From the NCBI GenBank assembly GCA_023266115.1, contig JAHFRU010000013.1, forward strand, positions 1 to 64,000: a stretch of DNA of 64,000 nucleotides, given 5' to 3'. Made by a program: the position numbers and the translations under genes. Shown here piece after piece: positions 1-64,000 of the stretch. The stretch is from Gammaproteobacteria bacterium. Its GTDB lineage: Bacteria > Pseudomonadota > Gammaproteobacteria > VBWC01. The notes under the pieces are model-generated. The model saw only the letters and a program-made list of their open reading frames with translations. It did not search any database and was not told the DNA's origin. Position 1 is the first letter of the stretch; the number at the start of each line of letters is the position of its first letter.

Positions 1-3000
1 GGATATAGGTGTAGGCGGTCGTCGCGGCGCCGTCGTTGAGTGTCAGGCGGTTGCCGTTTTTGTCGTAGCGGTAGTCGCGGCTGCCAAAGCTGCCGGTGGC
101 GGTGTCGAGGCGGTTGAGGGCGTCGTATTGGTAGTTCTGCGCAGCGCCGTCGATGTTGCGACTTTGGAGGTTGCCGTTGGCGTCATACGCGGTGTAGCTG
201 ATCGCGAGTGCGGCGCCGGTACTCTGGCCGGTGAGGCGGTAGGCGCTGTCGAGGGTTTGATTGAGTAGCAGGCCGTTGCCAAAGGTCAGTTGGGTCACCG
301 GGCCGAACGGGGCGTACTGGAGGTTGCTCGCCAGCAGTGTCGTGGTCGCGCCTTGTGTGAGTTGGATCTGGTTCACGTGCCCTGCGGCGTCGTAGCTATA
401 GGTGACGACGTTGCCGGATGGATAGGTGAGGGTCTTGATGCGGTTGACGCTGTCGTAGGTATAGGCCACATTCTGGTGGCTGGTGACATTGCCGAAGCCG
501 TCGTAGCTGTACGCGGCGCTGGTGGTGGCGGTGGTGACGGCGCACAACCGGCCTGTCCCATTGGTGCAGCTGTCGTAGCTATAGCCGGTGTCGTCCGCGG
601 TGCCGGGGGCGTCGAGTTGCGTCAACCGGTTGAGCGCGTCGTAGCTGTAGGTAAACACCTGGCCCTTGGCGTCCATCTGTTGGGTGACGTTGCCGGCGCC
701 GTCGTGGCTAAACGTCGTGGCGCCGGTGTCGGGGCTCACCTGCACCGTCAGGTTGCCGAGGTCGTCGTACAAATATGTCGTCGTGCCGTTGTTCGGGTCG
801 GTGACGGTGGTCAGGCGGTCCTGCGCGTCGTAACCATACCGGGTCAGCGCGTTCTGCGTGCCGGTGTCGGTGCCGCCGAGGTCTTGCGTGACCGAGATCA
901 GGCGTTTGAGATTGTCGTAGCTGTAATCGGTGATGCGGCCGTTGCCGTCGGTTTGTTTGTCCAGTGTGCCGTCGGGGGCGAAGTCGCTGTTGAGGGTTTC
1001 GTTGGCCTGCGTGGTGACATCGAGGCGGTTGTAGACGTCGAAGGTGCGGCTGATGGCCTTGCGCAGCACGTTCGCGGCATCACGGATATTTTCTGCCGTT
1101 TGATTGCCTTCGGTGTCGAGCGTGTATTCGATGGTGTCGCCAATACCGTCGGTGATGCGCGTCAGGCGGCGGGCGTCGTCATAGGTAAAGGTCAGTGTGG
1201 TGGCGTCCGCCGTACCGTGCCCGGTGGTGATGCTCTGCACCTCGCCGGTGGCGAGGTAGGTCCAGTGGGTCGTCTTCGCGACGCTGCCAGCGGACTCGGT
1301 CAGCATTTCGAGGCGGTCGTTGCCGGGGTAGTACGTGTAACTGACGGCCAGGCCGTTCGGGCGGGCCTCGCTCTGTACCTTGCCGGTCGCGGTGTATTGG
1401 ATGTTGTCGCGCAGCACCAGCCCGCCGCTGGTAACCTTTTTGAGCCGCGCGCGGTTGTTGCCTTCGGCGGCGTCGTTCGGGTAATAGTCGAACGCGGTGA
1501 TATCGGCGACGCTGACGCGCGGGCCGTCGATCTGCGTGAGCTGGTTGAGCGGGCCGAGGTATTGCAGGCTGGTCGTGCGCGACACCGGCAGGCCGCTGGG
1601 CGTGTAGCCGCTGACGAGGGTCTGGGTCAGGTTGCCGTTAGTGTCGTAACTGTGGGTGGTGACTTTCTTCGCATTGCCATAGACCGATGGCGCGGTGATG
1701 GTCTGCACCTTGCGGAAGAAGCGGCTGTCATACGTGTAGTCCGTGCGGCGTTCCTGCGGCGTGCCTTGCGCGTCGATCATGAATCCGGCGTTGCCGTTGG
1801 CGTCATAGCTGCCGTATTCGGTGACGAGTCCTTCCTTTATTTTCTTCAGCAGGTTGCCGCTGGAATCGTAGTCGAACGAGGTATTGCCGCTGCCGCAGGT
1901 GGTACACCCGGGGCCGGCGATGTCGGTCACCACGCTGACACTGGCGCGTTTTTCGGTGGTGTAGGTCGACGGGACGCCGCGGCTGTTGGTCAGCACGCGC
2001 GTGCCGTCGCTGTTGTAGGTGATGTCGACGCGCTCGGCATTGTTGGCGTGCGTACTGAGAATCGCGCGGCCTTCGCTGTCATAGGCCCAGGTCGCGTAGC
2101 GTATGCCGCGCTCGTCGGTAATGCCGGTGAGGTAGGTGGTGAATTCGGGATTTTCGTAGTGATAACGCCGGCTGGTGCCGTCCGGGTTGTCGACGTATTC
2201 AAGCATGCCGTTAGCGTTGTAGCGAAAGCCCCAGACGCGCCCGGTGTTATCGGTGATCGACGATACGACACCGTTGGTGTAGCCGAAGGTCGCCGATACA
2301 CCGGCGGCTGTGGTAATGCCGGCGAGTTGGCCGGCGGTGTTATAGGCCAGTGTTTTTGCAATCCCCGATATGTCTTTGATCGACAACAGCTTGCCCGTCG
2401 TGTCGTACGACTCGATCTCATTTTTTTCCGATAGATAGCGGTAACCGGTGACCTTGCCGGCGGTACCGAGGATCGCTTCCAGACGGCCGGCACTGGCGAC
2501 GCTGCTGCGCCAGATGCCGGTAGCATCCTTGAGAAACCGGATCACATTACCGTTCGGCCGGTGAACGTTCGCAATGCCGTATCCCTGAATTTGATGCGCG
2601 ACATGAGTGTATTCGTCGACATTGTTGCGCGAATATACGGGAATGGACGCCATCAACCGGCCCTTGCTATTCAGGATTTCGCACCGACCGTTAGCGTATC
2701 GGCTGGTCGAAGCGCTCGCCCACGGATAGCTCGATTGTGTTTTCAGTGTGTTCCAGCCGGTTTCACAGGCAACGCGAGCTGACGTATAGGTGGCGCTAAG
2801 CGTATAGTTTGGCGCCGGTGGCGTGGGTAAAATGAATTCCAGCCGGCTTTCATATTCGTGCTTCCAGCGCGGCCCGAACGCGCCTGCACTGTTTGAAAGG
2901 CTATTGTAAGCGCGCGTAACACTGATAGAACTTTCGCCAGTACCGATGATGAGTGCTTCTATCTGATGTTTGTCACCGGTAGCAGGGTTGACAGGATTTC

Positions 3001-3640
3001 CCACCATATTGGGGCATTGGCCTTCGACAAGCGGAACGACCTCTTCGACCTTGACCGCATCGTTAAAAGCAATCTGGAATTTACTTCCCCACTGGAAACC
3101 GGCTGCCAGCGGGTAACGGTCGCTCCGTGCCCAGGTGTAATAGCCATAGGGAGATATGCTGGGGACCGTCGATACGCAGCCTGATATTCCCGCCGCAGTC
3201 CCTGAACCGCACGCGAAGTACGCCTCGTTGTTTCCGCCGTAGGGGCCGTAGTAGTGGTCATATTTCCAGTCGTTGGGGCACTGGCTCGCGTTGTTCACAT
3301 ATGACCATGAGGCGAGGGTGACGAACCCGTCACCGGCGTGATTCCGGGCGTCAAGCCGCGTGGTCTCAGTCTCCGTGCAATAGTCCGCCCCGTTGGCTTC
3401 CGTCCATTCAAGACAGGCGTACGCGGCCTCTTTCGGACAGGCGCAGACCCACGCATTGGGATAAGCCAGAGAGCAATTCGGCTCCGAATGATTGTCGTGG
3501 GCTACCGCCAGCGACGGCAGAACGAGCAACAGCGCGATTACGAGCAGTGCGATCGGCGGCGGGTTTCCTGAGCATAGATCGCGTGAGACAGCGGCATGCA
3601 CCGGCGCATGCCGACAAAACGGGGCGTCAACCTCCGCCAT
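1..3640 (-). CDS. Secreted RHS/YD-repeat protein, 3' end beyond the left edge (partial)
   Basis: One minus-strand frame is open from the window edge to at least codon 1213. Translation shows a hydrophobic signal-like stretch (about residues 30-47, ending SLAVAHD), then a Cys-rich segment (CSLAYPNAWVCACPKEAAYAC). Near residue 215 comes a DUF6531-type motif, GNPVNPATGDK, followed by many YD repeats such as YDALNRLTQLDAP, YDDLGNLT and YDAQDRLTTVTDP. These features define the RHS/YD family: secreted or surface shells that often carry a variable, sometimes toxic, C-terminal domain. That end is not in the window, so no toxin can be claimed. The start is uncertain: ATG at 3640 gives a long n-region and an in-frame GTG at 3601 gives a shorter one; neither has a good ribosome-binding site. 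It lies downstream of cysC on the same strand, 363 bases away. Confidence 0.9.
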   Translation of the reverse strand, partial: MAEVDAPFCRHAPVHAAVSRDLCSGNPPPIALLVIALLLVLPSLAVAHDNHSEPNCSLAYPNAWVCACPKEAAYACLEWTEANGADYCTETETTRLDARNHAGDGFVTLASWSYVNNASQCPNDWKYDHYYGPYGGNNEAYFACGSGTAAGISGCVSTVPSISPYGYYTWARSDRYPLAAGFQWGSKFQIAFNDAVKVEEVVPLVEGQCPNMVGNPVNPATGDKHQIEALIIGTGESSISVTRAYNSLSNSAGAFGPRWKHEYESRLEFILPTPPAPNYTLSATYTSARVACETGWNTLKTQSSYPWASASTSRYANGRCEILNSKGRLMASIPVYSRNNVDEYTHVAHQIQGYGIANVHRPNGNVIRFLKDATGIWRSSVASAGRLEAILGTAGKVTGYRYLSEKNEIESYDTTGKLLSIKDISGIAKTLAYNTAGQLAGITTAAGVSATFGYTNGVVSSITDNTGRVWGFRYNANGMLEYVDNPDGTSRRYHYENPEFTTYLTGITDERGIRYATWAYDSEGRAILSTHANNAERVDITYNSDGTRVLTNSRGVPSTYTTEKRASVSVVTDIAGPGCTTCGSGNTSFDYDSSGNLLKKIKEGLVTEYGSYDANGNAGFMIDAQGTPQERRTDYTYDSRFFRKVQTITAPSVYGNAKKVTTHSYDTNGNLTQTLVSGYTPSGLPVSRTTSLQYLGPLNQLTQIDGPRVSVADITAFDYYPNDAAEGNNRARLKKVTSGGLVLRDNIQYTATGKVQSEARPNGLAVSYTYYPGNDRLEMLTESAGSVAKTTHWTYLATGEVQSITTGHGTADATTLTFTYDDARRLTRITDGIGDTIEYTLDTEGNQTAENIRDAANVLRKAISRTFDVYNRLDVTTQANETLNSDFAPDGTLDKQTDGNGRITDYSYDNLKRLISVTQDLGGTDTGTQNALTRYGYDAQDRLTTVTDPNNGTTTYLYDDLGNLTVQVSPDTGATTFSHDGAGNVTQQMDAKGQVFTYSYDALNRLTQLDAPGTADDTGYSYDSCTNGTGRLCAVTTATTSAAYSYDGFGNVTSHQNVAYTYDSVNRIKTLTYPSGNVVTYSYDAAGHVNQIQLTQGATTTLLASNLQYAPFGPVTQLTFGNGLLLNQTLDSAYRLTGQSTGAALAISYTAYDANGNLQSRNIDGAAQNYQYDALNRLDTATGSFGSRDYRYDKNGNRLTLNDGAATTAYTYI

Positions 3641-4003
3641 CGGCTCGGTGTAACCATAATGTTCCGGCGCACTGCTCACTGACTTTTCCGCTCCCCTATA
3701 GACACCCCGCGAGACACCCCGCGCAATCGAGGTATCGTCGCGCGAGGCTTCAGACGCACTATTCCCGACGGAGCCTCTCGGCCCGTTTTTATTTCAGTTA
3801 CGGCGGGTACAGCAATACAGCTAACAGAACGTTACTGCGACAGCTTATGTTCGTTCATGGTTCTTTGCGACCATTCGAACCGTTCGAATACTAGCAAGGT
3901 ATGTCTGGTCCGGCAACAGACGTTTGTGTAAACACTTTCGACGCACGGATAGGAAGCGTGACGTATCATGCATGGCATATGGCATGCTAACGGCGCGTCG
4001 TGC
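3641..4003. other. Gene-free stretch between cysC and the RHS gene
   Basis: No convincing gene was found in these 363 bases. They contain a perfect 17-bp dyad (3873-3889, listed separately) and a tandem direct repeat, in which the 10-mer gacaccccgc occurs at 3701-3710 and again at 3713-3722. The stretch probably carries the RHS promoter and the cysC 3' end, but no clear -35/-10 pair or U-tailed terminator was recognised. Confidence 0.6.
3873..3889. promoter_or_regulatory. Perfect 17-bp inverted repeat, possible operator
   Basis: ATTCGAA at 3873-3879, a CCG spacer, then TTCGAAT at 3883-3889 form a perfect 7+3+7 dyad. It lies about 235 bases upstream of the likely start of the RHS gene and about 115 bases past the end of cysC. 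The symmetry and size fit a dimeric regulator site. The regulator is unknown, and the dyad has no T-run that would make it a terminator. Confidence 0.4.
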
Positions 4004-4618
4004 TCAGCGATGAACGATATGGTGTTGCTTCAGATAGGAATCGACAAGCTTCGCACAGGTTGCGAGATCGGCGGCACCCGTATCAATAACGAGCTCGGCA
4101 TGTTCCGGCGCTTCGTACGGTGACGAGATGCCGGTGAACTCCTTGATGACGCCGGCGCGTGCCTTTTTATACATACCCTTCGGATCGCGCTGTTCGCAGA
4201 TATCCAGCGACGCATCGCAGAAGACCTCGATAAAGTCGCCCGGCGTAACGAGACCGCGGACACGATCGCGGTCGGTACGAAACGGCGAAATGAATGCGGT
4301 CAGGACGATTACGCCGGCCTCAACGAACAGCTTGGCGACCTCGCCGATGCGGCGGATGTTTTCGACGCGGTCGTCGTCGGAGAAACCAAGGTCACCGTTC
4401 AGGCCGTGACGGATGTTGTCGCCATCAAGCACGATGGTGCTGCAGCCCTTTTTATGCAGAATATCCTCGACGGCATGCGACAACGTCGACTTGCCGGAAC
4501 CCGAAAGACCGGTGAACCAGATGATTGCACCCTTGTGCTTGTGCATCGCCTCGCGCTCGGCACGTGTGATGGTGGATTCGTGCCAGACGACGTTGGTGCT
4601 TTTGCTCGATTTGCTCAT
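4004..4618 (-). CDS. cysC: Adenylylsulfate (APS) kinase
   Basis: A 204-residue protein of normal length for APS kinase, which phosphorylates adenosine 5'-phosphosulfate to PAPS in the cytoplasm. Visible features are the P-loop GLSGSGKS (residues 37-44), the APS-binding segment [11 protein letters not shown] (about 64-74), and FISPFR with the serine that is phosphorylated in some homologues. The C-terminal part [10 protein letters not shown] followed by [11 protein letters not shown] is typical of the family. cysD and cysN, its usual partners, are not beside it. It stands alone between a gene-free stretch and the RHS gene, so its PAPS could serve assimilation or sulfation; the window does not decide. 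The ATG at 4618 leaves a short N-terminal extension and is taken as is. Confidence 0.95.
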
Positions 4619-5005
<387 letters not shown>

Positions 5006-5074
5006 TGTGTCTGGTGTGATGTCGCGCGTCGCATCGGACGCGCGAAAAACAAGTATACGGATATATTGTTCGCG

Positions 5075-5443
5075 CTATTCCTTGAGAATGTCGCGTATTT
5101 CCTCGAGTTCCTTGCACAGCTGGCGGACGATCTGTTTCCGCTGGCTGATGTCTGTCTTCGCCTCGGTGCCGGAAAGTTTCTGCCGTGCGCCCGTAATCGT
5201 GAAGCCCTGCTCGTAGAGCAGGTCACGTATCTGCCGAATCAATACGACGTCCTGCCGCTGGTAGTAGCGACGGTTGCCACGCCGTTTGACGGGTTTCAGT
5301 TGGGGGAATTCCTGTTCCCAGTACCGCAGCACATGCGGTTTTACTTCACAGAGTTCGCCAACTTCGCCTATCGTCAAATAGCGCTTGTTCGGTATCGCAG
5401 CGTATTCCTTACTTATCGCTCGGTCCACTATAGGCCTCGACAC
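5075..5443 (-). CDS. MerR-family transcriptional regulator downstream of ihfA
   Basis: A 122-residue protein with an N-terminal winged helix-turn-helix (about residues 20-75). The segments [13 protein letters not shown] and [13 protein letters not shown], followed by [10 protein letters not shown], are the MerR signature. A short helical C-terminus (about 85-122) suits a dimerising coiled coil, and there is no obvious ligand domain. The start codon lies inside the 3' end of ihfA (35-base overlap), so the two are translated from one message. This small MerR protein is conserved behind ihfA in many gammaproteobacteria. Its target is not known to me and no function beyond DNA binding is claimed. 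Confidence 0.92.
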
Positions 5444-5711
5444 GGGCTTTAAGTTTCTGACCGGGATGGAATGTCACCACCCGGCGAGCGGTAATTGGAA
5501 TCTCTTCCCCCGTTTTAGGATTCCGTCCGGGCCGTTGTCGCTTGGTTCTCAGGTTGAAGTTACCGAAACCCGATAACTTGACCTGCCCCCCCGCTTCCAG
5601 GGCAGCTCGGATTTCTTCGAAGAAAATCTCGACAAAATCCTTGGCCTCCCGTTTGTTCAGTCCCAAATCCTGAAAAAGCCGTTCTGCTAATTCTGCTTTG
5701 GTTAGCGCCAT
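5409..5711 (-). CDS. ihfA: Integration host factor subunit alpha
   Basis: A 100-residue HU/IHF-fold protein (E. coli IhfA is 99). It opens with [13 protein letters not shown]. The DNA-wrapping beta arms carry [18 protein letters not shown], with the proline that intercalates in DNA inside RNPKTG, followed by [12 protein letters not shown]. IhfA pairs with IhfB to bend DNA by about a U-turn in replication, recombination and promoter control. ihfB is not in the window. The gene starts 3 bases after the pheT stop, the standard pheT-ihfA arrangement, and its end overlaps the merR-like gene. Confidence 0.97.
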
Positions 5712-5714
5712 AGA

Positions 5715-8105
5715 CTAATCTCTCAATTTAGCATTATGTTTTCCAGAAACCGCCGCAACTACCTGCTCCATAAGGGAATCAACCTCCCGGTCCGTAAGAG
5801 TGCGCGAAAATTGCTGTACCGTCAAGCCGAAGGCGAGACTTTTTTTCCCTGAATCAATACCTTTCATATGAAATACGTCAAATAACTGTAAGTCTACAAG
5901 CGCGTCTCCGGCGGCGTTCGCAATGGTATCCCGCAACGCGCCGGCCTCCGTACGTCCGTCCACAATGAAGGCCAGGTCCCGCCGGATCGCGGGAAATTTC
6001 GACAACTCCGCGAACCGGGCGGCAGACGCACAACGAAGGGCCGCGGCAGCAATCTCGAACAACACTACGCGCCCGACCAGGCCAAGTTTCCGCGCTATTG
6101 CCGGATGCACGTCGCCTATCCAGCCGACCGCACTATCGATCGCCGACACTACGCGTGCCGCACGTCCGGGTTGCAACGCGGGATGCTCTGCCGCTTCGAA
6201 ACGAAAATCCCCTGGTCGACCACTGAGTGCCAGCAAGGCCTCGATATCTCCCTTTGCGTCATAAAAGTCTACGTCGGGATTTGCATTGCGGTCTATACCC
6301 CATTGTTCCGGGTAACGGCTCCCGGCCATCACACCGGAAACGTATTTTTCCTCTTTGACTTCATTGTCTTGAAGACTGTACTTCAGGCCTATTTCGAAAA
6401 AGCGAATGCGGCTCTGCTGACGGTTTTGATTGTACATCAGCGCCTGCAGCAGGCCCGGCCAGAGGCTGGCGCGCATCTCGGACATGTCATCGGATATCGG
6501 ATTCGCCAGCGCGATGGTGCGGGCGCCACCGGTGAAACTGGCTTGCAGTTGCGCGTTGACGAAGCTATAGGTGATCGCCTCGAAGTAGCCGCGGTCCACG
6601 AGTATCTGCCTGATCGCCGCGGGCCGCCGCGCCTCTTCCGAGCGCGGCACGAGCGTCAGCTTGCCCGTCAGCGGCGTCTTCGGCAGTTCGTTGTAGCCGT
6701 AGATACGCGCCACCTCTTCAATCAGGTCCGCCTCGATGGCGATATCGAATCGAAAACCGGGCGGCGTCACCTTCCACTGCGTTCCCTCCTCGCGCACGTC
6801 CATACCAAGGCGTCGCAGAATATCTGTCACCTCGTCGGCCGGTATGGACATCCCGAGCAACTGCTCAAGGTGGCTCGCTCGCAACGTTACCGCGCGGCGC
6901 GCCGGCAGCTCACTGTCGATGACCACTTCGATCACCGGCCCCGCCTGACCGCCGACGATGTCGAGCAACAGCGCAGTCGCGCGCTCCATCGCCGTACGGG
7001 CGCGCCCGGGATCGACACCGCGCTCGAAACGATGCGATGAATCCGTGTGCAGGCCGTGCTTGCGGGCGCGCCCGGCAATGACGTCTGGCGAAAAGAATGC
7101 GCTTTCGAGAAATATATTGGCGGTGTTATCGCTGACGGCAGAGGCCTGGCCACCCATGATGCCGGCAAGCGCCTGCGCCTGTTGGTGATCTGCAATCACC
7201 AGCGCGTTGTCGTCGAGCGTAATCGTCTGACCGTCGAGCAACGTCAGCGTTTCGCTCGCCCGTGCGTAGCGGATACGGATACCACCATTGAGCCGATCCA
7301 GGTCAAACGCATGCATCGGCTGACCGAGTTCCAGCAGTACATAGTTGGTGACGTCGACCACGGCGCTGATACTGCGCACGCCGCTGCGCCGCAAGCGCTC
7401 GCGCAGCCACATCGGCGTGCTTGCCTGCGCGTTGATCCCCTTGATGACACGGCCGACGTAACGCGGACACGCCTGCGGCGCATCGATATCGACAACAACA
7501 CTGTCCTCGATCATCGCCGCAACCGGCACTATCACCGGCGCGGCGACCGCCACCTTGTTGAGCACACCGACCTCGCGCGCGATTCCGGCTACGCTCAGGC
7601 AATCGGCGCGGTTTGGCGTCAGATCAACCTCTATGCTGTGATCGTCCAGACGTAAATAATCGGCTAGCGAGGCGCCCGGCACGGCGTCGTCCGGCAATTC
7701 CAGCAGGCCGTCGGATGTGTCGGCAAGACCGAGTTCCACGGCGGAACACAGCATGCCGCTCGATTCGACGCCGCGCAGTTTGGCCTTCTTGATCGCCATG
7801 CCATTCGGCAGACGCGCACCGGTCAATGCCGCCGGCACGAGAATTCCGGCACGCACGTTCGCGGCACCGCAAACGATCTGCAACGGCTCCGGCGCGCCGA
7901 CATCGACGCGGCATACGGTCAGCTTGTCGGCGTCGGGATGCCGGTCGACCGACACCACCCGGCCCACCACTACGCCGTCCGATGATGCAGCGGCCGGTTC
8001 CACACTATCCACCTCGAGACCAGCCATCGTCAGCTGGGCCACCAGCTGTTCGGTGGTAATTCCAGGATCGACCCATTCGCGCAACCAGGCTACACTGAAT
8101 TTCAT
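5715..8105 (-). CDS. pheT: Phenylalanyl-tRNA synthetase beta subunit
   Basis: A 796-residue protein; E. coli PheT has 795. In order it shows the short N-terminal domain (MKFSVAWLREWVDPG), an OB-fold tRNA-binding domain (around residues 40-150, with HPDADKLTVCRVDVG), the B3/B4 editing region and the B5 domain. A catalytic-like core and the C-terminal anticodon-binding FDX-ACB domain (about 700-796, FPAIRRDLAFIVD) follow. PheT forms the alpha2-beta2 enzyme with PheS, charges tRNA-Phe and edits mischarged Tyr-tRNA. It starts 11 bases after pheS and runs into ihfA. Confidence 0.98.
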   Translation of the reverse strand: MKFSVAWLREWVDPGITTEQLVAQLTMAGLEVDSVEPAAASSDGVVVGRVVSVDRHPDADKLTVCRVDVGAPEPLQIVCGAANVRAGILVPAALTGARLPNGMAIKKAKLRGVESSGMLCSAVELGLADTSDGLLELPDDAVPGASLADYLRLDDHSIEVDLTPNRADCLSVAGIAREVGVLNKVAVAAPVIVPVAAMIEDSVVVDIDAPQACPRYVGRVIKGINAQASTPMWLRERLRRSGVRSISAVVDVTNYVLLELGQPMHAFDLDRLNGGIRIRYARASETLTLLDGQTITLDDNALVIADHQQAQALAGIMGGQASAVSDNTANIFLESAFFSPDVIAGRARKHGLHTDSSHRFERGVDPGRARTAMERATALLLDIVGGQAGPVIEVVIDSELPARRAVTLRASHLEQLLGMSIPADEVTDILRRLGMDVREEGTQWKVTPPGFRFDIAIEADLIEEVARIYGYNELPKTPLTGKLTLVPRSEEARRPAAIRQILVDRGYFEAITYSFVNAQLQASFTGGARTIALANPISDDMSEMRASLWPGLLQALMYNQNRQQSRIRFFEIGLKYSLQDNEVKEEKYVSGVMAGSRYPEQWGIDRNANPDVDFYDAKGDIEALLALSGRPGDFRFEAAEHPALQPGRAARVVSAIDSAVGWIGDVHPAIARKLGLVGRVVLFEIAAAALRCASAARFAELSKFPAIRRDLAFIVDGRTEAGALRDTIANAAGDALVDLQLFDVFHMKGIDSGKKSLAFGLTVQQFSRTLTDREVDSLMEQVVAAVSGKHNAKLRD

Positions 8106-8116
8106 CGTGATATCCG

Positions 8117-9303
<1,187 letters not shown>

Positions 9304-9402
9304 TAATGCCGATGTTCAGCTACTCCACGAACCCGGACTACCTGCCGGCACCCTCTCGTTACTGCTTGCCCTCGTAACCTTTCCCTTGTTGTTGTCATAA
9401 AC

Positions 9403-9438
9403 AAGAAGGGGAAAGACCTCGCAGCCTTCCCCCTTCTT
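9403..9438 (-). terminator. Hairpin terminator or attenuator after rplT
   Basis: aagaagggg (9403-9411) and ccccttctt (9430-9438) form a nine-pair stem with an extra aag/ctt pairing inside. It begins 25 bases beyond the rplT stop on the minus strand. The U-run after it is weak (GUUUAUG), so it may pass some transcripts on to pheST or act as an attenuator. In E. coli an attenuator with a leader peptide sits at this place, but no Phe-rich leader peptide was seen here. Confidence 0.6.
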
Positions 9439-9463
9439 TGCAGCATCACTAAACAAATAATGC

Positions 9464-9823
9464 TTACGCGGCCAGGCAGGTCTTCGCTCTTTCAGCCAAT
9501 GCCGCAAAACTGCTCTTGTCGTAGACCGCGATATCGGCGAGCACCTTGCGGTCGATCTCGATCTCGGCCTTATTGAGGCCGTTGATCAATCGGCTGTACG
9601 ACAGGCCACATTCACGCGCCGCCGCATTGATACGCACAACCCACAATGCACGGAACTGGCGCTTCTTCTGCCGCCGGTCGCGATAGGCATACTGGCCTGC
9701 CTTGATGACCGCCTGATTGGCAGCACGGAACACATTCTTGCGCCGCGCCATATACCCCTTCGCCTGGACAAGTACTTTTTTGTGTCGGGCTCGGGCGGTT
9801 ACCCCACGCTTTACTCTGGACAT
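9464..9823 (-). CDS. rplT: 50S ribosomal protein L20
   Basis: A 119-residue basic protein that opens [18 protein letters not shown] and has the L20 core [20 protein letters not shown] with the conserved SYSRLINGL segment. L20 is an early assembly protein of the large subunit and in E. coli represses translation of rpmI-rplT by binding the mRNA. The start at 9823 was preferred over an in-frame codon at 9871 because it gives the family N-terminus. It follows rpmI by 10 bases. Confidence 0.98.
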
Positions 9824-9833
9824 GCTGCAATCC

Positions 9834-10031
9834 TCAACTATACGGCAACAGACGACGCACGCCGGCGACATCCGATTCGTTAACCATCATTCCACCGCGC
9901 AAATGACGCTTACGTTTGGCACTCTTCTTGGTAAGAATATGCCTCTTGAACGACTGGCCGCGCTTGAATCCGCCCGAACCGGTTCGCTTGAAGCGTTTCG
10001 CGGCACCACTGTTTGTCTTTAACTTCGGCAT
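9834..10031 (-). CDS. rpmI: 50S ribosomal protein L35
   Basis: A 65-residue basic protein starting [20 protein letters not shown], with the family motif [20 protein letters not shown]. It is a structural component of the large ribosomal subunit. It sits between infC (27-base gap) and rplT (10-base gap) in the usual IF3-L35-L20 operon, where L20 feedback control would act on the rpmI leader. Confidence 0.98.
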
Positions 10032-10058
10032 TTAAAAAACTCCGGCTCCAATTCCAAC

Positions 10059-10580
10059 TTAATGTTTCTTCCTGGGTGACACCACCATCACCATCTGACG
10101 ACCTTCCAGTCGCGGCGACTGCTCGACGATGCCATGCTCCGTAAGATCCTGTTCGACACGCTTCAGCAGCTTGAGACCCAGCTCCTGATGCGCCATCTCG
10201 CGACCGCGAAAGCGTAACGTCACCTTGGCCTTGTCGCCCTCTTCCAGAAAACGTATCAACGCACGCAGCTTGACCTGGTAATCGCCGATATCCGTACCCG
10301 GCCGGAACTTGATTTCCTTTACCTGGGTCGTTTTCTGTCTTTTCCTGGCCGCGTGCCGCTTCTTGTTTTCCGCAAAGATAAATTTGCCGTAATCCATGAT
10401 GCGGCAAACCGGCGGGTCGGCATTCGGTACTATCTCGACAAGATCAAGTTCGGCTTCCACCGCGCTTTTTTGCGCATCGACTACCGAAACAACTCCGACT
10501 TGTCCACCTTCTGCATCAATGAGCCGCACCATAGGCGACGTGATCTGCTCATTCAAGCGAGTGCGTTTATCAGCTGTAAT
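10059..10580 (-). CDS. infC: Translation initiation factor IF-3 with AUU start codon
   Basis: A 173-residue IF-3. The C-terminal domain carries [32 protein letters not shown] and the closing [14 protein letters not shown]; the N-domain has VRIMDYGKF-like [17 protein letters not shown]-3 checks the start codon and keeps the subunits apart. The start is put at ATT (10578-10580): reading upstream from an in-frame TTG at 10556 gives [13 protein letters not shown], and AAGGAG lies eight bases before the ATT. IF-3 genes classically use AUU so that IF-3 represses its own translation. The first 11 bases overlap the end of thrS. Confidence 0.97.
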
Positions 10581-12510
10581 TACTACTCTCCTTATCTATC
10601 ACGCGGCTGCGACTCGCTATGTCGGCTGACAGGTGTTTTTGAAAGGCTTCCAGTGACATGCCTCCTAGGTCTTCGCCTGTACGCGTACGCACGGCCACGG
10701 TTCGTTCGTTCATTTCGCGATCCCCGATAATCAACTGATACGGGACGCGACTCAGCGTGTGCTCGCGGATTTTAAAGCTGATCTTTTCATTTCTCAAGTC
10801 CGATTTGACCCTGAACCCCTGTTTTCTCAGGATTTCTTCAACCTCGGCGACGTATCCGGCCTGTTTGTCGGTAATATTCATCACGACGGCCTGCAGCGGG
10901 GCCAGCCAGATCGGCAACGAACCACCTGAATCCTCAATCAAAATACCGATAAACCGCTCCATCGACCCGAGGATGGCGCGGTGCAGCATCACAGGCACCT
11001 GCTTGCTGCCGTCCTCGGCGATAAAGTGGGCGCCCAACCGGCCCGGCATCGAGAAATCGACCTGCATCGTACCGCACTGCCAGATCCGCCCCAGACAGTC
11101 CTTGAGCGAGAACTCGATCTTCGGCCCATAGAACGCGCCCTCTCCCGGCTGCAGATCCCAGTCCAAATTCTTGTCGTTCAAGGCCTTTTCGAGCGCATGC
11201 TCGGCCTTGTCCCAGGCGCTGTCATCGCCGACGCGGTTTTCCGGCCGGGTCGACAGCTTGATGATGATCTCGGTGAAGCCGAAGTCTGCATACACCTTGA
11301 ACAACAGATCGATAAACGCCGACACCTCGGCCTGGATCTGCTTCTCGCTGCAAAATATATGGGCGTCGTCCTGCACGAAGTTGCGCAACCGCATCAGGCC
11401 GTGCAAGGTGCCAGACGGTTCGTTGCGATGGCACGAACCGAATTCCGCCAGGCGCAGCGGCAGGTCACGGTAACTGGTCACGCCCTGGTTGAAGATCTGT
11501 ACGTGGCACGGACAGTTCATCGGCTTGATCGCGTACTCGCGGTTCTCCGAGCTGGTCGTGAACATGTCGGCGTGGAATTTTTCCCAGTGGCCGGATTTCT
11601 CCCACAGGCTGCGGTCCACCACCTGCGGCGTGCGCACTTCCTGATAGCCGTGCTCAGCCAGCACGGAGCGGATGTAATTTTCGATTTCGCGGTAGACAGC
11701 CCAGCCGTTCGCGTGCCAGAAGATCATGCCCGGCGCTTCCGGCTGTATATGGAACAGGTCGAGGCGCCTGGCGAGTTTTCGGTGATCGCGCTTTTCCGCT
11801 TCCTCAATGCGATGCAGATAGCCCTTCAGCGCCTTCGCGTCCGGCCACGCGGTACCGTAGATGCGCTGCAACATCTCGTTGCTTGCATCGCCACGCCAGT
11901 AGGCGCCGGCCAGCTTGGTCAGCTTGAACGCCTTGAGTTTGCCGGTGTTCGGCACGTGCGGTCCGCGACACAGGTCGACGAATTCACCCTGCCCGTACAG
12001 CGAAATCGGATCATGCACGGGGATCTCTTCGATGATGCGGGCCTTGTACTCCTCGCCTATACCACGGAAATAGGCGATCGCCTCCTCCCGCGATTTCACC
12101 GACCGGGCGACCGGTAAATCCTGCGCCGCCAGTTCGTTCATGCGCTGCTCGATCTTTTCGAGATCGTCCGGCGTAAAGCCGCGCGGATAGGCGAAGTCGT
12201 AATAAAAGCCGTCCTCGATCACCGGACCGATGGTCACCTGCGCGCCGGGAAACAATTGCTTGACCGCGTGCGCGAGCAGATGCGCGGTCGAATGGCGGAT
12301 GATTTCCAGGCCTTCGGCATCGCGGTCGGTGATGATCGACAGGCGTGCGTCAGCGTCGATGACGTGAGACATATCGACCACCTTGCCGTCGACCTTGCCG
12401 GCCAGCGCCGCCTTGGCAAGACCCGCACCGATGGACGCCGCGACCTCCTGCACCGTCGGGGGATGATCGAATGTTCGCTGACTGTTGTCCGGCAGCGTGA
12501 TGACCGGCAT
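10570..12510 (-). CDS. thrS: Threonyl-tRNA synthetase
   Basis: A 646-residue class II synthetase (E. coli 642). It has an N-terminal TGS domain (residues 1-62) and an editing domain with the [16 protein letters not shown] zinc/proofreading motif and [10 protein letters not shown]. The catalytic core carries [29 protein letters not shown] and the motif 3 region [18 protein letters not shown]-terminal anticodon-binding domain ends the protein. It charges tRNA-Thr and removes Ser-tRNA-Thr. Its stop overlaps the start of infC by 11 bases, so the two are probably translationally linked. No leader operator could be judged between tRNA-Val and thrS. Confidence 0.98.
10578..10595 (-). promoter_or_regulatory. 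infC ribosome-binding site and AUU start
   Basis: On the minus strand AAGGAG is followed by AGTAGTA and then ATT, a strong Shine-Dalgarno paired with a non-canonical start. This is the established autoregulatory design of infC: excess IF-3 discriminates against AUU initiation. The site lies inside the last codons of thrS. Confidence 0.85.
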
Positions 12511-12589
12511 ATTCTCTTATCCAGTGTGTTCCCAGAGAGCCGTCCGGCGGACCTAAAAACGCACCCCGTCGAGGCAGTGCCACTCAATC

Positions 12590-12666
12590 TGGTAGGCGCG
12601 ATTGGACTCGAACCAACGACCCCCACCATGTCAAGGTGGTGCTCTAACCAGCTGAGCTACGCGCCT
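12590..12666 (-). tRNA. tRNA-Val (GAC)
   Basis: A 77-base cloverleaf on the minus strand. The acceptor AGGCGCG pairs with CGCGCCT, followed by A and an encoded CCA. The anticodon arm CCACC-TTGACAT-GGTGG gives GAC. D-arm GCTCAGCTGGTTAGAGC and T-loop GGTTCGAGTCC are canonical. It lies between uvrB and thrS on the same strand. Confidence 0.97.
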
Positions 12667-12724
12667 ACAATCGAAGGGGCGAGAGCATACAGGAATGCCC
12701 TTCCCGGTGACAAGGGGACGCCGG

Positions 12725-14764
12725 TTATCGTGCGCCAGCGGCCCGCGTTGCCGGCAATCCCAGCCCCACTTCCTGCAAGTGAGCAATTTCGTCGCGGATG
12801 CGCGCGGCGTCCTCGAACTCAAGATTCTGGGCGTGTTTGTGCATCTGCTGCTCAAGCTGCTTGACCTTCTTCATGATCATCTCCGGCGACATCGCGGCGT
12901 ACCGCATGACCTCCTCGGCCACCTGGGCGTATTGGTACGCCGGCAGCGGCGCGCCCGGATGGGTGCGCGCGCCTTCCATAATATCCGTGACGGCCTTGAT
13001 GATGCTGCGCGGCGTGATGCCGTGCTCCGTGTTGTAGGCGACTTGCCTGGCGCGGCGGCGCTCGGTCTCGTCAATCGCACGCCGCATCGAACCGGTTATC
13101 TGATCGCCATACAAAATGGCCTTGCCGTTCAGGTTGCGCGCCGCCCGCCCCATGGTCTGGATCAACGAGCGCTCCGAGCGCAGGAATCCCTCCTTGTCGG
13201 CGTCGAGTATCGCCACCAGCGACACCTCCGGCATGTCCAGACCCTCGCGCAGCAGATTGATGCCGACCAGCACGTCGAATTTGCCCAGGCGCAGGTCGCG
13301 GATGATTTCGACGCGCTCCACCGTTTCGATGTCCGAATGCAGGTAACGCACGCGCACGCCATGCTCGTCGAGGTATTCCGTCAAGTCCTCGGCCATGCGC
13401 TTGGTCAATGTCGTCACCAGAACGCGCTCCGCTACCGCCACGCGCTTGTGGATCTCGGACAACAGATCGTCCACCTGCGTCGTCACCGGACGGACCTCGA
13501 CCTCGGGATCGATCAGGCCGGTCGGCCGCACCAGTTGCTCGGCGATCGCGCCGGCATGCTCCATTTCGTAGCTACCCGGCGTCGCGGACACATAAATGGT
13601 CTGCGGTGACAGGCGCTGGAACTCTTCAAAGCGCAACGGCCGGTTGTCGAGCGCCGATGGCAGGCGGAAACCGTACTCGACCAGCGTCTCCTTGCGTGAC
13701 CGGTCGCCGCGGTACATGCCGCCAAGCTGCGGCACGGTGACATGACTTTCATCGATCACCAGCAACGCGTCGGGCGGCAGGTAATCAAACAACGTCGGCG
13801 GCGGCTCGCCCGCCTGCCGCCCGGACAAATAACGCGAATAGTTCTCGATGCCCGAGCAATAGCCCAACTCACGCATCATCTCCATATCAAAGGTGGTGCG
13901 CTGTTCGAGGCGCTGCGCCTCAAGCAGCTTCCCATTCGCACGCTGGAACTCCAGCCGCTCCTTCAATTCTTCCTTGATCTGATCGATCGCGCGCAGCACG
14001 GTCTCCCGCGGCGTCACATAATGCGACTTCGGATAGACGGTCAGACGCGGCGTGTCCCGCAGTATCTCGCCGGTCAGCGGATCGAAATAGCCGAGCGATT
14101 CGATCTCGTCGTCAAACAGCCGGACCCGGACGGCCTCCCGGTCCGACTCCGCCGGGAAAATGTCGATAACGTCGCCGCGGGCCCGGTAGGTGGCGCGATT
14201 CAGCTCGATATCGTTGCGGGTGTACTGGAGCTCGGACAGACGGCGCAACACGGCATGGCGGTCGATCACGTCGCCACGCACTAGATGCAAAACCATGCCG
14301 AGGTAGGATTTGGGATCGCCGAGACCGTAGATGGCCGACACCGAGGCGACGATAATCGCGTCGCGGCGCTCCAGCAACGCCTTGGTCGCCGACAACCGCA
14401 TCTGTTCGATGTGCTCGTTAATGGACGCGTCTTTCTCGATAAAAGTATCCGACGCGGGCACGTAGGCTTCCGGCTGATAGTAGTCATAGTACGACACGAA
14501 GTACTCGACGGCATTGTGCGGAAAGAACTCGCGCATTTCCCCGTACAACTGCGCCGCCAGCGTCTTGTTCGGCGCCAGGATCAGCGTCGGCCGCTGCACC
14601 CGTTCTATGACCGACGCAATGGTGAACGTCTTGCCGGAGCCCGTGACCCCGAGCAGCACCTGATGCGCCAGCCCGGACGCCAGCCCGTCGAGCAGGCATT
14701 TTATCGCCGACGGCTGATCGCCGGCGGGCTCAAAGGCCGCGGTTAATTCAAAAGTTCGACTCAT
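12725..14764 (-). CDS. uvrB: Excinuclease ABC subunit B
   Basis: A 679-residue UvrB. Walker A is GVTGSGKT (residues 39-46) and the damage-probing beta-hairpin is [21 protein letters not shown] is the Walker B region and helicase motifs follow ([26 protein letters not shown]). A C-terminal UVR/UvrC-binding coiled coil holds [20 protein letters not shown]. It verifies lesions delivered by UvrA and recruits UvrC in nucleotide excision repair. The start at 14764 (MSRTFEL) was chosen over an in-frame codon at 14791 by family match. mfd, which feeds the same pathway, lies 7 kb away. No LexA box was recognised upstream. Confidence 0.98.
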
Positions 14765-14793
14765 GCTCTTTCGGACTCCTACGGACTTCAACT

Positions 14794-14799
14794 ATTATA
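14794..14799 (-). promoter_or_regulatory. Candidate -10 element for uvrB
   Basis: A perfect TATAAT reads on the minus strand 30 bases before the uvrB ATG, in the 114-base gap to the divergent aminotransferase gene. A matching -35 at 17 bases is poor. The nearest TTGTGA-like hexamer is too far (24 bases), so the promoter may need help or be weak. Confidence 0.4.
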
Positions 14800-14878
14800 G
14801 TGCCGCCACACCGACCGAGTTTGTCACAAATACGCAATCGGGAATTCGTTCACCTACACCGGACCGTCGACCAAGTAC

Positions 14879-16066
14879 ATGACCATACAAGTTTCCAAGC
14901 GCGCACTAAGCATCAAACCGTCACCAACCCTGGCTGTCACGGCCCGGGCGAAGGAACTTAAGGCGGCCGGCAAGGATATCATCGGCCTCGGCGCCGGCGA
15001 ACCCGATTTCGATACGCCGGAGCACATCAAGAAGGCGGCGATCGACGCGATCAAGAAAGGCTTCACCAAATACACGGCCGCCGAAGGCACGCCCGAACTG
15101 AAGAATGCGATCATCGCCAAGTTCCAGCGCGACAACGCGCTCGCCTACAAGCCGGACCAGATTCTGGTTTCCTGCGGTGCCAAACATAGTCTCTACAATC
15201 TTGCCCAGGCACTGCTCAATCCGGGCGATGAAGTCATTATTCCGGCGCCCTACTGGGTCTCATATCCGGATATCACGCTGCTGGCCGGCGGCGTGCCGGT
15301 CATCGTCTCGGCGGGGCTGGATCAGGGCTTCAAGATATCGGCGAAACAGCTCGAATCCGCCATCACGGCGATGACCCGGCTGGTCGTCATCAACAGCCCG
15401 TCCAATCCGACCGGCGTTGCCTACACACGCAAGGAGCTGTCGGCGCTCGCGGATGTGCTGAAGAATCATCCGAAGATTACCATCGTCAGCGATGATATCT
15501 ACGAACATATCTGGTGGACCGACGATCCGTTCTGCAACATCCTCAACGTGTCTCCGGAACTCTATAACCGTACGCTCGTCGTCAACGGCGTATCGAAGTC
15601 GTACTCGATGACCGGCTGGCGCATCGGCTACACGGCAGGACCAGCAAACGTCATCAAGGCCATGGCCAACATCCAGTCGCAGAGCACGTCGAATCCGACG
15701 TCGATCGCACAGGTCGCGGCACAGGCGGCGCTTGAAGGCGATCAGGGCTGCATTCAGGAGATGGTCGTCGCGTTCAAGAAACGCCACGATTTCGTGGTGG
15801 CGGCGCTGAATGATATGGACGGCGTCGAATGTCTCGAGTCCCAGGGGGCGTTCTACAGTTTTCCGAACATGCGCGAGGTCATCAAAAAAATCGATGGCGT
15901 GCATAACGACCTGGAGCTCGCGGAATACCTGATCAATGAAGCCAACGTCGCGCTGGTTCCCGGCTCGGCGTTCGGCGCCCCTGGGTATATGCGCCTGTCG
16001 TTCGCGACGGATATGAAGACGCTCGAGAAGGCCATGCAGCGCCTGAAAAAAGCGCTGACCGTGTAG
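14879..16066 (+). CDS. Aspartate aminotransferase, class I fold (subgroup Ib type)
   Basis: A 395-residue PLP enzyme. Recognisable parts are IIGLGAGEPDFDTPEHI, the KYTAAEGTPELK segment, the substrate/PLP-binding SPSNPTGVAYTRKEL and DDIYEHIWW. The PLP lysine lies in NGVSKSYSMTGWRIGY (about residue 238). SFATDMKTLEKAMQRL closes the protein. It transfers the amino group of aspartate to 2-oxoglutarate; some members of this subgroup also use prephenate or other acids, which cannot be settled here. It is divergent from uvrB and followed by tRNA-Asn. Confidence 0.93.
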   Translation: MTIQVSKRALSIKPSPTLAVTARAKELKAAGKDIIGLGAGEPDFDTPEHIKKAAIDAIKKGFTKYTAAEGTPELKNAIIAKFQRDNALAYKPDQILVSCGAKHSLYNLAQALLNPGDEVIIPAPYWVSYPDITLLAGGVPVIVSAGLDQGFKISAKQLESAITAMTRLVVINSPSNPTGVAYTRKELSALADVLKNHPKITIVSDDIYEHIWWTDDPFCNILNVSPELYNRTLVVNGVSKSYSMTGWRIGYTAGPANVIKAMANIQSQSTSNPTSIAQVAAQAALEGDQGCIQEMVVAFKKRHDFVVAALNDMDGVECLESQGAFYSFPNMREVIKKIDGVHNDLELAEYLINEANVALVPGSAFGAPGYMRLSFATDMKTLEKAMQRLKKALTV

Positions 16067-16173
16067 GATTCCCGCCGCATCACACAAGGGCGCGGCAGTG
16101 ACCGGCAATTTGGCCATTTCTATTGACCCGCCGGGATGCCATCCGTACCATACGCACCTTCGATGTTTCCGGA

Positions 16174-16249
16174 TCCCCGGTAGCTCAGTCGGTAGAGCAG
16201 GTGACTGTTAATCATCTGGTCGGCGGTTCGAGTCCGTCCCGGGGAGCCA
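16174..16249 (+). tRNA. tRNA-Asn (GTT)
   Basis: A 76-base cloverleaf: acceptor TCCCCGG...CCGGGGA, discriminator G and encoded CCA. The anticodon arm GGTGA-CTGTTAA-TCATC gives GTT. D-arm GCTCAGTCGGTAGAGC and T-loop GGTTCGAGTCC are canonical. It lies 107 bases after the aminotransferase gene on the same strand. Confidence 0.97.
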
Positions 16250-16281
16250 TTTCCAAGTTTCAGGGAATCCATATAGCGTCC

Positions 16282-16310
16282 AAAAGCATCTGCTTCTCGA
16301 GCGCTTTTTT
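16282..16310 (+). terminator. Possible terminator after tRNA-Asn
   Basis: aaaagc (16282-16287) can pair with gctttt around 16303, with an inner gcttctcgagc fold, and the stem ends in a T-run (gcgctttttt). The stem is short, so this is a moderate candidate. The remaining bases to 16446 show no gene. Confidence 0.4.
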
Positions 16311-16446
16311 GTTTTCCGCCTCTCTATGTAGCTACCGCAAAGTTTGTTGACTTCCCGTACGGATTTGGGGAGTCTTGAGCATGTCTGAGGGCGACCGCTA
16401 TTGCAGCGACCCCTGTTGATGAATCCACCGTCGGCTATTTAACGTT

Positions 16447-16857
16447 ATGTCTCACCGCCCTACCCGCCGCACCGTGCTCAAGGCCTTCGCCGCCATTGTG
16501 GTACAGGGAATCGGCTGGGCGGCCGTTCCCGCGTCGGCGTACGCGCGCGTGCGCGCGCCTTTCCCAGTTGATCCGCTGAAACATACGCTGCAGACGCTGT
16601 TCCCCGACGGGGTTACCGCGAGCGCCATGGCGCACCGCTATCGTGAACACTATCCAACGATGGCCGCCAACGCCCTGCCGAACGTACGCCGCTTGCTGGC
16701 GCCTTATTATGGCGAGCCAAAGCTGATCGCGCGCGCGATCAAACAACAGCGCTCAACAGACTTCGCGCAAGGCGACAGCGTGATTATCAACGGCTGGGTA
16801 GTCGCCCGCTGCGAGGCGGATCTTTGTACAGCGGCGTTGCTGTTTTTAGATGTTTGA
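16447..16857 (+). CDS. Tat-signal small protein, probable partner subunit of the GMC oxidoreductase
   Basis: A 136-residue protein with a twin-arginine signal: PTRRTVLKAFAAIVVQG, then a hydrophobic stretch ending in an ASA-type cleavage site near residue 31. The mature part is about 105 residues (FPDGVTASAMAHRYREHY; C-terminal DSVIINGWVVARCEADLCTAALL) and shows no haem or metal motif. It ends 6 bases before the flavoprotein gene. In gluconate- and fructose-type dehydrogenases a small Tat subunit carries the folded FAD subunit across the membrane, and the pairing here fits that. I infer the same role; the protein family itself I do not recognise by name. Confidence 0.75.
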   Translation: MSHRPTRRTVLKAFAAIVVQGIGWAAVPASAYARVRAPFPVDPLKHTLQTLFPDGVTASAMAHRYREHYPTMAANALPNVRRLLAPYYGEPKLIARAIKQQRSTDFAQGDSVIINGWVVARCEADLCTAALLFLDV

Positions 16858-16863
16858 TCGTCG

Positions 16864-18429
16864 ATGCTAGCAGACCTGCGCCGGATTCAGACCAAACAGA
16901 TTGACGCCGACCTGTGCATTATCGGCGCAGGCGCGGCAGGCATGACGCTCGCTCGCGCGTTCATCGGGTCCGGTGTCCGCGTCTGTCTGCTCGAAAGCGG
17001 CGGTTTCGAACATGAAGAAGCGACACAGGCACTCTACGACGGCGAAGACACCGGCTATCGCCAGCTCTATGATGTCGGCAAATCACGCCTGCGGTTTTTC
17101 GGCGGCACGACTAACCACTGGGTCGGGCATTGTGCGCCGTTGACCGAGATAGACTTTGAAACACGTCCGTGGGTGCCGTATAGCGGATGGCCGATTAAGA
17201 AGGCGGCGCTGGATCCGTACTATGCGCCGGCGCAGGCATTGTGCGAACTCGGTACTGACAGCTTCGACCTCGCCTCGTTTTCGGATATACACCCCGACCT
17301 GCCGCCGTTCGATACCGCCAAATTCTCACCCCGCGTCTGGCACCTCAGTCCACCGACCCGCTTCGGCAAGAAATATCGCGATGAGCTGGTCAACGCCGTC
17401 AATATTGCTATTTATCTGAACGCCAATGTCACCGAGCTGGAGACCGACAAGGACGTGTCGCGCATCGTCGGCGCCACCGTAAAGACATTGACCGGCGAGC
17501 AGACCAGAGTGGTCGCGCATAACTATGTTCTGGCCTGCGGCGGCATAGAAAACGCCCGGATATTGTTGCTGTCGAACCGTTCGGCGCCCCGGGGGCTCGG
17601 CAACGACCATGACCTGGTCGGCCGGTTTTATATCGATCAGTTGCGCTGCGAGGAAGCGGCGTTCGTCGTGGCCGAGAACAATCGCCTGTTCGACACCATG
17701 GTCGGTGGTTTCCGGAAAAACGGTCTTGGTTTCGAGGCGATGCTTGGCCCGTCCAGAGCCACGCAAGAGCGCCATGAAACATTGAACTGGGTCGCCGAGT
17801 TCGAGACCATGCGGGCAACGAGCGACTGGGCGCTGTCGATGTACCACCTGAAGAATTTGCTGCAAACGGGCCGGTGGCCCGCCGACCTCGGTCACGACAT
17901 CTGGGCGGTGATCACCCACCTCGACGCGGTCGGCAAGGACATATACCAACGCCAGACCGCGCGACCGTTGAGCATTCTGGCCCGGTGCGAGGTCGCGCCT
18001 GACCCGGAGAGCCGCATCACCCTGACAACGGAACGTGACGCGCTCGGACAAAACAAGGTGCGTCGCCACTTGCGGGTGACGCTACGCGAAAAACATACGC
18101 TGCGCAGCGCGATGCGTTCGATAGGCGAAGAGCTGGGCCGCATCGGTGCCGGTCGTGTCCGGCTGGCGGACTGGTTGCTGGCCGACAACGACGAGTGGCC
18201 CCGCCCGGAACAACAGTACGCTGGTGTACATCACATCGGGACCACCCGTATGGCGGCTGATCCGGCACACGGCGTCGTTGACCGCGACTGTCGTGTGCAC
18301 GGCATTGCGAATCTCTACGTCGGCGGCAGCTCGGTCTTCCCTACCGCCGGGTACGCGCATCCAACGCTGTCGATCGTTGCCATGGCGCTGCGCCTCGCCG
18401 ACCACCTGAAGGAACGCCTGCCGCGCTAG
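16864..18429 (+). CDS. GMC-family FAD-dependent oxidoreductase
   Basis: A 521-residue flavoprotein. The N-terminal Rossmann motif is IIGAGAAGMTLARAF (around residues 19-33), followed by the FAD-contacting GGTTNHWVG. The mid-chain LACGGIENARILLLS and the C-terminal GMC domain (HHIGTTRMAADPAHGVVD, then NLYVGGSSVFPTAGYAHPT) carry the catalytic His region. Family members oxidise alcohols, polyols or sugars. The substrate is not visible. It has no signal peptide; the Tat protein just upstream could export it. No cytochrome c subunit gene follows, so its electron acceptor is unknown. Its last four bases overlap the convergent acyltransferase gene. Confidence 0.9.
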   Translation: MLADLRRIQTKQIDADLCIIGAGAAGMTLARAFIGSGVRVCLLESGGFEHEEATQALYDGEDTGYRQLYDVGKSRLRFFGGTTNHWVGHCAPLTEIDFETRPWVPYSGWPIKKAALDPYYAPAQALCELGTDSFDLASFSDIHPDLPPFDTAKFSPRVWHLSPPTRFGKKYRDELVNAVNIAIYLNANVTELETDKDVSRIVGATVKTLTGEQTRVVAHNYVLACGGIENARILLLSNRSAPRGLGNDHDLVGRFYIDQLRCEEAAFVVAENNRLFDTMVGGFRKNGLGFEAMLGPSRATQERHETLNWVAEFETMRATSDWALSMYHLKNLLQTGRWPADLGHDIWAVITHLDAVGKDIYQRQTARPLSILARCEVAPDPESRITLTTERDALGQNKVRRHLRVTLREKHTLRSAMRSIGEELGRIGAGRVRLADWLLADNDEWPRPEQQYAGVHHIGTTRMAADPAHGVVDRDCRVHGIANLYVGGSSVFPTAGYAHPTLSIVAMALRLADHLKERLPR

Positions 18430-19610
18430 CGCACGCTATACGTGACCTTCACTGACGAAATTGCACGCTGAAACTCGACGCGGCCTTTAAGGTCGTCGGG
18501 TATTTTCACCTGATCGGGCACGGCCTCGAACGTATGGAATACCAGCCGGCTTATGCCGGGAAGGTAGAATTGCTGATACTGCTTGCGGATCCATTCTTCA
18601 CCCGGCGTATCGGCGGCGTCGGTAAACACCGCGGCAAGTAATTCGCCCCCGCTGTCGTACAAGAACGGGTTATTCATCAAGAATGATCTCGCCCCGGCGG
18701 TGGCGTGTAACAAACGAATATAAAAGCCGCTGCTTCGATCGCCGAGTACGCCCATGCCCCATTTCTTCTTGTACTGCAGCACGCCATCCTTGAGAAAGGC
18801 ACGCGTCGCACCCAGATGCACCTGGTCATACCCTCGCTCTGACAAATACAGATAGCGGTAATAATATAGCGCGGCCAGCGCGCCGGCCTTAACATGGTCA
18901 TAGTTTCCGTTCACGACGCCGCTGCACCAGAATCTCGCACCGTCGCGTTCATAAACGATGATTTCGCCGGCGATAACGTCGCCATCCCGTTTAACCAACA
19001 GCAAGTCACTACGATCAGACGCGCTCATCACGGTATCCAGCGAGTGCGGAACCGCTTCATCGCCGTGGGCCTGCAGGGTATAGGGCAGATACATGCGATG
19101 GTAGAAGTCCAGAAACAGATCCTGACGCCGGGTTACTTCATACGTCAGGCCGTTTTTGCGAATGCGGCGCAAATCGCTTTTCAAGCGCTCACTCACCTTC
19201 ATGAGGCGGGATATATCGTCGAACGACGTCTCCCCGTCTATCCAGACCGGCACATAGTAGCCACGCGCCCCGCTCCACGCCTGCAACCGTCTATTGATTT
19301 CCATGATCAACACGTCACCCCGGTCGTGGCGCACCCGACCGATTTTCCTGACATCCCAAAGCCATTTCTTTCCAAGATAGATCTCGGTGAAATTTTCGGC
19401 AAACGCCATATTGGCGATGTAGTTTTTGTTCTTTTCACAGCCGGCATACACAATGCTCAGGCTGGCGCCTGAATCCCGCTCATTACCGGTCAACGACCAC
19501 AGACCGAAACGATAATCGCGAGCAAATTCGCGCAAGGCGGTCACTATGCCCATAGTAAATGCGGTTCCTGTGTAGAGAGTGTCGGGATGACCGTGCGCGA
19601 CATTGGCCAT
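18426..19610 (-). CDS. GNAT/FemAB-type acyltransferase
   Basis: A 394-residue protein. The centre (about residues 160-300) has the fold signature of the BioF2/FemAB-like acetyltransferase group. LLLVKRDGDVIAGEIIVYERDGARFW and YYYRYLYLSERGYDQVHLGATRAFL, followed by QYKKKWGMGV, give the acyl-CoA or aminoacyl-transfer core. Such proteins often modify polysaccharides, peptidoglycan or lipids, but no substrate can be assigned. It faces the GMC gene and overlaps it by four bases. The start may instead be an internal ATG at 19553. Confidence 0.65.
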   Translation of the reverse strand: MANVAHGHPDTLYTGTAFTMGIVTALREFARDYRFGLWSLTGNERDSGASLSIVYAGCEKNKNYIANMAFAENFTEIYLGKKWLWDVRKIGRVRHDRGDVLIMEINRRLQAWSGARGYYVPVWIDGETSFDDISRLMKVSERLKSDLRRIRKNGLTYEVTRRQDLFLDFYHRMYLPYTLQAHGDEAVPHSLDTVMSASDRSDLLLVKRDGDVIAGEIIVYERDGARFWCSGVVNGNYDHVKAGALAALYYYRYLYLSERGYDQVHLGATRAFLKDGVLQYKKKWGMGVLGDRSSGFYIRLLHATAGARSFLMNNPFLYDSGGELLAAVFTDAADTPGEEWIRKQYQQFYLPGISRLVFHTFEAVPDQVKIPDDLKGRVEFQRAISSVKVTYSVR

Positions 19611-19839
19611 CGCCCGATATACGGCTTCGCGGCCACGTCATCGTTACCGCGTATACCGAATCGAAATCGGCCAACAACAGTATATCGAACGCGCCTGGTT
19701 TTTCGTATGTTCACTGGATTTGCATTCCGACAAGATCCGCTTCGTCACTGGAGGAAAGCCGCGGAACTACCCGGCCATGAGATCCGGCCAGGGTATATTT
19801 TGAATCAGGATCTTTGCGCTGGCCGATAACGATCCGGGA

Positions 19840-20148
19840 TCAAACCGATTCGATCAGGCCCGCCAGACTACGGAACGGATAAAGGCGTAACTCCTCAATA
19901 AACATGAAACCGGTTCCATTCTGGTGATGTATCACGGTCGCCAGTACACGACGCCGTTCCTGGCTATCCTCGACCAGTAAATTGAATTCAATCTCGACCA
20001 GCGCGTTCTTCGGCAGATCCTCCTGGGTCTCGACCAACATGCCGTCCAGACTGATATTCCGCGCACGGCAATCTGGCAAGTTACGGCCGCGGCAGCGCAG
20101 CGCTACCGTGAAATCCACTTGATGACGAACATTCTGGCGATGCTCCAT
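19840..20148 (-). CDS. PilZ-domain protein
   Basis: About 102 residues, all PilZ domain. RHQVDF near the N-terminus is the basic c-di-GMP-binding element (RxxxR-like, though only one Arg is clear, in NVRHQ). ARNISLDGMLVET matches the conserved D/NxSxxG motif. PilZ proteins bind c-di-GMP and control motility or polysaccharide output. The start at 20148 has AAGG upstream; an in-frame TTG at 20187 would add 13 residues. The partner is unknown. Nearby are a hemerythrin relic and a chemoreceptor. Confidence 0.85.
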   Translation of the reverse strand: MEHRQNVRHQVDFTVALRCRGRNLPDCRARNISLDGMLVETQEDLPKNALVEIEFNLLVEDSQERRRVLATVIHHQNGTGFMFIEELRLYPFRSLAGLIESV

Positions 20149-20296
20149 GGCTGCCTTAACGTCCCGAACGAGCCCGAACTTTAACAATACTTGTCGCGCA
20201 AACCCGTGCCGTTATCCCGTTATGATATCGACCGCCTATGATATCGACCGCCGCTCAATACCCGCCACGCCGATATCGGCCCGGCGACGGACGCGG

Positions 20297-20711
20297 TCAC
20301 ATGCGCCACGTTTTCCAGGAAATCGCATAGGTCTGGTCGATTTTCGGAATATGATTCGTTAACCAGTGCTTCGGAAAAACGATCATACCCACAGGCACCC
20401 GCCTGCCAGTCCGATACTGTTCCTGAAATTCAGGCAGCCTGTACCGCAAAATTAGCGTGCTCGGCGATATGGCCTTCCGACCCCGGATATCCAGGCCGGT
20501 TCAGCATACCGTTCTCAACGCGAAAATGGTTGTCGGCGTAGTCCATCAATCCGTCGAGAACCTCGCCGATGACCTGCGGATCGGGCTCCGGTTGTGACGC
20601 TTCGTCATACCATCGGTTGGTTGCGTCCACCAGCCAGCGGTGCTGGATGTCGATGATTCGAAAACCGGTGAGAAACGCGTCGGTCCAGGGCATGAATGCC
20701 ATGATCGTCAT
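20297..20711 (-). pseudogene. Bacteriohemerythrin broken by a one-base frameshift
   Basis: The intact frame (20711 to a stop at 20430) gives 93 residues: MPWTDAFLTGF, IDIQH (His24), DNHFRVE (His62, Glu66) and GHIAEH (His81, His85). These are five of the seven di-iron ligands. The last helix with the final His and Asp is missing. It appears at once in the next frame after the stop: LPEFQEQYRTGRR, then HWLTNHIPKIDQTY, ending at a stop at 20297-20299. The total of 415 bases is 3n+1, fitting one inserted base near 20440 and a normal protein of about 137 residues. It is either a genuine pseudogene or a sequencing error. An internal ATG at 20702 has GGAG upstream and could be the true start. Confidence 0.8.
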
Positions 20712-20892
20712 CTCCGCTCACCGTTTACACCGGATTTTTTCGCGCCAATTCGGCCCCGCTATCGCCAAACCGTGTTTCCCTCTACCCTATCATGGTTTTC
20801 CAGTCCTTAGGGCAGCGACCGGGCTGTTGATATTTTTCCTGCCGAATATCTGCATGGATCACTTGTCATTAGCGATATATATATTTGTTTAC

Positions 20893-20898
20893 TATAAT
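20893..20898 (+). promoter_or_regulatory. Candidate -10 element ahead of the smr gene
   Basis: TATAAT lies 43 bases before the likely smr ATG in an AT-rich patch. The best -35-like hexamer (TTGTCA, 20863-20868) is 24 bases upstream, too far for a standard promoter, so this is a weak call. Confidence 0.35.
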
Positions 20899-20941
20899 TT
20901 TCGCACTTGCAAACAAGCCAAATAATTTTTTGAACGCCGCC

Positions 20942-21490
20942 ATGCCCCGCAAGCCACCCGTATCCGACCTCGACGCACAGTTGTTCCGCGACGCCGTCGC
21001 CGACGTCCGTCCACTGCCGGCACCGGCTGAAAACCAGACCCGGCGCAGTAAACGACCAGCACCGCGACCACAGAAACGGCGCGATGAACGCCCGACGGCA
21101 TCCACACCGTCCAACGAGATGCGCGAGGTCGCGCCGGTCGGCGCGGAAGAATCCCTGGACTTCGTGCGACCCGGGCTGCAGCACAGCCTGTTACGACGGC
21201 TGCGGCGCGGCCAGATTACGCTTGAAGGCAGGCTCGACCTGCATGGCATGACCGCGAATGAAGCGGGCCTGGCGCTCGACCGGTTTATTGAACTCAGCAC
21301 CAGCAATCGCCGCCGTTACGTACTCGTGGTTCACGGCAAGGGACACCGGTCCGCCACCGCCTACCCGGTATTGAAATCGCAGGTAAACGGCTGGTTGCGG
21401 CAACGCCCGGATGTGCTTGCGTTCTACTCGGCGCTGCCCGCGGACGGTGGCACCGGGGCTGTTTACATCCTGCTGAAAACAAGACGGTAG
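20942..21490 (+). CDS. Smr-domain protein
   Basis: A 182-residue protein (start at MPRKPPVSD; an in-frame codon at 20885 would add 19 residues). The first 80 residues are charged and probably disordered. The C-terminal Smr domain (about 100-182) carries LDLHGMTANEAGLALDRF, VLVVHGKG and the terminal VYILLKTRR. Smr proteins bind nucleic acid and some are nucleases; SmrB cleaves mRNA at collided ribosomes, while this stand-alone type is less defined. It lies 85 bases upstream of mfd on the same strand. Confidence 0.88.
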   Translation: MPRKPPVSDLDAQLFRDAVADVRPLPAPAENQTRRSKRPAPRPQKRRDERPTASTPSNEMREVAPVGAEESLDFVRPGLQHSLLRRLRRGQITLEGRLDLHGMTANEAGLALDRFIELSTSNRRRYVLVVHGKGHRSATAYPVLKSQVNGWLRQRPDVLAFYSALPADGGTGAVYILLKTRR

Positions 21491-21575
21491 TTTGCTGCTC
21501 AATATGCCAAAATGCGCCTTTTCCATCGCTCGCTGAAACGCGATAAGTCTCCTTAATCTCGCTGGACCCTGCATC

Positions 21576-24500
21576 ATGCCCGATACGGCTGTCACTGCCG
21601 ACGCTTCCGAACCGCGCGCAAGCCCGCTGGCGCCGCCATTACCGTCTGAACCGGGCGACCGTATCGCATGGGGCCGGCTTTACGGCAGTAGCGACGGACT
21701 TGTCGTCGCGATGGCGGCGCACCGGCACCACGCGCCGGTGGTACTGATCACGGCCGATGCCCGCACGTCTGCGCGTGTGACGCAGGAGCTCGAGTTCTTC
21801 AATCCGGATCCGCAGAACCTGCCGCTGCTGACTTTTCCGGATTGGGAGACATTGCCGTACGACGCGTTTTCGCCCCACCAGGACATCGTCTCGGAACGGC
21901 TGGCGTCGTTATACCGCCTGCCACGGCTGACCCACGGCGTGCTCGTGGTATCCGTAACGACCGCGATGCACCGGTTGCTGCCGCACGACTATCTGGACCG
22001 GTCGAGCCTGATGCTCGACGTTGGCGAGAAACTTGATCCCACGGTCATGCGCGACCGCTTCACCACGTGCGGTTACCGTTGCGTCTCGCAAGTGATGGAG
22101 CACGGCGAGTTTGCCGTGCGCGGCAATCTTGTCGATCTGTTCCCGATGGGCAGCGACATCCCCTACCGCATCGACCTGTTCGACGACGAGGTCGAGAGCA
22201 TTCGCGCCTTCGACCCCGAAACACAGCGATCGATGGCCAGCGTAGCCTCCGTGCGCCTGCTGCCGGCACGCGAGTTTCCGCTCGACGAAGCGGCCGTCGC
22301 CCGCTTCCGCGAAAACTATCGCGCGACCTTCGAGGGTGATCCGCGACGCAGCATTATCTATCGGGACGTCAGCAACGGCATTGCGCCGGCAGGTATCGAA
22401 TACTACCTGCCGTTGTTCTTCGACAACACCGCAACGCTGTTTGACTATCTGCCCAGGAACACCCTGTTCATTATCAGCGACGGGGCCAGGGAGGCGGCCG
22501 ATCGGTTCTGGCTCGATGCCGTGGAACGATACGAGCAACATCGCCTCGATCCCGAGCGCCCGCCGTTGCCGCCGCAACAGATTTACCTGCAGTCACCCGA
22601 ATTCTTCCAGTTGGCCGGCAAGCTGCCGCGCGTCGCCCTCGGTCACTTTGAGCTGGAGAAACGTGCCGGCTTTTACAACATGGCGACCCAGGCTGTGCCG
22701 ACCCTGACGATCCAGCACCGGGCCGCAGAACCGGCCGCGGCTCTGACGACGTTTCTAAAGAATTTTGACGGACGCGCGCTGTTTGCCGCTGAAAGCGCCG
22801 GCCGGCGCGAAACTCTGCTGGAACTGCTCCGTCAGTACCGCGTGCATCCCGCGCCGTTTGAGCGCTGGCAGGCATTTCTGGATAGCTCCGCACCGGTCGG
22901 CATCACCGTGGCTGCGCTGGAGAACGGGTTGATGCTCGAGAACCCGTCCATCGCCGTCATTGCCGAAGTGCAGCTGTTCGGCGAGCAGGCCATGCAGCGC
23001 CGCCGCCGCAAGGCACGTACCCGCGACTCCGACGCCGTGGTACGTAACCTGACCGAGCTGGAGATCGGCGCGCCGGTCGTACACGAAGACTATGGCGTGG
23101 GCCGTTACCAGGGGTTGCAGATACTCGACGTAGGAGGATCAACGACGGAGTTTCTGACGCTTACTTACGCCGATGGCGACAAACTCTACGTACCGGTCGC
23201 GTCGCTGCATCTGATCAGCCGTTACACCGGCGCGTCTCCCGAGCACGCTCCGTTGCACAGGCTCGGTGGCGAGCAGTGGCAACGCGCCAAGCGGCGCGCT
23301 GCCGAACGCGTCCGCGATGTCGCCGCCGAGTTGCTGGATATCTACGCCCGACGCGCCGCACGCAGCGGCCATGCGTTTCCGGTGGCCGACGACGAATACG
23401 CCGGCTTCTCGGCCACTTTTCCGTTCGAGGAAACGCCGGACCAGCAGTCGGCGATCGATGCGGTACTGGCCGACATGCGACGCGAACAACCCATGGACCG
23501 CTTGGTGTGCGGCGACGTCGGCTTCGGTAAGACCGAAGTGGCGATGCGCGCGGCATTCGTCGCGACCCAGGGGGGCAAGCAGGTCGCGGTCCTCGTGCCG
23601 ACGACGCTGCTCGCGCAACAGCATTTCCAGAATTTCCAGGATCGATTCGCCGACTGGCCGGTACGCATCGACCTGTTGTCGCGATTCCGCAGCCGCAAGG
23701 AACAGGCGGCGGTATTGCACGAGCTTGAGGACGGCAGGCTCGATATCGTCATCGGCACGCATAAGCTCCTGCAGGAAAACGTCCGGTTTTCCCGGCTGGG
23801 TCTGGTGATACTCGACGAAGAGCATCGCTTCGGTGTCCGGCAGAAAGAGCGCATGAAGGCGCTGCGTTCGGAGGTGGATGTGCTGACACTGACCGCGACG
23901 CCCATTCCACGCACTCTTAATATGGCGTTATCCGGCATCCGCGATCTGTCGATCATCGCAACGCCGCCGGCGCACCGTCTTGCTATCAAGACATTTGTCA
24001 GCGAATGGAACGATCCGCTGATCCGCGAGGCCATTCTGCGTGAAATACGCCGCGGCGGGCAGGTGTATTTTCTGCACAATCAGGTCGAATCGATCGAGAA
24101 CACGGCTCGCAAACTCGCCCAGCTGGTGCCGGAGGTCGAGATACGGGTGGCGCACGGCCAGATGCGCGAGCGTGACCTTGAACGCGTCATGCTGGACTTC
24201 TACCACCAGCGTTTCAATGTGCTGGTATGCAGCACGATCATCGAAAGCGGCATCGACATCCCGACGGCGAATACCATCATCATCAATCGCGCCGATCGGC
24301 TCGGACTGGCGCAGCTGTACCAGCTGCGCGGGCGCGTCGGGCGTTCGCACCATCGCGCCTACGCCTACCTGCTGGTGCCGCCGCGCAACGCGATGACGGC
24401 AGACGCGATAAAGCGCCTGGAGGCCATCGAGTCGCTGGAAGAGCTCGGTGCCGGATTCATGCTGGCGACGCACGATCTTGAAATCCGCGGTGCCGGCGAA

Positions 24501-25064
24501 TTGCTTGGCGATGAACAGAGCGGCCAGATACACGAGATCGGCTTTACACTCTATACCCAATTGCTGGAACGGGCCGTGGCGGCGCTGAAATTGGGGCAGC
24601 AGCCGGACCTCGACAAGCCGCTGACGCATGGCGCCGAGGTCGACCTGGGTATTCCGGCGCTGATTACCGCCGATTATTTGCCGGATGTTCATAGCCGGCT
24701 GGTGATGTACAAGCGCATCGCGAATGCCGCATCAATCGAGGAGTTGCGAGACCTGCAGGTCGAAATGATTGATCGCTTCGGTCTGCTGCCGGAGGCCACC
24801 AGGAACCTGTTCGCGATCACCGAGCTGAAAGTGCAGGCGCAACCACTGGGGATACGCAAGATAGAAGCGGGGAATGACGGCGGCAGAATTATTTTCGATG
24901 AGCAGCCACGGATTGACGCCGCGAAAATCATCCAGCTGGTGCAGAAACAACCGCAGGTCTATCGGCTGCAGGGGCAGGAAAAACTGCGTTTCAGCATGAA
25001 ACTCCCGGCGGGTGCGCAACGGGTTCAGGCGGTCGCCAGGGTGCTCGACGCGATAACGCCCTGA
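21576..25064 (+). CDS. mfd: Transcription-repair coupling factor
   Basis: A 1162-residue Mfd of normal length. The N-terminal UvrB-like module (about 1-350; FPDWETLPYDAFSPHQD) is followed by the RNA-polymerase interaction domain (about 485-560; VVHEDYGVGRYQGLQ). The RecG-like translocase has Walker A GDVGFGKTEVAMRA (around residue 645), DEEHRFGVRQKE (around 746) and TATPIPRTL. The TRCF C-terminal domain (about 1010-1120) ends the protein. Mfd pushes stalled RNA polymerase off lesions and recruits UvrA; uvrB is in this window. It is convergent with the chemoreceptor gene, 14 bases apart. Confidence 0.98.
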   Translation: MPDTAVTADASEPRASPLAPPLPSEPGDRIAWGRLYGSSDGLVVAMAAHRHHAPVVLITADARTSARVTQELEFFNPDPQNLPLLTFPDWETLPYDAFSPHQDIVSERLASLYRLPRLTHGVLVVSVTTAMHRLLPHDYLDRSSLMLDVGEKLDPTVMRDRFTTCGYRCVSQVMEHGEFAVRGNLVDLFPMGSDIPYRIDLFDDEVESIRAFDPETQRSMASVASVRLLPAREFPLDEAAVARFRENYRATFEGDPRRSIIYRDVSNGIAPAGIEYYLPLFFDNTATLFDYLPRNTLFIISDGAREAADRFWLDAVERYEQHRLDPERPPLPPQQIYLQSPEFFQLAGKLPRVALGHFELEKRAGFYNMATQAVPTLTIQHRAAEPAAALTTFLKNFDGRALFAAESAGRRETLLELLRQYRVHPAPFERWQAFLDSSAPVGITVAALENGLMLENPSIAVIAEVQLFGEQAMQRRRRKARTRDSDAVVRNLTELEIGAPVVHEDYGVGRYQGLQILDVGGSTTEFLTLTYADGDKLYVPVASLHLISRYTGASPEHAPLHRLGGEQWQRAKRRAAERVRDVAAELLDIYARRAARSGHAFPVADDEYAGFSATFPFEETPDQQSAIDAVLADMRREQPMDRLVCGDVGFGKTEVAMRAAFVATQGGKQVAVLVPTTLLAQQHFQNFQDRFADWPVRIDLLSRFRSRKEQAAVLHELEDGRLDIVIGTHKLLQENVRFSRLGLVILDEEHRFGVRQKERMKALRSEVDVLTLTATPIPRTLNMALSGIRDLSIIATPPAHRLAIKTFVSEWNDPLIREAILREIRRGGQVYFLHNQVESIENTARKLAQLVPEVEIRVAHGQMRERDLERVMLDFYHQRFNVLVCSTIIESGIDIPTANTIIINRADRLGLAQLYQLRGRVGRSHHRAYAYLLVPPRNAMTADAIKRLEAIESLEELGAGFMLATHDLEIRGAGELLGDEQSGQIHEIGFTLYTQLLERAVAALKLGQQPDLDKPLTHGAEVDLGIPALITADYLPDVHSRLVMYKRIANAASIEELRDLQVEMIDRFGLLPEATRNLFAITELKVQAQPLGIRKIEAGNDGGRIIFDEQPRIDAAKIIQLVQKQPQVYRLQGQEKLRFSMKLPAGAQRVQAVARVLDAITP

Positions 25065-25078
25065 TCTTTTCCGACGAT

Positions 25079-26653
25079 TCAGGTCCGGAACTGAACCACC
25101 AGGCGCTGCAAGCGTGCCGCCAGCTCCTGAACCCGGTCGCTGGCTTTTTTGGTCTGTTCGGCCCCTTCGGACGTTTCCTCGGCATCCTGATGAACGGCGT
25201 GTATCGTTTTGTTTATTTCTTCGGCAACCGAGGTCTGTTCCTCCGCAGCTGTAGCGATCTGGTCCGTCATCGACCGTATGGTGGTAATCATCTCCATGAT
25301 GTTTTCCAATGAGCTGCCGGCGTCCGCCGCATGCTCGACGCTCTCTTTCGCCTTCATCTGACTCAACTGCATGGTCTTTGCCGCCCGCGAAGCATCCTGC
25401 TGCAGCGTCTCGATGATTTCCTTTATTTCCGCGGTCGATTGCTGCGTACGATGCGACAGATTACGCACCTCATCGGCAACCACGGCGAAACCGCGCCCCT
25501 GCTCTCCGGCCCGTGCGGCCTCGATCGCTGCGTTCAATGCCAGCAGATTGGTCTGGTCGGCGATACCGCGAATCACATCGAGCACCTTGCCGATGTCTCC
25601 ACTGCGCGTCTCGACGGTCTTGATCATGCCCGCCAGCCGCTCGACTTCCTCCGCGAGTCCGTCGATCTTGTTGACGGTCTCCATGACGATGACCTTGCCG
25701 GTTTGTGCTGTCGTTTCGGCAATGATCGCTGCCTGCGCGGTCTCGATGGTGTTTCTGGCAATCTCCTGCACTGCCGATGACATCTGGTTCATCGCGGCGG
25801 CTGCCTGTTCGGCATGCACCTGATTCCGGCCCATCACCATACTGGCTTGCCCGGTGATGCTCGTCATGCGTACCGAGGCGTCCGCGAGTTCGCTTGACGC
25901 ATCGGCAACGCGACCGAGCGCAGTGCGGATGCGCGCTTTAAGAATTTTTACCACGACGCGCAGTTGCACGAAGTCGTCATATTCGCCGCCGAACATTCTG
26001 TTTGACAGCGCGTTATCCATGACGTTACGGGTTTCGTGGGCCAGGCGCGCCATAGGTTTGGCGAGAACGTGACTGGCGAGGAACGACAGCACAATAGTAC
26101 AAAATGCACCCGCGGCGCCGACACCAAATCCGGCATTCGCATACCATGCGAGCATCAGCTGCGGCGGCATCGCAACGAGCAGCATGCACAGACCTATTTT
26201 TGAGCGCAGGCTGGAATCGCTGTAGCGCGGAATCCGCGGTCCCGACCCGCGTAATCGTGCGTATACCGTCTCCGCGCGTCTGATGTCATCCCGATCCGCT
26301 GGCGTCCGGACCGACTGGTAACCGACTACCTGCTGCCTGTCGTCATACAGCGGACAGACATACGCCTCTACCCAGTAGTGATCGCCGTTCTTGCAGCGGT
26401 TCTTGATAACCCCCAGCCATTGCCGCCCGGCCTTCAGGTTACCCCAGAAATCGGCGTATACCCCCGGCGGAACATCCGGGTGACGAACAATATTATGACT
26501 CTGACCGAGCAGTTCATCACGCGAAAACCCTGACACACGCACAAAGTCGTCGTTGACGTAGGTCACGACCCCGTTCATATCCGTTGCCGAAATCAGGATT
26601 TTGCCGCTATCCAGATGCTGCTCGACACCGGTCACCGGCTGGTTGTTTTTCAT
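25079..26653 (-). CDS. Aer-like PAS-domain methyl-accepting chemotaxis protein
   Basis: A 524-residue receptor. The N-terminal PAS domain (about 15-125) reads [20 protein letters not shown], then [27 protein letters not shown] and YQSVRTP, the Aer pattern for redox sensing by FAD. A hydrophobic segment at about 150-195 would anchor it without a periplasmic domain. The signalling tip is [20 protein letters not shown] and [20 protein letters not shown], and a coiled coil runs to the end. It would signal to CheA/CheW for energy taxis. No che genes are nearby. Confidence 0.9.
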
Positions 26654-26827
26654 GACAAATACGCGACGTGGCGCGCTGGTCTAATCCGATTGAGTAAATT
26701 TTAGAAATCCCTGCCCAGGGACGCCCCCTCCCATGTATCGGTAGACAGACACAAAACCTTTATAGCCGAAGAGTCGCCGGGAAAATGGCTCGGGCAGTGG
26801 CTACATCGGCATCACGGACCGGGGCGC

Positions 26828-27370
26828 CTAACTCTCGGGAAAAGACTCCGGTTGGCCGGATTCCGCCAGTTCGTCGTCGAAACCGAACATGCGCATATCC
26901 CGGATACGCTGCGGATAGAGGATACCATCGAGATGGTCGCACTCATGCTGTACGACGCGCGCGTGAAATCCGTCGACCTTCCGGTCAATGATATTCCCGT
27001 GCTGATCCATGCCGCGGTACCGGATCGCGAGATATCGGGGAACGAGACCCCGCATGCCGGGAACGCTCAGACACCCTTCCCAGCCTTCCTCGAGGCCGTC
27101 GTCGAGCACGGTAATTTCCGGATTGATCAACACGGTGGTCGGCACCGGTTCGACATCCGGGTAACGCGGATTGGCGTCAACGCCGAATATGACGACACGC
27201 AGCCCGACACCGATCTGCGGCGCGGCCAGCCCGGCCCCGTCGGCTGCGGCCATCGTATCGAACATATCGCTAATCAGGGCCTCGAGCGCCGGGGTATTGA
27301 ACTCCGTCACCGCGATAGCGGTGTTCAGCAACGTCTGTTCACCGATACGCAGAATCTTTTTAATGGCCAT
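26828..27370 (-). CDS. def: Peptide deformylase
   Basis: A 180-residue enzyme with all three family motifs: GAGLAAPQ (residues 45-52), EGCLS (98-102, Cys100 as metal ligand) and HECDH (142-146, His142 and His146 as ligands, Glu143 catalytic). It removes the formyl group from nascent proteins. The C-terminal tail after IRDMR is short. It stands alone and divergent from the CsiV-like gene, and is not beside fmt. Confidence 0.96.
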
Positions 27371-27455
27371 AGGTCAAGACTTGGCTACAATAGTGGCTGC
27401 CCGGGGGGACAATACGGGATTACCGGAACATTACCAAACAATCTATTTTAAAATA

Positions 27456-28349
27456 ATGATGCACATTCTGACCGTTTTTCTGCTCGTTTGGTTCACCGGC
27501 AGCGCCTATGCAGCCGAAGACATCCAGTGGTTTGAAGTCGAGCTGATTGTATTTAAATACATGGCCGGCGAGAATACTGCCAGCGAACGATGGCCGGCCG
27601 ATCCTGGAACACCTTCTCTGCAAGACGCGGTTATTCTACGGCCGTCCAGCACGCTGTCACTCAAGAGCGGCGCGGATGGCAAGCCGGAGCTGGCAGCGGT
27701 CAATCCCGCCATCGCACATCGTTTCGTCCCGCTGTCGGCGCCCGGGGGTTCCGTGGCAACGCCCGCCGCCGGCGCCATCGGCCAGGGTCCCGCAAGGTCC
27801 GGTATCGTCAAGGTCCAGGTCTATCCGGAGCCGTTCGAACTGATCGATGAAAAGTCGCTACGGTTGTCCGGCGCATTACGCTCTTTACGGCGATCGACCG
27901 CCTATGAACCGTTGCTGCACGTCGGCTGGGTCCAGCCCGGAACGGTCAAGAATGGCAGCGTGTACATTAGTGCCGGAACCGCCGGGAATAAAACGCTGGA
28001 AGGAATCGTACAAGTCAATCTGAGCCGCTACCTGCACCTTGCGGTCGATCTGGTCCTGCGTGAAGCCGATCTCCGTCCTGCTTCGATGGCGGCGGCTACC
28101 GGCATAGAACAAGCCCTAAACCCCGTGACCACGTTCCGGCTAACGGAATCGCGCCGCATGCGCAGTCAGGAACTGCATTATTTTGATCACCCGAAATTCG
28201 GGGTCATCGCGCAGATAACGCCGTACGAACCACCGGTCATCGAGATGTCGGGGCCTGTACCAACCCCGCGCCCCGATGCGCTTCCGGGCGGCGCATCACC
28301 GACAGTTCCGGATTCGTCCAAAGCGGTAGCGCCGCCACCAAGACCCTGA
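27456..28349 (+). CDS. csiV: CsiV-family periplasmic protein
   Basis: A 297-residue secreted protein. The signal peptide MMHILTVFLLVWFTGSAYA precedes EDIQWFEVELIVFK, the family start. A beta-rich middle region and a long mid-chain segment (LHVGWVQPG, VQVNLSRYLHLAVDLVLRE, RRMRSQELHYFDHPKFGVIAQI) match CsiV proteins. These were described in Vibrio as peptidoglycan-binding factors needed with the LpoA/PBP1A system and D-amino acids. The C-terminal 45 residues are Pro-rich. The start at 27456 follows from the signal peptide. Position near mfd, a thioinosine phosphorylase and nagZ is the usual neighbourhood of this family. Confidence 0.75.
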   Translation: MMHILTVFLLVWFTGSAYAAEDIQWFEVELIVFKYMAGENTASERWPADPGTPSLQDAVILRPSSTLSLKSGADGKPELAAVNPAIAHRFVPLSAPGGSVATPAAGAIGQGPARSGIVKVQVYPEPFELIDEKSLRLSGALRSLRRSTAYEPLLHVGWVQPGTVKNGSVYISAGTAGNKTLEGIVQVNLSRYLHLAVDLVLREADLRPASMAAATGIEQALNPVTTFRLTESRRMRSQELHYFDHPKFGVIAQITPYEPPVIEMSGPVPTPRPDALPGGASPTVPDSSKAVAPPPRP

Positions 28350-28372
28350 GCGGTACTCGGCCAACGGCCCGA

Positions 28373-29113
28373 TCAGAGCAGCGGCACAAGATGTTCCAGC
28401 AATGTGCGCACATTTTCCATTCCGCTCTTGAGGTGCTGCTCGATCTGGCGCATGGTGATCACGCCATCGCCTCTGCCGGCAGCCATGTTCGCGATAACGG
28501 CACAGGTCGCGTAGGATAAATCAAGCTCCCGTGCCAGCACCGCTTCAGGCATACCCGTCATACCGACTATGGTGCAGCCATCGCTCTCCAAACGGTTGAT
28601 CTCGGCCGCCGTCTCCAGTCGCGGGCCTTGCGTCGCACCGTAGGTTCCTTCCTCGGCGATATCGAGCCGTGCTGCCTTCGCGGCCTTGATAATCAGGTCG
28701 CGCAGATCGTTACCGTATGGATAGGTAAAATCGACATGGGTAACATGTGTGAGCCCGTCTTCGAAAAAGGTGTTCGCCCGTGACCACGTGTAGTCGATAA
28801 TCTGGTCGGGGACCACCAGCCGCCCGGGCACCATGTCGGTACGAATACCGCCGACGGCGGCAACAGCGATTACCTTTGTCACGCCCGTTTCTTTCAGCGC
28901 GCTGATATTCGCGCGGTAATTGATGCGATGCGGCGGTATGTTGTGCCCGGAACCGTGACGCGGCAGGAACACGACCTCCTTTCCTCCCAGCTCACCGTAG
29001 GTAAGCGGACCAGACGGTTCGCCATAGGGCGTATGCACGACCTCGCGCCGGACGATGTGGAGATTATGCAGCGAGGTGAGCCCCGTTCCACCGATAATGG
29101 CAAGTTCAGGCAT
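28373..29113 (-). CDS. S-methyl-5'-thioinosine phosphorylase
   Basis: A 246-residue PNP/MTAP-family protein. It has IGGTGLTSL with the phosphate-binding T, PRHGSGHNIPPHRINYRAN, and MTGMPEAVLARELDLSYA (185-202). At the base-recognition position, where MTAP has Asp in TDYD, this protein has Asn209 (VIANMAAGRG). Asn at this place is known to favour 6-oxopurines, as in the Pseudomonas methylthioinosine phosphorylase. It would cleave methylthioinosine from polyamine by-products to hypoxanthine and methylthioribose-1-phosphate. The adjacent hpt gene then salvages the base. The eight-base overlap with hpt supports a shared operon. Confidence 0.88.
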   Translation of the reverse strand: MPELAIIGGTGLTSLHNLHIVRREVVHTPYGEPSGPLTYGELGGKEVVFLPRHGSGHNIPPHRINYRANISALKETGVTKVIAVAAVGGIRTDMVPGRLVVPDQIIDYTWSRANTFFEDGLTHVTHVDFTYPYGNDLRDLIIKAAKAARLDIAEEGTYGATQGPRLETAAEINRLESDGCTIVGMTGMPEAVLARELDLSYATCAVIANMAAGRGDGVITMRQIEQHLKSGMENVRTLLEHLVPLL

Positions 29114-29663
29114 GTTCTTTTACCGCGAATATTCCATTGGCATTGCGCAAATATCCCTTGTAGTCCATTCCGTAACCGAACACGTAGCGATCTTCAACAT
29201 CAAGCCCGACGAAATCGGCTTCCATCCCGTTCTTTCTTTCGTGCAACTTGTTGACGAGTACCGCGATATAAACGGCGATCGCACCGGCAGCCAGGCACTC
29301 ATCGCGGATTGTCTTGAGCGTCACGCCTTCGTCGAGAATGTCATCAATCAGCAGCACGACACGTCCCTTGACCGGTGTTGTCGGCCGCGCGATCCAGCGA
29401 ACTTCGCCACCGCTGGTATCACCGCCATAGCGCGTCGCATGGATATAGTCGATGTGCAATGGAAAATCGAGACGAGGCAACAGCATGCCCATCGGCACCA
29501 TGCCGCCAGTCAGCACGCACAACAATAACGGATTGGTTCCCGCAAGCTTGCCGGATATCGCCGTTCCAAGACTGTCCAGCGCGGCTTCCACCTGGGCTGC
29601 GCTATACAAACAGTCGGCTTCCGCGTGAACGGCCAGTGCCTGCTCGGGGGTCATCATAGACAA
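29106..29663 (-). CDS. hpt: Hypoxanthine-guanine phosphoribosyltransferase
   Basis: A 185-residue phosphoribosyltransferase. The PRPP motif is VLLIDDILDEGVTLKTI (the two Asp of the DDI pair) and the PRTase core is typical. LLCVLTGGMVPMGMLLPRLDF and YIHATRYGG precede the motif, and VFGYGMDYKGYLRN is the C-terminal hypoxanthine/guanine-binding loop. It makes IMP or GMP from the base and PRPP. It lies immediately upstream of the thioinosine phosphorylase, whose product it can consume. Confidence 0.93.
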   Translation of the reverse strand: MSMMTPEQALAVHAEADCLYSAAQVEAALDSLGTAISGKLAGTNPLLLCVLTGGMVPMGMLLPRLDFPLHIDYIHATRYGGDTSGGEVRWIARPTTPVKGRVVLLIDDILDEGVTLKTIRDECLAAGAIAVYIAVLVNKLHERKNGMEADFVGLDVEDRYVFGYGMDYKGYLRNANGIFAVKEHA

Positions 29664-29742
29664 TCCGGTAGTCGCAAACGTCGTTATGTTTCTTGATCCG
29701 GATTATAGGTGGGATGGGCGGGATTGACCACCCTGCGCCCGA

Positions 29743-32478
29743 TCAATGTTCCGCAGTCGCGCGGCGCGCGCGATACACACCAAATATTCCGACGAGTAGC
29801 GTCAGCAACCAACCGAATGCACCGCCGCCGCCGCCACCGCTCGGCGCGGGCGCGGCATCGTCATCGATGATCGTTACGGCGGCACTACCGGACGAACCGA
29901 TTAGATAAGCTGACTGGCTGGCGAGCGTCAGCGTCACGGTTTCATCGCCCTCGACCAGACTGTCGTTAACCGGCTTGATTGCTATCACAACGTTGCTGCT
30001 GCCGGCGGGGATAATCACGCTGCTGCCACTGATCGCCGTGTAGTCGCTGACAGGCGTCGCCGTGCCTCCCACCGAGAAAAACACCGCCAGCGGGTTCGTC
30101 TTCAGACCCGTCCGGCTGACGGTAAAAAAGCCCTGGGTCCCATCGGATTCCCGGGCGTTCACACTACTCGCCGTCACCGTGACGGTCGGCACCAGCGGCA
30201 CCTCGTCATCGAAGATCGTGACGGTGGCAGTGCCCGGAGTACCTACTGCGTATCCGGTGCCCGGCGACAGCGTGACCGTAACCGTTTCATCACCCTCGAG
30301 GAGATTGTCATCCACCGGCGTTATCGTCATGGTCACCGTCTGGTTACCGATTATCACTGTCGCCGGCGAAGCCAGCAGCGGCGCGTAATCGCTGCCGGCG
30401 TGATTGGCCGTACCGGTGACGCCAAAGCTTATATCGGTGTTGGCCGTTGCAACTCCGTTTAAACTGATGGTAAATGTACCCGGGTCCCGACCAAGTTCGG
30501 CGGCGTTCTCGTCGGTCGCGGTGATCGTCGCGATATACTTGTCATCGTCGCTATTCGTCACGGTAATATCCGCGACGTCGACACCGATGTAATTTGCGTC
30601 GCTACCGGCGTCTATCGCGGCGACGATCGTAACAACCTTGTTTCCGTCGGCGACGCTATCGTCCACCGCTGTCAGCGCGATGTCCTGCGGAGTATTCCAG
30701 TTCGCATTGGTAAACGTCAACTGCGCTGATGTGCCGCCATTGACTTTCACCTCGGCGGGGTCACTTGAGGTGAAGCTGATCATAACGGGATTCGTTGGCT
30801 GCGTATGCAGCACCACCCCGACATTGACCGCCGTAACCGTGTCGGCTTCGGACAATACGATTCCGGAAGCGGGAATCACCGTAACCGCATGCCGACTGCC
30901 AGTGCCGTAGCGGACAATCACATCGGATACGAGGGGGCTGTTACCGCCGGCGGGCACAAGCGTAACTTTATAGGCTAATACCCGATCGTTCGCAGGTGTC
31001 TGTGCCTGGTTAAGCGAAGCCGGAATACTGGTGCAGGCGACCCAGATCGATCGCTTGAAACAACCACCAGGCAGATCGTTGGCCGAATTCCAGTATGAAG
31101 CAAACGTGCTATCAGGTCCTACGAAATAGGTAGCAGCAGTATTGACATCGAAATAATTGGCATTAGTGGGATTAGGCGGATCGGCAAGCGCATTTGCATC
31201 TTTATCGCTTATGTTACCTCCCTGATCGGCAGCGGCAAGCTTAAGCTGCACTTTCGATCCCGGCGGCAGTGTCGCGTCCTCGGTCCAGTAGATGGCGTCG
31301 ATATGATTGGCCACGGCATTTGTATCGAGCCTCGATGAACTTAGTAACCGCGGCGTCGTATCCGGATCATCCCGGTAATTCAGCATTATGCTGTTAAGCG
31401 TCGGCGCCCCGCCCAACGGGGCGACAATTTCCGTCTTGTATTGAAAGTATCTTTTCACCCCGAGGCTCGCGAGACTGGCCGGGCTCGCCGCTAATATTTG
31501 AGTCCACGCCGTCCAGCTAGCCGGCGATGCCGTCGGGCTGGGCTGGCTGCCGGCGCGGACGAATATATATACATTACTGCTCGACGGCGTTGTGCGGTCG
31601 AAATCCAGTGTGGTTAATTCCCGCCCCTTGGTTAAATCCAGAATCTTGGAAAGATAGGTACCGCTCGAAAATCCGGCCTTGAGCCCGACGCTGTCCCCGG
31701 TGACTTCAACACCGGTACCGCTGGGAAAATTGACGTAGCCGACGGTGACATCATCCAGCGTCGGCGATACGGCCGCATTGTTGGTCGCAAACCGCGCCTC
31801 GTACTGCACGTACCGTCGCTCAAGGAACGAGCCTATCGTAAATCCGTTGGCAAGCTCCTGCCACGCCGTCCATGTGCCGTCGGGGGGCGTGGTGTTGCCG
31901 GCCCGCAGGTAAATTGTGGCGGTGAACTGTCCGGGATCGCCGTCCGCACTGATCGTCGTGCCCGACGGCACCGTTGCGGAGAACAGCACGTTTTTCAGGC
32001 CGTAATGAGCACCCGGCAGGTAGGTATCTATCAGCGTCGACGTATACGTACCGCTGACTTGCCCGGACACCAGCTGGATACTACCACCGGAAACATCGAC
32101 GTTCGTCAATACTGGCGGCACCCCGGCAAAGGTTGCCGTGAAGTCGGCATCACTGGTACGAGTGACGAAATCCTGCGCGAACGCGAAATCGCTATCCAAC
32201 GTATGCAGGATGGAAATGATCGGTCCGACCGCGAGCAGATCGGCCCCACCGTTAACTGCCGAGAGCAGATTGTCCTTCAATTTCCATTTGTTCCAGCCGG
32301 TGTTGTTCGCCGGCGCCAGCGCTGGCGAGTCGGTATTTCCGCCACCCCAGTTGGTTTGATTGAAACTGGATGCTCCGTCCGCAAACAACAACGACGGCAT
32401 CGCAGTAAAAACTACCAGCCCAAGGAGGATAGAACGCGGATCGATACGAAAACGCAGCCACTCGCGCCGTGGCGTCAC
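29743..32478 (-). CDS. Calx-beta repeat surface protein with GlyGly-CTERM-like tail
   Basis: About 911 residues. The signal peptide is FRIDPRSILLGLVVFTAMPS plus LLFADG. The N-terminal half contains beta-rich repeats with YLRAGNTTPPDGTWTAWQEL and QPSPTASPASWTAWTQIL. The C-terminal half holds three Calx-beta domains, with DDNLLEGDETVTVTLSPG and NDSLVEGDETVTLTLASQ as calcium motifs. The tail GGGGGGAFGWLLTLLVG followed by IFGVYRARR resembles GlyGly-CTERM, the sorting signal cut by rhombosortase. It is probably an exported surface protein. The start is uncertain: GTG at 32478 fits the signal peptide, with GTG at 32523 and TTG at 32664 as alternatives. Confidence 0.8.
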   Translation of the reverse strand: MTPRREWLRFRIDPRSILLGLVVFTAMPSLLFADGASSFNQTNWGGGNTDSPALAPANNTGWNKWKLKDNLLSAVNGGADLLAVGPIISILHTLDSDFAFAQDFVTRTSDADFTATFAGVPPVLTNVDVSGGSIQLVSGQVSGTYTSTLIDTYLPGAHYGLKNVLFSATVPSGTTISADGDPGQFTATIYLRAGNTTPPDGTWTAWQELANGFTIGSFLERRYVQYEARFATNNAAVSPTLDDVTVGYVNFPSGTGVEVTGDSVGLKAGFSSGTYLSKILDLTKGRELTTLDFDRTTPSSSNVYIFVRAGSQPSPTASPASWTAWTQILAASPASLASLGVKRYFQYKTEIVAPLGGAPTLNSIMLNYRDDPDTTPRLLSSSRLDTNAVANHIDAIYWTEDATLPPGSKVQLKLAAADQGGNISDKDANALADPPNPTNANYFDVNTAATYFVGPDSTFASYWNSANDLPGGCFKRSIWVACTSIPASLNQAQTPANDRVLAYKVTLVPAGGNSPLVSDVIVRYGTGSRHAVTVIPASGIVLSEADTVTAVNVGVVLHTQPTNPVMISFTSSDPAEVKVNGGTSAQLTFTNANWNTPQDIALTAVDDSVADGNKVVTIVAAIDAGSDANYIGVDVADITVTNSDDDKYIATITATDENAAELGRDPGTFTISLNGVATANTDISFGVTGTANHAGSDYAPLLASPATVIIGNQTVTMTITPVDDNLLEGDETVTVTLSPGTGYAVGTPGTATVTIFDDEVPLVPTVTVTASSVNARESDGTQGFFTVSRTGLKTNPLAVFFSVGGTATPVSDYTAISGSSVIIPAGSSNVVIAIKPVNDSLVEGDETVTLTLASQSAYLIGSSGSAAVTIIDDDAAPAPSGGGGGGAFGWLLTLLVGIFGVYRARRATAEH

Positions 32479-32957
32479 GGCGGCGGGAAGGTGCTGAAAT
32501 TTACCGATTACGTCATCGTTCACAGTCAGTAATCCGGGTTTTTCTGGCCGACGTGCCAAAAAATCCCTGTCATTGTCTGGCAAACATGAACCGTTTCGAG
32601 ATTCGACCGAAAGATCCGGTTTTCGGCAGGCAGTAATAGTCGGTCGGCTACTGCAGGTTGGCAAAGTTTACAGTTTACCTTTGTATTATCGGCAATTTTT
32701 TCAATTACCTTAGGGGACTGTAGATCGTTTTAGCCTCTAAAACAGAGAGTTATATCGGGACTCCTTTCGCTGACCGACAGTACAATCTGCTCTCTGCCAA
32801 CCTTTATCTGGACACAGCAACAACGGTGCCACCCGATTTTTAGCGGTTAATTATAAACGGTTTTACCGCGCTTAACCATGACGGATACACGAAACCTCCG
32901 CCGCGTAATGACCCGATACGTACTCAATTCCGACACTGAGCGTGCTGCTCCAGCCAG
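32479..32957. other. Long leader of the Calx-beta gene, no gene seen
   Basis: On the minus strand this is the leader of the Calx-beta gene if its start is at 32478. A short hairpin CCGAAA...TTTCGG lies near 32600. A TATAAT at 32850-32855 could be a -10 for it, though the -35 is poor. The hairpin at 32845-32877 is listed separately. Nothing coding is supported, apart from the alternative upstream starts of the Calx-beta gene. Confidence 0.45.
32845..32877 (-). terminator. Nested dyad after the di-haem peroxidase gene
   Basis: The outer arms GGTTAA/TTAACC enclose an inner CGGT-AAA-ACCG stem on the minus strand, 80 bases beyond the peroxidase stop. The loop and arms fit a hairpin, but only a short A/T-rich tail (CGCTAAAAATC) follows. 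It may be a terminator or a regulator site; it also overlaps the candidate -10 at 32850. Confidence 0.4.
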
Positions 32958-33998
32958 CTACTCGACCACCGCATCAGGCGGCAATTCGGGCGGCGCGATC
33001 CGCGGAAACCGGCCGCCGAGACTTTGCAGGAAGGCGACTATGTCTTTCACGTCGGCGGCGGCGACTTCCTTGTTCAGCTGAGTTTTGGCCATGACGCGCA
33101 CGGCTTCATCCAGCGTCGCCACCGAGCCGTTATGGAAATACGGCGCGGTAACCACAATATTCCGCAACGTCGGTACCCGCCACATGTACCGGTGACCCTC
33201 GACGCCCGTTACGCGAACACGTCCCGGATCGTCCAGCAAATGGTACTGCTGCTCATATCGACTGCCACGATAGTTCGGAAACAGCTCCCAGAACCCTTCG
33301 CCCATTGCAAGCTGCAGACCGGGCTGCGGACCGGCCAGATTAACCCAGAAATGGCAGGCCGCGCAGCCGGTTTCGATGAAAGTGGCAAAGCCGCGTTGCT
33401 GCTGATCTGTCAACGCGCGCTTGTTGCCACGCAGATAGCGGTCGAAGGCGCTGTCGGGCGTGATGAGCGTACGCTCGAAGTCGGCGATTGCTCGCGCGAT
33501 GTTTTGCGATGTAACAGCATTGACGCCGCCGAACACCCGATCGAACTGCTGCCGGTAGCCGTCGATTGCGGCGATGCGTTGCTCCAGCATCGCGGCGTCC
33601 TTCAGCCCCATGATGTCCGCATCCAGCACATGCGTCTGCACCTGATCCTCGAGGCTGGGCGAACGGCCGTCCTGATACAGCGCGCCGTAAAAGGCGGCGT
33701 TCCACAGCGTCGGTGTCGAGCGCTGGCCGTGGCGTCCATGCGCTCCAACCGACACCTGCCTGCCGTCGTCGCCGCCCGACATCAGATCGTGGCAGGAATT
33801 ACACGACACCGAGCGGTCATCCGACAATCGGCGATCGAAGAACAACTGTTTACCCAGCGCTATCTTGGCCTTGGTCGGCAGGTTATCCGCAGGATACGGC
33901 GGCTGCTTCGGCAGCGGCTGGAACGCGTCGAATGCCGCTACCGGTGGAATACATAACAATGCGAACACAACACTGGCGATGCGGCCTGATACCGTCAT
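32958..33998 (-). CDS. Di-haem cytochrome c peroxidase (MauG/CcpA family)
   Basis: A 346-residue exported protein. The signal peptide GRIASVVFALLCIPPVAA is followed by two CxxCH haem sites: CNSCH (around residue 62, low-potential haem region) and CAACH (around 215, high-potential). LGKQLFFDRRLSDDRSVSCN and ALYQDGRSPSLEDQ, then NVGCTNCH-like HFWVN and PTLRNIVVTAPYFHNGS, are family signatures. It would reduce H2O2 in the periplasm using cytochrome electrons, or act in a MauG-like maturation. It starts 29 bases after nagZ, so it may share that operon. Confidence 0.9.
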   Translation of the reverse strand: MTVSGRIASVVFALLCIPPVAAFDAFQPLPKQPPYPADNLPTKAKIALGKQLFFDRRLSDDRSVSCNSCHDLMSGGDDGRQVSVGAHGRHGQRSTPTLWNAAFYGALYQDGRSPSLEDQVQTHVLDADIMGLKDAAMLEQRIAAIDGYRQQFDRVFGGVNAVTSQNIARAIADFERTLITPDSAFDRYLRGNKRALTDQQQRGFATFIETGCAACHFWVNLAGPQPGLQLAMGEGFWELFPNYRGSRYEQQYHLLDDPGRVRVTGVEGHRYMWRVPTLRNIVVTAPYFHNGSVATLDEAVRVMAKTQLNKEVAAADVKDIVAFLQSLGGRFPRIAPPELPPDAVVE

Positions 33999-34027
33999 GA
34001 GTCTCTATCACTCTCCATCGGTTTGTT

Positions 34028-35071
34028 TCAAATTAATGCGAGGGTTTCCGGCGGCGCGTAAGCCAACACCGCGCGTGATGCCTGCAGCCATCGCGGATCT
34101 TTGCCTAGCTGGCCGCGGCCGATCGAGTGGCGTCCGTGCATCCTTGCCAGGCGAATCGCCGCGACCGGATCGCTGGTGTGGCGCAGCTCGTCCAGCATGC
34201 CCGGAAGCAGCTCGAGCTGGTGGCACACCAACACCATGTCACAGCCGGCATCCAGTGCCGCCTGTGCACGATCGACGACGTTACCGATGACACTGGCGCC
34301 CGTCATTGTCAGGTCATCAGAAAAAATCGCCCCCTGAAAACCGATGCGGTCGCGTAACACGGTTCGCAGCCAGAAAGGCGAAAATCCCGCAGGATGGGGA
34401 TCTATACTTGAATAGACCACGTGGGCAATCATGAGCGCCGGCAATCCATAGTGAATCATCCGCTCGAAGGGCAGCAGATCCTCGAATTCGAGGTCCGCGT
34501 AACTGCGTTCGTCCGTGGCGACCGCGGTATGAGTGTCCGCCGCGACGAAACCGTGCCCGGGAAAGTGCTTGCCGGTCGCCGACATGCCCGCCGCCGTCAT
34601 ACCGTTCATGTACGCATGGGCAAGCTCCGCGACAATCTGCGGATCGCGGTGGAATGCGCGGTCGCCGATGACCCCGCTGCGGCCGGTATCCAGATCGAGC
34701 ACCGGCGCGAAACTGATGTCGATGCCAACAGAACGGAGTTCCCTCGCCATCAACCAGCCCGTGGTTTCGGCCAGTGTCTTCGCGCGCCGGGGGTCTTGAT
34801 CGTGGATGTGACCCAGCTCGCGCACGGCCGGCAACAAGGTGAAACCCTTGCGCAGCCGCTGCACCCGGCCGCCTTCCTGGTCAACCGCCACCAGCAAAGG
34901 CGGCTCGCGCAGCGCATGAACGTTGCGCACCAGCGCGGTGATCTGCTCCGGTGATTCGATATTGTGGCCAAACAGGATGACACCGCCGATCAGCGGATGG
35001 CGCAGATATTCTTGTTCAACCGGGGTCAATTCGCAGCCCGACAGGCCGACCATCAGCGGTCCCAGCGACAT
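34028..35071 (-). CDS. nagZ: Beta-N-acetylglucosaminidase NagZ
   Basis: A 347-residue GH3 enzyme (usual about 340). PLLVAVDQEGGRVQRLRKGF, SATGKHFPGHGFVAADTH (the His acid-base region) and FSDDLTMTGAS with the Asp nucleophile are all present. NagZ is cytoplasmic, with no signal peptide here. It cuts GlcNAc from anhydro-muropeptides in peptidoglycan recycling, which in many gammaproteobacteria also affects AmpC regulation. Upstream on the same strand lie two permease genes, a YkuD protein and a peptide-binding lipoprotein. The gap to the permease is 33 bases. Confidence 0.95.
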   Translation of the reverse strand: MSLGPLMVGLSGCELTPVEQEYLRHPLIGGVILFGHNIESPEQITALVRNVHALREPPLLVAVDQEGGRVQRLRKGFTLLPAVRELGHIHDQDPRRAKTLAETTGWLMARELRSVGIDISFAPVLDLDTGRSGVIGDRAFHRDPQIVAELAHAYMNGMTAAGMSATGKHFPGHGFVAADTHTAVATDERSYADLEFEDLLPFERMIHYGLPALMIAHVVYSSIDPHPAGFSPFWLRTVLRDRIGFQGAIFSDDLTMTGASVIGNVVDRAQAALDAGCDMVLVCHQLELLPGMLDELRHTSDPVAAIRLARMHGRHSIGRGQLGKDPRWLQASRAVLAYAPPETLALI

Positions 35072-35104
35072 CGTGTTTCGTTATCCTCCCGACAACACAG
35101 CTAT

Positions 35105-35917
35105 TCAAACTTGCCTGTCACGCGCGGCAGCCCGTACGTCCAGCCTGTCACGCAGTCGATCACCGAGCAGATTGACCGACAGCACAACCAGCATCAGCGC
35201 CACCCCGGGTACCAGCACGATATGAGGCGCTACCAGCATGTAGCGGGTGCCGTCGCGTATCATACTGCCCCATGAGGCATCCGGCGGCTGGATACCCAGA
35301 CCAAGAAACGACAGTCCGGCCTCGCCGATAATAACACCGGCGACCGCGAAGCTCGCCTCGACTATCAGCGGCGCCAGGATCAGCGGTAGCAGATGTCTGA
35401 CGATGATCCGCGCCTGGCCGGTACCCAGCGCCACGGCGGCCTGGACATGTTCGCGATGCTTGATCGACAGCACCTGCGCGCGCGCCAGCCGGGCAAAGCC
35501 CACCCAGCCGACCGTACTCAATGCGATGACGACGTTATCGATACCGGGCCCCATCAGGCCAGCCATCGCGATCGCCAGCAAAATTCCGGGAAACGCGAGA
35601 AAGATATCGATGACTCTGACCGTTACGTGGTCCCACCAGCCGCCCAGATAGCCGCTTGCCGCACCGATCGCGGTACCGGCCATGAACGAAACGGCGACCA
35701 CCCAGAGCGCCACAAAAAACGATGTTTGTGCACCGGCAACCACGCGGTCCCCCAACGCCCTGCCCAGATCGTCATAGCCAAACCAGGCCCCCTCGCCCGG
35801 CGGCACGATGATCTTGTCGAGCTGAATATAATCCGGCTGCAAGGCGAAGAACGGTCCGGCGATCGCCATGACAAACCAGATCAGCAGTACCGCCCCCGGC
35901 AGCCAGAGACGCATCAC
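35105..35917 (-). CDS. Peptide-type ABC transporter permease (DppC/OppC-like)
   Basis: A 270-residue permease with about six membrane segments. The N-terminal domain is short (VLLIWFVMAIAGPFF). The EAA loop for contacting the ATPase is visible in QAAVALGTGQARIIVRHLLP near residue 175, in the BPD_transp_1 domain. DppC-type subunits pair with a DppB-type subunit to carry di- or oligopeptides. It overlaps the upstream permease gene by four bases and is followed by nagZ. No ATPase gene is in the window. Confidence 0.93.
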   Translation of the reverse strand: MMRLWLPGAVLLIWFVMAIAGPFFALQPDYIQLDKIIVPPGEGAWFGYDDLGRALGDRVVAGAQTSFFVALWVVAVSFMAGTAIGAASGYLGGWWDHVTVRVIDIFLAFPGILLAIAMAGLMGPGIDNVVIALSTVGWVGFARLARAQVLSIKHREHVQAAVALGTGQARIIVRHLLPLILAPLIVEASFAVAGVIIGEAGLSFLGLGIQPPDASWGSMIRDGTRYMLVAPHIVLVPGVALMLVVLSVNLLGDRLRDRLDVRAAARDRQV

Positions 35918-36843
35918 CCTCCCTCCTGCAAACGTATGCGCGGATCCACCCAGGCGTACACCAGGTCGGTCATGGTATTGACGAGGACATAGGTGAAACT
36001 GATCAGCAACACGGCGGCCTGTACCAATGGATAATCGCGCCGCTGTATCGCATCGATCGTCACCTGCCCGACCCCGGGCCAGCTGAACACGATTTCCGTC
36101 ACCACGGCCCCGGCCAGCAGCACGCCGAGCTGCAATCCCAGCAGCGTGATAATAGGCAACAACGCGTTACGCAATGCGTGTACGCCAATCACCCGTCGTT
36201 CGTCCAGCCCCTTCGCCCGTGCGGTACGAATAAAGTCCTCACCGAGCACCTCCAGCAGCGTCGCGCGTATCATGCGGGCCAGTATCGCCGCCATTGCCGT
36301 ACCGAGCGTCAGTGCGGGCAGCACCAATGACGCCAGCCCTTCGCGCCCGCTCACCGGCAACCAGCCGAGCCACAGCGAGAACAGCAGGATTAACATCGGG
36401 CCGAGCCAGAAATTCGGTATCGAAACTCCCAGCAGCGATACCCCCATCGACGTGTAATCCCACAGCGTGTCCTTGCGTATCGCCGCGAGTATCCCAAGCG
36501 GAAACGCGACGGCGACGGCGACGGCGAGCGCCGCCACCGCCAGCTCGGCAGTCGCCGGAACGCGTTCCAGCAGTATGTCGACCACCGGTTGACGGGAATG
36601 CAGCGAAACCCCCAGATCAAGGCGTAGCAGCCCGTCGAAAAAATTCACCAGCTGCGTTAGCAGCGGCAGATCAAGCCCCAGGGCATGCCGCAAAGCCTCG
36701 CGATCGGCCAGCTGCGCCGATTCCCCGAGCATGACCTCAATCGGGTCGCCCGGCACCAGATGGATTAAAAAGAAGACGAGACAGGACACACCCAGCATCA
36801 CCAGCAGCGCACTGATCAATCGGGATACCGAGATATTTAACAT
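35914..36843 (-). CDS. Peptide-type ABC transporter permease (DppB/OppB-like)
   Basis: A 309-residue permease. The N-terminal helix (ISRLISALLVMLGVSCLVFF) and the periplasmic loop LVPGDPIEVMLG, then HALGLDLPLL, are characteristic of the DppB family. The EAA loop is in DFIRTARAKGLDERRVIGVH, and the last segments end VDPRIRLQEGG. It forms the channel with the DppC-like subunit (four-base overlap). The neighbouring YkuD and NagZ genes suggest that the cargo is murein-derived peptide, which is an inference. Confidence 0.94.
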   Translation of the reverse strand: MLNISVSRLISALLVMLGVSCLVFFLIHLVPGDPIEVMLGESAQLADREALRHALGLDLPLLTQLVNFFDGLLRLDLGVSLHSRQPVVDILLERVPATAELAVAALAVAVAVAFPLGILAAIRKDTLWDYTSMGVSLLGVSIPNFWLGPMLILLFSLWLGWLPVSGREGLASLVLPALTLGTAMAAILARMIRATLLEVLGEDFIRTARAKGLDERRVIGVHALRNALLPIITLLGLQLGVLLAGAVVTEIVFSWPGVGQVTIDAIQRRDYPLVQAAVLLISFTYVLVNTMTDLVYAWVDPRIRLQEGG

Positions 36844-36894
36844 AATAATAGTTATTCTTCGGTTATCGGGGGCCTGCCGACCGGGATGAGTTCG

Positions 36895-37389
36895 TCATGG
36901 CCTGATCAGCACACGGGTTCCGGCCATGACCCTGTCGAACAGCGCGATGACGTCCGCGTTGTGCATCCGCACACAGCCATGCGACGCGGGCACGCCCATA
37001 GTTGTGGCATCCGGGCTGCCGTGAATATAAATATAACGCCGCATCGTATCGACATCGCCAAGGCGGTTTCTGCCAGGCTCCAGCCCGCTCAACCACAGTA
37101 TCCGGGTCAGTATCCAGTCGCGTCCGGGAAAGCGCGCACCGAGTTCCGCGGTGTAAATCTCGCCAGTCGGGCGTCGCGCGGCAAACACCGTGTCAACCGG
37201 GCTTCCGGCACCAATGCGCGCGCGGATAACGTGCCAGCCGCGCGGCGTGCACTCGCTGCCGTTACGTTCTCCGGCACCGTTGCGTGCAGTCGACACCGCC
37301 GCGATAAACACCACCTTTGCGTTATCGAGCAATCGCAGGCGTTGGCTCGCCAGTTCGATGTCGATATACGGGTCGCTCCGAAGGGTCAT
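36895..37389 (-). CDS. YkuD-domain L,D-transpeptidase without signal peptide
   Basis: A 164-residue protein consisting of a YkuD domain alone. The family start is YIDIELASQRLRLLDNAK, then GSECTPRGWHVI. The active site is HGSPD (123-127) and PASHGCVRM (134-142) with Cys139 and His123/His137. No hydrophobic signal or lipobox precedes it: the sequence opens MTLRSDPYID. Most exported L,D-transpeptidases carry a signal peptide, so this one may act in the cytoplasm. It overlaps the binding-protein gene by four bases (ATGA) and lies 51 bases upstream of the permeases. A role as a cytoplasmic L,D-carboxypeptidase or transpeptidase on imported muropeptides is an inference. Confidence 0.85.
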   Translation of the reverse strand: MTLRSDPYIDIELASQRLRLLDNAKVVFIAAVSTARNGAGERNGSECTPRGWHVIRARIGAGSPVDTVFAARRPTGEIYTAELGARFPGRDWILTRILWLSGLEPGRNRLGDVDTMRRYIYIHGSPDATTMGVPASHGCVRMHNADVIALFDRVMAGTRVLIRP

Positions 37390-38885
37390 CGCGTCCGTTT
37401 CACCCGTTCCAGGCCGTCATAGTTACCATCCGCCGCGAGGCGGTAACCGGTTACCTGACGGCGCGTCACGACGATATGATCCTCATACCATAATGGAACA
37501 TAGGGCAGCCGCTGGTACAAGAGTTCCTGGAGTTTGCGGTAGTCCGCCGCCTGACTCGCCGTATCGGCGGCAGTTTCAGCCGCCTCGATCAAGCCGTCCA
37601 CGCCTGCGTCCGCCAGATGCCCCCGGTTGGCACCGCCAGGCGGCACCGACTGTGAATGAAATACATAGCGGAAGATATCCGGTGTCTTGATGCCTACCCA
37701 GCTCAGACTGTACATCTGGAACCGGCCTGACTTGATGTCACCGTAGAACGTCCCCCAATCGTAGCTGCGCAACGCCACCCGGATACCGACATCGGCGAGC
37801 TGGCTCTGGATAATCGTCGCCAGACGGATACGAAACGGGTCACTGGACGTTTTGTACGTTAGCGCCAGCGGCCGCTCGCTACTGTATCCGGCATCATGCA
37901 ACAGTCTTCGCGATAACGCCGGGTCATAGGCATAACCTGGCAGTCCGGGATGGCCCGCCCAATGATCCGGCACTAGTAACGCGCTGGCCGGCCGGGCGGC
38001 ATCGCCCAGCACATGGGTGATGATGGCCTGCCGATCCAGCGCATGGGCAATCGCCTGGCGCACATCGAGACGACCGACGTCCGGATCCTGCAGGTTAAAA
38101 CCCAGATAGCTGAAGTTGGCACCGTTGCCACGCACAACTGTCACATCGTCCTGTTGCGCCAGGTACCGGACCAACTCCGGGGGCAGGTCGTTCTGTATGA
38201 TATCGAGCTCACCGCGCAACAGTTTGAGTACGCGTACCGTCGGATCAGGCACATAGAGAAAACGAAACGCCTGCCCGTCAGGCACACGCTGCAGTGTCAG
38301 GCGCCCCTCCTGCGGCCAGTCAACAAATCGGAACGGCCCACTCCCGACCGGCAGCTTGTTGAAGGCGTGGCCGGTATCGATCAGGTTCGCCGGCACGATA
38401 CCGATTACCAACTGGCCCGGAAAAATCAGGTCGGGCTCTTTGAGAAAAAAATCCACCGTGTCGTCATCCACCACCTCGATGCGCTCGATCGTGCCCAGGG
38501 TACCGCGATGCGGCGACGCATTCTGCTCATCCAGCACGTAATCGTAGGTTGCCTTGACGTCCGCCGCGGTAAGGTGCGCGCCATTGTGAAAATCCCTGCC
38601 ATGTCGCTGCAGCCGGAATCGATAGTGGCGATCGGCGAGTTTCTCCCAGCGCGCCAGCGCCGGAACCGGTTGATAGGTGTCGTCAAAGTCTACCAGTTGG
38701 CGGTAGACAAGGCGGTTGAGGCGGGCCGAAACGGCATCAGTAGCGAAGCGGGGATCGAGCGTGACCGGCCGGGCGGCCAGCCCAAAATTCACAACCCCGT
38801 CAGGCGGGGGAGCGCATCCGGCGACGAGCGACAGCAAAAACGCGATGGTGAGAATTTTCACGGGGCCGACGGCACAATAAGGCAT
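37386..38885 (-). CDS. Peptide-binding lipoprotein of an ABC transporter (SBP family 5)
   Basis: A 499-residue lipoprotein: the N-terminus ILTIAFLLSLVAGCAPP has the lipobox LVAGC. Family 5 features are VTLDPRF, VPALARWEKLADRHYRFRLQ, HNGAHLTAADVKATYDYVLD and DVRQAIAHALDRQAII. VALRSYDWGTFYGDIKSGRF and LPYVPLWYEDHIVV end the core. It captures peptide for the DppB/DppC-like permeases downstream. The start at 38885 could be a GTG at 38861. The L,D-transpeptidase gene follows in a four-base overlap. Confidence 0.94.
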   Translation of the reverse strand: MPYCAVGPVKILTIAFLLSLVAGCAPPPDGVVNFGLAARPVTLDPRFATDAVSARLNRLVYRQLVDFDDTYQPVPALARWEKLADRHYRFRLQRHGRDFHNGAHLTAADVKATYDYVLDEQNASPHRGTLGTIERIEVVDDDTVDFFLKEPDLIFPGQLVIGIVPANLIDTGHAFNKLPVGSGPFRFVDWPQEGRLTLQRVPDGQAFRFLYVPDPTVRVLKLLRGELDIIQNDLPPELVRYLAQQDDVTVVRGNGANFSYLGFNLQDPDVGRLDVRQAIAHALDRQAIITHVLGDAARPASALLVPDHWAGHPGLPGYAYDPALSRRLLHDAGYSSERPLALTYKTSSDPFRIRLATIIQSQLADVGIRVALRSYDWGTFYGDIKSGRFQMYSLSWVGIKTPDIFRYVFHSQSVPPGGANRGHLADAGVDGLIEAAETAADTASQAADYRKLQELLYQRLPYVPLWYEDHIVVTRRQVTGYRLAADGNYDGLERVKRTR

Positions 38886-38959
38886 CCAACAATGAGGTCG
38901 TCGTCACCCGTGTCATTCGGCATGGTTTTCTTTCGTGGTCATGACAACAACACCGCCAA

Positions 38960-39439
38960 TCAACGTTTGCCGCCCCAGCTCCGGTACGGATGCCTCACCA
39001 GACACACGTTATAGTAACGCGGGTCATCGGATACTTCATCTCCGGCCCATACCGGTTTCTGAAACGCCTCGTTCTGGTCCGTCAGCTCGATTTCCGCGAC
39101 GATCAGGCCGGCGTTCTCCCCGGAAAAGACATCCACATCCCAGACGTGTTCGCCGTGCATAACATGGTAGCGGACCTTCTCGACCAGCGGCCGTTCGCAC
39201 AAGGTCGCCAGCAATTCGTTAGCGTCCTCGGCGGGTATGTTGTAATCGAACTCGGCGCGAGTGACACCGAGCGTCGCACTCTTGATATTCAGCCACGCCT
39301 CGTCGCCGGCAACGCGCACCCGTACCGAACTCTTCTCGCTGCCAAGCAAATACCCTTGCCGCATTGCAATGCCGTCACCGGCGCGCTGCTTCCAGGCATC
39401 GCTGACCACGAGAAACTTGCGCTCGATTTCGGTTGCCAT
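38960..39439 (-). CDS. CYTH-domain triphosphatase-like protein
   Basis: A 159-residue protein with the CYTH signature EIERKFLV at the N-terminus, then GYLLGSEKSSVRVRVAGDEAW, IEFDYNI-like RAEFDYNIPAED and KVRYHV. IVAEIELTDQNEAF closes the barrel. Family members bind triphosphate in a charged tunnel; most small bacterial forms hydrolyse inorganic triphosphate or similar compounds, and a few are class IV adenylate cyclases. It follows rlmD by three bases. The exact substrate is not visible. Confidence 0.88.
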   Translation of the reverse strand: MATEIERKFLVVSDAWKQRAGDGIAMRQGYLLGSEKSSVRVRVAGDEAWLNIKSATLGVTRAEFDYNIPAEDANELLATLCERPLVEKVRYHVMHGEHVWDVDVFSGENAGLIVAEIELTDQNEAFQKPVWAGDEVSDDPRYYNVCLVRHPYRSWGGKR

Positions 39440-39442
39440 CGG

Positions 39443-40780
39443 TTATTGCCGCTCAAACAAGGCGATCGATTCCACGTGCGACGTATGCGGAAACATATCC
39501 ATGACGCCGGCGCTAATCAACCGGTAACCCTGATTCGCCACCAGCTCACCGGCATCGCGCGCAAGCGTCGCGGTGTCACAGGACACATAGACGATGCGCG
39601 AGGCACTGATCGCCGACATACCGGACACAACGTCCCACGCCCCCGAGCGCGGCGGATCGAGCAGCACCTTGTCGGGCGACAGCCCCTTAAAGCGTTTCAT
39701 GACGCCGTCGACCGCCAGATTCTCCATCAGGAAGCCTGCGTTGGTAATTTCGTTCTCGCGGGCATTGTCGCGCGCTTTCAGCACCAGACGCGCGTCGCCC
39801 TCGACGCCGGTTAGCCGCCCGGTGGTGCGCGCCAACGGCAACGAAAAATTTCCTATGCCGCAAAACAGATCGAGCACATGCTCATGAGTCCCGGGCGCAA
39901 GCAGTTCGACCGCTCGCGCAATCATACGGTGATTGATGTCGGCATTGACCTGCGTGAAATCGCTCGGCTCGAAGCGCATCGCCAACCCGTACTCCTCCAG
40001 CCGGTAGAACAGTGACGAGTCTTGTGGCCATAGTGGTTTTATAGTGTCAACGCCGCCGGATTGCAGGTAGATATGAAACTGATGCTGCTTGCCGAACTCG
40101 ACGAGTTTGGCGCTGTCCGCCGCATCAAGCGCGACGAGGTGGCGTACCACGATCGCCGCGGCGTTGTCGGCGACGGCCACTTCCAGTTGCGCGACTTGAT
40201 CGTAAGCCTTGAGGGACGCAACCAGTTCCCGCAGCTCAACGATACGCTCGCCGATACGCGGGTCGAGCACCGGGCACCGCTCGATCTCGGTAATGAACGA
40301 GTTGCGCTTTTCCCGGAAACCAACAAGCAGCGCGTTTTTTTTACGGACGAAGCGGACGCCGAGTCGCGCCTTGCGCCGATAGCCCCAGGCAGGCCCGGTT
40401 ATCGGCGCCAGCACTTGATCGGGAATTACGTGACCGATGCGGTCGAGGTTATCGAGCAAGGTCTGCTGTTTGTGCGCTACCTGTCCCTGGCTACTCAGGT
40501 GCTGCAGACTGCAACCGCCACACCGCTCAAAATATTCGCACCCTGGCACGACGCGATCCACGGAGGCGCGGACGATCTCCACTACCCGTCCTTCATCGTA
40601 ACGCCGACTGCGCGCACGATACTCAACCAGCACCTGCTCACCGGGTAACGCACCGTCGATGAACAGTGTCTTGCCATCGACCTGAGCGACACCCCGGCCG
40701 TCATGGGCAAGCGACCGCACCTCGGTAACAACTGGCTCCGGCAGGGGTCGTTTGCGGCTGCGCCCGGTAGTCACCGGCAT
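39443..40780 (-). CDS. rlmD: 23S rRNA (uracil-1939-C5)-methyltransferase
   Basis: A 445-residue protein. It starts with an N-terminal TRAM domain (VVTEVRSLAHDGRGVAQVDG). The [4Fe-4S] cysteines are in PGCEYFERCGGCSLQHL and ERCPVL. The SAM-binding DLFCGIGNFSLPLA and the DPPRSGA catalytic region are followed by VYVSCDTATLARD with the active Cys. It methylates U1939 of 23S rRNA. The start at 40780 (MPVTTGRSRKRP) was preferred. An in-frame codon at 40816 would overlap the exonuclease gene. Confidence 0.95.
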   Translation of the reverse strand: MPVTTGRSRKRPLPEPVVTEVRSLAHDGRGVAQVDGKTLFIDGALPGEQVLVEYRARSRRYDEGRVVEIVRASVDRVVPGCEYFERCGGCSLQHLSSQGQVAHKQQTLLDNLDRIGHVIPDQVLAPITGPAWGYRRKARLGVRFVRKKNALLVGFREKRNSFITEIERCPVLDPRIGERIVELRELVASLKAYDQVAQLEVAVADNAAAIVVRHLVALDAADSAKLVEFGKQHQFHIYLQSGGVDTIKPLWPQDSSLFYRLEEYGLAMRFEPSDFTQVNADINHRMIARAVELLAPGTHEHVLDLFCGIGNFSLPLARTTGRLTGVEGDARLVLKARDNARENEITNAGFLMENLAVDGVMKRFKGLSPDKVLLDPPRSGAWDVVSGMSAISASRIVYVSCDTATLARDAGELVANQGYRLISAGVMDMFPHTSHVESIALFERQ

Positions 40781-40791
40781 CCGGAGGTGCT

Positions 40792-41577
40792 CTAGCCCAG
40801 TTTGCCGTGATCCCATGCCCGCAAAAACTCCGTAAAATGGGGTTGAGTCATCTTTTCCAGTTCTTCCCGAACCACGCCACATTCCTTTTGATACTGATCG
40901 GCGGTCAACTGATCACGAATCAATTGATAGCGTAGGTAGATCAGGTAGGTATTCAATACGTCGACCTCGCAATAACTGCGTATATCGTTAATCTTTCCTT
41001 GCTGATAACTATCCCAGACATGCGCGCCGCCAATACCGATTTTGCCGGGAAACCCCAGCAAGATAGCGATTTCATTCAGTGGTGCACTGGCCCGCCCCTG
41101 ATAGGCAGCCAACACGTCCATTAAATCGGTGTGACGTGCATGATAACGATTGAGGTAGTTGTTCCAGCGGAAATCCTTATCGTCATCTCCGGTATCCCAG
41201 TAGCGCCGCCCGGCGACGCCATGCAACAGCGCGCGATAGTGCATGACCGGCAGGTCGAAAGACGCGCCGTTCCATGACACCAGCGTTGGCAAAAACCGGT
41301 CGATACCATCGAAAAATCGTTGTATCAGCTCCCGCTCGTCGGACTCGGGCTCGCCCAGCGACCAGACCTTGAACGCGTCGCGCGACCGTAACACCGCCGA
41401 GATGGCCACGATACGATGCAGGTGGGGTTTAAGAAACTCGGACTCGCCGGTTTCCTGGCGCCGCCGGTGGTACATGACGTTGGCGACATCGGCGTCGCTG
41501 AGCCCTTCGAGATCGTACAGGTGACGGCCTGTCGCCACGTCCGGCACGGTTTCAATATCAAACACCAGAACATTCAT
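40792..41577 (-). CDS. PolB-type 3'-5' exonuclease
   Basis: A 261-residue protein. VLVFDIETVPDVATG near the N-terminus carries the DxE motif, and VSWNGASFDLPVMHYRAL is the second motif. The C-terminal DIRSYCEVDVLNTYLIYLRY supplies the remaining acidic residues. This is the predicted exonuclease family related to the proofreading domain of PolB, seen next to rlmD-type genes in gammaproteobacteria. The start at MNVLVFD (41577) matches homologues. A GTG at 41601 is possible. Substrate unknown. Confidence 0.85.
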   Translation of the reverse strand: MNVLVFDIETVPDVATGRHLYDLEGLSDADVANVMYHRRRQETGESEFLKPHLHRIVAISAVLRSRDAFKVWSLGEPESDERELIQRFFDGIDRFLPTLVSWNGASFDLPVMHYRALLHGVAGRRYWDTGDDDKDFRWNNYLNRYHARHTDLMDVLAAYQGRASAPLNEIAILLGFPGKIGIGGAHVWDSYQQGKINDIRSYCEVDVLNTYLIYLRYQLIRDQLTADQYQKECGVVREELEKMTQPHFTEFLRAWDHGKLG

Positions 41578-41631
41578 ACCCTGCACCGTAACGGTTGACA
41601 CGAACCCGGCGTCGAGATGCCGGGCCCGACG

Positions 41632-42558
41632 CTATGCCGGAAAAACCCCGGTGGACAGATAGCGATCGCCGCGATCGCAGACTATCGTGACGATGACCGC
41701 GTGCTCGACCTCGCGCGACAGGCGCAGTGCAGCACTGATCGCGCCGCCCGATGAGATGCCGGCGAATATACCCTCTTCTGCAGCCAGCGCCCGCGTCGTC
41801 TCCACTGCCTCGTCCTCACTGACGTCGATGATCCGGTCGACATACGACGCATCATATATACGCGGCAGATAAGCCTTCGGCCAACGGCGGATACCCGGGA
41901 TGCAGGCCCCCTCGATCGGCTGCACACCGACAATCTGAATCGCAGAATTTTTCTCTTTCAAATAGCGTGACACCCCCATGATCGTTCCGGTAGTACCCAT
42001 CGAACTGACGAAGTGGGTGATCTTGCCGCGGGTGTCGCGCCATATCTCGGGTCCGGTGCTCTCGTAGTGCGCTCGCGGATTATCCTGATTCGAGAACTGG
42101 TCCAGCACCTTGCCCTTGCCCTCCGCCGCCATCGCCCTAGCGAGGTCAATCGCGGCCTCCATGCTGCCTTCTTTCGGCGTCAGGACTATTTCGGCGCCGA
42201 AAGCCTTCATCACCGCGCGCCGCTCGATGCTCATATGTTCCGGCATGACGAGAATCATCCGGTAACCCTTGACCGCCGCGGCCATAGCCAGCGCGATGCC
42301 GGTATTCCCGCTGGTCGGCTCAATCAAGGTATCGCCGGGGGCAATGTCACCACGCGCCTCGGCGTGCCGGATCATGCTGAGCGCCGGTCGGTCCTTGACC
42401 GAGCCGGCCGGGTTATTACCTTCCAGCTTCGCCATAATGATGTTAGACGTCTGACCGGGCAGGCGCTGCAACCTGACCAGCGGCGTATTACCGACAAAGC
42501 TTTCCAGCGTCGGAAACTCGCCGCTCAACGATATTGTGTTCTGGGAGTTCGATCGCAC
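41632..42558 (-). CDS. cysM: Cysteine synthase B
   Basis: A 308-residue PLP enzyme. GNTPLVRLQRL, the PLP-lysine motif NNPAGSVKDRPAL, PTSGNTGIALAMAAAVKGY and the C-terminal GISSGGAISAAL are all typical. CysM makes cysteine from O-acetylserine and sulfide or thiosulfate. The alternative CysK is less likely because of the EGNNPAGSVKDR form. It lies 54 bases upstream of the exonuclease start, in the same direction. No cys regulon element was identified. Confidence 0.93.
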   Translation of the reverse strand: MRSNSQNTISLSGEFPTLESFVGNTPLVRLQRLPGQTSNIIMAKLEGNNPAGSVKDRPALSMIRHAEARGDIAPGDTLIEPTSGNTGIALAMAAAVKGYRMILVMPEHMSIERRAVMKAFGAEIVLTPKEGSMEAAIDLARAMAAEGKGKVLDQFSNQDNPRAHYESTGPEIWRDTRGKITHFVSSMGTTGTIMGVSRYLKEKNSAIQIVGVQPIEGACIPGIRRWPKAYLPRIYDASYVDRIIDVSEDEAVETTRALAAEEGIFAGISSGGAISAALRLSREVEHAVIVTIVCDRGDRYLSTGVFPA

Positions 42559-42699
42559 GGCTTTCCGGTACTGTTCACGTTACTGGCGCCTGACCGCCGC
42601 AACGACGATCAAAACGGCATTCTACCGCACCAGATGCGGGTTTAATACCTGACCATGCAGCGATTTCCCGCCTTCGATGCGCGACTTGCGGCAGCGATA

Positions 42700-43629
42700 T
42701 CAACCAGAGGCTCGAGACTTGTCCGGTGCGGGCACCGCTGCCGCGGTGTCTGGGATGGGGAGTAGGCTGCCAAGATAACGACGAAACCCGTCTTTTAATA
42801 CCGGATGCTGTAGCGCATATTCGACGGTAGCCTTGAGATAACCCAGTTTGTCGCCGCAGTCGTAACGCTTGCCGTGGAACCGGTAGGCATAGACCTTTTC
42901 TTCCGCTAACAAACGCGCGATGGCATCGGTCAGCTGGATCTCGCCACCGGCTCCGCGCCTGGTTTGTTCAAGCATCTGAAAAATCCTTGGCGTCAGGATA
43001 TAACGCCCCACCACACCAAGATCGGACGGGGCATCGCTCGGCCGTGGTTTCTCAACGATACTATCCATCTCATAAAGACGCTCGCTGATCTCGCGTGCTT
43101 TCACAATGCCATATTTATCGGTCTCGTCCGGCGACACTTGTTCGACGCCTAGCACACTGCATCCGCGCTGATCGTAAATCTCGACCATTTGCCGCAGGCA
43201 ACTGCGGCCGCCGCCATCGATCAGATCGTCGGCAAGGATAACCGCGAACGGATCATCCCCGACAACATCGCGTGCACATCCAACCGCATGCCCGAGACCG
43301 AGCGCCTCCGGCTGTCGCACGTAAACACACGAAACACCTTTTGGCACAACGCCGCGCAGGATTTCGAGCAGATCAAACTTGCCGCGCTTTTCCAGTTCCG
43401 ATTCCATTTCGTAGTTCTTGTCGAAATGATCCTCGATAGCCCGCTTGCTGCTGCTGGTGACAAAAATCAGCTCGGTGATACCCGCCGCAATCGCTTCCTC
43501 CGCCGCATACTGGATCAAGGGCTTGTCCACGATGGGCAACATTTCCTTGGGATTGGCCTTGGTTGCAGGCAGAAACCGCGTGCCCATGCCAGCCACAGGA
43601 AAAACCGCTTTTTTCAACTTTTGTATCAT
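42700..43629 (-). CDS. galU: UTP-glucose-1-phosphate uridylyltransferase
   Basis: A 309-residue nucleotidyltransferase. The N-terminal AVFPVAGMGTRFLPATKANPK, PKEMLPIVDKPLIQYAAEEA and LADDLIDGGG are GalU signatures, as are YGIVKARE and GGEIQLTDAI. It makes UDP-glucose for surface polysaccharide and other uses. Its start overlaps the stop of the 4,6-dehydratase gene by four bases, so it is part of the polysaccharide locus and is its last gene on this strand. Confidence 0.96.
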   Translation of the reverse strand: MIQKLKKAVFPVAGMGTRFLPATKANPKEMLPIVDKPLIQYAAEEAIAAGITELIFVTSSSKRAIEDHFDKNYEMESELEKRGKFDLLEILRGVVPKGVSCVYVRQPEALGLGHAVGCARDVVGDDPFAVILADDLIDGGGRSCLRQMVEIYDQRGCSVLGVEQVSPDETDKYGIVKAREISERLYEMDSIVEKPRPSDAPSDLGVVGRYILTPRIFQMLEQTRRGAGGEIQLTDAIARLLAEEKVYAYRFHGKRYDCGDKLGYLKATVEYALQHPVLKDGFRRYLGSLLPIPDTAAAVPAPDKSRASG

Positions 43630-45509
43630 GCCTGCACAACTCCCTGCGGACGCGGTAACGGTATAACGTTGTCACGCCCGTTCATATCAGCCTGACTCAT
43701 CTCAGGCACCATCACTTTTAACAGCGCCCGTGCCGTCTCTTCATCGTACTGGCGGCACGCATTCTCCAGTTGCTCCAGTCTGTCGTTGAGCGCGTTCCAG
43801 TCGGTCTCACGGGAATGCGCGAGCAAAATCTTCTCATGAGACGTCGCAGAAAAACTCTCCTGCGAGTAGAACAGCTCTTCATACAACTTCTCGCCAGGCC
43901 GCAGCCCGACATAGACAATATCGACATCCTCGCCGGGAACCTTGCCGGATAGACGGATCATCTGCTCGGCCAGATAACGGATCTTGACGGACTCACCCAT
44001 GTTCAGCACGAAGATCTCGCCGCCGTTGCCCATGACGCTGGCCTGCAGAATCAGTTGCGATGCCTCCGCGATCGTCATGAAATAGCGCGTCACTTCCGGG
44101 TGCGTGACCGTGACCGGTCCGCCTGACTCGATTTGCCGCTTGAACAGTGGTACCACGCTTCCGGCGGAACCCAGTACATTGCCGAATCGCACCGTCAGAA
44201 ACCGCGTCTTCGAGCGCCTGCTTAGGGTCTGACACAGGATTTCCGCAATCCGCTTGGTCGCACCCATCACGTTCGCCGGGTTGACCGCCTTGTCCGTCGA
44301 AACCATGACAAACGTGGTGCAACCGTATTTGTCGGCGGCAACGGCAAGGTTTCTGGTGCCGAAAATGTTGTTGCGCGACGCCGCGCGAACCTGTTCTTCG
44401 AGCATCGGCACATGCTTGTACGCGGCCGCGTGGAAAACTATCGATGGACGGTGATCGCGGAACACACGATCGACGCAGGCGGGATCGCATATATCACCGA
44501 GCCGGGCATGCAGGATCAACCCAGGAAATTTTTCCCTGAGTTCTGTCTCGATCGAGTAGAGCGCGAATTCGCTCTGCTCCAGTATGATCAACGCCTGCGG
44601 CCCAAGCCTCGCGATCTGCCTGCACAGCTCGGAACCGATCGATCCTCCCCCGCCGCTGACCAGCACCACCTTGCCCGCAAGCCCCTGGCTGATACGTCTC
44701 CAGTCCAGGGTCACCGGTTCCCTGCCGAGCAAATCCTCAATCGCCACCTCACGCAATGCCTTCACGACCGGGCCGCCGGAGACAAGATCCTGTAATCTGG
44801 GCAACGTTCGGAACGGCACTCCGGTTTTTTCACACAGTTCGACAACCTGGCGCATCTGCGTGTTGGTCGCCGAAGGTAACGCGATCACAATGATGTCGAT
44901 GTCAATATGACTAATGACATCGCCGATGTCGGTGATGCGGCCGAGGACCGGGATGCCGTGCACCTTTGCGCCATGGAGCCGCGCGTCATCATCGAGGAAT
45001 CCGATCACAACGCAACTCACATCGCGCCGCATCTCGCGCGCCAGCATCTCGCCCGCCCGTCCCGCGCCGAGTATAAGTACGCGCTGCCTGCCCGATACTC
45101 TCTGCAGATTCAACCCGTGATCCTTCCACATCCGGTATATCAACCGTGGCGACCCAAGGAGAAACACCAGAAACACCGGGTATAACAACAACGACGTACG
45201 CGGCACACCGTCCAGACGGTTGTAGATAAACAATGCGAGACTTACGGCCAATGCGCCTAGAAACGCCGCGCGGATGATATTCCACAGGTCCGGGATGCTC
45301 GCAAATCGCCACACGCCACGATAGAGTCGGGTCCACCAGAGTATGGCGCCCTGAATCGTGATCACCAGAGCAAGCATCTGGAGCAACGGCTGCCAACCAA
45401 GGTGTTGAAAGGAGAAGTTATAGCGGGAGAGATATGCGAGAGCGAACGCGATACCCACCATGAAAAGATCGTGGGCAATAACGGCCAGGCGGCGATTGGG
45501 AAATCTCAT
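43626..45509 (-). CDS. Membrane UDP-sugar 4,6-dehydratase (WbpM/CapD family)
   Basis: A 627-residue protein with an N-terminal membrane domain of about four helices (ALAYLSRYNFSF; LLLYPVFLVFLLGSPRLIYR) and a CoA-binding-like domain (RVLILGAGRAGEMLAREM). The C-terminal extended SDR reads VVLVSGGGGSIGSELCRQIA (NAD binding), then MVSTDKAVNPANVMGATKR and FGNVLGSAGSVVPLF. Such enzymes convert UDP-GlcNAc to the 4-keto-6-deoxy sugar that leads to FucNAc or QuiNAc. WbpL- and WbpV-like genes nearby support that. It starts the block that ends in galU. Confidence 0.92.
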   Translation of the reverse strand: MRFPNRRLAVIAHDLFMVGIAFALAYLSRYNFSFQHLGWQPLLQMLALVITIQGAILWWTRLYRGVWRFASIPDLWNIIRAAFLGALAVSLALFIYNRLDGVPRTSLLLYPVFLVFLLGSPRLIYRMWKDHGLNLQRVSGRQRVLILGAGRAGEMLAREMRRDVSCVVIGFLDDDARLHGAKVHGIPVLGRITDIGDVISHIDIDIIVIALPSATNTQMRQVVELCEKTGVPFRTLPRLQDLVSGGPVVKALREVAIEDLLGREPVTLDWRRISQGLAGKVVLVSGGGGSIGSELCRQIARLGPQALIILEQSEFALYSIETELREKFPGLILHARLGDICDPACVDRVFRDHRPSIVFHAAAYKHVPMLEEQVRAASRNNIFGTRNLAVAADKYGCTTFVMVSTDKAVNPANVMGATKRIAEILCQTLSRRSKTRFLTVRFGNVLGSAGSVVPLFKRQIESGGPVTVTHPEVTRYFMTIAEASQLILQASVMGNGGEIFVLNMGESVKIRYLAEQMIRLSGKVPGEDVDIVYVGLRPGEKLYEELFYSQESFSATSHEKILLAHSRETDWNALNDRLEQLENACRQYDEETARALLKVMVPEMSQADMNGRDNVIPLPRPQGVVQA

Positions 45510-45751
45510 CAGTTCTTGTTATCTTTCATCGGCGATGATGCAACGGATCCATGCTGCCTGTCCCGGCGTTCCCCTGACAAGCAGTTATCCGCAGGGTGAT
45601 GTGGAGTATACCACTTCTCCCCCCGGGACAATGCCCGCGCGAGCAGCGGCGAACCGGGGAGTCATCGCGAACATCGGCCTGATGCCTGCCGGATGTTCGG
45701 ATTCCGTCCGACACCAGATGGAATCCGGTGATTGCGCTAATCTGTAATGAG

Positions 45752-46807
45752 CTATCCTCCCGGAGCCTTGCGGGAATATCTGCCGCTCGGCGGAAAACAA
45801 GCCTCGACGCGATGCACCCCGGCTATCGCCGCGATATACACCACCACCACGCCGCCAAGTATAAGCCATTGAACCGCTGCGGGCGCATTAACCGCGACAA
45901 TCGCCGTGAAACCACATACGATCATTAATGCGTATTCCCACAGTACGGCTCGCCGATGGCTCCAGCCCGCTTGCACCAAGCGCTGGTAATAATGCCTACG
46001 ATGCGCCTGCCAGACCCGTTCCCGCTTCACGAGGCGACGTCCCAGCGTTACTGACGCATCGACGATGAACGGTGAAAAAACCAGCGCGGTTATCCACAGT
46101 GGAAACACGCCCTGCCGGTCTGCCCACAAACCCATCGTGGCCGCCAGCAGGCCGAGCGTTGACGAACCGGTATCGCCCATAAAAATCCGGGCCGGAGGGA
46201 AGTTAAGGATCAGAAATCCTCCGGCCGCTGCGGCAATCACCCAGTTCATCGAGGCAAAGTAACTGTCACCCGCGAGATATCCAAGCGTACCCAGCGTACC
46301 AAACCCCAACACAGCCATACCGCCCGAAAAACCGTCCATACCATCCATAAAATTGTAGAGATTGGTCATCCACACGCCGAACAGCACGGTCAGCACAAGC
46401 GCTGCCTCCGGTGCGACTTCCAATTGCAATCCCGGCAACCGGATTGTATCCAGGCCGAGCCCGCCTTGAATCAACAGCACGACGGCGATGATATGAACTG
46501 CAAGGCGCACACCGGCAGACAAATCAAAGCGGTCGTCGATAACGGATACAATACCGACCGCCAGTGCCGACGTGCCGATCCACATTATTTTATCGTGAAT
46601 ACCGCTATGCGTAACGACAATCATCATACCGAAAACCAAGCCTAACCATATTCCGAGTCCTCCTGTGCGCGGTGTCGGAACGTTATGCAGTGATCGCTCA
46701 TTGGGTTGATCCAATATTTGCCAACCGCCATTGAAACGGCACAAGAACCGGGTCGTCACGAAGGCAACCACGAGCGCAAGCGCAACAGCAGATAAAGCAA
46801 TGCTCAT
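45752..46807 (-). CDS. WecA/WbpL-like undecaprenyl-phosphate sugar-1-phosphate transferase
   Basis: A 351-residue integral membrane protein with about ten helices. Family motifs are QPNERSLHNVPTPRTGGLGI near residue 35, IDDRFDL, NFMDGMDGFSGG and ARIFMGDTGSSTLGLLA. HRRHYYQRL is the C-terminal cytosolic motif. It starts a surface polysaccharide on undecaprenyl phosphate. In Pseudomonas WbpL does this with FucNAc/QuiNAc-1-phosphate; the WbpM- and WbpV-like neighbours suggest the same here. 24 bases separate it from the reductase gene. Confidence 0.92.
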   Translation of the reverse strand: MSIALSAVALALVVAFVTTRFLCRFNGGWQILDQPNERSLHNVPTPRTGGLGIWLGLVFGMMIVVTHSGIHDKIMWIGTSALAVGIVSVIDDRFDLSAGVRLAVHIIAVVLLIQGGLGLDTIRLPGLQLEVAPEAALVLTVLFGVWMTNLYNFMDGMDGFSGGMAVLGFGTLGTLGYLAGDSYFASMNWVIAAAAGGFLILNFPPARIFMGDTGSSTLGLLAATMGLWADRQGVFPLWITALVFSPFIVDASVTLGRRLVKRERVWQAHRRHYYQRLVQAGWSHRRAVLWEYALMIVCGFTAIVAVNAPAAVQWLILGGVVVVYIAAIAGVHRVEACFPPSGRYSRKAPGG

Positions 46808-46830
46808 GAAGGTTATGTTGGCATAGCGGA

Positions 46831-47826
46831 TTAATTCCGGCGCCGCGCCAGAAAGTCCTCAGCCGTCTGTCTCAAGGCCTCGTCGACGCTGACTGGCGGC
46901 TGCCAATGCAGCACTTCCCTCACTTTACTCGAGTCAACCTGCAACGTTCCAAGCAAACGCTCGGCCATCGCTCGTCTCCCGATCAGCGCCGCTCCCGACT
47001 TCAGAAACCACACCGGCACCGGAAACAACCGCGCGTGCACACCCAGCGCCACCGACATTCGGTTAAGCAATTCCGTCGTTGAAAGATCTTCGTTGTCACT
47101 TACCAGAAAAATCTGGTTTGCCGCCGCCGGGTGATCGAGACATACGACAATCAGATCGACAAGATTGGCCAGCGCCACAAGGCTGCGTTTGTTATGCACC
47201 GCACCCATGGGCAAAGGAACACCTTTGTAAAGCCAGCGGATCATACTCAGGAAATTCGCCTTGACACCTGGCCCATAAACAAGCGGCGAGCGAATAATGA
47301 CCACGGCCATATCGGTCTCGGACGCGATCCTGCGTAATCCGGTTTCGGCTTCCAGCTTGCTCACCCCATACGCATCCCTCGGCGCCAGCGTATCGGTCTC
47401 TGTGTACGGAAACTGCGACACCCAATCGGAAGACCGTTGCCCTGTAGAAACATAGCAACCCTCTCCGTGTACCTTCACAGAACTCAGGAATACAAATCGC
47501 TTGACCCCGGCCACCGCCGCCGCGCGCGCCAGACTCAAGGTACCTGCCACATTGACGCGACGAAACTCTGCCAGCGGATCCGTAACGCTGTCTCGCATGA
47601 CATGCACGCGCGCACCGAGATGAATAACGGCGTCCACGCCTTCCAACGTATGCTGCCACGGTGTGTCAGGCCCTAACTCGCCAATAACCGCCGTTTCGAC
47701 CTCCGGTGGGAACCGCGCCGAATCGAATCGCACGGCAGCGCGCACATGATACCGTGCATCGACAGCCAATCTGGCTATCACGCCGGCGGCGACGAATCCG
47801 GTAGCACCGGTGACCAGTACCTTCAA
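46831..47826 (-). CDS. WbpV-like UDP-4-keto-6-deoxy-HexNAc reductase (extended SDR)
   Basis: A 331-residue epimerase-fold protein. NAD-binding is MKVLVTGATGFVAAGVIARL and the mid-chain is ARVHVMRDSVTDPLAEFRRV, then NVAGTLSLARAAAVAGVKRF. The catalytic Tyr-Lys lie in DAYGVSKLEAETGLRRIA. The sequence form matches the WbpV/WbpK branch that reduces the 4-keto group to give UDP-FucNAc or UDP-QuiNAc. It is often annotated as UDP-glucose 4-epimerase, the main alternative. It overlaps the GT4 gene by four bases and pairs with the WbpL-like transferase. Confidence 0.85.
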   Translation of the reverse strand: MKVLVTGATGFVAAGVIARLAVDARYHVRAAVRFDSARFPPEVETAVIGELGPDTPWQHTLEGVDAVIHLGARVHVMRDSVTDPLAEFRRVNVAGTLSLARAAAVAGVKRFVFLSSVKVHGEGCYVSTGQRSSDWVSQFPYTETDTLAPRDAYGVSKLEAETGLRRIASETDMAVVIIRSPLVYGPGVKANFLSMIRWLYKGVPLPMGAVHNKRSLVALANLVDLIVVCLDHPAAANQIFLVSDNEDLSTTELLNRMSVALGVHARLFPVPVWFLKSGAALIGRRAMAERLLGTLQVDSSKVREVLHWQPPVSVDEALRQTAEDFLARRRN

Positions 47827-48956
47827 GAACCGTCCTCCGCATACAGCGCGAGCGTTTCGCGAATCACCTGGCGCAAGCCGAACTCTCGTTCAGCGCGTGC
47901 CCGTCCGCTCACCCCCATCCGCCGGCGCAGCCCGGAATCGCCGATCAACCGGATAAGGCTAGCCACCAGCCGCTCCACATCACGCGGCGGCACCAGCATT
48001 CCATTGTCATCATGACGCACAATCTCCCGGCAACCCGGCATGTCAGTGGTAACGATGGGTCGGCCCGCCGCAGCAGCCTCGATCAGCGACTTCGGAATAC
48101 CCTCGCCATAATAGGAAGGCAGGCAGACGATATGACTTTGCGCCAGTGCTTCCGGCATGTTATTCACCCAGCCCCGGCACTCAACAACTCCTTCGCGGAC
48201 CCACGTTTCAACCTGAGCGGATGGAACCGACGACGGATTGGCTTCGTCCGGCGCACCGATCAGTACGAATCGCGCCGGTATTCCCCGGTTCCGGATACGC
48301 CGCGCGGCCTCTACGAATTCGCCGACACCCTTGTCCCACAGCAGCCGCGCCGGCAATATCACGGTGGGCTTGCCGACCGGTTCGGGTTGCGGCACAAATT
48401 GCTCAAGATCGACGCCCGATCCGGCAATCCTTCGGATCCCTGCTTCCGGAACTCCAAGTTTAATTAGTACGCGCTGGTCATCAGGGTTCTGCACGAGCGT
48501 GATGCCAGACCGCAATACTTGCCCGAGTGCCACACGTACCGCGGGTTTAATCCATCGCGCAAGCCCGGCCGAGGAAGCGAACAACCATCCCAGGCCCGCA
48601 AGCGCATTCACTCTGTGCGGCACGCGCGCGAGACGCGCCGCAATGCTCCCGTACAACACCGGCTTAATGGCGACGTGATGCACAATATCGGGCCGCTCCC
48701 GCATGTACAATGCCGCGAGCCTGGCCAGCGTCCAAAGCTCAACGATCGGATTCATTCCGCTACGCGAATTCTCGAACGGGATCAGCCTGAGGCCAGCATT
48801 GCGAATCGCATCTCCGCATTCCGATACGCGCGTTATCACGCTGACGTCGTATCCCGCTTCACATGCCGCGACAGCGAGAGGAAGACGATGCGACACAAAA
48901 TACCAATCCTCTGTCACATAAAAGAACAGCTTCTTTCGGCTGCCATCTTTCACCAT
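47823..48956 (-). CDS. Glycosyltransferase family 4
   Basis: A 377-residue GT-B protein. The N-terminal segment KKLFFYVTEDWYFVSHRLPL is typical of a bacterial O-antigen glycosyltransferase clade. The C-terminal donor domain has ILPARLLWDKGVGEFVEAAR and ESHIVCLPSYYGEGIPKSL-like HIVCLPSYYGEGIPKSLIEA, the GT4 EX7E region. It would add the sugar after the first unit; donor and linkage are not visible. It overlaps the reductase gene by four bases. Confidence 0.9.
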   Translation of the reverse strand: MVKDGSRKKLFFYVTEDWYFVSHRLPLAVAACEAGYDVSVITRVSECGDAIRNAGLRLIPFENSRSGMNPIVELWTLARLAALYMRERPDIVHHVAIKPVLYGSIAARLARVPHRVNALAGLGWLFASSAGLARWIKPAVRVALGQVLRSGITLVQNPDDQRVLIKLGVPEAGIRRIAGSGVDLEQFVPQPEPVGKPTVILPARLLWDKGVGEFVEAARRIRNRGIPARFVLIGAPDEANPSSVPSAQVETWVREGVVECRGWVNNMPEALAQSHIVCLPSYYGEGIPKSLIEAAAAGRPIVTTDMPGCREIVRHDDNGMLVPPRDVERLVASLIRLIGDSGLRRRMGVSGRARAEREFGLRQVIRETLALYAEDGS

Positions 48957-48970
48957 CTTGAACAGAACTC

Positions 48971-49816
48971 CTAGCGCAGCACCACGTCACAGCCAGATAC
49001 GCAGAGATCATCCTCCGTCAGATTCCTGAATTCAGCCGCCAGCCGGCCTCTGGGAACCGGAAGCGCTGCCCAATGATTTACGTCTAAAACTTCGGCTTCG
49101 AAACCTGCCTGCCTGAACAGCTCCAGCATTCGGCCATACTGAATGCGATTGGTGTAAAATCCGGAACGCGCGAAGATTCGGGATTCCCATGTGCGCTCGC
49201 TGAAACGCAGATTGTTCAGCCCGCCACCCAGGTGGTCACGGAAATCCACCCGATGCGAACCGATGCCGTCGCTCCCCAATATACGCCTGCACTGTTTCAT
49301 CGTCTCGAGGAAGTCATGTCGCCGGATATGCTCTAGAACAGCGTGTGAAAATATCATGTCAACGGACCGGCCTTCGATCTGACCGAGGCTTTCTAGTCCG
49401 TCCGTGAGATATCGGGCGTCACATCGAGCCAATACTTCATCTATGTCCCGGCAATCGGCCAGGTCCGGTGGCGTCATGCCCCTGTGTTTGAGCGCCTTGA
49501 CCAGAGCCAGATACGGTGCGACATCCTTGCGAATATATGAGCCGCTGTCGACCAGCACCGCGCGCGCGCCATTGGCCGCTGCGATGACCGCCGTGGCAAC
49601 ACTATCGCCGGGGCCGAGTTCCATAATCAGCTTTCCATGCAACCGCCCGGTCAAACCGACTCTATCCACGTGCGTACTGAAGACGCCGATGGCGTAGTCA
49701 CTGGAATCCATGCTGCCGTGACGAAATATCCCGAGCCTTTGCCACATGGCATAGCCGAACGGCAGTCTCGCCAGCACCAGTTTCGCGCCGAGCTTCGCCC
49801 ACCATGGAATCTGCAT
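48971..49816 (-). CDS. SAM-dependent methyltransferase, class I
   Basis: About 281 residues starting MQIPWWAKLGAK (49816). A longer in-frame reading would overlap asnB for over 400 bases and is rejected. The SAM-binding motif is KLIMELGPGDSVATAVIAAA, followed by ILVDSG-like ARAVLVDSGSYIR, and FSHAVLEHIRRHDFLETM is motif II/III. It probably methylates a sugar or a lipid-linked intermediate, but the acceptor is unknown. It lies 14 bases upstream of the GT4 gene and 17 bases after asnB. Confidence 0.82.
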   Translation of the reverse strand: MQIPWWAKLGAKLVLARLPFGYAMWQRLGIFRHGSMDSSDYAIGVFSTHVDRVGLTGRLHGKLIMELGPGDSVATAVIAAANGARAVLVDSGSYIRKDVAPYLALVKALKHRGMTPPDLADCRDIDEVLARCDARYLTDGLESLGQIEGRSVDMIFSHAVLEHIRRHDFLETMKQCRRILGSDGIGSHRVDFRDHLGGGLNNLRFSERTWESRIFARSGFYTNRIQYGRMLELFRQAGFEAEVLDVNHWAALPVPRGRLAAEFRNLTEDDLCVSGCDVVLR

Positions 49817-49833
49817 ACGCACTATGGGAGATT

Positions 49834-51756
49834 TTACCGGCTCTGTGTGTCCAGCCAGGACTGAAACATCAGCACATTCCATAGCTGGTACTGCCAGTTC
49901 CGCCTGCCGGAAATGTGTTCCAGCCATTTTTGGCGCACCGGCGCGGGGTGCAGATAACCTTGACGACGTAAGCGAGACTCGTCGAGGAGTGCCTCTGCCC
50001 ATGCGCGAAGCGGCCCCCTCAGCCACGTGTCGATGGGCACGCCAAAACCCATCTTCGGCCGATCTACAAGCTCGTCCGGCACGTATTTGCGAAGTAACTG
50101 CCGCACAATCCATTTCCCCTGGCCGCCACGAATCTTCATGCGTAGTGGCAGTTTCCACGCGAACTCCACTACCCTGTGATCGAGAAATGGAACGCGGGTT
50201 TCCAACGAATATGCCATGGCGGCGCGATCCACCTTGCACAGTATGTCGTCCGGCAAATAAGTCATCGTATCCAGCGCCATCATGCGAAGTTCCGAAACAC
50301 TAAGGTCCTCGAAATCATCCCATAACTGGATTGAATCCGCCGATTCATGGCCATTGATAACCACGTCACCCGGTTCTGCCCAGGTCGATACCAGTTGCTG
50401 ATAGATGGCCATATCCGACTTGCCGGTCAACACCGGCATCAGCTTGTACGCGCGATCTCCCAACATGCGCATGCGCAGCGACGCTGGCAACATGCGACCG
50501 AGGGTCTCATTGAGATAGTCCCACTGACCAGGGCTCAAAAGCCCGAGTGCGGTCGCGAGCAAGCGACGCATAGGCGCAGGCACGCTGCACACACGGCGCA
50601 CCCATGTATACCGGTTATAGCCGCCGAAAAGCTCATCCCCGCCGTCGCCGGACAATGCTACCGTTACGCTGCGACGCGCCAGTTCGCTCACGAGCATCGT
50701 TGGAATCTGCGATGAATCGGCGAAAGGCTCGTCATAACTCACCGGAAGACGCGGAATTATGGCCAGAGTCTGTTCCGGTGTTACATACAGTTCGGTATGT
50801 TGCGTACCGAGGTGCTTGGCGACTGCGCGAGCGTGGACCGCTTCGTTGTATTGATGATTATCAAACCCGATCGTAAACGTATGAACGGGACGACTGGCCT
50901 TTGCCTGCATTAGGGCAACAACAGTGGATGAATCAATCCCCCCTGACAGAAATGCACCCAGCGGCACATCAGAGACCTGCTGCAACGCCACCGATTGAGC
51001 GAGCCTCTCTTCGAGTTCCACTACCGCTTCGGGATCCGTGCCGCCAAACGCTTCTTGCATCCCACGCCGCGCGACATCCGGTACCGACCAATACGGCACA
51101 GGACGTGGTATATCACCCTGATCAGCCCATATAACCAGCAACGTGCCAGATAGCAGCTTGAATATGCCTCGGTAAATAGACTGCGGCGCAGGAACGTAGC
51201 TGAAACGCATAAACGCGGTCAGCGCGTGCCGATCAATTTCTCCATGAAAATCCGGATGCGCGCGTAACGCCTTCAGTTCTGAACCGAACAGAAACGCATT
51301 GTTCTGCCAGCCATAGTACAGCGGCTTTTCACCTAATCGATCACGCGCCAACGTCAATGTACGGTCGCGCCTGTCCCAGACAGCAAAAGCAAACATACCG
51401 ACCGCCCGCTGAACCGTATTTCTAACTCCCCACGCGTCAAAACCGGCTAGCAAGGTTTCAGTATCCGACCGACCCCGCCAGGCAACGCTTTGCAGCGACG
51501 CACGCAAATCAAGATGATTGTAAATCTCGCCGTTAAAGGCGACTACGTAGCGGCCGCTGCCGCTCTGCATCGGCTGATGACCGGAAGGAGAAAGATCCAG
51601 AATGGAGAGCCGTCGATGAACCAGCGCCACGCCGGCGTCCGCGTCGCGCCAGATGCCTGCGTCATCAGGGCCGCGATGCCGGATTGCCGCGCCCATTTGC
51701 TGCAGTATCTCCTCATCGACTCTGCCCAGGCACAGGAATCCCGCAAAACCGCACAC
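49834..51756 (-). CDS. asnB: Asparagine synthase (glutamine-hydrolysing)
   Basis: A 640-residue AsnB. The N-terminal glutaminase begins MCGFAGFLCL with Cys2 as nucleophile and has RGPDDAGIW and FNGEIYNHLDLR. The synthetase domain has LSGGIDSSTVVALMQAKAS, SYDEPFADSSQIPTMLVSEL and LSGDGGDELFGGYNRYTW. Usual length is about 630. In polysaccharide loci such proteins amidate sugar carboxyl groups or supply asparagine; which applies here is not visible. It lies between two methyltransferase genes. Confidence 0.93.
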   Translation of the reverse strand: MCGFAGFLCLGRVDEEILQQMGAAIRHRGPDDAGIWRDADAGVALVHRRLSILDLSPSGHQPMQSGSGRYVVAFNGEIYNHLDLRASLQSVAWRGRSDTETLLAGFDAWGVRNTVQRAVGMFAFAVWDRRDRTLTLARDRLGEKPLYYGWQNNAFLFGSELKALRAHPDFHGEIDRHALTAFMRFSYVPAPQSIYRGIFKLLSGTLLVIWADQGDIPRPVPYWSVPDVARRGMQEAFGGTDPEAVVELEERLAQSVALQQVSDVPLGAFLSGGIDSSTVVALMQAKASRPVHTFTIGFDNHQYNEAVHARAVAKHLGTQHTELYVTPEQTLAIIPRLPVSYDEPFADSSQIPTMLVSELARRSVTVALSGDGGDELFGGYNRYTWVRRVCSVPAPMRRLLATALGLLSPGQWDYLNETLGRMLPASLRMRMLGDRAYKLMPVLTGKSDMAIYQQLVSTWAEPGDVVINGHESADSIQLWDDFEDLSVSELRMMALDTMTYLPDDILCKVDRAAMAYSLETRVPFLDHRVVEFAWKLPLRMKIRGGQGKWIVRQLLRKYVPDELVDRPKMGFGVPIDTWLRGPLRAWAEALLDESRLRRQGYLHPAPVRQKWLEHISGRRNWQYQLWNVLMFQSWLDTQSR

Positions 51757-51759
51757 GTG

Positions 51760-52620
51760 TTACTTCTTGTATCCGACAGCACAATAGAACGGCGGATGCG
51801 AACTGAACTGAACTCTTTCCAAACCCTCTGCTTCCAGCATATGCTGAATTTGCCGCCTGGTGAAGCGTTTCTCCAGTGTGGTGCCAAACCGGTCAAGTGC
51901 ATCTGTACGCATAGAATATAAAGATCGGTCGCGGTACGCACTCAGAGGCCAGCTGTGCACGGGAAAGCCCATTTTTTCCCAACCGAGCGCCATACGGGCA
52001 AGCGGATAGTAAACTGCAAGTGCAATGATTTGCGACAGGAAATATTTCACTCCCGCGGGTAACCGGCAGATTACACGGCGTACAATATCACTCGCTTTCC
52101 ACAGCGATCTGAACCACACAGGCTGATTATCGAACGCGTAGTACAAGTACACCAGAAAAGGCGACCCCGATTTCAGTTTACGTACACAATCGCGGACTCC
52201 ACGCTGCGTATCCGGAAGGTGATGTAATACGCCTAATGAGTATCCAAAATCCATCGAATCGTCGGCGAAAGGCATATCATCAATAGTGACCCGATGAAAC
52301 GAGCAATTTTGAAAGCTCTCGAGATTCTTCCTCGCGACCTCCAATGCACCAGACGGGTCCACGCAATGCAGGTGCGCTACCCGTGGCGCGACCAACGTGG
52401 CCCATCTCCCCGATCCACAACCGGCATCGAAGCCAACCGCATCCTGCGGCAGGCTGTCCCATGGAAACAATGAAAAATAGCCTTCGAACTGACTCTTTCT
52501 CTCACTATCAGTCAGTGCTGACTGGTCAAAGCGCTGCCACTCGTCCCCAAAGTCGCTCACGACAGCGTGATCCACGTTGCTCTGCCGCGTCGTAGCATCT
52601 GCTGCCTTATGATTGCTCAT
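51760..52620 (-). CDS. SAM-dependent methyltransferase, class I
   Basis: A 286-residue protein. The SAM motif VGFDAGCGSGRWATLVAPRV is followed by LHCVDPSGALEVARKNL and MPFADDSMDFGYSLGVLHHL, the MTase_11 pattern. The C-terminal half (ALAVYYPLARMALGWE) is hydrophobic in part. The acceptor is unknown; its position suggests a sugar or an O-antigen intermediate. It overlaps the GT4 gene at 52607 by 14 bases and lies three bases upstream of asnB. Confidence 0.88.
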   Translation of the reverse strand: MSNHKAADATTRQSNVDHAVVSDFGDEWQRFDQSALTDSERKSQFEGYFSLFPWDSLPQDAVGFDAGCGSGRWATLVAPRVAHLHCVDPSGALEVARKNLESFQNCSFHRVTIDDMPFADDSMDFGYSLGVLHHLPDTQRGVRDCVRKLKSGSPFLVYLYYAFDNQPVWFRSLWKASDIVRRVICRLPAGVKYFLSQIIALAVYYPLARMALGWEKMGFPVHSWPLSAYRDRSLYSMRTDALDRFGTTLEKRFTRRQIQHMLEAEGLERVQFSSHPPFYCAVGYKK

Positions 52621-53740
52621 TTACGTGCTCACTCCATACGCGATTGTACTGCGCGACCATCTGGTCAATTCCGTAGTTATGAATAATGCGGTTCCGGGCG
52701 GCTGATTTCCGTGCTCCCCACTTGACGGGATCTCTAAGCTCCCTCATGCCGTCAACAATAGCATCCGCCAACGCGCGTGAGTTAGAGGGTGGCACAACCC
52801 AGCCAGTAGTACCGACGATCTTAGCGGCATCTCCAACGTCCGCGGTAATACACGGGGTTCCGCAAGCCATTGCCTCGGCTATCACGTTTGGAAACGATTC
52901 TGCGGCACTTGAAAGGATGTGAATATCCAGGGCAGCCATTATCGTTGAAACGTCTTCTCGCGGACCGAGCAGCCTGACCACTCCTTCCACGCCGTATTGT
53001 CGGGCAAGATAAACGAATGTTTGATTAGTGCTGTCCACGCCGGCGCCGACCAGCAAGCATGTCACTGAACCGGCCACCGCTCCTAGCGCAGCCAACGCGC
53101 CGAACAGATTTTCATGATCCTTGTGCGGGTCAAAGCGTGCGATCATTCCTAGCAAGAGGCCACCCTTCGGCAGATTAAACTCGCGCTCGATCCGTTGGCG
53201 CGCCGCTGGATCCGGTCGAAAATCGTCCACCGAATAGCCGTTTGGAATAACGACCAACTTGGCGGGCACATAGCCCGCATTCACATGTGCATGCATCGCA
53301 TACTCAGAGTTACTGATAATCGCTGCCGGCAGCCATTTCGAGAGGCGAGCGCACGCCCAAATGACAGCCTTCGTTGAAAACGGTGTTCTTGCAGCATCGA
53401 ACGGCCCCCGGATTCCCCAACATATTACCTTAACGCCACTGAGACGGCCTATGACGCCTCCAATGAGATCACTGTGATACATCCATGTCTGGACGACATC
53501 CGGCTTTATATTTCGAATGAGACGGTACAAGCGCACTGCACCGCTCAGCGTCGCTCGCCCGCGAGGCATTTGCAACGCCTGGACAGAAACGCCCTTGGCG
53601 GCCAAACGAGGCCCATAAACTCCGCTGTCCATCATCGAAACAACCTGATGGACATTGCGACGATCGGCCATGACAAGGCGACATAACGCTGCCTCCGCGC
53701 CACCGCTGCCTAGTCCGGTGATAACGTGCAGGATCTTCAC
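52607..53740 (-). CDS. Glycosyltransferase family 4
   Basis: A 377-residue GT-B protein. The N-terminal part KILHVITGLGSGGAEAALCR is a GT4 N-domain start. LLLGMIARFDPHKDHENLFG and the ESFPNVIAEAMACGTPCI donor-binding Glu region are typical. It belongs to the polysaccharide assembly set; the sugar donor is unknown. Gap to the polymerase gene is six bases. Confidence 0.9.
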   Translation of the reverse strand: MKILHVITGLGSGGAEAALCRLVMADRRNVHQVVSMMDSGVYGPRLAAKGVSVQALQMPRGRATLSGAVRLYRLIRNIKPDVVQTWMYHSDLIGGVIGRLSGVKVICWGIRGPFDAARTPFSTKAVIWACARLSKWLPAAIISNSEYAMHAHVNAGYVPAKLVVIPNGYSVDDFRPDPAARQRIEREFNLPKGGLLLGMIARFDPHKDHENLFGALAALGAVAGSVTCLLVGAGVDSTNQTFVYLARQYGVEGVVRLLGPREDVSTIMAALDIHILSSAAESFPNVIAEAMACGTPCITADVGDAAKIVGTTGWVVPPSNSRALADAIVDGMRELRDPVKWGARKSAARNRIIHNYGIDQMVAQYNRVWSEHVNEQS

Positions 53741-53746
53741 TCTTGC

Positions 53747-55033
53747 CTATGAGCGATCCGCAGCTGACAGCGGGGACCTGCCCTGCTCCGACCTCGAATA
53801 TGCGAAGGCGCCGATAACGCCAAGCGCAATCCAGAACACGCGCCCGCGCAACACATCATGCGTCGCCATAAACATCATCATGGACACAAGCGCGAAAATT
53901 GCCGGACATATGACAACATTTCGACTGATAGATGCCTTACGCAGCACGTGAGCCACCAACGCAGCAAAAACAAGGAATCCGGCAGCTCCTGTCGTAAACA
54001 GTAGTTCGAGGTAGGAGTTATGAATGTTCTTGCCAAATAACGTTTCGAATGTTCCTGCTCCGAAACCAACGGACGCAATCTGCAGCGGGAACTCTCCAAT
54101 CTGATGAAAGAAAAATCGTATCGACTCGAATCGTTCCCCCAACGAATCATCATTTACGACAGTCAGTTTGTACATTAGCGCATCGACGCCATACCGGTCT
54201 GCCGCAGAATCTCGTACGTCATATAGTGACGCAATACTCAGGCCATACATTGAGCTCACGATAACTCCTCCGATCACCACGGCTGCCCCAATGGCGATTC
54301 TTATTCGGCTAAGCTGGAACTCCCGGTTCCGCAGCGCCTGAAAAACCGCAAATATTCCTCCCAATAAAATAACAAGGACAAATCCGAATACGCCCGCCCG
54401 CGAAGTCGCCAGAAAAATCGATGCCGCGCCGATAACAAATGCAATCATGTCCGTCCACGCAAATTGCAGACGTTGAAAGACGAACCGCGCGTACATGAAT
54501 GACAACGCAAACAGGATAAGCATTCCATTCTTCGTGGGACCGTCGGATACTCCGGACGCGATCGCCAGGGGCGGATCACCCGCCGCCAGAAGCGCTGCGG
54601 GAAAGTACTTGCCGGTGACCAGTTGCAGCATCATAAAAATGCCGTTAACTATCAGAAAATACTTACACGTTGAATACAGAAAGGCCACGCTGTCGGCGGT
54701 AGTGTTTTCCTTTACATATACGTAGGTTGCAAGCATCAATACATATGCCTGAAGATCTGACCACGTTGCGGTTTCCATATTTACCAGATATCCGGCCAGA
54801 ATTATCATCAGCAACAGGCACACCAAAAGATAATCACGCGGGATTCGCGCCTCAGCGCCACGACGCCCGCCGGCGAGTGACGGAAGCAGCAGAAACAAAC
54901 CGATTAGCATAAGCCAGGTATGTACCGTTCCGGGGAAATATTTGGTCTGATAATGAACAAAAAATATGTTGATAACAAAAAGTCTGAAGACAACGCCGTT
55001 CAGCCAACGTAACGACATGGGAGATGCGTTCAT
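53747..55033 (-). CDS. O-antigen polymerase/ligase-like membrane protein (Wzy_C family)
   Basis: A 428-residue membrane protein with about ten to twelve hydrophobic segments and a large periplasmic loop. The loop region FGKNIHNSYLELLFTTGAAG carries the H-S-x-Y/L pattern (HNSYLELL) conserved in O-antigen ligases and polymerases. ATSRAGVFGFVLVILLGG gives the upstream TSRAG motif. It probably polymerises the repeat unit (Wzy) or ligates it; the two cannot be told apart from sequence alone. It lies between two GT4 genes. Confidence 0.8.
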   Translation of the reverse strand: MNASPMSLRWLNGVVFRLFVINIFFVHYQTKYFPGTVHTWLMLIGLFLLLPSLAGGRRGAEARIPRDYLLVCLLLMIILAGYLVNMETATWSDLQAYVLMLATYVYVKENTTADSVAFLYSTCKYFLIVNGIFMMLQLVTGKYFPAALLAAGDPPLAIASGVSDGPTKNGMLILFALSFMYARFVFQRLQFAWTDMIAFVIGAASIFLATSRAGVFGFVLVILLGGIFAVFQALRNREFQLSRIRIAIGAAVVIGGVIVSSMYGLSIASLYDVRDSAADRYGVDALMYKLTVVNDDSLGERFESIRFFFHQIGEFPLQIASVGFGAGTFETLFGKNIHNSYLELLFTTGAAGFLVFAALVAHVLRKASISRNVVICPAIFALVSMMMFMATHDVLRGRVFWIALGVIGAFAYSRSEQGRSPLSAADRS

Positions 55034-55038
55034 CGAAT

Positions 55039-56205
55039 TTACTCGATCCTTGTCGATGCCTTGGCGCTACTCAAATGACAGACATCCAGGATAGACGCCT
55101 CCGTTTTGTCCACCATCACGTCAATCCCATATAATCGTAAGATGCGGTCACGCGCACTGCTGCCGAGTCTGTGCATGGCGTCCGAAGGCAACTCGCGTAG
55201 CGATGACCACGACTGGGCGATAGCGGATGGCGAATCCGGTTCAACAACTTTCCCACAATCACCCACAATGCTTTTAGAGTCCCCCACGTCCGTGACTACA
55301 CACGGGGTCTCGCACGCCATCGCCTCCGCTACGGCATTTGAAAAACCTTCTCCGTAGATCGATGCAGATGTGTAGATGTTCATCGCGCTGTAATATCGCA
55401 CGACGTCGCGAGTCTTTGGCACCCAAATCACGTTATTTTTTTGTCCTAACAACCGCGCTTTATCTTTGAGCGCAGCCGTATAGGTATCAGGACCTGAGCC
55501 AATGATCAGGAAATACGTGTCGGGAAATAACTGCCAATGCGCGGCGGCGGCCAGTAAAAACATTTCGAGCCCCTTCATGGGATCATGCCTGGCAACCGTG
55601 CCGATAATGAAGGAATCGAGTGGAATACCCAGCGCAGTGCGACACTCGCGGCCCGCGTCCTCGCTGCGCCTGAACCGACGGGTGTCAATGCCGTTTGCGA
55701 TAACAAGGATGTGTCTGTTTCGGAAACCGTCAGCAATCGCTTCTGCCCGGCCAGCATCGGCATTCGCGATAACCAGATCAGAAAACACTGAGAGCCGACT
55801 CTCCAACCGTCGGAAAAGACGAGGTAGAACGCCGTACTCCTTCAGCCGCATATTCGATGATCTGACCCCCCAGACGATGCGCACAGCACAGCCACTCATC
55901 GGTGCCAGCAGCGAAATGACCGACGCAGTACTCATGAACGCGTAAATCACATCAGGACGTATTTCGCGCACGACCCTGAGAAACCGGGTAGCAAATCCGA
56001 GAATATCCCATCGACCTTCCTTGTTCAGCGAAATCTGCCGATATTTATTTTTCGCCGAGGGGTCGGCCGAAAAAGCATATTCGTCGGCATCATAGAACGT
56101 CAGCACCGCGACATCATGACGTTTGGACAGTCCCTCGGCGAGATTCAGCAGCTGACGTTCCGCTCCGCCTAATTCCAGCGACCGGATAAATAAAATAATC
56201 TTCAT
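55039..56205 (-). CDS. Glycosyltransferase family 4
   Basis: A 388-residue GT-B protein: IILFIRSLELGGAERQLLNL at the N-terminus, IIGTVARHDPMKGLEMFLLA and GEGFSNAVAEAMACETPCVV at the donor site. It belongs to the same family as the genes at 47823 and 52607 but differs in sequence. It follows the methyltransferase gene at 56209 by three bases and leads into the polymerase. Confidence 0.92.
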   Translation of the reverse strand: MKIILFIRSLELGGAERQLLNLAEGLSKRHDVAVLTFYDADEYAFSADPSAKNKYRQISLNKEGRWDILGFATRFLRVVREIRPDVIYAFMSTASVISLLAPMSGCAVRIVWGVRSSNMRLKEYGVLPRLFRRLESRLSVFSDLVIANADAGRAEAIADGFRNRHILVIANGIDTRRFRRSEDAGRECRTALGIPLDSFIIGTVARHDPMKGLEMFLLAAAAHWQLFPDTYFLIIGSGPDTYTAALKDKARLLGQKNNVIWVPKTRDVVRYYSAMNIYTSASIYGEGFSNAVAEAMACETPCVVTDVGDSKSIVGDCGKVVEPDSPSAIAQSWSSLRELPSDAMHRLGSSARDRILRLYGIDVMVDKTEASILDVCHLSSAKASTRIE

Positions 56206-56208
56206 CGG

Positions 56209-57135
56209 CTAGTGACCCATGTCCAGCGTGCGCCCGGAACAGCGGGTCTTCATCACCAATGCGTAGAAACACGCCTCTCGCGCCGCGGGATTATCCATGT
56301 CATTTCTGATCGCGTGACGCAAATCCCGGGCGTACGTTACCGAATCGTGCTGCCGCTTATCGCCCTTTCCCAGATAGCCGGGAATGGTTACCCAGCGTCT
56401 ATGCAGCGCATTGCATCTTGCCGAGCCAAGGCGAAAAAGTGTTTTCTGCGTAGCCTCAGGAAACAACCGGGTAATCTTCGAGACGGTTCGCGGAGTGTAC
56501 TGACGAATCCCGTGCCATGGAAACGTCGTCACGCATCCCGCTGACGGTATCAAATGCACCTGGATCACAGGATGTGTTGCCTGCGATACAAAGTCCGCCA
56601 CCTGATTTATAAATATTAGATCACCGTCGAAGTGCTCGAGAGCGCTCTGCGTGAAAATGAAATTCGCGTCCCGGAGATGTTCATGTATACCAGCAGCGCT
56701 CGCGACGCTGAAATCGCAATTACCCCGTTTCCTGTGGAGCTCCCACGTCGCATGCGGAGCAATATCTACGCCTCGATAAAAGACTCGCTCGCTCAGTGCG
56801 CTATCCAGATACGCGCCGTAAATACCACTTCCGCACCCCACCTCAAGTGCCCGCACCTGCCCGCCCAGTTCGGTTGCCATGGATTGCAGAGGAAGATGTT
56901 CCCAAAACAGATCACAAAGGCGCCGCGCAGGTGATGTGGTGCGCCGGAATCCTTCCCAACGCGGATCAATGTCATCCACCACAAAGTCCCCTTGCCGAAG
57001 ACCAGTATCTACCCGCGCCCCGGGAAAGGTATTGTTGATCATATTCAACGCCAACCACGCCACTTTTCCGGCAATCCCAAGGCCGCAATCGGCGTTCAAG
57101 GAGTGGATCGAGGTCGAGACCATTCTTCTTTTCAC
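56209..57135 (-). CDS. SAM-dependent methyltransferase, class I
   Basis: A 308-residue protein. The SAM site is VRALEVGCGSGIYGAYLDSA, followed by FYRGVDIAPHATW and NFIFTQSALEHFDGDLIF. It starts at a GTG that overlaps the stop of the upstream methyltransferase gene by three bases (GTGA). The C-terminal part (RQYTPRTVSKI) is family-specific. Substrate unknown; likely a sugar or glycan in the polysaccharide pathway. Confidence 0.85.
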   Translation of the reverse strand: MKRRMVSTSIHSLNADCGLGIAGKVAWLALNMINNTFPGARVDTGLRQGDFVVDDIDPRWEGFRRTTSPARRLCDLFWEHLPLQSMATELGGQVRALEVGCGSGIYGAYLDSALSERVFYRGVDIAPHATWELHRKRGNCDFSVASAAGIHEHLRDANFIFTQSALEHFDGDLIFINQVADFVSQATHPVIQVHLIPSAGCVTTFPWHGIRQYTPRTVSKITRLFPEATQKTLFRLGSARCNALHRRWVTIPGYLGKGDKRQHDSVTYARDLRHAIRNDMDNPAAREACFYALVMKTRCSGRTLDMGH

Positions 57136-57998
57136 AGAGTTCCGGAGGATTGGATCGCCGCTGGCCTGGCAACACCGTAGAGGTTGCGATGCGCGATGGG
57201 CTGCTTAAGGAAGCGGTCCGCTACGTAACGTTTAAATGGATAGATATTCTCGGTTTCGATGAATTCAATCGAGAATCCAGCCCGCTCGAGAATTCCTCGC
57301 AGCCTCGCCATTGTTGTAGGATTACAGTGCGGTAAACCCGCAATGCGCTCCTTGTATGAACGGCCCGTGCCGATGAGCAAGCAGGCATCGATAATTGCCG
57401 CATACGCGCGAACCACTCGCTCAAACCAGCGGGAAGGTAACCACTTTACAAGCGCCAGTGGCCAATGCAACAGATCACGACTGAAAAACAGATAGTCGAA
57501 CTGCAACGGAAAAGTATAGAACACCAGCGCGCCTCTGCTACTTAAACGTCGACGGACAAACTGCAGAAACGCTCCCAGTTCGTCATCATGAAGATGCTCA
57601 AATATGTCGAAGCAAATGGCGATATCAAACAGCGTGTCGCTGAATGTCCCCAGGTCGGCAACGTCGCACTGAAAGAACTGAACATTCACCCGTTCCTCAT
57701 GCGCCAGCGTACGCGCTATGTCCAGCGCGGATGAATCGAAATCGACCCCGCAGGCGGTAAATCCCCGCAATGCCATCTCGATGGCCATCGTGCCGATGGA
57801 ACAGCCGACATCCAGCGTCTTGATGTCACTCGCCGCGACACCGTCCAGTCTCGGCAACACGTGGCGGTCAATCAGCGTATGCGCAAGAGCGATTCTCGGC
57901 TTCCAGTGGTTCTCGTGTCGATGCCTGTGCTTTTCCGCCTGCTCAAGCTGATATGCCAGGCCATATTCGTAAGACGTCGCTTTCGGAAACTCAACCAT
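57132..57998 (-). CDS. SAM-dependent methyltransferase, class I
   Basis: About 288 residues starting MVEFPKATSYEYGLAYQLEQ (57998). A longer reading to 58172 would overlap the acyltransferase gene by about 95 bases. The SAM site is IKTLDVGCSIGTMAIEMALR, followed by GVDFDSSALDIARTLA and ICFDIFEHLHDDEL. It has a C-terminal hydrophobic segment (LFFSRDLLHWPLALVKWLPS). The acceptor is unknown. It is separated from the acyltransferase gene by 79 bases. Confidence 0.85.
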   Translation of the reverse strand: MVEFPKATSYEYGLAYQLEQAEKHRHRHENHWKPRIALAHTLIDRHVLPRLDGVAASDIKTLDVGCSIGTMAIEMALRGFTACGVDFDSSALDIARTLAHEERVNVQFFQCDVADLGTFSDTLFDIAICFDIFEHLHDDELGAFLQFVRRRLSSRGALVFYTFPLQFDYLFFSRDLLHWPLALVKWLPSRWFERVVRAYAAIIDACLLIGTGRSYKERIAGLPHCNPTTMARLRGILERAGFSIEFIETENIYPFKRYVADRFLKQPIAHRNLYGVARPAAIQSSGTL

Positions 57999-58077
57999 GG
58001 TGCCCTGATTATTCGTGAAGGTAACGACCGGCCACATCGACCTGCCTGGACGCCTGTTGCCGGCGACAGAGAAACAT

Positions 58078-58617
58078 CTACCGTACGGATACCACTCTGG
58101 CAGGAACGCCCACCGCCGTGGCATGATCCGGAACCGACGACGTAACAACGCTGCCGGCGCCGATAATGGCATGCCTGCCTATGCGCACGCCGTCGAGAAT
58201 ACGACTACCAGCGCCGATCCAGGCATAATCCTCGATTTGTATTCCTTTGGCTGAGACGCCCTGCAGGTAGAGAGGGACATCCTCGTCTCCCCTCTTGTGA
58301 TTGGCCGGAATAACAACCACGTGGGCGGCAATTCTGACGCCATTTCCGATCACAAGTCCTCCATGGCCGTACAGTATGGAAAAAGGATTTACACTGCAAT
58401 GGTCGCCAATGGTGACATCGCCGCCATACGAAAGAATCATCGAGTAGTCGTGCAACTCCACGTACTTTCCGATTCTGATCGAGCCTCCATGGCGCACATT
58501 GATAGTACACCGGCGCGGCACCCACGAAGTACGATGTATCGATATTCTTTTATTCGGAAAACGGACAGCGTTCCTGCAAAACGAAATCACATTTTTTGCT
58601 TCGCGACCGATTGCCAT
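58078..58617 (-). CDS. Hexapeptide-repeat acyltransferase
   Basis: A 179-residue protein built of left-handed beta-helix hexapeptide repeats: IRIGKYVELHDYSMI, VTIGDHCSVNPFSILYGH and LVIGNGVRIAAHVVVI. The loop NHKRGDEDVPLYLQGV contains the catalytic His, and the C-terminal turns include IGRHAIIGAGSVVTSSVPD. This is the maltose/galactoside acetyltransferase-type fold and it probably O-acetylates a sugar of the polymer. It starts 1 base before the KpsC/S-like gene ends. Confidence 0.93.
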   Translation of the reverse strand: MAIGREAKNVISFCRNAVRFPNKRISIHRTSWVPRRCTINVRHGGSIRIGKYVELHDYSMILSYGGDVTIGDHCSVNPFSILYGHGGLVIGNGVRIAAHVVVIPANHKRGDEDVPLYLQGVSAKGIQIEDYAWIGAGSRILDGVRIGRHAIIGAGSVVTSSVPDHATAVGVPARVVSVR

Positions 58618-60084
58618 CTAGATAGCCGGCCTCTCGTCCTCGCGTTCTATCAGACGACCCTGCGCCTCACGCGAAATCACCAGATTTTCAAATAACACAT
58701 TGTACGCATTTTGAAGCATTGCCAAATCCGCCTCCGTCAACCGCCGGGGATTTGTTCCATACATTCTGTTTACCTCACCATCAAATATGCGGCCACGGTA
58801 GTCGGTGAGGAATTCAATGACATCACTCCGCCAGTTTTCCGGAGGCGGCTTGTCGATGAGTGCGGCGACCAGCGCTGGCAGTTCTGGCGGAGAGCCGCAA
58901 TAGTGAACTGTTGGAAGCGCGTTAAAATAGTTCTTCGCAAACGCAATTACCGGTTTTCCACGAAGGCCTGCCTCGTAACCGATCGTGCCCGCCAGTGTAA
59001 AAACCAGGGACGTCTTCACAATCAGTTCGAGTGAATCAACGTCTGCTCCAATCAATCTGACGCCGCGTATCTTCTTGATACGCATATAGAATGCCCATGT
59101 CTTCCCGTCTACGTCTGTCGGATGGACCTTGACGTACAATTCATGAGAGACGGGGAGAGACCGGGCGATGAAGGCGATGAGAGCGATTTGATCCGAGAAA
59201 AAAGAGCCGGCGACATCAATAGATGATTCCGGTTGCGTATGAAGCGCGTAAATACAGAAAGGCCCGGTACCCGGCGATGTCCACGGGGAAACTATATTAA
59301 ACGTGATCATGTTGATTCTGCGTTTTGCGTACATCCCGATAATTTTCGGAATTGTGTACCGCGAGAAATCGTTTCCTCTGTCAAAGTAACTTCGTTTCAG
59401 CAAGTTGAGAAAGTGCAAGAAGTGCGGTCGTATCAGGGAAAAAACGTCTTTAAAACTGCTCGCCGCGACCTTCAAAGCAGGACGGCTACTTGTATCCTGA
59501 TAATTTTCAAGCACGCTCTCCGACCATTTCCGATCGTCCGGCCGCCTTTGCCGGATCCGCAGAAAATTGTCTGCATCGTGACCCGCACAGAACCCGTATG
59601 TCTCCTTCGGGATCCTGAGTCGTGTCGGCACCACCCAGGGAATTCCCATGCTGCGGCAGACAAGCATGGCCATCAGCTGCAGCGCCGAATCCCTGCCGCT
59701 GGTAACAATTGAAATCTCCTTTTCCGCGAAAAACCGGGACAGCTTATCCCGGATGTGTTCGAGATATTGCAATGCGAACGGAAGGTCCTTTTCCCGCAGC
59801 ATGCGATCCATCATGATGATGTCGTAGATCCTGGGACCTTCGCTACCTTCCAAATACGCCAGCTTTTCCCTGCAGGCACTCGTATCGCAGTTTCGATCCT
59901 TCAATCCCGCATTTACGTCCAACACCTGGCGTGGAGGCACGCTCATATTCCGCAGCAGATACTGTGCGTCAGACCGATTGATACATACCCAGAACACGTT
60001 GAATCCGCCGCGCCCTAGCACGCTGCCGAACTGCGCGAAATAATCCCCAGGGTAATTGATCAACGCGATGTTCTTACGTTTCAT
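58618..60084 (-). CDS. Capsular polysaccharide biosynthesis (KpsC/S-like) protein
   Basis: A 488-residue protein (start at MKRKNIALINYPGDYFAQFG, 60084). The N-terminal part has an IYDIIMMDRMLREKDLPFAL helix. The C-terminal half has the capsule-synthesis pattern ELYVKVHPTDVDGKTW, VFTLAGTIGYEAGLRGKPVI and FAKNYFNALPTV. KpsC/S-type enzymes transfer Kdo-like residues to a lipid anchor; this looks like the same superfamily in a GT-B fold. It stands between neuC and the acyltransferase. Its sugar is not known and could be the nonulosonic acid made by the neu genes. Confidence 0.7.
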   Translation of the reverse strand: MKRKNIALINYPGDYFAQFGSVLGRGGFNVFWVCINRSDAQYLLRNMSVPPRQVLDVNAGLKDRNCDTSACREKLAYLEGSEGPRIYDIIMMDRMLREKDLPFALQYLEHIRDKLSRFFAEKEISIVTSGRDSALQLMAMLVCRSMGIPWVVPTRLRIPKETYGFCAGHDADNFLRIRQRRPDDRKWSESVLENYQDTSSRPALKVAASSFKDVFSLIRPHFLHFLNLLKRSYFDRGNDFSRYTIPKIIGMYAKRRINMITFNIVSPWTSPGTGPFCIYALHTQPESSIDVAGSFFSDQIALIAFIARSLPVSHELYVKVHPTDVDGKTWAFYMRIKKIRGVRLIGADVDSLELIVKTSLVFTLAGTIGYEAGLRGKPVIAFAKNYFNALPTVHYCGSPPELPALVAALIDKPPPENWRSDVIEFLTDYRGRIFDGEVNRMYGTNPRRLTEADLAMLQNAYNVLFENLVISREAQGRLIEREDERPAI

Positions 60085-60126
60085 GGCGCCCCGCCGAGTG
60101 TATTGTCTTCCAAGCACGCCCCGTGG

Positions 60127-61266
60127 TCAGAGAGCGTCCGGGATCGCGACTCTTGCCAGTTCATCCGCAATCCGAGGCCCTGCGTTACCGGTGCCAAAAC
60201 GATAATCCGGTTGATACCGACCGTGGGCAATCTGTTCACGGATCTTCATCGTAATTTCGTCTTTGTCATAGCCGGCAAACGCCACGTTTTTTCCATGTTC
60301 CCGTCCGTGCTGTCGATCACCAACCATAACCACCGGAACCCCGAGGTAAGCACATTCTCGAATAAAAGACGATGAATTTCCGACACAGCAAACCGCGTTG
60401 TTCAGTACCCGCGCGTAGTCTTCCGGCGCGAAATTCTTAAAATACGAGATCGGCGCGCCCATATTATTTTCCCGGAAGTGACGAATCCCCTTGGAAACAT
60501 GATCGCTGCCCGCGTCGATGTTCGGCCACATCACGATCTTCGGGATTTCCGGTACTTTTTTCAGCGCCTCCAGGGTCTCGCCGACCTGCGTGAATCCGTG
60601 GCCATAACTGGTGGTTACCGGATGCTGCAACATCAGGAGATACGGTTTTTCCCAATCCGCTTTGCACCCGACTCCGTGGTACATCGCCATGTCATCATTA
60701 CTGATGGACAGGTCCTCATTTGCAAGCACATCCATCGCGGGACAGCCATAGTTGAACACGTATCCGGGATCCTCTCCCATCGAAATGACACAACGTGCCG
60801 AAAGCTCCGACGCCACGAAATGGATGTCTGCCAGCTTGGTGATGGCGTGACGAACCCGATCATCAATGTTACCGCTGATCTCGCCGCCCTGAAGGTGCAC
60901 AAGCGGAATGTTGAGATATGTGGCGGCCACCGCAGTTGCCATGGTCTCGAAGCGATCTGCCACCGTGACGACCATATCAGGCTTCAAGTCCTCAAACGCA
61001 GTCGTCAGTTCGACTATTCCCATGCCCGTAGACTTCGCCTGTGTCGAAAGCGTCTCGCCTTCGACGACGTAATAGATCGACCTGAGCGGGACGAACCCGT
61101 CGGCCGTAATAATATCGACGGCGCGGCCAAAGCGTTCCAGCAGCGTTGACGCTCCCACAATTAACTGAAGCTCCAGTTTTGGATGGTTCTGCACCGCCTT
61201 CATCACGTACTTGACGCGCCCATAATTTGCGCGGCTCGCGACCACCACACACACCTTTCTCTTCAT
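60127..61266 (-). CDS. neuC: UDP-N-acetylglucosamine 2-epimerase, hydrolysing
   Basis: A 379-residue GT-B-like epimerase. The start at MKRKVCVVVASRANYGRVKY (61266) overlaps the neuB stop by four bases. VVTVADRFETMATAVAATYL, IPLVHLQGGEISGNIDD and VGNSSSFIRECAYLGVPVV are signatures of the NeuC branch that releases ManNAc (or the 6-deoxy analogue) from the nucleotide. This is the first step to sialic-type acids. The exact hexosamine cannot be read here. Confidence 0.94.
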   Translation of the reverse strand: MKRKVCVVVASRANYGRVKYVMKAVQNHPKLELQLIVGASTLLERFGRAVDIITADGFVPLRSIYYVVEGETLSTQAKSTGMGIVELTTAFEDLKPDMVVTVADRFETMATAVAATYLNIPLVHLQGGEISGNIDDRVRHAITKLADIHFVASELSARCVISMGEDPGYVFNYGCPAMDVLANEDLSISNDDMAMYHGVGCKADWEKPYLLMLQHPVTTSYGHGFTQVGETLEALKKVPEIPKIVMWPNIDAGSDHVSKGIRHFRENNMGAPISYFKNFAPEDYARVLNNAVCCVGNSSSFIRECAYLGVPVVMVGDRQHGREHGKNVAFAGYDKDEITMKIREQIAHGRYQPDYRFGTGNAGPRIADELARVAIPDAL

Positions 61267-62291
61267 TCGAGATCTTCCTGACGCAGAAATTCCCATTGTT
61301 TTATATCGCGCGTCACCTTCTTTCCAATGACCGAGCGCAGCTGATCGACCGGCAAACCTGCGTCGGCCGGCTTTTTACCCTCCAGAACCTCAAAGCGCAA
61401 CGTCTCTCCGCGCCGCACGGCGCGATTGACCGCCAGCGCCTTACCAAACATCCGCCTAAGATCTCGCCTGCTGTCAGTGCCCGCTTTATCGGCGCCGAAA
61501 CCACGCGCCGCCTCAAGGAACCGGATACCCTCAACCAAAGTTGCCAGTTCATTGATTGTCAGCGAAGCAGATGCGTCCGGACCGAACATCCGACGATCGA
61601 AGGTTACATGAAATTCCACCGCCGCTGCGCCCAGCGCAACCGCTCCCAGCATCGCATATATCGTTCCTGAATGATCCGATAAACCGACCGGACAGGCGTA
61701 ACGCTCCCGCAGCTTTCCCAGCCAGGCAAGACCCGTATCCGCTGCCTCTGCCGGATACTTCGTCGCGCATTGGAGCAAAGCATACGAATTCCCGTGTTCG
61801 CGCAACAGCGCCACCGCGGCGTCGATCTCCTCGATCGTTCCGAGGCCGGTGGAAAGAATGACCTCTTTACCTGTAAGCGCAACCTTCGTCAGCAATAGCG
61901 GATTGGCCGCATCGCCCGACCCCACCTTGTATCGTGTGACACCTACCTGTTCGAGCAAATCGATAGCTGCGTTCGAAAACGGTGTCGCCAGAAACTCGAC
62001 CCCGAGCTCGTCGCAGTGCGCCTTTAGCCCCTTCCACTGCTCCGCTGTAAGCTCCATACGCTTCCAGTAATCAAATCGCGTGCGATCCACGTAGGAGAAT
62101 GCCACACGAAACGGCTCCATGACGCTGCTCTCAGCCTCTGCTATATGAACCTGAAACTTCACAGCGTCCACACCGCACTTTGCGGCGGCCTCCAAAAGGG
62201 AATGCAGAATACCGACGCTACCGTCGTGCGCCTGGGCTATCTCTGCGACAACAAATGTCCGCCCGATTTCTTCGTATTCCGTCAATTTCAT
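61263..62291 (-). CDS. neuB: N-acetylneuraminate (nonulosonate) synthase
   Basis: A 342-residue NeuB. The catalytic TIM barrel begins FVVAEIAQAHDGSVGILHSL with AVKFQVHIAEAESS, GVEFLATPFSNAAIDLLEQV, YKVGSGDAANPLLLTKVALT and LSDHSGTIYAMLGAVALGAA. The C-terminal SAF antifreeze-like domain (about 275-342) closes it (NRAVRRGETLRFEVLEGKKP). It condenses PEP with ManNAc or a related hexosamine to a nonulosonic acid. The E and K residues of the family are retained. It lies between neuC and the dehydrogenase. Confidence 0.94.
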   Translation of the reverse strand: MKLTEYEEIGRTFVVAEIAQAHDGSVGILHSLLEAAAKCGVDAVKFQVHIAEAESSVMEPFRVAFSYVDRTRFDYWKRMELTAEQWKGLKAHCDELGVEFLATPFSNAAIDLLEQVGVTRYKVGSGDAANPLLLTKVALTGKEVILSTGLGTIEEIDAAVALLREHGNSYALLQCATKYPAEAADTGLAWLGKLRERYACPVGLSDHSGTIYAMLGAVALGAAAVEFHVTFDRRMFGPDASASLTINELATLVEGIRFLEAARGFGADKAGTDSRRDLRRMFGKALAVNRAVRRGETLRFEVLEGKKPADAGLPVDQLRSVIGKKVTRDIKQWEFLRQEDLE

Positions 62292-63220
62292 ACGGTTGCC
62301 CTGATGCGCTGTTCCAGCAGATCCACAATAAAGCGTTCAGTTCTGGCCATCGACGTCACAGTTGCGCCACCAATATGCGGTGTGACAATGACATTTTCAC
62401 GCTGACTCGCGCGCCGCCAGTCAGCAAGTCGATTATTTCCCGTTTCATCGGAGATCACATCCGTCGCAACACCCGCCAAACGGCGATCAGCAATAGCCGC
62501 CAGCAACGCCGGCTCGTCCACCAGTTCGCCACGCGCCGTATTCACGAAATATCGTCCGGTCAGCGCCGCGACCTCCTTTTTGCCGATTATCGGCGGGTCC
62601 CCATTATTGTACGACGCACACAAGACAATAATCTTGCCGGCATCAATCACAGACCGAATGTCCGGCAACAACCGCCACTTATCTTCCGCTTCCACGGATA
62701 CCCTGTCGTAATAGACCACCCGGGCACCAAATACCGAACAGTAACGGGCCACGCAACGGCCTACGCGACCGAGCCCGATAATACCTACCGTCTGGCCAAA
62801 CAGTTCCTCACCGCGAAACAAATCGCGGTTCCATCCGCCAGAATCCACGTGCGTCAACGCCATTTTATAACGACGCAACAGCGCCAGAATTAACCCGAAT
62901 GTGTGCTCCGGAGTCGCTCTGACCGTCTCGAGAAACGAACGATGCCCGCGCAGGCTGATCAACTCCACCTTTCCTGCCGACAGCGCCGTCTCGTCCAGAT
63001 GGGTATGACTGGTCGTTGGGCTGCATAGATAACGAAGACCGGGCGCCAACTTCAGGAACTCTTTATCTATATCAAACGCCAGCCTGACAAACAGCACGTT
63101 CAGAGGCGCCAGAAATCGACCGAGATCGCCGCCTTCATAACGAGCCACGGCACCAAGCCTCGAAAGCCCGGCCGCCGCATCGGCATCAAAACCCATTGGC
63201 TCCAGAATACCTATTTGCAT
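62288..63220 (-). CDS. D-2-hydroxyacid dehydrogenase family protein
   Basis: A 310-residue NAD-dependent dehydrogenase. The nucleotide site is QTVGIIGLGRVGRCVARYCS, followed by RVVYYDR. The active-site elements are YFVNTARGELVDEPALLAAI with the Arg and VIVTPHIGGATVTS with the His; an acidic residue in VISDE fits the third. It overlaps the neuB gene by four bases and the neuA gene by ten bases, so it is part of the nonulosonate operon. This position is not the usual neuABC content. Its role there is unclear. Confidence 0.88.
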   Translation of the reverse strand: MQIGILEPMGFDADAAAGLSRLGAVARYEGGDLGRFLAPLNVLFVRLAFDIDKEFLKLAPGLRYLCSPTTSHTHLDETALSAGKVELISLRGHRSFLETVRATPEHTFGLILALLRRYKMALTHVDSGGWNRDLFRGEELFGQTVGIIGLGRVGRCVARYCSVFGARVVYYDRVSVEAEDKWRLLPDIRSVIDAGKIIVLCASYNNGDPPIIGKKEVAALTGRYFVNTARGELVDEPALLAAIADRRLAGVATDVISDETGNNRLADWRRASQRENVIVTPHIGGATVTSMARTERFIVDLLEQRIRATV

Positions 63221-63912
63221 GACTCTAATACGGCGCGCAGCAACTTGAGATCATCCGGCGTATCCACGTCAATGGAATCGACTTTGCTCATCTGCATGAA
63301 CATCGGGCGATCGCATACCAGTTGCCCGGTCGCGCGCAGGTACGGGACACGCGTAATATAAAGCGCACCGTTTCTGATTAAGGCCGCTTGCTGCTCCTGG
63401 CGCCTGAGCCCCTTATTATGTAACGGACTTCGCGGCCGAAGCGTTCCGTCCCCCAAATCGTCATACATCACCAATTCGGTGATATAGTCCTCTCTGTAAC
63501 ACGAAATCAATGAATGAAAACTCTGCGAAGCAAACCGCTCTGTCGCTTCCTTAATCGCCCTTGAATTGCGGAGTGGACTGGTTGGTTGCAACAACATCAC
63601 CGCATCGTAGCTTCCGTCCGTTTTCTCCAAAACCTCCAGTGCGTGCATCACATATGCTATGGCCTTCGCAGTGTCGGTAGCGGCATCAGCCGGGCGCATA
63701 AACGGGACGTCGGCGCGCATATTGCGCGCCACCATCGCGATTTCCGCGTCATCGGTTGACACAATGCAACGCGATAAAGTCCCCGAATCGAGCAGGTCAA
63801 GTCCGGTGTCAATCGAGTACGCAATTAGCGGCCGACCACAAACATCCGCAAGATTTTTCCTGGGAATGCCTTTCGAACCCCCGCGAGCAGGAATAATACC
63901 TAGAATTTGCAT
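63211..63912 (-). CDS. neuA: CMP-nonulosonate cytidylyltransferase
   Basis: A 233-residue nucleotidyltransferase with LGIIPARGGSKGIPRKNLAD (CTP binding), LLQPTSPLRNSRAIKEATE, and RNGALYITRVPYL of the CMP-sialate synthetase family; SKVDSIDVDTPDDLKLLR closes it. It activates a nonulosonic acid with CTP. The gene overlaps the dehydrogenase by ten bases. It is the most upstream gene of the locus inside the window. Confidence 0.93.
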   Translation of the reverse strand: MQILGIIPARGGSKGIPRKNLADVCGRPLIAYSIDTGLDLLDSGTLSRCIVSTDDAEIAMVARNMRADVPFMRPADAATDTAKAIAYVMHALEVLEKTDGSYDAVMLLQPTSPLRNSRAIKEATERFASQSFHSLISCYREDYITELVMYDDLGDGTLRPRSPLHNKGLRRQEQQAALIRNGALYITRVPYLRATGQLVCDRPMFMQMSKVDSIDVDTPDDLKLLRAVLESCK

Positions 63913-64000
63913 TGCTGATTACCACCCGCCCTTACAAGCCAAACTGAGATCCCGAATTATTAACATGCCTCACGCCACTCGGCCACATTGTTCGTGTCGA
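63913..64000. other. Edge stretch upstream of neuA
   Basis: These 88 bases before the neuA start contain no recognisable gene or promoter. The polysaccharide locus probably continues to the right, so the start of its transcript cannot be located here. Confidence 0.4.

What the first reader, a model, noticed from the sequence alone, without database searches (positions are those of the whole stretch)
62288..63220. D-2-hydroxyacid dehydrogenase embedded in a neuA-neuB-neuC operon
Between neuA and neuB, with overlaps of 10 and 4 bases, lies an intact 2-hydroxyacid dehydrogenase. This enzyme is not part of textbook sialic, legionaminic or pseudaminic acid pathways. It could act on the keto-acid, on a precursor such as a PEP-derived unit, or make a modified nonulosonic acid. 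The overlaps argue for coupled translation with neuA and neuB.
Basis: partly seen in the sequence, partly recalled or inferred. Interest (0 to 1): 0.6.

Follow-up and report, generated by a model that had tools for sequence, protein, structure and literature searches.

The report
Sialic-acid-operon 2-hydroxyacid dehydrogenase family
The odd dehydrogenase inside this sialic-acid operon is not a stray: close relatives sit beside, and sometimes fused to, the sialic-acid genes in many bacterial phyla and one archaeon, so an unexplained extra step in making these surface sugars appears to be widespread.

Summary
In detail: an intact 310-aa D-2-hydroxyacid dehydrogenase (2HADH) lies between neuA and neuB, overlapping neuA by 10 bases and neuB by 4; neuB and neuC can also overlap by ATGA. 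It is conserved. Homologues chosen by sequence similarity alone lie next to NeuA and/or NeuB in 22 of the 23 best loci of a scan of 84,980 species, against 2 of the next 57. They span a dozen bacterial phyla and a Lokiarchaeon, and form one tree group (53 rows, SH-aLRT 99, 50 with neu genes; quick method). In Magnetococcales and Elusimicrobia the 2HADH is fused to NeuA in one chain. The catalytic Arg/Glu/His are invariant in 51 members. So it is a dedicated nonulosonic-acid (NulO) pathway enzyme. The genome has a separate serC-serA locus, so it is not the housekeeping phosphoglycerate dehydrogenase. The substrate is unproven. It occurs with and without NeuC, clings to NeuA, and lacks a conserved acyl-transfer partner; I favour action on the alpha-keto-acid end of the NulO over supply of a small hydroxyacid, at low confidence. 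I found no paper describing the association; [quoted passage not shown]

The parts
62288..63220 (-). D-2-hydroxyacid dehydrogenase, 310 aa; member of a NulO-locus-associated 2HADH group; catalytic R230, E259, H282; NAD-type D172; group residues T70, H74
   Evidence: AlphaFold model pLDDT 89.6 with a full 2HADH fold
63211..63912 (-). neuA: CMP-NulO synthetase (cytidylyltransferase), 233 aa, with intact PARGGSKGIPRKN, LLQPTSPLR, NGALY and IDVDTPDD motifs
61263..62291 (-). neuB: NulO synthase, 342 aa (closest solved relatives: meningococcal SiaC/NeuB, then pseudaminic acid synthase)
60127..61296 (-). neuC: hydrolysing UDP-GlcNAc 2-epimerase, above the NCBIfam cut-off (352 vs 236 bits); likely start at 61266
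63211..63220 (-). 10-base overlap of neuA and the 2HADH gene
62288..62291 (-). 4-base ATGA overlap of the 2HADH gene and neuB
61263..61266 (-). 4-base ATGA overlap of neuB and neuC if neuC starts at the internal ATG
   Evidence: (sequence)
58618..60117 (-). next gene downstream: Capsule_synth-like protein (PF05159), candidate glycosyltransferase that uses the product (inference)

Best explanation
The gene encodes an active NAD(H)-dependent D-2-hydroxyacid dehydrogenase that is a dedicated member of a nonulosonic acid pathway. It is made together with, and probably works beside, the CMP-NulO synthetase NeuA and the synthase NeuB. Shown: conserved adjacency, fusion to NeuA, one sequence group, intact catalytic residues. 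Inferred: NeuC and NeuB make a neuraminic-type NulO (an open-chain 2-keto-3-deoxy acid in equilibrium with its ring), and the dehydrogenase acts on the alpha-keto/alpha-hydroxy acid end of that NulO or a close derivative before or in competition with CMP activation. This would be a chemistry like that of 2HADHs that reduce 2-keto-D-gluconate. The direction of the reaction and the fate of the product are unknown.
For: Pathway membership (about 0.93): 22/23 against 2/57 neu adjacency; nearly all 24 phylum hits beside or fused to NeuA/NeuB; one 53-row group at SH-aLRT 99; R/E/H 51/51. Action on the shared keto-acid end (about 0.35): present with NeuC and without it (about half the loci), so it does not depend on one hexosamine precursor; closest partner is NeuA, fused in Magnetococcales and Elusimicrobia; genes within three positions show no recurrent CoA-ligase or N-acyltransferase; 2HADHs of the GHRB and CTBP groups accept 2-keto-D-gluconate (PMC6303947); the bulky Trp said there to exclude large substrates is absent at the aligned place; in some fusions the NeuA half has lost its catalytic motifs while the 2HADH half stays intact.
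Against: Reducing C2 of a NulO would remove the anomeric centre that NeuA activates, and no glycan containing a reduced NulO is known to me. The nearest solved relatives by sequence and fold are phosphoglycerate dehydrogenases and glyoxylate/hydroxypyruvate reductases, which use small substrates. Distance-matrix correlation of 2HADH with NeuA (0.25-0.30) is not higher than with NeuB (0.36-0.44), so the data do not single out NeuA as the co-evolving partner. Pocket arguments come from alignment only.
Confidence: 0.38

Rival explanations
1. The dehydrogenase makes a small D-2-hydroxyacid (D-glycerate from hydroxypyruvate, glycolate from glyoxylate or D-lactate from pyruvate) that is attached to the NulO as an N- or O-acyl group.
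For: Known chemistry of the closest characterised relatives. NulOs with N-glyceroyl and N-glycolyl groups exist in Tannerella forsythia, and the gene for the glyceroyl group was reported as 'elusive' (PMC6120980, PMC6388019). Hexapeptide acyltransferases occur within three genes in 5 of 121 neighbours.
Against: No conserved acyltransferase or acyl-CoA ligase partner. It does not explain the fusion to NeuA. The T. forsythia O-glycan cluster as described lists no 2HADH. Glycerate and glycolate are available from central metabolism.
Confidence: 0.3
2. The enzyme controls flux or repairs metabolites: it diverts or recycles excess free NulO (or a NeuB side product) to or from a 2-hydroxy acid and so tunes CMP-NulO supply to the redox state.
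For: Fusion to NeuA and translational coupling fit a stoichiometric control role; retained in loci with different NulO genes. CTBP-group 2HADHs are known NAD(H)-responsive proteins (general knowledge; PMC6303947).
Against: Most NeuB-bearing genomes sampled in the class lack it (a 2HADH of this group in 3 genomes, against 58 of 229 with NeuB), so a general repair role is unlikely.
Confidence: 0.15
3. It is an ordinary metabolic 2HADH (SerA, GhrB or similar) that happens to sit in the operon.
For: Pfam sees only a generic 2HADH domain.
Against: All NCBIfam equivalog cut-offs missed by a wide margin (PGDH 112 vs 454 bits). A separate serA lies in a serC-serA locus of the same genome. Homologues form a group with recurrent neu context.
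Confidence: 0.03

Closest known systems
D-2-hydroxyacid dehydrogenase superfamily (PF02826), SerA and GHRB/GRHPR subfamilies
   Same: Fold, GxGxxG with NAD-type Asp, catalytic Arg/Glu/His, carboxylate-binding loop
   Different: Own group in the tree; invariant T70 and H74 where the other 2HADHs compared mostly have Val and Asn; a short insertion before the catalytic His (A271 region) absent in most others; genomic context is NulO synthesis, not serine or glyoxylate metabolism
neuBCA Neu5Ac pathway (E. coli, Neisseria, Campylobacter LOS)
   Same: NeuC, NeuB and NeuA homologues in one operon
   Different: Extra 2HADH between neuA and neuB; NeuA and NeuB fall below NCBIfam equivalog cut-offs
Legionaminic and pseudaminic acid clusters (Leg/Pse, ptm)
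   Same: NeuB/NeuA-type core
   Different: 20 control NeuB loci without 2HADH have DegT aminotransferases (9 of 106 neighbours), dehydratase-type Polysacc_synt_2 (9) and CBS (8)/NTP-transferase (7) genes; in 2HADH loci DegT and NTP-transferase are not among the 25 commonest families of 121 neighbours
[quoted passage not shown]
   Same: A NulO enzyme joined to a PGDH-like domain
   Different: Mentioned in one clause in a single species, no function proposed; its sequence was not examined here

Membership tests
D-2-hydroxyacid dehydrogenases (PF02826) | NAD-binding domain over the curated cut-off | tested here: met
   132 vs 25.1 bits
D-2-hydroxyacid dehydrogenases (PF02826) | Catalytic Arg, Glu, His | tested here: met
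   R230, E259, H282 invariant in 51/51 group members
D-2-hydroxyacid dehydrogenases (PF02826) | Measured oxidation of a D-2-hydroxyacid or reduction of a 2-keto acid | not testable with these tools
   needs assay
Phosphoglycerate dehydrogenase SerA (TIGR01327) | Equivalog score | tested here: not met
   112 vs 454 bits; separate serA in the genome
GhrA/GhrB glyoxylate/hydroxypyruvate reductases (NCBIfam) | Equivalog score | tested here: not met
   GhrB 68 vs 492, GhrA 31 vs 403 bits
Neu5Ac operon neuABC | NeuC-type hydrolysing epimerase | tested here: met
   TIGR03568 352 vs 236 bits
Neu5Ac operon neuABC | NeuB equivalog | tested here: not met
   TIGR03569 284 vs 400 bits; PseI 207 vs 340; exact NulO therefore not assigned
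Neu5Ac operon neuABC | Product is Neu5Ac | not testable with these tools
   needs mass spectrometry or NMR
Legionaminic/pseudaminic pathway | Adjacent 4,6-dehydratase plus DegT aminotransferase | tested here: inconclusive
   none between the four neu genes; SDR and DegT genes lie 4 kb and more upstream on the contig among genes for other sugars; depleted near 2HADH loci in general
NulO-associated 2HADH group (defined here) | Neu-gene context and sequence group | tested here: met
   53-row group with the window protein, SH-aLRT 99, 50 rows with neu genes

The most novel reading that the evidence does not exclude
A widespread, undescribed branch of nonulosonic acid biosynthesis in which a dedicated dehydrogenase acts directly on the NulO (or on CMP activation of it), yielding a new class of NulO-derived product or a redox-controlled step, present across many bacterial phyla and in an Asgard archaeon.
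Probability: 0.35. Interest if true: 0.78.

Novelty: new variant of a known kind. Interest (0 to 1): 0.57.

Why it matters
Nonulosonic acids shape how microbes meet hosts, phages and each other, and their structures are predicted from gene content. An enzyme that recurs in this operon across many phyla but is absent from textbook pathways means such predictions ('neuABC, so Neu5Ac') may be wrong for a sizeable group of organisms. The fusions and cultured isolates that carry the locus (Flavicella marina, Gelidibacter japonicus, Portibacter marinus) make the question directly testable.

Tried and rejected
Housekeeping SerA: rejected (equivalog score; separate serC-serA locus). Phosphonate/phosphite context of plasmid hits (Sulfitobacter, Nitratireductor): unrelated loci, about 30% identity. 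Pantoea plasmid hit: no neu genes. Viral contigs: none found with single-protein patterns; phage records only generic 2HADHs. A shared acyltransferase/CoA-ligase partner: not found. NeuA-specific co-evolution: distance correlations weak and no stronger than with NeuB. Asparagine synthase as a partner: in 9 of 33 loci, but such genes are common in polysaccharide loci, so not taken as linked. Literature: eight searches found no paper describing the association; the library lacks most subscription journals. The second structure job was not used because it would not resolve the substrate.

Full report
OBSERVATION. On the minus strand, neuA (63211-63912), a 310-aa D-2-hydroxyacid dehydrogenase (62288-63220), neuB (61263-62291) and neuC (60127-61296) follow one another. 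The overlaps are 10 bases (neuA/2HADH) and 4 bases (2HADH/neuB, ATGA); neuB and neuC share ATGA if neuC starts at its internal ATG at 61266. Pfam and NCBIfam agree on the four enzymes. NeuA keeps the cytidylyltransferase motifs. NeuC passes its equivalog cut-off; NeuB and NeuA do not, so the exact sugar cannot be named.

CONSERVATION. Homologues were selected by sequence only. In 369 genomes of the class two had a strong match, and both turned out to lie beside a NeuA gene. A profile from those three found 23 further genomes in 398 of the phylum, nearly all with the gene next to NeuA or NeuB or fused to NeuA. A 21-sequence profile against 84,980 species gave 80 loci. Of the best 23, 22 lie next to NeuA and/or NeuB; of the next 57, two do (Pelagibacteraceae, with two tandem 2HADHs after NeuA). 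The organisms include Pseudomonadota, Bacteroidota, Spirochaetota, Desulfobacterota, Chloroflexota, Cyanobacteria (Prochlorococcus), Planctomycetota, Nitrospirota, Elusimicrobiota, Omnitrophota, Parcubacteria and a Lokiarchaeon (most are metagenome-assembled). The closest relative, a Polaromonas MAG (59%), has the same order neuA-2HADH-neuB-neuC. In the window's class 58 of 229 sampled genomes have a NeuB homologue and only three genomes a 2HADH of this group, so most NulO pathways there lack it. The other genome of the same genus has neither gene at the thresholds used.

TREE AND RESIDUES. In a tree of 111 2HADHs, 53 rows including the window protein form one group (SH-aLRT 99; quick method, no bootstrap). 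50 of them carry neu genes; L039 is a further NeuA fusion whose NeuA half is degenerate, and two long-branch rows (L080, L088) lack neu genes. The catalytic R230, E259 and H282 are invariant in 51 members, and D172 (49/51, Glu in 2) fits NAD(H), the Asp that Matelska et al. name for that preference (PMC6303947). T70 and H74 are invariant in the group but mostly Val and Asn in the others. The AlphaFold model (pLDDT 89.6) is a standard 2HADH fold.

FUSIONS. In two families identified as Magnetococcales by identical sequences (L036=L078, L040=L081) and in an Elusimicrobia MAG, NeuA and the 2HADH are one chain of about 590-630 aa. In one family (f211) the NeuA half has lost the nucleotide-binding and metal motifs while the 2HADH half is intact. 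That argues that the dehydrogenase is what is being kept.

CONTEXT. The gene occurs with NeuC and without it. Among 121 neighbours of 31 2HADH loci, the genes typical of legionaminic and pseudaminic pathways (DegT aminotransferase, CBS/NTP-transferase) are missing from the 25 commonest families; in 106 neighbours of 20 control NeuB loci they are common. The controls are all from the window's class while the 2HADH loci are from many phyla, so this comparison is confounded by taxonomy. No acyl-transfer partner recurs.

MECHANISM. Shown: a dedicated, conserved, probably active NAD(H) enzyme of NulO loci. Inferred: because it accompanies different NulO gene sets and clings to NeuA, it more likely acts on what all NulOs share, the alpha-keto-acid end, than on one side-chain group. 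Members of the superfamily do reduce a sugar keto-acid, 2-keto-D-gluconate (PMC6303947). The strongest rival is production of a small hydroxyacid for an N-acyl group: N-glyceroyl and N-glycolyl NulOs are known in Tannerella forsythia, where the glyceroyl gene was called elusive. Neither is proved.

NOVELTY. I found no description of the association in the open library. A Leptospira genome paper notes in one sentence that L. [quoted passage not shown] The parts are known kinds; the recurrent module and its function are not, hence 'new variant of a known kind'.

Noticed in passing
L059:8627-10405, L042:487-2310, L045:421-2310, L039:1483-3255: NeuA-2HADH fusions in which the NeuA half has lost the ARxGSK...KN and DxD motifs while the 2HADH half keeps its catalytic residues.
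   Followed up: partly
L117:4818-6688, L121:8881-10762 (Pelagibacteraceae): Two tandem 2HADH genes directly after NeuA; the first is very divergent but still keeps Arg, Glu and His.
   Followed up: partly
contig C39 about 64194-65999 (L022:4195-6000), just upstream of neuA: Asparagine-synthase-like amidotransferase beside the neu genes; such genes occur in 9 of 33 2HADH loci, directly after the 2HADH in Desulfofustis (L061) and Flavicella (L076).
   Followed up: partly
window 61263-61296: neuC is listed from 61296 but an internal ATG at 61266 overlaps the neuB stop as ATGA and gives the usual NeuC N-terminus.
   Followed up: yes
window 62180-62893 (+): A 237-aa open frame on the strand opposite the 2HADH; no sign that it is a gene, probably a shadow of the coding strand.
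   Followed up: no
L170 (G104): A control locus with two sets of neu genes whose NeuC is 66% identical to the window's but which has no 2HADH, so the base pathway exists without it.
   Followed up: partly
[quoted passage not shown] it could be a further fusion of this kind. The sequence was not looked at.
   Followed up: no
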